A DNA stretch of 14,627 bases, taken from NCBI GenBank assembly GCA_002329665.1, contig DCTV01000048.1:1-14627 (forward strand). Direction: 5' to 3'. The first letter of the stretch is position 1, and each line of letters begins with the position of its first letter. The position numbers were made by a program, and so were the translations under genes. Below are positions 1 through 14,627 of this stretch, in pieces. Under the pieces are notes generated by a model that was not told the DNA's origin, made no database searches, and saw only the letters and a program-made list of their open reading frames with translations. This stretch comes from Christensenella sp. UBA1431 (GTDB lineage: Bacteria; Bacillota; Clostridia; Christensenellales; UBA1431).

Positions 1-1959
1 GTGCTCGCCAACGAGCAGGTAATAGACGCCGCCTGCGAACGCTGCGGCACCGCCATCGAAAAAAAGAACCTGACGCAGTGGTTTTTCAGGATCACCGACT
101 ACGCCGAGGAGCTGCTCGGCGACCTGGACAGGCTGGACTGGCCCGAAAAGACGAAGACCATGCAGCGCAACTGGATCGGCAAATCGGTTGGCGGCGAGAT
201 CGTCTTCAGGATCGAGGGGACGGACCTTTCGTTCCCGGTGTTCACCACGCGGGCGGACACGCTCTTCGGCTGCACGTACGTGGTGCTCGCGCCCGAACAC
301 GAGCTGGTGGACGCCGTCACCACCGCGGAAAACCGCGAAGCCGTGGAAAACTACCGCGCCGAGTGCGCCAAGGCCACCGAGATCGAGCGGCAGTCCGCGC
401 TTCGCGAAAAGACCGGGGTGTTCACGGGGAGCTACGCGATCAACCCGGTCAACGGCCGGAAGGTGCCCGTGTGGATCGCCGACTACGTCCTGGTGACCTA
501 CGGCACCGGGGCCGTTATGGCGGTCCCCGGCCACGATATACGCGATTTCGAGTTCTCGACCCGTTACGGCCTGTCCATCGAGCGCGTGATAAAAGGCTTC
601 GAGGGCGTCGACGACGCGCTGCCCTTCGTCGAATACGGCACGATGGTCAACAGCCCCGGGTTCGACGGGCTAAAAAGCGAAGAAGGGATGGCCGCCGTCA
701 TCGAAAAGCTGATGGAAAAAGGCGACGGCGCGTTCAAGACGAACTACCGCCTTCGCGACTGGCTCATCTCCCGCCAGCGGTACTGGGGCACGCCCATCCC
801 CATCATCCATTGCGAAGCCTGCGGCACCGTGCCGGTCCCCTACGACCAGCTGCCCGTCCTCCTGCCCTACGACGCGGATTTCTGCCCGAAAGGCACGTCC
901 CCGCTCGCTAGCAACGAGGAGTTCATGAAAGTTCCCTGCCCGCGTTGCGGCGGCCCGGCCAGGCGCGACCCGGACACGATGGACACCTTCGTGTGTTCTT
1001 CGTGGTACTTTCTGCGCTACGCCGACAACAAAAACGACGCGCGCCCGTTCGATACCGCGACCGTGAACCGGATGCTCCCGGTGGACAAATACATCGGCGG
1101 GGCCGAGCACGCCTGCATGCACCTGCTCTACGCCAGGTTCTTCGTCAAGGCGCTTCGGGACATGGGGTTTTTATCATTCGACGAGCCCTTCGCTTCGCTG
1201 GTCCACCAGGGCGTCATACTCGGCCCGGACGGCAACCGCATGAGCAAGTCGCACGGCAACGTCATATCGCCCGACGACTACATCGATAAGTACGGCTCGG
1301 ACGTCTTCCGCATGTATCTCGGCTTCGGCTTTGCCTACATCGAGGGCGGCGCGTGGAACGATGACGGCATCAAGGCCGTGCACCGTTTCCTCGAGCGTGT
1401 GGAGCGCCTCGTCGCGCGCATAGGCAAGACGCCGCCGAATAAGGGCGGCGGGGCGGACGGCGCCGCCGAAAAAGAGCTTCAGTACGTCCGGCATCACACG
1501 ATAAAAAGCGTAACGGCCGACATCGACCGGTTCCAGTTCAACACGGCCATCGCGCGCCTCATGGAACTTGTCAACGCGCTGTACAAATACATCGACGCCG
1601 GCGGCCCCACCGACGCCGCGCTGCTTAGGGAAACGGCAATCGACCTGCTGCGCCTGCTCGCCCCGTTCGCCCCGCACGCAGCCGAAGAACTGTGGGAACG
1701 CTCGGGCGGCAGGTATTCCGTCCACAACCAGCCCTGGCCCCGCTACGACGAGGCCATGCTCCGCCGCGACACGGTGGAGATCGGCATACAGGTCAACTCG
1801 AGGATGCGCGCGCATATGGACGTGGACGCGGGGCTCTCCGACGAAGAGGTCGGCGCGCTCGCGCTGAAGGAAGAGAAAGTCATGCGCGCGCTGGATGGCA
1901 AAGAGGTGAAAAAGGTCATCGTGGTAAAGGGGCGCCTGGTCAACATCGTCGCCGGGTGA
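1..1959 (+). CDS. leuS: Leucyl-tRNA synthetase, C-terminal part (5' end outside window)
   Basis: Class I aminoacyl-tRNA synthetase that charges tRNA-Leu in the cytoplasm. About 652 residues are present of a family usually 800-860 long, so the N-terminal Rossmann half carrying the HIGH motif lies before the window; the GTG at base 1 is an internal codon. Visible parts, in window residues: a Cys-x-x-Cys zinc-type element near 13-16; the CP1 editing domain with TTRADTLFG near 82-90 and [12 protein letters not shown] near 167-178; the segment [12 protein letters not shown] near 253-264; a second Cys-rich element; [13 protein letters not shown]; and the signature loop RMSKS at 413-417, where the first K of KMSKS is R but the second lysine is kept. 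A tRNA-binding helical domain and the small C-terminal domain follow. In the editing pocket the usual TTRPDT reads TTRADT; the threonine and aspartates are kept. The stop is 54 nt before the next gene with no terminator between, so co-transcription is plausible. Confidence 0.97.
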
Positions 1960-2013
1960 CCGGCGCCCGTACGGCCGGCAGACAGGCTTTGAACCCCAAA
2001 CAGGAGCGAGTCT

Positions 2014-2808
2014 ATGTTCGTCGATTATCATACCCACTGCGACAGTTCGTTCGACTCCATCGCGCCGATGGCCTCGATGATTCAGGCTTCCATCGACATG
2101 GGGATGGACCATTTCTGTCTCACCGACCATCTGGACTTCGACGTGCGTTTTTCCAGGCTCTGCAGCTCTCTGGACCCTAAGGCGTACATCCGGCGCCAGG
2201 AGGAACAGATCGCACGGTTCCCGAAGGCGGACGTGCGGAAAGGGATAGAGGTCGGGGTCCAGCCGCACCTGAAGGACACGATCCGCGACGCGCTCGCTGG
2301 CTGCGGATTCGACTTCGTCATCGCGTCGCTCCATTACATAGGCGGCCAGGACCCGTATTTCCCCGATTTTTACGACGGCCTGAGCAACATCGAGGTCTAC
2401 AGAGCCTATTTGCTCGAACTCATCGACAGCCTGACCGGGTTTGACGATTACAGCGTCGTCGGGCACATCTGCTACCCCTCGCGGTTCGTCCCCTCCGGCA
2501 AGAAAGTCATGGCGTACGACGACCTTCGGGACGTCTCGGACGCGTTACTCAGGCTCGTCGTCGAGTCGGGCCACGGCATCGAGGTGAACACGTCGTCGTA
2601 CAGGACGCACGGCGTGCCCGTGCCCGGATTCGACTACGTGAAGCGTTTCAGGGAACTGGGCGGCGAGATCGTCACCGTAGGGTCGGACGCGCACAGGCCC
2701 GAGGACATGGGGCGGTACTTCACCGAGGCCGTCGAGGGCATCAGGGACTGCGGGTTCAGGTATCTGGCTTCGTTCAGAAGCGGCAAGCCGGAATTTTTCC
2801 GAATATAG
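2014..2808 (+). CDS. hisK: PHP-domain phosphatase, histidinol-phosphatase (HisJ/HisK) family
   Basis: A 264-residue PHP-family metal-dependent phosphatase. The best match by recall is the HisJ/HisK type, which removes phosphate from L-histidinol phosphate in histidine synthesis. All the PHP metal-ligand motifs are visible: H6-T-H8 (DYHTHCD), LTDH ending at H39, E79 in GIEVG, H107 in ASLHYIGG, H151 in VVGHICYPSR and D225/H227 in GSDAHRP. The length is normal for the family. The ATG has AGGAG 7 nt upstream. It sits 54 nt after leuS in the same direction, with no other histidine genes in view. The exact substrate is therefore inferred from family resemblance, and another sugar or amino-acid phosphate is possible. 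Confidence 0.85.
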   Translation: MFVDYHTHCDSSFDSIAPMASMIQASIDMGMDHFCLTDHLDFDVRFSRLCSSLDPKAYIRRQEEQIARFPKADVRKGIEVGVQPHLKDTIRDALAGCGFDFVIASLHYIGGQDPYFPDFYDGLSNIEVYRAYLLELIDSLTGFDDYSVVGHICYPSRFVPSGKKVMAYDDLRDVSDALLRLVVESGHGIEVNTSSYRTHGVPVPGFDYVKRFRELGGEIVTVGSDAHRPEDMGRYFTEAVEGIRDCGFRYLASFRSGKPEFFRI

Positions 2809-3139
2809 AACCCACCGACGCATATTGCCCTTTCAGGACCATTTACGGTCAGGTCCTATGTAACCTGTTATGATCGCCATCGCACCCGGAAATATCACCC
2901 AAACCGAACAGACAATGTGTTCCCTGCCCGGTGAAGCGCGAAAATCCATTCAATTTATTTCGCCTTGTTAATGCCGACAGTTTTGGTGTTGTCAAGCTAA
3001 TACTTTTCGGCAATTTCCGATTTGTGAGCAACAATACCCTCCCCGAAGCTTGCCTCCGGTCGCGTCGCAGCTTTTTATCGCATGCTATCACTTCGGGGGC
3101 TCGAGGGCTTCGCGTTAATTCCACATAAAAATTGGGTCG
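2809..3139. other. AT-richer intergenic stretch without a convincing gene
   Basis: About 330 bp between the PHP phosphatase and the terminator of the opposing Myb-like gene, visibly richer in A and T than the flanking genes. It holds a short hairpin AGGACC/GGTCCT (2835-2857) with no T run. It also has a spaced inverted repeat CCCCGAAG (3041-3048) / CTTCGGGG (3091-3098) and, on the minus strand, a perfect TTGACA at 2995-2990. Open frames here (for example minus 3124-2849 and minus 2949-2833) lack good ribosome binding sites and recognisable domains. It may be decayed or structured DNA. Confidence 0.5.
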
Positions 3140-3164
3140 AAAAAACGGTGCGTGCGCACCGTTT
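3140..3164 (-). terminator. Rho-independent terminator of the Myb-like gene
   Basis: Perfect 9-bp stem AAACGGTGC (3143-3151) / GCACCGTTT (3156-3164) with a 4-nt loop. On the minus strand it is followed directly by a run of six T (3145-3140). It lies about 50 nt past the stop of the minus-strand gene ending at 3216. Confidence 0.85.
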
Positions 3165-3215
3165 ATGTATTCGAATACAGAGGCGATGGCCCCCCATAAG
3201 TATTTATATGATGCC

Positions 3216-4148
3216 TTAAACGATCCCTATCGTATCGTTCGCGTCTTTTTTTTCGGCGGGAGCCTGGCTGAACTCCTTCATCCCGCAAAGGATCCGTTCG
3301 ATATAATTCTGGAGTTCCTGGGTCCGGAAATTCTCAGGGTTCTCCTGTATAATATCCTTGTTGATGTCGATGAGTTGCCTCAGGAGGGAAGCGAGCAGGC
3401 TGTTTTGCTCGCGCAGGTCCTCGTACTGCCTTCGCTGGGTGGACAACTGGAGCTTCAATGCCTGGACCTCGTTCTGCACGCGCTGGTTCTCCTCGTTTTT
3501 CACGGCGCCGGCCATCGTGCCGAGTGCCGCGAACAATTCCCTGGAGGCTTCCGGCGCCACTTTTTCCCAGTCCTGGGCCGCGCGCAGGGCGCTTTCGGCC
3601 ACGCCTTCCGCCTTGCGCATGCGCTTGCGTCCGCGAGAAGAGGAGTATTCGTAGGGGTTGACGAACGGCGTGCCTTCGGCCCTGAGTTCATCCATGACGG
3701 ACTGCACCAGTTCCGGGCTGTTGCGGATCACGCTGCGGTATTTGTTCTGGTAGCGCAGCATGGCCTTGTTGTCGCCCTTCCCCATCTCCAGGGTGCACGC
3801 GCGCACCGACTGGCCGCGCGCCTGAGCGCACAGGACCCGTTTGAGCACCTCGCGTACCTCGTGCTCCTGAAACGGAACGAAGGCGGTGACTTCCGGCATG
3901 CTCGAATCGCTGAAGTCTCCCGATTCCTTCCGTTCACGCACCTTGCTGTAATAGTAGTTCCGTATGCTGTTGGCCTTCCTGCCGGTCGCCTGCGAAACCG
4001 CCTCAAAAACGCTCTTGAGCGGTTTTCCTGCCTTCCTCACGCGCGACACTTCTTCCCAGAGAAGCGCGTCTTCCCACTCCTGCCATCCGGCGTGCACGGG
4101 CGGCTTGCTCTTTTTCATCTGGTTTTCACTTATTGTATTACGGGTCAT
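3216..4148 (-). CDS. Myb/SANT-like DNA-binding protein with C-terminal coiled coil (RsfA-like)
   Basis: A 310-residue protein of a type widespread but poorly characterised in Clostridia. Residues about 22-70 form a Myb/SANT-like unit: W22, W25 and W31, then a predicted helix-turn-helix ending in NSIRNYYYSKV, typical of RsfA-like regulators of sporulation genes. The middle (about 85-150) resembles a repeated helical unit containing ARGQSVRACTLEMGKGDNKA. Residues about 215-270 are rich in E, Q, L and R in a coiled-coil pattern (EVQALKLQLSTQRRQYEDLR), suggesting oligomerisation. The ATG at 4148 is preferred because a G-rich stretch (GGGGGG) lies 9 nt upstream; the internal ATG at 4118 has no ribosome binding site. 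It is a single gene with its own terminator. A role as a sporulation or cell-state transcription regulator is inferred from the Myb-like fold and has not been shown. Confidence 0.8.
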   Translation of the reverse strand: MTRNTISENQMKKSKPPVHAGWQEWEDALLWEEVSRVRKAGKPLKSVFEAVSQATGRKANSIRNYYYSKVRERKESGDFSDSSMPEVTAFVPFQEHEVREVLKRVLCAQARGQSVRACTLEMGKGDNKAMLRYQNKYRSVIRNSPELVQSVMDELRAEGTPFVNPYEYSSSRGRKRMRKAEGVAESALRAAQDWEKVAPEASRELFAALGTMAGAVKNEENQRVQNEVQALKLQLSTQRRQYEDLREQNSLLASLLRQLIDINKDIIQENPENFRTQELQNYIERILCGMKEFSQAPAEKKDANDTIGIV

Positions 4149-4223
4149 CGGCTTTACCCCCCGAGTATTGTTTTGTGGTTATTATTGACATGGTTCTGCC
4201 AAACTATACCAGATTGTGTACCG

Positions 4224-4258
4224 AAAATAAAAAAGCAAAGAGGTTTCCCTTTGCTTTT
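4224..4258 (-). terminator. Rho-independent terminator, minus strand (asnS transcript)
   Basis: Stem AAAAGCAAAG (4231-4240) / CTTTGCTTTT (4249-4258) with an 8-nt loop that can close further through GG/CC. On the minus strand it runs into TTTTTTATTTT. It is the first clear terminator after asnS, about 225 nt past the asnS stop, and lies just upstream of the Myb-like gene, separating the two transcripts. A second hairpin, stable only as minus-strand RNA (one G-U pair), lies at 4288-4311. Confidence 0.75.
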
Positions 4259-4481
4259 GTTGTTTCTCTTCTTGAATTTATGTTCAACCACTCTGTAATA
4301 GAACAGAGCGGTGCTACGTCGCGGGTTTTTCTTGCCGGTGACACGGGTTGCCGCGCGCTTTCGACATCCGGCCTGAACCCCGGTTGGACTGCATAAACAG
4401 GATCATGCGCGCCCTGCGACCGTATCTGCCGGATCGGGTTGCATCGCCGGCGAGCCGCGGGCGCGTCAGCGTCCGGGAACC

Positions 4482-5858
4482 CTAGCTGTCGATGCACCCG
4501 GGCGTGCGCGGGTACGGGATCACGTCCCGGATGTTCTTCATGCCCGTGACGTACATCAGCATCCGCTCGAACCCCAGGCCGTAGCCCGCGTGCGGCGCGC
4601 CGCCGAACCTGCGAAGGTCGAGGTATCCCGCATACGCCTGAGGGTCCATCCCCAGTTCGGCCATACGGGCGCTGAGCAGGTCTTCCCGCTCTTCGCGCTG
4701 GCTGCCCCCGATGATCTCGCCGACCCCGGGCACGAGCAGGTCCATGGCCGCAACGGTCCGGCCGTCGGGATTGGCGCGCATGTAAAAAGCCTTGATGTCC
4801 CTGGGAAAATCGGTAACGAACACCGGCCTGTTGAACACTTCCTCGGTAAGATACCTTTCGTGTTCGGTCTGCAGGTCGCATCCCCATTCCACGGGGTACT
4901 CGAACCTTCGCCCGCTCTTTGAAAGGATCTCTATCGCTCGGGTGTAGGTGATCCGTACGAAGTCGGACCCGAGTATCCCGCCAAGCCTCTCCATAAGCCC
5001 TTCCTGGATGAACCGGTCGAAAAACGCCATCTCGTCGGGCGCTTTTTCCAACGCGTCCCCTATGAGGCAGCGGACCATCTCTTCGGCCAGGTCCATGTCG
5101 TCGTCAAGGTCCGCAAACGCGATCTCCGGCTCGATCATCCAGAACTCGGAGGCGTGCCGCGCGGTGTTGGAGCGCTCCGCCCTGAACGTCGGCCCAAACG
5201 TGTACACGCGCGAATAGCACAGGGCGAACGCTTCTGCGTCCAGCTGCCCCGAAACGGTCAGCGACGCGCGCGCCCTGAAGAAATCCTTTTCAAAATCGAA
5301 GCCGCCCGCCCGGTCCGCATCAAGCGCATCCGGCTCCAGCGCGGTCACCGTGAACAGCGCGCCGGCGCCCTCGCAGTCCCTGGCGGTGAGTATGGGCGTG
5401 TGGACGTGTACGAACCCGCGTTCCATAAAGAAGCGGTGCACGGCGAACGCCAGCAGCGAGCGCAGCCGGAACACCGCCCCCAGCGTGTTGGTGCGCATGC
5501 GCAGGTGGGGCATCGTGCGCAGAAATTCGAGGGTATGGCGTTTTTTCTGCAGCGGATACGACGGCGGGCAGTCCCCGATGACGACCACCTCGTCCGCGGC
5601 CACCTCCAGCGGCTGCGGCGCATCCGGCGTCAGGCGCACCTCGCCTCTCACTTCGATTGCGGCGCCGGTCGTCGGCTTCGCGTAAAGCGCCGCTGGGTCG
5701 AAGACGACCTGCACGTTTTGCATGCAGCTCCCGTCGTTGAGTTCGATGAACCCGACGTTCCTGGAAGCGCGCAGCGTGCGCGCCCAGCCGCGCAGCGTCA
5801 CGGCTTTCGCCGAAAAATCCGCAGGGCTTTGCATAAGCCTCGCAACGGTTTGAGTCAC
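4482..5858 (-). CDS. asnS: Asparaginyl-tRNA synthetase
   Basis: Class IIb aminoacyl-tRNA synthetase of 458 residues (the E. coli enzyme is 466) that charges tRNA-Asn in the cytoplasm. An N-terminal OB-fold anticodon-binding domain (about 1-105, LRGWARTLRASRNVGFIELN) is followed by the catalytic core: motif 1 around FMERGFVHVHTPILT, the insertion FTVTALEPD...DFFRARASLTVSGQL typical of AsnRS, motif 2 FRAERSNTARHASEFWMIEPE, and motif 3 GYGLGFERMLMYVTGMKNIR then YPRTPG. The SEFWMIEPE and YPRTPG signatures favour AsnRS over AspRS. The start chosen is GTG at 5858, with AGGAG 11 nt upstream and an OB-fold beginning at the expected distance; the open frame extends further upstream but without homology. 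It is divergent from the gene at 6009. No T-box leader fits in the short 5' region. Confidence 0.96.
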   Translation of the reverse strand: MTQTVARLMQSPADFSAKAVTLRGWARTLRASRNVGFIELNDGSCMQNVQVVFDPAALYAKPTTGAAIEVRGEVRLTPDAPQPLEVAADEVVVIGDCPPSYPLQKKRHTLEFLRTMPHLRMRTNTLGAVFRLRSLLAFAVHRFFMERGFVHVHTPILTARDCEGAGALFTVTALEPDALDADRAGGFDFEKDFFRARASLTVSGQLDAEAFALCYSRVYTFGPTFRAERSNTARHASEFWMIEPEIAFADLDDDMDLAEEMVRCLIGDALEKAPDEMAFFDRFIQEGLMERLGGILGSDFVRITYTRAIEILSKSGRRFEYPVEWGCDLQTEHERYLTEEVFNRPVFVTDFPRDIKAFYMRANPDGRTVAAMDLLVPGVGEIIGGSQREEREDLLSARMAELGMDPQAYAGYLDLRRFGGAPHAGYGLGFERMLMYVTGMKNIRDVIPYPRTPGCIDS

Positions 5859-5891
5859 CTTTATATCAACTCCTCTTCTTTCCTGGTTTGT

Positions 5892-5900
5892 ATCATAGCA
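5892..5900 (-). promoter_or_regulatory. Probable extended -10 promoter of asnS
   Basis: On the minus strand the sequence reads TGCTATGAT: a TGn extended element plus TATGAT, 5 of 6 bases of the sigma-A -10 consensus. It lies about 33 nt upstream of the asnS GTG. No good -35 is visible 16-18 nt upstream. If used, the 5' leader is only about 25-30 nt, too short for a T-box riboswitch. Confidence 0.5.
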
Positions 5901-6008
5901 CGAACAGCGTTTCAGGGCTACATTTTGCGCCGGCTCCGCTCCTAGGATGTACTGTTGCAGCGGTCTTGCGAATATCTTGTACCGAAAACAGAAAAGGAGC
6001 ATAGACCC

Positions 6009-7073
6009 ATGATGAAAACACTTCCCACCTTGGTGCTGAGCGCCGAGGACGCCGACGGTTTTTTCTATCTGGACGGCCACCTCGCCTCGCGCGCCGGGAG
6101 TGCCGTGCGCATACCGGCGCCCGCATACGGGGAGCACTGCCTTCAGTTTTTCCCGCTGGGCGCACACCATTTTCCCGTCACGCTCGGAATCGATTTTTCC
6201 GGCGGCCTCCTTCGCACGTCCCCGAAAAACGCCGCCCAGGTGGTGCACTGGCCGGAAAACGTGTGGGAGATCTGCGTCCTCCCCTGGCGGCAGCCTGTGT
6301 TGTCCAGCCCTTTCCCCCGGGTGCTGGACAGCTGCACGCTTCCGTGGGACGGGGGTATGAACGCCACGCTGTTTTGGGAAAACGCGCTGTACGTCGCCAT
6401 CGAAAACGAGCAGGGGGCTCTGCTGCTGGGCGAACGCCTGTGCGACAACTGCACGGACGGGCGCCTGCGGCTCATACCCCGGTGCGATGCTTCAGACCTG
6501 CTCCTGGTCCACAACGACCAGGCTCCCGGCATCTGCGCCGTGATACGCTTCGAAGACAAGCCCGAACTGTATTTTTGCGAAACGGCGGATTCCTGTACCC
6601 TCGAAACGGAAGACTCCCCCCTGCTCGTTTGCCTGCGCGACCTGAAGGACCCGGCCGGGCACCAGCTCAAAACGTCCATCACGCTGGACAGGGCCCTCGA
6701 GGTCCGGCGTGAAACCGGGTTTTTTACCGGCGCCCCGACACCGCCCGAAAACGAACAGGAACTGGTCTGCATGTTCCTCGGCGCCGTCAAGCTCAAGCTG
6801 GAGGAGGAGGCGGCCACGTATCTCACCCCTTCGCTGCGGGAGAGTTACCCTTTCTCGGTGCTTCAGGAATACCTCGGGGATTTTTCGGGTTTCTCAATTC
6901 CCCCGTACACCCTGCAAGCCGACGACGACCGCCCGCTGGTGGGGCTGCTGGCGGACCAGGACGAGGAAACGCGCGCCCGCATATTCGAATTCGAGGTGCT
7001 GGCGGTCATGCAGGAAAATACGGAAAAAAACTTAATAAATAACATAAAAGAAAAGTGTTCATGGTTTGAGTAA
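6009..7073 (+). CDS. Unrecognised 354-residue protein
   Basis: I do not recognise this family. It starts at ATG 6009 (a second ATG follows at 6012), with AAGGAG at 5994-5999, 9 nt upstream; codons further upstream in frame precede the ribosome binding site and are excluded. There is no signal peptide or membrane segment, so it is probably cytoplasmic. The N-terminal two thirds looks beta-rich, with many aromatic and short hydrophobic stretches (for example FFYLDGHLASRAG near 16-28 and NALYVAIENEQGALLLGERL near 125-144). Residues about 245-325 look helical-then-strand and could be an NTF2-like or similar small alpha+beta domain (ELVCMFLGAVKLKLEEEAAT, then SFSVL-like and FEFEVLAV strands); that is a guess. 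Codon and GC use match the neighbours. It is the first gene of a same-strand run with the zinc peptidase (58 nt gap). Confidence 0.75.
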   Translation: MMKTLPTLVLSAEDADGFFYLDGHLASRAGSAVRIPAPAYGEHCLQFFPLGAHHFPVTLGIDFSGGLLRTSPKNAAQVVHWPENVWEICVLPWRQPVLSSPFPRVLDSCTLPWDGGMNATLFWENALYVAIENEQGALLLGERLCDNCTDGRLRLIPRCDASDLLLVHNDQAPGICAVIRFEDKPELYFCETADSCTLETEDSPLLVCLRDLKDPAGHQLKTSITLDRALEVRRETGFFTGAPTPPENEQELVCMFLGAVKLKLEEEAATYLTPSLRESYPFSVLQEYLGDFSGFSIPPYTLQADDDRPLVGLLADQDEETRARIFEFEVLAVMQENTEKNLINNIKEKCSWFE

Positions 7074-7131
7074 ACCGGAAGAATATGATAAAGTTATATG
7101 AGACTACCTTTTTCGTGAAAGGGGGGAGACT

Positions 7132-7827
7132 ATGTTCTATCCATTCCTGTATTTTGACCAGTTTTATCTGCTGCTGATACTTCCCGCGCTCCTGATAAGC
7201 GTTATCGCGCAGAACGCGGTGAACAGGACATATAAAAAGTATGCGAAGATCTCGGTGAACTCGGCGGGGTCGGCCGCGAGCACGGCCCGGAGCATACTCA
7301 AGAGCCACGGGCTCGACAACATTTCCATCGAACGCATCGGCGGCCGCCTGACCGACCATTACGACCCCCGCGCGAAGACGCTTCGCCTTTCCCAGGTCGT
7401 GCACGATTCGAATTCCATCGCCGCGCTGGGCGTAGCAGCCCACGAAGTCGCGCACGCGTTGCAGCACGGCGAAGGGTACATACCCCTGCGCATCCGCGAC
7501 TCTGTCGCGCCTCTGGTGAACATCGTTTCCACCCTGGCCGTGCCGCTCTTCCTCTTCGGCATGGTCCTGTCCATGCTCAACCTCGTTTATATCGGTATCG
7601 CGGCCTTCACCCTCGCGGTCGCGTTCCAACTGGTCACGCTCCCCATCGAGGTGAACGCCTCCCACCGGGCGCTGAAACTGCTTGAGTCCGGGAATTTCGT
7701 AACGGGGCAGGAGGCGGCCGGCTCGAAGCAAGTCCTGCGCGCCGCCGCTTTCACATACGTCGCGTCGACGCTGATGTCGATAGTGGTCTTCCTTCGTTTC
7801 CTGCTGCTCGCCCCGCGAAGGAACTGA
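7132..7827 (+). CDS. Membrane zinc metallopeptidase, YugP family
   Basis: A 231-residue integral membrane peptidase of the YugP type (neutral zinc metallopeptidase family), normal in length. The zinc motif HEVAH is at residues 104-108, and E173 in LPIEVNASHRAL is the likely third ligand. Hydrophobic segments at about 10-30, 125-150, 153-172 and 208-226 indicate four membrane spans, with the catalytic helix between the first and second. A strong ribosome binding site (AAAGGGGGGAG at 7119-7129) precedes the ATG. The gene follows the unrecognised protein by 58 nt. Substrates of this family are not established; B. subtilis YugP is the reference member. Confidence 0.92.
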   Translation: MFYPFLYFDQFYLLLILPALLISVIAQNAVNRTYKKYAKISVNSAGSAASTARSILKSHGLDNISIERIGGRLTDHYDPRAKTLRLSQVVHDSNSIAALGVAAHEVAHALQHGEGYIPLRIRDSVAPLVNIVSTLAVPLFLFGMVLSMLNLVYIGIAAFTLAVAFQLVTLPIEVNASHRALKLLESGNFVTGQEAAGSKQVLRAAAFTYVASTLMSIVVFLRFLLLAPRRN

Positions 7828-7906
7828 ACGAAGTATAGAAGCTGCGGCGCTTTCGATATGCGTCGCATATTTTATGCAATTTTTCAACGGGAACAGGTTG
7901 ATTCTC

Positions 7907-8410
7907 ATGCAATACATTTCTTCGTTCGGCCCGGTCGCGGGGCCGCTGCCCGCCATCCTGATCCTCGGGACGATGCCCAGCACCCGTTCGCTCGAACGCA
8001 AGCGCTATTACGGACACGAACGCAATCATTTCTGGCCCGTTATGGCAGCCCTCCTGGACGAGACGCTCCCCGGGCGATACGAAGCGCGCCTCGTGATGCT
8101 CAAGCGGCACAGCGTCGCGCTGTGGGACGTTGCCGGCAGTTGCACGCGCTCAGGCAGCCGGGACGGCAGCATCAAAAACGTGCGTCCCAACGACATCCCC
8201 GCTTTCCTGAATGCGCACCCTACGATCGGCACGGTCGTTTTCAACGGGCAAACGGCCAGGAAACTTTACGACCGGTTTTTCGAGCGGATAAAAAACGTCG
8301 TCTACCTGACCCTTCCCTCAACGAGCCCGATCCCCACCCGGCAGTGCCGCAACCTCGAAGAAAAAATAAAGGCCTGGGAAAGCCTCGCTTTGTATCTGCC
8401 CCGCCGATGA
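7907..8410 (+). CDS. DNA-deoxyinosine (hypoxanthine-DNA) glycosylase, UDG superfamily family 6
   Basis: A 167-residue enzyme that excises hypoxanthine, the deamination product of adenine, from DNA. The fold signature ILGTMPS lies near residues 19-25, followed by RYYGHERNHFWPVM, and the C-terminal motif is LPSTSP, as in the hypoxanthine-DNA glycosylase branch of the uracil-DNA glycosylase superfamily. I chose ATG 7907 over the in-frame ATG 7874. The family usually begins only a few residues before the Ser-Phe that opens the first strand (ISSFGPV here), and a weak AGG lies 9 nt upstream of 7907, while 7874 has no ribosome binding site. The gene is 79 nt after the zinc peptidase on the same strand and converges with the GGDEF/EAL gene, with no obvious terminator in the 68-bp gap. 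Confidence 0.88.
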   Translation: MQYISSFGPVAGPLPAILILGTMPSTRSLERKRYYGHERNHFWPVMAALLDETLPGRYEARLVMLKRHSVALWDVAGSCTRSGSRDGSIKNVRPNDIPAFLNAHPTIGTVVFNGQTARKLYDRFFERIKNVVYLTLPSTSPIPTRQCRNLEEKIKAWESLALYLPRR

Positions 8411-8478
8411 CAGCCCCGCGGCCTGTTATCGGTTCCGGGCCTCAAAAGGATTTGTCGGCAGTCTTCTGAAGACCCGCG

Positions 8479-10392
8479 TTAAGACACAAGCAGGGCCAGC
8501 AGGCGTTCGGATTCGAGCGCCGGGCTCACGAAATAGCCCTGGCCGTTATCGGACCCCAGTTCCGCGACCTTCCTGCGCTGCTCGAGCGTTTCGATGCCCT
8601 CGGACGTAACACTCAGGTTGATGGTGTGGGCCAGCGTGACCATGGTGCGGATAAACGCTTCGTAGTATGCCTGTTTGCCAAGGCCCTGTATGAAATCGCG
8701 GTCGATCTTCACTTCGTCGAGCGGTATGTCCTTGAGATGCGTCAGCGACGAATAGCCTTTGCCGAAGTCGTCCAGCGAGATGCGTATGCCGAGTTCCCTC
8801 AGGCTGGCGAGCTGCGGGACCACCGTGTCCATATCCTGAATGAACATGTTCTCGGTGATCTCCAGCACGAGGAATTCCGGCGAAAGCCCCGTTTCCCGGA
8901 GCGCGCGCCGCACTGTGCCGACCATGTCTCCGCTGAGCATCTGCATGATCGATACGTTCACCGAAACGTACAGTCCGTCATGACCGCTTTGGTGCCAGGC
9001 CCGGCACTGTCCGCACGCCTTTTCGAGCACCCACTGCCCCAGCGGAACGATCAGCCCGGCGCACTCCGCGAGCGGTATGAATTCGGCCGGTTCCACCAGG
9101 CCGATGCCGTCCATGACCAACCGCAACAGCGCCTCCGCCCCGACGAAGCGCCCGCTCTTCAGGTCTATCACCGGCTGGTAACAGAGTATGAACCCTTCGC
9201 AGCCGTTCTCGATCGCGCGGCGCATCCCGTTTTCGATCGTCATCCGCCGTTTCCCGGCAGGGCTGTCGTGCAGGGCGCGGTACATGATGTGGCAGTTCCT
9301 GCCCCGCTGTTTCGCCTCGAAGAGTTCAAGTTCGGCGGCGTGAATGATCTCCTGCGCGCTGATACCGTCCCGGGGCGAGCATGCCGAACCCAGGGAAGCC
9401 GACAGGTAGATTTCCTGGCCGCGCACATTGCATGCCCGCCTGTAAACTTCACCCACGATGTCCTTTATCCGCTTTTCGTTGTCCCAGGGGGCCGTGAATA
9501 CAACGGCGAACACATCGCCCGCATACCTGTACGCCAGCCCCAGATCGCCAAGCACTGCGCTAAGCCGCCCCGCGACGCTCCTGAGCAGCATGTCGCCGAT
9601 ATCGTAACCGTACACGTTGTTGATGTGCTTGAACCCGTCCAGGCCTGCCAGCAGGACGCCGCAACGTCTTCCCCCGTCCAGCTCGAAGGCCAGGTCGTCT
9701 TCAAAACACCTCCGGTTGGGCAGCCTGGTCAGCTCGTCGATGTTCGCCGCGGGCTGCGCGCCTGCCGGGCCCTGCCTCAGGCCGGTCACATCTTCGGCGA
9801 TGGCCACGAACCAGGCCTCGCGGCCTTTATCGTCGGGTTCCAGCTTCCCCCGCACAAGCAGGGTGCGCGTCCTCCCGTTTGCGTCCAGCATCCGGAATTC
9901 GTCGATATACTGCTCCTTGCCGTCCCCCTCGATATATTCGGTCAGCCGCCTCGCGAAACGCCTGCGGTCGCCTATGTAGACCCTCGCGCACAGCTGCTCC
10001 AGCGCATCGTCGAACTGCCCGCTAAGAAACCCGAAATCCCGCGCATTCGACCCGGTGACTTCCGCCCGGTTACCGGTGACATCGAGGCGAATGACGAGGT
10101 CCGACGCAATCTTTTGCATCAGACGGTCCTGAAGGGACCTGCACGCCCTCGGCACTTCCTCACGCGTGAGGTACCAAAAACCCGCCGTGCCGGCAAGCAG
10201 CACGACGGCGCAGGCGCCCGAAACAAATACCGCCGGGGAACCCGTGCCGGCGATAAAAAAGAGGATGCAGCTCAGAGCCGCTGCGGCAAGGCCGGCGGCC
10301 AAGGAAATCCGGGCCAATATTCGTTTCGCGGCACGCTGCATCGGACGAACGTCCCGTTTGGCGCGAACAACGTCGCTGATTCGCCCAGACAT
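8479..10392 (-). CDS. Membrane GGDEF/EAL protein, probable cyclic di-GMP phosphodiesterase
   Basis: A 637-residue protein. Two membrane spans lie within about 25-75 (SLAAGLAAAALSCILFFIAG, then AVFVSGACAVVLLAGTAGFW), followed by a PAS-like sensor region (about 90-205), a GGDEF domain (about 220-375) and an EAL domain (about 390-637). The GGDEF active site is degraded: GGDEF reads AGDVF, and the metal-binding Asp of the DxDxFK strand is Gly (GLDGFK). Cyclase activity is therefore unlikely and no RxxD inhibitory site is evident. The EAL domain keeps its catalytic set: EAL (GAEALLRL), N in VNVS, E in ITEN, DD in SLDDFGKGYSS, K in VKIDRDF, E in SEGIE, and QGY. The likely role is hydrolysis of cyclic di-GMP, perhaps tuned by GTP binding to the dead GGDEF. 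The start is ATG 10392, with GAGGAG 8 nt upstream; a GTG at 10401 lies inside that ribosome binding site. The mini-lipoprotein gene is 98 nt upstream on the same strand. Confidence 0.92.
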   Translation of the reverse strand: MSGRISDVVRAKRDVRPMQRAAKRILARISLAAGLAAAALSCILFFIAGTGSPAVFVSGACAVVLLAGTAGFWYLTREEVPRACRSLQDRLMQKIASDLVIRLDVTGNRAEVTGSNARDFGFLSGQFDDALEQLCARVYIGDRRRFARRLTEYIEGDGKEQYIDEFRMLDANGRTRTLLVRGKLEPDDKGREAWFVAIAEDVTGLRQGPAGAQPAANIDELTRLPNRRCFEDDLAFELDGGRRCGVLLAGLDGFKHINNVYGYDIGDMLLRSVAGRLSAVLGDLGLAYRYAGDVFAVVFTAPWDNEKRIKDIVGEVYRRACNVRGQEIYLSASLGSACSPRDGISAQEIIHAAELELFEAKQRGRNCHIMYRALHDSPAGKRRMTIENGMRRAIENGCEGFILCYQPVIDLKSGRFVGAEALLRLVMDGIGLVEPAEFIPLAECAGLIVPLGQWVLEKACGQCRAWHQSGHDGLYVSVNVSIMQMLSGDMVGTVRRALRETGLSPEFLVLEITENMFIQDMDTVVPQLASLRELGIRISLDDFGKGYSSLTHLKDIPLDEVKIDRDFIQGLGKQAYYEAFIRTMVTLAHTINLSVTSEGIETLEQRRKVAELGSDNGQGYFVSPALESERLLALLVS

Positions 10393-10490
10393 ATCATGCA
10401 CTCCTCAAACAGAATGTCTTTTTTGCACCCGTTCCGGCGTGTTCCGCCCAGCCCCTAACAAGGCCCTGTGCGTGCCTGCCTGTCCTTCGG

Positions 10491-10646
10491 CTATGGCGCG
10501 GGTATGTCCTGCCCGTCGGTTTGTTGGGTCTGATATGGCGTCCGTGCCGGATGAAGCGCCGGATTGAAGGCGTCCGCCGAACACCCGGAGAGGCAGGCCG
10601 CCACGATGAGCATGAAGACAGCCGCCCGTATCCGCTTACCCAGCAT
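10491..10646 (-). CDS. Mini-lipoprotein, 51 residues
   Basis: A small gene easily missed by length filters. The ATG at 10646 is preceded by GGAGG with 5 nt spacing and, further up, by a well-spaced sigma-A-like promoter. The product has a basic start (MLGKRIR), a hydrophobic core (AAVFMLIVAAC) and a perfect lipobox LSGC with the lipid-anchored Cys at position 22. Only 29 polar, Pro- and Gln-rich residues follow (for example RTPYQTQQTDGQDIPAP). No domain fits in so short a tail. It is the first gene before the GGDEF/EAL gene (98 nt gap, no convincing terminator), so the two are probably co-transcribed. Function is unknown; it could be a surface peptide, a signalling peptide precursor or a small partner of the membrane GGDEF/EAL protein. 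Confidence 0.78.
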   Translation of the reverse strand: MLGKRIRAAVFMLIVAACLSGCSADAFNPALHPARTPYQTQQTDGQDIPAP

Positions 10647-10694
10647 CGATTCCTCCGTCTGTTTCAAATTGTTAACATGAATAAACTCACAAAC

Positions 10695-10723
10695 ATTTTA
10701 CACTCTATGCATAAAGTTTTCAA
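10695..10723 (-). promoter_or_regulatory. Sigma-A-type promoter of the mini-lipoprotein / GGDEF-EAL operon
   Basis: On the minus strand, -35 TTGAAA (10723-10718) is separated by exactly 17 nt from -10 TAAAAT (10700-10695); each matches 5 of 6 consensus bases. The predicted start point near 10688 leaves a leader of about 40 nt before the ATG at 10646. Confidence 0.75.
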
Positions 10724-10812
10724 GCCCAGGCCCTTTAAAACACGGATTTGGCTGAAATTTTACCGAAAAACGGACGGGTATATATACATTTCGGGGAGCG
10801 TAAACGGAAAAA

Positions 10813-10834
10813 CGCCCCGTTGAGGGGCAGGCAG
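10813..10834 (+). repeat. Flanking direct repeat, left copy
   Basis: CGCCCCGTTGAGGGGC (10813-10828) is repeated exactly at 11001-11016. The similarity continues over six more bases with two A/G differences, giving 20 of 22 identical. The two copies form the outermost hairpins of the array. Confidence 0.8.
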
Positions 10835-11018
10835 ACTATCTAAAAAGCCTACTAGCAGGGGGTGTGGGGGATGCAATCCCCCACTTTCAATCCAATCTGA
10901 CGACATGTGCGTCAGATTGGCGGGAAAAATGCCGCCTAAGCGGCATTTTAACCACGCAGAAAACCGTCGACAAATCCCGAGGGTTTGTCAACGGCCTAAC
11001 CGCCCCGTTGAGGGGCGG
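10814..11018. repeat. Tandem array of six different hairpins
   Basis: This noncoding stretch is almost entirely made of short inverted repeats in series. H1 is 10814-10828 (5-bp stem, loop GTTGA). H2 is 10864-10884 (9-bp perfect stem GTGGGGGAT, loop GCA). H3 is 10892-10920 (11-bp perfect stem CCAATCTGACG, loop of 7). H4 is 10926-10949 (10-bp perfect stem AAAATGCCGC, loop CTAA). H5 is 10964-10994 (14 positions, one mismatch, one G-T pair, loop of 3). H6 is 11000-11018 (7-bp perfect stem CCGCCCC, loop GTTGA). It lies between the 3' end of the epimerase-like gene and the promoter of the mini-lipoprotein operon, both on the minus strand. It is not CRISPR: the units differ in sequence and there are no spacers. 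It may be a structured RNA, a multi-terminator insulator or a dispersed palindromic element. Confidence 0.85.
10925..10949 (-). terminator. Rho-independent terminator within the hairpin array
   Basis: Hairpin H4 has a 10-bp perfect stem (10940-10949 / 10926-10935). Read on the minus strand it ends in TTTTT, the normal form of an intrinsic terminator. It would end transcription coming from the epimerase-like gene 93 nt upstream. On the plus strand it ends in only TTTT. Confidence 0.6.
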
Positions 11019-11022
11019 GCGG
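11001..11022 (+). repeat. Flanking direct repeat, right copy
   Basis: Second copy of the 22-bp element at 10813-10834, 20 of 22 identical and in the same orientation. The right copy has a longer stem (7 bp instead of 5). Confidence 0.8.
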
Positions 11023-11041
11023 CAGGATTTGCGGCCTCGGT

Positions 11042-12073
11042 CTATTGCCTTTTCGTTTTTTTGCGGGCTTTCCTGTCGGTCCGGCGCTGTTTTCTATCCC
11101 GATCGAACCAGGCCACGCTGTCACGGAGGCTGTCCGATACGGGCCTCGCCCTGTAGCCCAGCTCTTTGCGGGCTTTCGCCGAACTGATAAACGCGTTGGA
11201 CCGCAGCACCTCGACGGCATATCTCGTAAAAACCGGTTTTTTGCGGAAGACGAGGGAATAGATATGTACGAACACTCCCGCGAGCTTAACAAGGGGCAAC
11301 GGCACCCGGACCAGCTTTTTTCGCGCGCCGCGTATGCTCAGAAGGTGCGTGTAGATCTCTTTGATGCTGGCCTTTTCGCCCGAGACGATGTAGCCTTCGC
11401 CGCGGCGGCCCATCTTCCACGCGAGCACGAGCGCGTCGCAAACGTCGCGCACGTCCACGAAATCATAGGCCCCGTCGAAATAGAAGGCGATCCTGCTCTT
11501 CGAGCCCTTGATGAACCGCTTTATGAGCGCGCCGATCTCCGAAAGCTTATAGTCGAACGGGCCTATAACGCCGGACGGGAAAAGGATGACGGCGTCCAGC
11601 CCGCGCGCGATGCCTTCCTGCACGATGCGCGTCGCCCTGGCTTTGGAATTGGCGTATCCGCCCGCTTTCGCATCCGCGACAATGCTGAGGCGCTCGGTGA
11701 TCGCCGACCCGTTCTGCGGTTCCTCGATGGCGTGGACGGAACTAATGTATATCAGGCGGCCGACCCCGTGGTGCAGGCAGGCCTCCACCATGTTCTGTGT
11801 GCCCCCGATGTTCACTTCTTCGATGAGCGCGTCGTTCTTTTTGGATATGCGCACGATGCCGGCAAGGTGGAATACCGCGTCGCACCCTTCGACGGCGCGC
11901 ATCACCGCTTCGCCGTCCCTGATGTCGCAAACGACGATCTCGGCCTTTATCCCGTTGAGCGGCGCGACGGACTCTCCCGGCGGAAGCAAAAGCCTCAGGT
12001 CCTCGCCCATATGCATGAGCTTGTTGACCAGTACGTTGCCGATATGACCGGTTGCGCCCGTAACCAGTATCAT
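11042..12073 (-). CDS. NAD-dependent epimerase/dehydratase-like (extended SDR) protein
   Basis: A 343-residue extended short-chain dehydrogenase/reductase. The Rossmann dinucleotide motif TGATGHIGN lies near residues 6-14, an acidic strand end VVCDIRD follows, then HLAG, the ISSVHA strand, and the catalytic pair Y-x-x-x-K in GGYANSKARA, with a later FPSGVIGP. This matches the branch containing dihydroflavonol-4-reductase-like and nucleotide-sugar epimerase-like enzymes; the substrate cannot be read from the sequence. The C-terminus ends in an unusually basic tail (KQRRTDRKARKKTKRQ). The ATG at 12073 is chosen because GGAGG lies 7 nt upstream and the Rossmann strand begins at once; the frame stays open further upstream but crosses the promoter. 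It is monocistronic, divergent from the Xre gene and followed by the hairpin array. Confidence 0.9.
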   Translation of the reverse strand: MILVTGATGHIGNVLVNKLMHMGEDLRLLLPPGESVAPLNGIKAEIVVCDIRDGEAVMRAVEGCDAVFHLAGIVRISKKNDALIEEVNIGGTQNMVEACLHHGVGRLIYISSVHAIEEPQNGSAITERLSIVADAKAGGYANSKARATRIVQEGIARGLDAVILFPSGVIGPFDYKLSEIGALIKRFIKGSKSRIAFYFDGAYDFVDVRDVCDALVLAWKMGRRGEGYIVSGEKASIKEIYTHLLSIRGARKKLVRVPLPLVKLAGVFVHIYSLVFRKKPVFTRYAVEVLRSNAFISSAKARKELGYRARPVSDSLRDSVAWFDRDRKQRRTDRKARKKTKRQ

Positions 12074-12110
12074 CCCGACACCTCCCAACAGAATACCCGG
12101 TTCTAATCTC

Positions 12111-12138
12111 ATTGTACTCCACATTTCATTTTTGTAAA
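12111..12138 (-). promoter_or_regulatory. Sigma-A-type promoter of the epimerase-like gene
   Basis: On the minus strand, -35 TTTACA (12138-12133) and -10 TACAAT (12116-12111) are separated by 16 nt; each matches 5 of 6 consensus bases. It lies about 38 nt upstream of the ATG at 12073, which supports that start. Confidence 0.7.
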
Positions 12139-12239
12139 GGAGGATTTTGGCTGTTTCTTTCTCAGCCAACTGGTGATTATTAATCCGATGCCTTTTTTAT
12201 AGCGCCGGGGACAGACATCCAATGACCATCAGCATGTGC

Positions 12240-12291
12240 GTAAGTACAAAGCCGTTTGGGTGTTTCAGCCCCCCAAATGCGGTTTACTTAC
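12240..12291. promoter_or_regulatory. Long imperfect inverted repeat upstream of the Xre gene
   Basis: Left arm 12240-12260 and right arm 12272-12291 pair over 18 positions in four blocks: GTAAGTA/TACTTAC, AA/TT, CCG/CGG and TTTGGG/CCCAAA, with two small bulges on the left arm and one on the right. The loop is 11 nt. It ends 20 nt before the ribosome binding site of the Xre gene. It could be an operator bound by the regulator itself, or a leader hairpin. Confidence 0.55.
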
Positions 12292-12325
12292 TGTACATAA
12301 CTCCCGGCGTGGAAAGGAGTCCTCT

Positions 12326-12715
12326 ATGGACAACATTTTGGGCAAGCGCATCCGGGAATTGCGTCAGAACGCGCGCCTATCGCAAACCCAGTTTGCCAAT
12401 GTTTTACATGTGCGCAATTCGACATTGTCGCAGTATGAATCTGGGCATCGCTCGCCGAACGACCAGATCAAGCGACGCATTGCCGATTATTTTAATGTGA
12501 GCCTGGACTATCTGTTGGGGCGGTCGTCGGAAAAAAATCCCGTTTCCTCCCAAAAGACGAACGGCATATTTGCGATCGAGATGGACATCCGCAGGCGTAA
12601 TCTGAACCGGCAGGAGCTCGAGGACCTTCGCCAGGCGCTTTCCATCGCGGACGACACGACGCTGCGCGCGCTTATCCAGTTGCTGAAAATCCGTTCGGGG
12701 CGGCTCGTGAGCTAG
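12326..12715 (+). CDS. Xre-family helix-turn-helix transcriptional regulator
   Basis: A 129-residue cytoplasmic regulator. Residues about 6-61 are a classic HTH_3/Xre domain: LGKRIRELRQNARLSQTQFA, then a recognition helix around NSTLSQYESGHRSPN, and IADYFNVSLDYLLGR closing the domain. The C-terminal part (about 65-129) is short and helical (MDIRRRNLNRQELEDLRQAL) with no known ligand-binding domain. The start at ATG 12326 has AAAGGAG with 7 nt spacing; an in-frame ATG at 12236 would place the inverted repeat inside the coding region and has no ribosome binding site. It is a single-gene unit with a strong terminator, divergent from the epimerase-like gene. Autoregulation through the upstream inverted repeat is plausible but not shown. 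Confidence 0.93.
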   Translation: MDNILGKRIRELRQNARLSQTQFANVLHVRNSTLSQYESGHRSPNDQIKRRIADYFNVSLDYLLGRSSEKNPVSSQKTNGIFAIEMDIRRRNLNRQELEDLRQALSIADDTTLRALIQLLKIRSGRLVS

Positions 12716-12750
12716 GCGCCACCGCAATACCTCCATACTACCTTCTGTTC

Positions 12751-12810
12751 AACGGGACGAAGTAAACGGACATGAACCGGAAATGTCCATCACTCCGTTC
12801 CGTTGTTTTT
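12751..12810 (+). terminator. Rho-independent terminator of the Xre gene
   Basis: A compound hairpin. The outer arms 12751-12763 and 12792-12804 pair at 12 of 13 positions counting one G-T pair, and an inner perfect stem GGACAT (12768-12773) / ATGTCC (12783-12788) sits inside. It is followed by GTTTTT. This separates the Xre gene from the downstream lipoprotein operon. Confidence 0.8.
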
Positions 12811-12843
12811 GCAGGAAAAAAGCGCATGATGCAGAATTATATG

Positions 12844-12849
12844 TATAAT
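12844..12849 (+). promoter_or_regulatory. -10 element of the lipoprotein/hydrolase operon promoter
   Basis: Perfect TATAAT in an AT-rich patch 26 nt upstream of the ATG at 12876. No convincing -35 lies 16-18 nt upstream, so the promoter may be weak or activator-dependent. Confidence 0.5.
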
Positions 12850-12875
12850 ATAAGTATTAGCCGAAAGGAGCTCAT

Positions 12876-13067
12876 ATGCGAAAACCGTTATTGATCCTGC
12901 TGCTGTCGGGCATGATGCTGCTTACGGCAGCATGCGGGGCGGGTCCGGCCCCTCCCGCCGCGTCGGGCGAGGCCACAGACGGAACCGCTGCGACGCCCCC
13001 GCCCACCCTCACGCCGACACCGACGCCCGAGACGACCATGTGGCCCTATGACCATGATCTAGCGTAA
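12876..13067 (+). CDS. Mini-lipoprotein, 63 residues
   Basis: A small exported lipoprotein. It has a basic start (MRKP), a hydrophobic core (LLILLLSGMMLLTA) and a lipobox-like TAAC with Cys at position 20. A low-complexity Ala/Pro/Thr linker follows (PPPTLTPTPTPETTMWPYDH), with no domain beyond it. The ATG has AAAGGAG 5 nt upstream. The stop is 12 nt before the alpha/beta hydrolase lipoprotein, whose ribosome binding site begins right after it, so the two are translationally close and surely one operon. The abrupt end after the linker recalls a lipoprotein that has lost its domain, but the reading frame and translation signals are clean. Function is unknown. Confidence 0.75.
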   Translation: MRKPLLILLLSGMMLLTAACGAGPAPPAASGEATDGTAATPPPTLTPTPTPETTMWPYDHDLA

Positions 13068-13079
13068 AGGAGCGAAAAC

Positions 13080-14117
13080 ATGGAGAAAAAAAACCTCGCG
13101 GCGGTCGTTATCATATGCGCGGCCCTGCTGTTCGCGGGCTGCGCGCCGGCCGGCGGCCAGCCGGAATCGACACCGCAGCCCACACCGCCCGCCGGCGTTA
13201 CGGAAACGCCGCTTAAGCTCAACGAGGGAACCGAATGGGAGCTCGACGCCCGGCTCACCATGCCCGCCGACGCGAAAGGACCCGTGCCCGCGGTCGTGCT
13301 GGTCCATGGTTCCGGACCGAGCGACATGAACGAAACGGTCGGGGCGTGCGCGCCGTTTTGCGACCTGGCCTACGGCCTGGCAAAGCGGGGCGTGGCCGTG
13401 CTGCGCTTCGACAAGCGCACGTTCACCTACGGTTCACGTATCGCAAAGGACCTCGAGAGTTTCACGGCGCGTGAAGAGTCGGTGGACGACGCCATCGCTG
13501 CCGCGGCTTACCTTAGAAACGACCCGCAAATCGACGCGACGCGCATCGTCGGCATCGGGCACAGCCTCGGCGCAACGCTCGTCCCCCGCATCGACGCGGC
13601 AGGCGCCGACTTTTTTGCCATGGTGCTTCTGGCCGGGACGCCGCGACCTTTATGGGAGGTGATCTACGACCAGAACATGGCGGTGCTTGACCGGGTCCCC
13701 GCAGATAACCGCGCTTCCACGAAGAAGACGATCGAAGACGAACTGCAAAAGGCCAGGCGCCTCGCCGCGATGACGGACGCGGAAGCAAAAGAGACGGCCG
13801 TCTTCGGGATGCCCGGCTATTATTTCAAGGACCTCGACAAGCACATGCCGCAGGATATCCTGATCGAGACCGAAAAACCGGTGCTCATCCTCCAGGGCAC
13901 GGACGATTTCCAGGTCAGCCCCGAGAAAGACTTCGGGCTGTTCAAGACCGTTCTCGGGGACCGTCCGGACACCACGTTCAAGCTCTACGACGGCCTGAAC
14001 CACCTGTTCACCGAATCCACCGGGCCTAACAGGGGCACGGTCAACGAATACGCCACGCCGGGCCATGTGAGCGAAGAAGTCCTTGACGATGTTGCAAAAT
14101 GGATCCTCTCGCTATAA
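13080..14117 (+). CDS. Alpha/beta hydrolase lipoprotein
   Basis: A 345-residue surface-anchored serine hydrolase. The signal peptide ends in the lipobox FAGC with Cys21, followed by a Pro/Thr linker (about 22-45) and an alpha/beta hydrolase fold. The oxyanion-hole motif HGSG is at 76-79, the nucleophile elbow G-H-S162-L-G at 160-164, the likely acid is D275 or D276 in LQGTDDFQVS, and the catalytic His is H308 in GLNHLF. This set is typical of esterase/acyl-peptidase-like hydrolases; the substrate cannot be told. The ATG has AAAGGAG upstream (7 nt). It lies 12 nt after the mini-lipoprotein and 39 nt before the aldo/keto reductase, on one strand, suggesting a three-gene operon. Confidence 0.93.
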   Translation: MEKKNLAAVVIICAALLFAGCAPAGGQPESTPQPTPPAGVTETPLKLNEGTEWELDARLTMPADAKGPVPAVVLVHGSGPSDMNETVGACAPFCDLAYGLAKRGVAVLRFDKRTFTYGSRIAKDLESFTAREESVDDAIAAAAYLRNDPQIDATRIVGIGHSLGATLVPRIDAAGADFFAMVLLAGTPRPLWEVIYDQNMAVLDRVPADNRASTKKTIEDELQKARRLAAMTDAEAKETAVFGMPGYYFKDLDKHMPQDILIETEKPVLILQGTDDFQVSPEKDFGLFKTVLGDRPDTTFKLYDGLNHLFTESTGPNRGTVNEYATPGHVSEEVLDDVAKWILSL

Positions 14118-14156
14118 AATAAGAACAGCGCAACCACGGCAAGGAGGTATGTTCGT

Positions 14157-14627
14157 TTGCATGTCCCCGTGAAGACCCTTATTAACGGTGTCGAAATCCC
14201 GATGCTCGGTTTCGGTACCTACAAGATACCCAACGGGCAGCCGACAATCGACGCGGTAACCGCCGCGGTGTCGGCGGGCTACCGGCTCATCGACACCGCG
14301 TGGTTCTACGGCAACGAGGAAAGCGTCGGGGAAGCTTTGCTAAAAAGCAGTGTCCCCCGCGAGGACGTTTTCATCTCGACCAAGCTCTGGAACGCGCACC
14401 ACGGATACGATTCCACGCTGTACATGTTCGAAGAGAGCCTGGAGGCGCTGGGGACGGATTACCTGGACCTGTATCTCATCCACTGGCCCGGCAAGCACAA
14501 ATACGTTGAAACGTGGCGCGCGTTCATCCGCCTGTATGAAGAGGGCCGGACGCGGGCTATCGGCGTATGCAATTTCCTCGACTCGCACCTCCAGCGGCTC
14601 CTCGACGAAACGGGCATGCTCCCCATG
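14157..14627 (+). CDS. Aldo/keto reductase, N-terminal part (3' end outside window)
   Basis: An NADPH-dependent aldo/keto reductase of the small monomeric AKR5-like type, with 157 residues before the window ends in frame. The typical start VEIPMLGFGTYKI is followed by the catalytic tetrad: Asp in LIDTA, Tyr in WFYGNE, Lys in ISTKLW and His in YLIHWP, and then AIGVCNF. The start is TTG 14157: AAGGAGG at 14141-14147 lies 9 nt upstream and the frame matches. The nearby ATGs at 14149 and 14161 are out of frame, and GTG 14169 is 21 nt from the ribosome binding site. It follows the hydrolase by 39 nt with no terminator, so it is the third gene of that operon. The reduced carbonyl substrate is unknown. 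Confidence 0.9.
   Translation, partial: MHVPVKTLINGVEIPMLGFGTYKIPNGQPTIDAVTAAVSAGYRLIDTAWFYGNEESVGEALLKSSVPREDVFISTKLWNAHHGYDSTLYMFEESLEALGTDYLDLYLIHWPGKHKYVETWRAFIRLYEEGRTRAIGVCNFLDSHLQRLLDETGMLPM

What the first reader, a model, noticed from the sequence alone, without database searches (positions are those of the whole stretch)
10814..11018. Array of six unlike hairpins in 205 bp
Seen directly: six inverted repeats, four of them perfect with 7-11 bp stems and one of 14 positions, follow one another with short linkers and together use most of the region. Each has a different sequence, apart from the shared outermost element. This exceeds what a single terminator needs. A structured noncoding RNA, a transcription insulator built of stacked terminators, or a dispersed palindromic repeat element (like BIMEs in enterobacteria) would all fit. 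I do not recognise it as a known RNA family.
Basis: partly seen in the sequence, partly recalled or inferred. Interest (0 to 1): 0.7.

Follow-up and report, generated by a model that had tools for sequence, protein, structure and literature searches.

The report
Hairpin-rich jumping element in a terminator
The hairpin cluster is a small gene-less jumping element, present about twenty times in this bacterium, that has landed in the stop signal of a neighbouring gene and duplicated it, and it carries its own set of shape-conserved hairpins whose job is not known.

Summary
In detail: six hairpins lie in 10813-11019, folding better than 200 of 200 shuffles on either strand. They are two different things. 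H1 and H6 are two copies of one host terminator hairpin, that of the minus-strand epimerase gene. H2-H5 are the body of a 168-bp dispersed element (10832-10999) with 20 other places in the same genome. In 9 of 15 copies the two flanks match each other better than any of 210 mismatched pairs. IS1182-family insertion sequences found elsewhere share the ends (14 of 16 bases for this copy, 16 of 16 for sister copies) and a duplicated terminator-like hairpin. Six sister species of another host show the empty site. So this is an IS1182-type MITE that targets terminators. Unexplained are its own hairpins: stems covary, and a fixed-loop hairpin (H3) recurs across the class. Compensated changes separate subfamilies while close copies show mostly one-sided changes, which suggests the hairpins serve the element's spread. 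Against: no IS1182 gene was found in this 75%-complete genome, and only 1 of 30 IS1182 loci of the order showed such ends.

The parts
10832..10999 (+). the element (MITE), 168 bp, oriented from its CAGACTATCTAAAAAGCC end
   Evidence: boundaries by comparison of copies; 20 other places in the genome
10813..10831 (.). H1: left copy of the duplicated target, the epimerase terminator hairpin with its T-run (minus strand, 10812-10808)
11001..11019 (.). H6: right copy of the duplicated target hairpin, without the T-run
10832..10849 (+). left terminal repeat CAGACTATCTAAAAAGCC; 14 of the first 16 bases equal the IS1182 element of L204
10864..10884 (+). H2, G-rich stem, preceded by a second G-tract
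10892..10920 (+). H3, hairpin with loop ACATGTG, after the linker TTTCAATC (10885-10892)
10926..10949 (+). H4, stem AAAATGCCGC/GCGGCATTTT, 4 of 10 pairs with changes on both sides among copies
10964..10994 (+). H5; its 3' arm lies in the right terminal repeat (10981-10999) and its 5' arm reads like a second copy of that repeat
   Evidence: reading of the repeat by eye
11042..12169 (-). epimerase/dehydratase-type gene whose 3' end faces the element
   Evidence: ORF; PF01370 113 bits

Best explanation
A non-autonomous transposable element (MITE) with ends of the IS1182 insertion-sequence type inserted into the intrinsic terminator of the epimerase gene. Shown: shared ends with IS1182 elements found elsewhere, the duplicated hairpin on both sides, many copies, and empty sites in sister species of another host. 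Inferred: an IS1182-type transposase acting in trans cut the target on both sides of the hairpin, so that repair left the terminator hairpin at each end (H1, H6); as one copy keeps the T-run, the gene keeps its terminator and the insertion is nearly harmless. Inferred and weaker: H2-H5 are kept as hairpins in the lineages that still move, as folded recognition sites or as blocks to incoming transcription, H3 with its fixed loop being the likeliest recognition site.
For: 20 other places; 9 of 15 copies with own flank pair above all 210 mismatched pairs; 29 of 55 TIR-bounded H3 sites with a direct repeat above the 99th percentile of 2970 mismatched pairs, 21 of the 29 with a stem of at least 8 pairs against 5.5% of shuffled repeats; L204 and L352 IS1182 elements between 25- and 26-bp duplicated hairpins; a 30-bp duplicated hairpin around an IS1182 element of a Sutcliffiella horikoshii plasmid; left end 16 of 16 bases equal to L204 in four copies; empty sites in 6 of 7 other species of the genus of G357; covariation 26 against 8.5 cells.
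Against: No IS1182 transposase found in G000 (14.4 bits only), which is 75% complete. Only 3 of 33 IS1182 loci showed such ends with a target repeat, one of them the same element as L204 and only one (L362) from the order. 6 of 15 own-genome copies lack a matching flank pair. None of 33 IS1182 loci carries the H3 16-mer, so the inner hairpins have no known source. The L135 element has different hairpins on its two sides.
Confidence: 0.85

Rival explanations
1. A mobile structured noncoding RNA: the plus strand is transcribed and H2-H4, above all H3, act as an RNA, spread by the MITE ends.
For: Covarying stems. In H3 the inner pair is G-G 37, G-T 27, A-T 22 of 94 and the loop ends swap from A..G to G..A in a few sequences, which suits plus-strand purine pairs better than the minus strand. 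82 G.T against 31 A.C in model-found copies.
Against: That asymmetry leans on a model that favours G.T; in 37 pattern-found copies it is 15 to 6 in H2 and 1 to 6 in outer H3. Both orientations to the nearest gene. No Rfam match at gathering threshold. No recurrent neighbour gene.
Confidence: 0.15
2. The hairpins are a mutational by-product: template switching turns imperfect palindromes into perfect ones, so covariation needs no function.
For: Stems are nearly all Watson-Crick (521 of 555 pairs), as expected of copied arms.
Against: Loop and linker bases of H3 are also kept. In close copies and in duplicated target hairpins one-sided changes prevail (8 to 0, 51 to 6, 24 to 3), so correction is not quick.
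Confidence: 0.2
3. An insulator of stacked terminators evolved for the host.
For: H1 has a T-run on the minus strand; copies lie close to gene ends.
Against: The same body recurs at 20 other places, the outer hairpins are locus-specific duplicates, and sister species have one terminator at the empty site. Of the six hairpins only H1 passed the terminator scan.
Confidence: 0.04
4. A REP/BIME-like repeat moved by a Y1 (RAYT) transposase.
For: A short motif (CAATC) precedes an imperfect hairpin that is copied up to 73 times in a genome.
Against: No Y1_Tnp at E up to 0.01 in G000; terminal repeats and target duplication are of DDE type.
Confidence: 0.03

Closest known systems
IS1182 family of insertion sequences, with IS1272 of staphylococci as the studied member (PMC4923244 and PMC5678879, passages seen)
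   Same: hairpin targets, several of them terminators; ends CAGNCTGTC-like in the IS1182 elements found here
   Different: IS1272 is reported to remove the stem-loop without target duplication; here the whole hairpin is duplicated. The MITE has no transposase gene and carries hairpins absent from the 33 IS1182 loci examined
BOX, RUP and SPRITE repeats of Streptococcus pneumoniae (PMC3049150, passages seen)
   Same: small non-coding repeats with MITE features and predicted stable structure; BOX is modular; SPRITE is enriched near 3' ends of genes
   Different: other sequences as far as known from recall; that paper could not establish a target duplication for SPRITE, while here it is a terminator hairpin
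REP/BIME elements of enterobacteria (recalled)
   Same: dispersed extragenic palindromes
   Different: no Y1 transposase found; DDE-type ends and long target duplication
Rfam RF02937 Clostridiales-2 RNA
   Same: weak full-length match over H2-H3 of the window copy, 18 bits
   Different: far below its gathering score 58.6; no match at E up to 1 in 11 loci that included the window copy (a larger search in which 18 bits would not reach E 1)

Membership tests
MITE (non-autonomous DDE transposon) | many dispersed copies | tested here: met
   20 other places in G000
MITE (non-autonomous DDE transposon) | terminal inverted repeats | tested here: met
   left CAGACTGTC(A/T)AAAAAGCC, right (reversed) TTAGGCCGTTGACAAACCC; imperfect, judged by eye
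MITE (non-autonomous DDE transposon) | target duplication | tested here: met
   9 of 15 own-genome copies
MITE (non-autonomous DDE transposon) | no transposase gene inside | tested here: met
   168 bp; ORFs across it are not inside it, and copies differ by small indels
IS1182-related element | ends like those of IS1182 elements | tested here: met
   14 of 16 bases (this copy) and 16 of 16 (four sister copies) equal to L204
IS1182-related element | matching transposase in the same genome | tested here: not met
   none by PF13751; NF033551 14.4 bits, below cut-off 270; genome 75% complete, so absence is not settled. I therefore file it as a MITE with IS1182-type ends, not as a proven IS1182 derivative
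IS1182-related element | mobilised by an IS1182 transposase | not testable with these tools
   needs an assay
REP/BIME | Y1 (RAYT) transposase in the genome | tested here: not met
   0 matches to PF01797 at E up to 0.01
known RNA family (Rfam 15) | match at gathering score | tested here: not met
   0 in the window, 0 in 15 loci
BOX repeats | boxA, boxB and boxC sequence modules | not tested
   no BOX sequence was compared

The most novel reading that the evidence does not exclude
A DDE-type element family that uses hairpins at both steps: its transposase chooses host terminators by hairpin shape and duplicates them, and the element's own covarying hairpins, above all fixed-loop H3, are folded single-strand recognition sites needed for mobilisation. 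Shape is kept and sequence drifts in the mobile lineages, while resident copies decay.
Probability: 0.25. Interest if true: 0.75.

Novelty: new variant of a known kind. Interest (0 to 1): 0.5.

Why it matters
It explains a class of hairpin clusters in gut Clostridia that structure-based searches could mistake for RNA genes: the outer hairpins are a duplicated terminator and the inner ones belong to a transposable element. It also shows duplication of whole terminator hairpins by the IS1182 family, whose studied member IS1272 is reported to remove them, so one transposase family may have two outcomes at hairpin targets. And an element with a conserved hairpin architecture but no gene makes the role of hairpins in DDE transposition testable.

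Tried and rejected
Clostridiales-2 RNA (RF02937): 18 bits in the window; not found in 11 loci at E up to 1, a weak test because that search was larger; not adopted. REP/RAYT: no Y1 gene. Companion gene: clustering 2691 ORFs around 169 loosely matched H3 sites gave few clusters in 4 or more loci, the largest (11 loci) looking like transporter genes by eye and including chance records, others being repeats of one region or ORFs over the element; none taken as a companion. H3 inside IS1182 loci: 0 of 33. G.T against A.C as proof of RNA: 82 to 31 in 56 model-found copies, not clear in 37 pattern-found copies, so not relied on.

Limits of the counts. H3 16-mer: 32 of 396 genomes have a match, but the backward control also gives scattered hits (at most 2 per genome), and several single hits read as coding sequence; I use only the ten genomes with 4 or more. 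In one search the 99th percentile of mismatched pairs is 22 but the maximum is 84, because some sites have related flanks; three of the 29 positive rows (L458, L459 twice) look like tandem-repeat regions, and L310 and L345 have no hairpin; they are counted in the 29 but not in the 21. Of the 55 sites, 6 are own-genome copies, of which 3 are positive. In one search, 28 of the 29 duplicates were typed (the other has the same letters), L292 was trimmed, and for L003, L233, L234 and L449 the more intact copy was used; the left copies also reach 8 pairs. In one search, 18 pairs of target hairpins were compared; C73b, L302 and L281 were left out. Gene orientation rests on the longest ORF nearby.

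Literature searches: IS1182 family + target site duplication + terminator, 0 papers; IS1182 + MITE + palindromic, 0; IS1182 family + inverted repeats + direct repeats + stem-loop, 2; Christensenellales and repeat terms, 84 papers at two of five terms, 10 listed, none seen to be about this element. PMC8040213 and PMC9208149 were seen as passages only.

Full report
What is there. The six hairpins are real, and the stretch folds better than 200 of 200 shuffles on either strand. No Rfam family reaches its threshold in the window.

A dispersed repeat. Searching the window's own genome (G000, 1.53 Mb, 78 contigs, about 75% complete) with 10780-11050 gives 28 matches at E up to 1e-3. Leaving out the self match, five opposite-strand palindrome hits and the second pieces of two split copies, these are 20 other places, 71-94% identical. 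A covariance model (R1) built from 11 copies gives 38 matches, some overlapping or split. With the structure that I named, 26 cells change on both sides and stay paired, against 8.5 (sd 2.5) in shuffles, 0 of 500 as high, and 2-5 when partners are slid; one of the five measures, further pair types, is not above the shuffles (23 against 25.4). Related sequences can exceed such shuffles without structure, so the slid control matters more.

The outer hairpins are a duplicated target. The copies show a constant body and, outside it, hairpins that differ from place to place but agree left and right at one place. In 15 copies with both ends, the left flank was aligned to the own right flank and to the right flanks of the others (210 mismatched pairs). 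In 9 of 15 (win, C50, C31, C23, C26, C73b, C40, C17b, C30) the own pair beats every mismatched pair; C73a, C25, C17a, C72, C45 and C64 do not. The window pair is CGCCCCGTTGAGGGGC with neighbours (10813-10831 and 11001-11019). The left copy has the T-run of a minus-strand terminator downstream of the minus-strand epimerase gene 11042-12169 (PF01370). So H1 and H6 are that terminator, duplicated around a 168-bp insertion.

Other genomes. R1 matches 28 of 396 genomes of the order at E up to 1e-3, this one included (8 candidates scored per genome, so copy numbers are lower bounds), and 8 of 391 genomes of a class-wide sample at E up to 1e-5, seven of them outside the order. A pattern for linker plus H3 hits records titled Oscillospiraceae, Christensenellaceae, Ca. 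Ventricola, Ca. Avichristensenella and others, many of them gut MAGs, with some proteobacterial, planctomycete and other records that are likely chance (capped list). That the order is Christensenellales is inferred from these titles. Many relatives begin CAGACTGTCRAAAAA or nearly so, right after a hairpin that reappears after their right end. Over 55 TIR-bounded H3 sites, 29 have a left/right direct repeat above the 99th percentile of 2970 mismatched pairs, and 21 of the 29 repeats hold a stem of at least 8 pairs, against 5.5% of shuffled repeats.

Empty sites. The gene left of the L071 copy was found in 6 of the 7 other species of that genus (the seventh is 59% complete). In all six it is followed, by eye, by one terminator-like hairpin and no element in the stretch shown. 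For the L083 copy four relatives matched the left gene: one (L385) shows a single terminator hairpin, one (L386) shows none clearly, and in two the match ended inside the gene. No such comparison exists for the window copy, since no genome of its family was in the sample.

Which transposase. Among the loci with CAGACTGTCRAAAAA (capped list), L204 holds a 1502-bp element with ends CAGACTGTCAAAAAAGG and TTCTTTGACAGTCTG, a 25-bp duplicated hairpin and one long ORF, an IS1182-family transposase (NF033551, 410 bits, cut-off 270; PF13751, PF05598). A 93% relative (L352) sits in another hairpin with a 26-bp duplication. Over 33 IS1182 loci (3, 30), such ends with a target repeat were found in 3: L351 (the same element as L204), L352, and L362 from the order; 30 gave none, whether from divergence, truncation or other ends. 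Of four IS1182 elements read in plasmid and phage records, that of Sutcliffiella horikoshii lies between 30-bp duplicated hairpins, two (L467, L468) have a hairpin directly before a CAGCCTGTCGAAAAAG end while their right flanks were not in the stretch, and L470 shows only a right end. PF13751 is found in 27 of 297 genomes of the order and not in G000.

Comparison with print. IS1272 targets hairpins, some confirmed as terminators, with deletion of the stem-loop and no target duplication (PMC4923244, passages). PMC5678879 (passages) describes stem-loop replacement and says that a review reported palindromic targets for some IS1182 members without detailed data. The duplicated hairpin seen here differs from both.

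The inner hairpins. The order of H2-H5 persists in copies with quite different stems (L054, L071). H3 also recurs in AT-rich genomes of other families of the class (L426, L432, L434, L435). Its exact 16-mer is multi-copy (4 or more) in ten of 396 genomes, up to 56 and 73 copies, against at most 2 in the backward control. It is not universal: 22 of 34 first model-found loci have the loose loop motif, and L071 does not. H5 reads as the right terminal repeat paired with a second copy of itself; bare repeat palindromes occur in L304 and L447.

RNA or DNA. Of 18 copies examined, within 100 bp 6 have the left gene pointing in and 7 the right gene, C73a counting in both. The G.T/A.C balance is not decisive. 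Between close copies inner stem changes are mostly one-sided (8 to 0 at up to 8% divergence, 51 to 6 at 8-16%), as in the duplicated target hairpins (24 to 3); changes on both sides pile up between diverged copies (80 against 159 one-sided at 16-30%, then 156, 118 of them paired, against 154). Double changes rise with divergence by chance too, and pairs of copies are not independent, so my reading, structure kept in moving source lineages while resident copies decay, is a lean and not a proof.

Verdict. A MITE with IS1182-type ends in a terminator, well supported; the function of its own hairpins is unsettled.

Noticed in passing
G000 C40:4416-4702 (L034), C17:11623-11905 (L026), C32 around 4115-4244 (L064): A subfamily in which the H3 region is replaced by a longer hairpin-rich stretch of roughly 130-150 nt, with H4/H5-like sequence after it.
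   Followed up: partly
L304, L447: Palindromes of about 31-33 bp made of two terminal repeats head to head (such as AGACCGTCGACAACACGTTGTCGACGGTCTG), next to or at the end of an element.
   Followed up: no
L135, 1-1860: An IS1182 element with a terminator-like hairpin on each side, but two different ones, so no target duplication there.
   Followed up: no
G357 (L071, L098 and other places): Many copies in one genome, several 91-96% identical, with perfect or near-perfect hairpin duplications around L071 and L098: a recently active family.
   Followed up: partly
left ends of L204, L135, L467, L468, L469: The IS1182 left end is itself the arm of a hairpin followed by a T-run, which could shield the transposase gene from incoming transcription.
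   Followed up: no
Viral-contig loci (such as L101, L107, L109, L110, L111): H3-type modules also occur in contigs classed as viral, twice in the 5223-bp contig of L111.
   Followed up: partly
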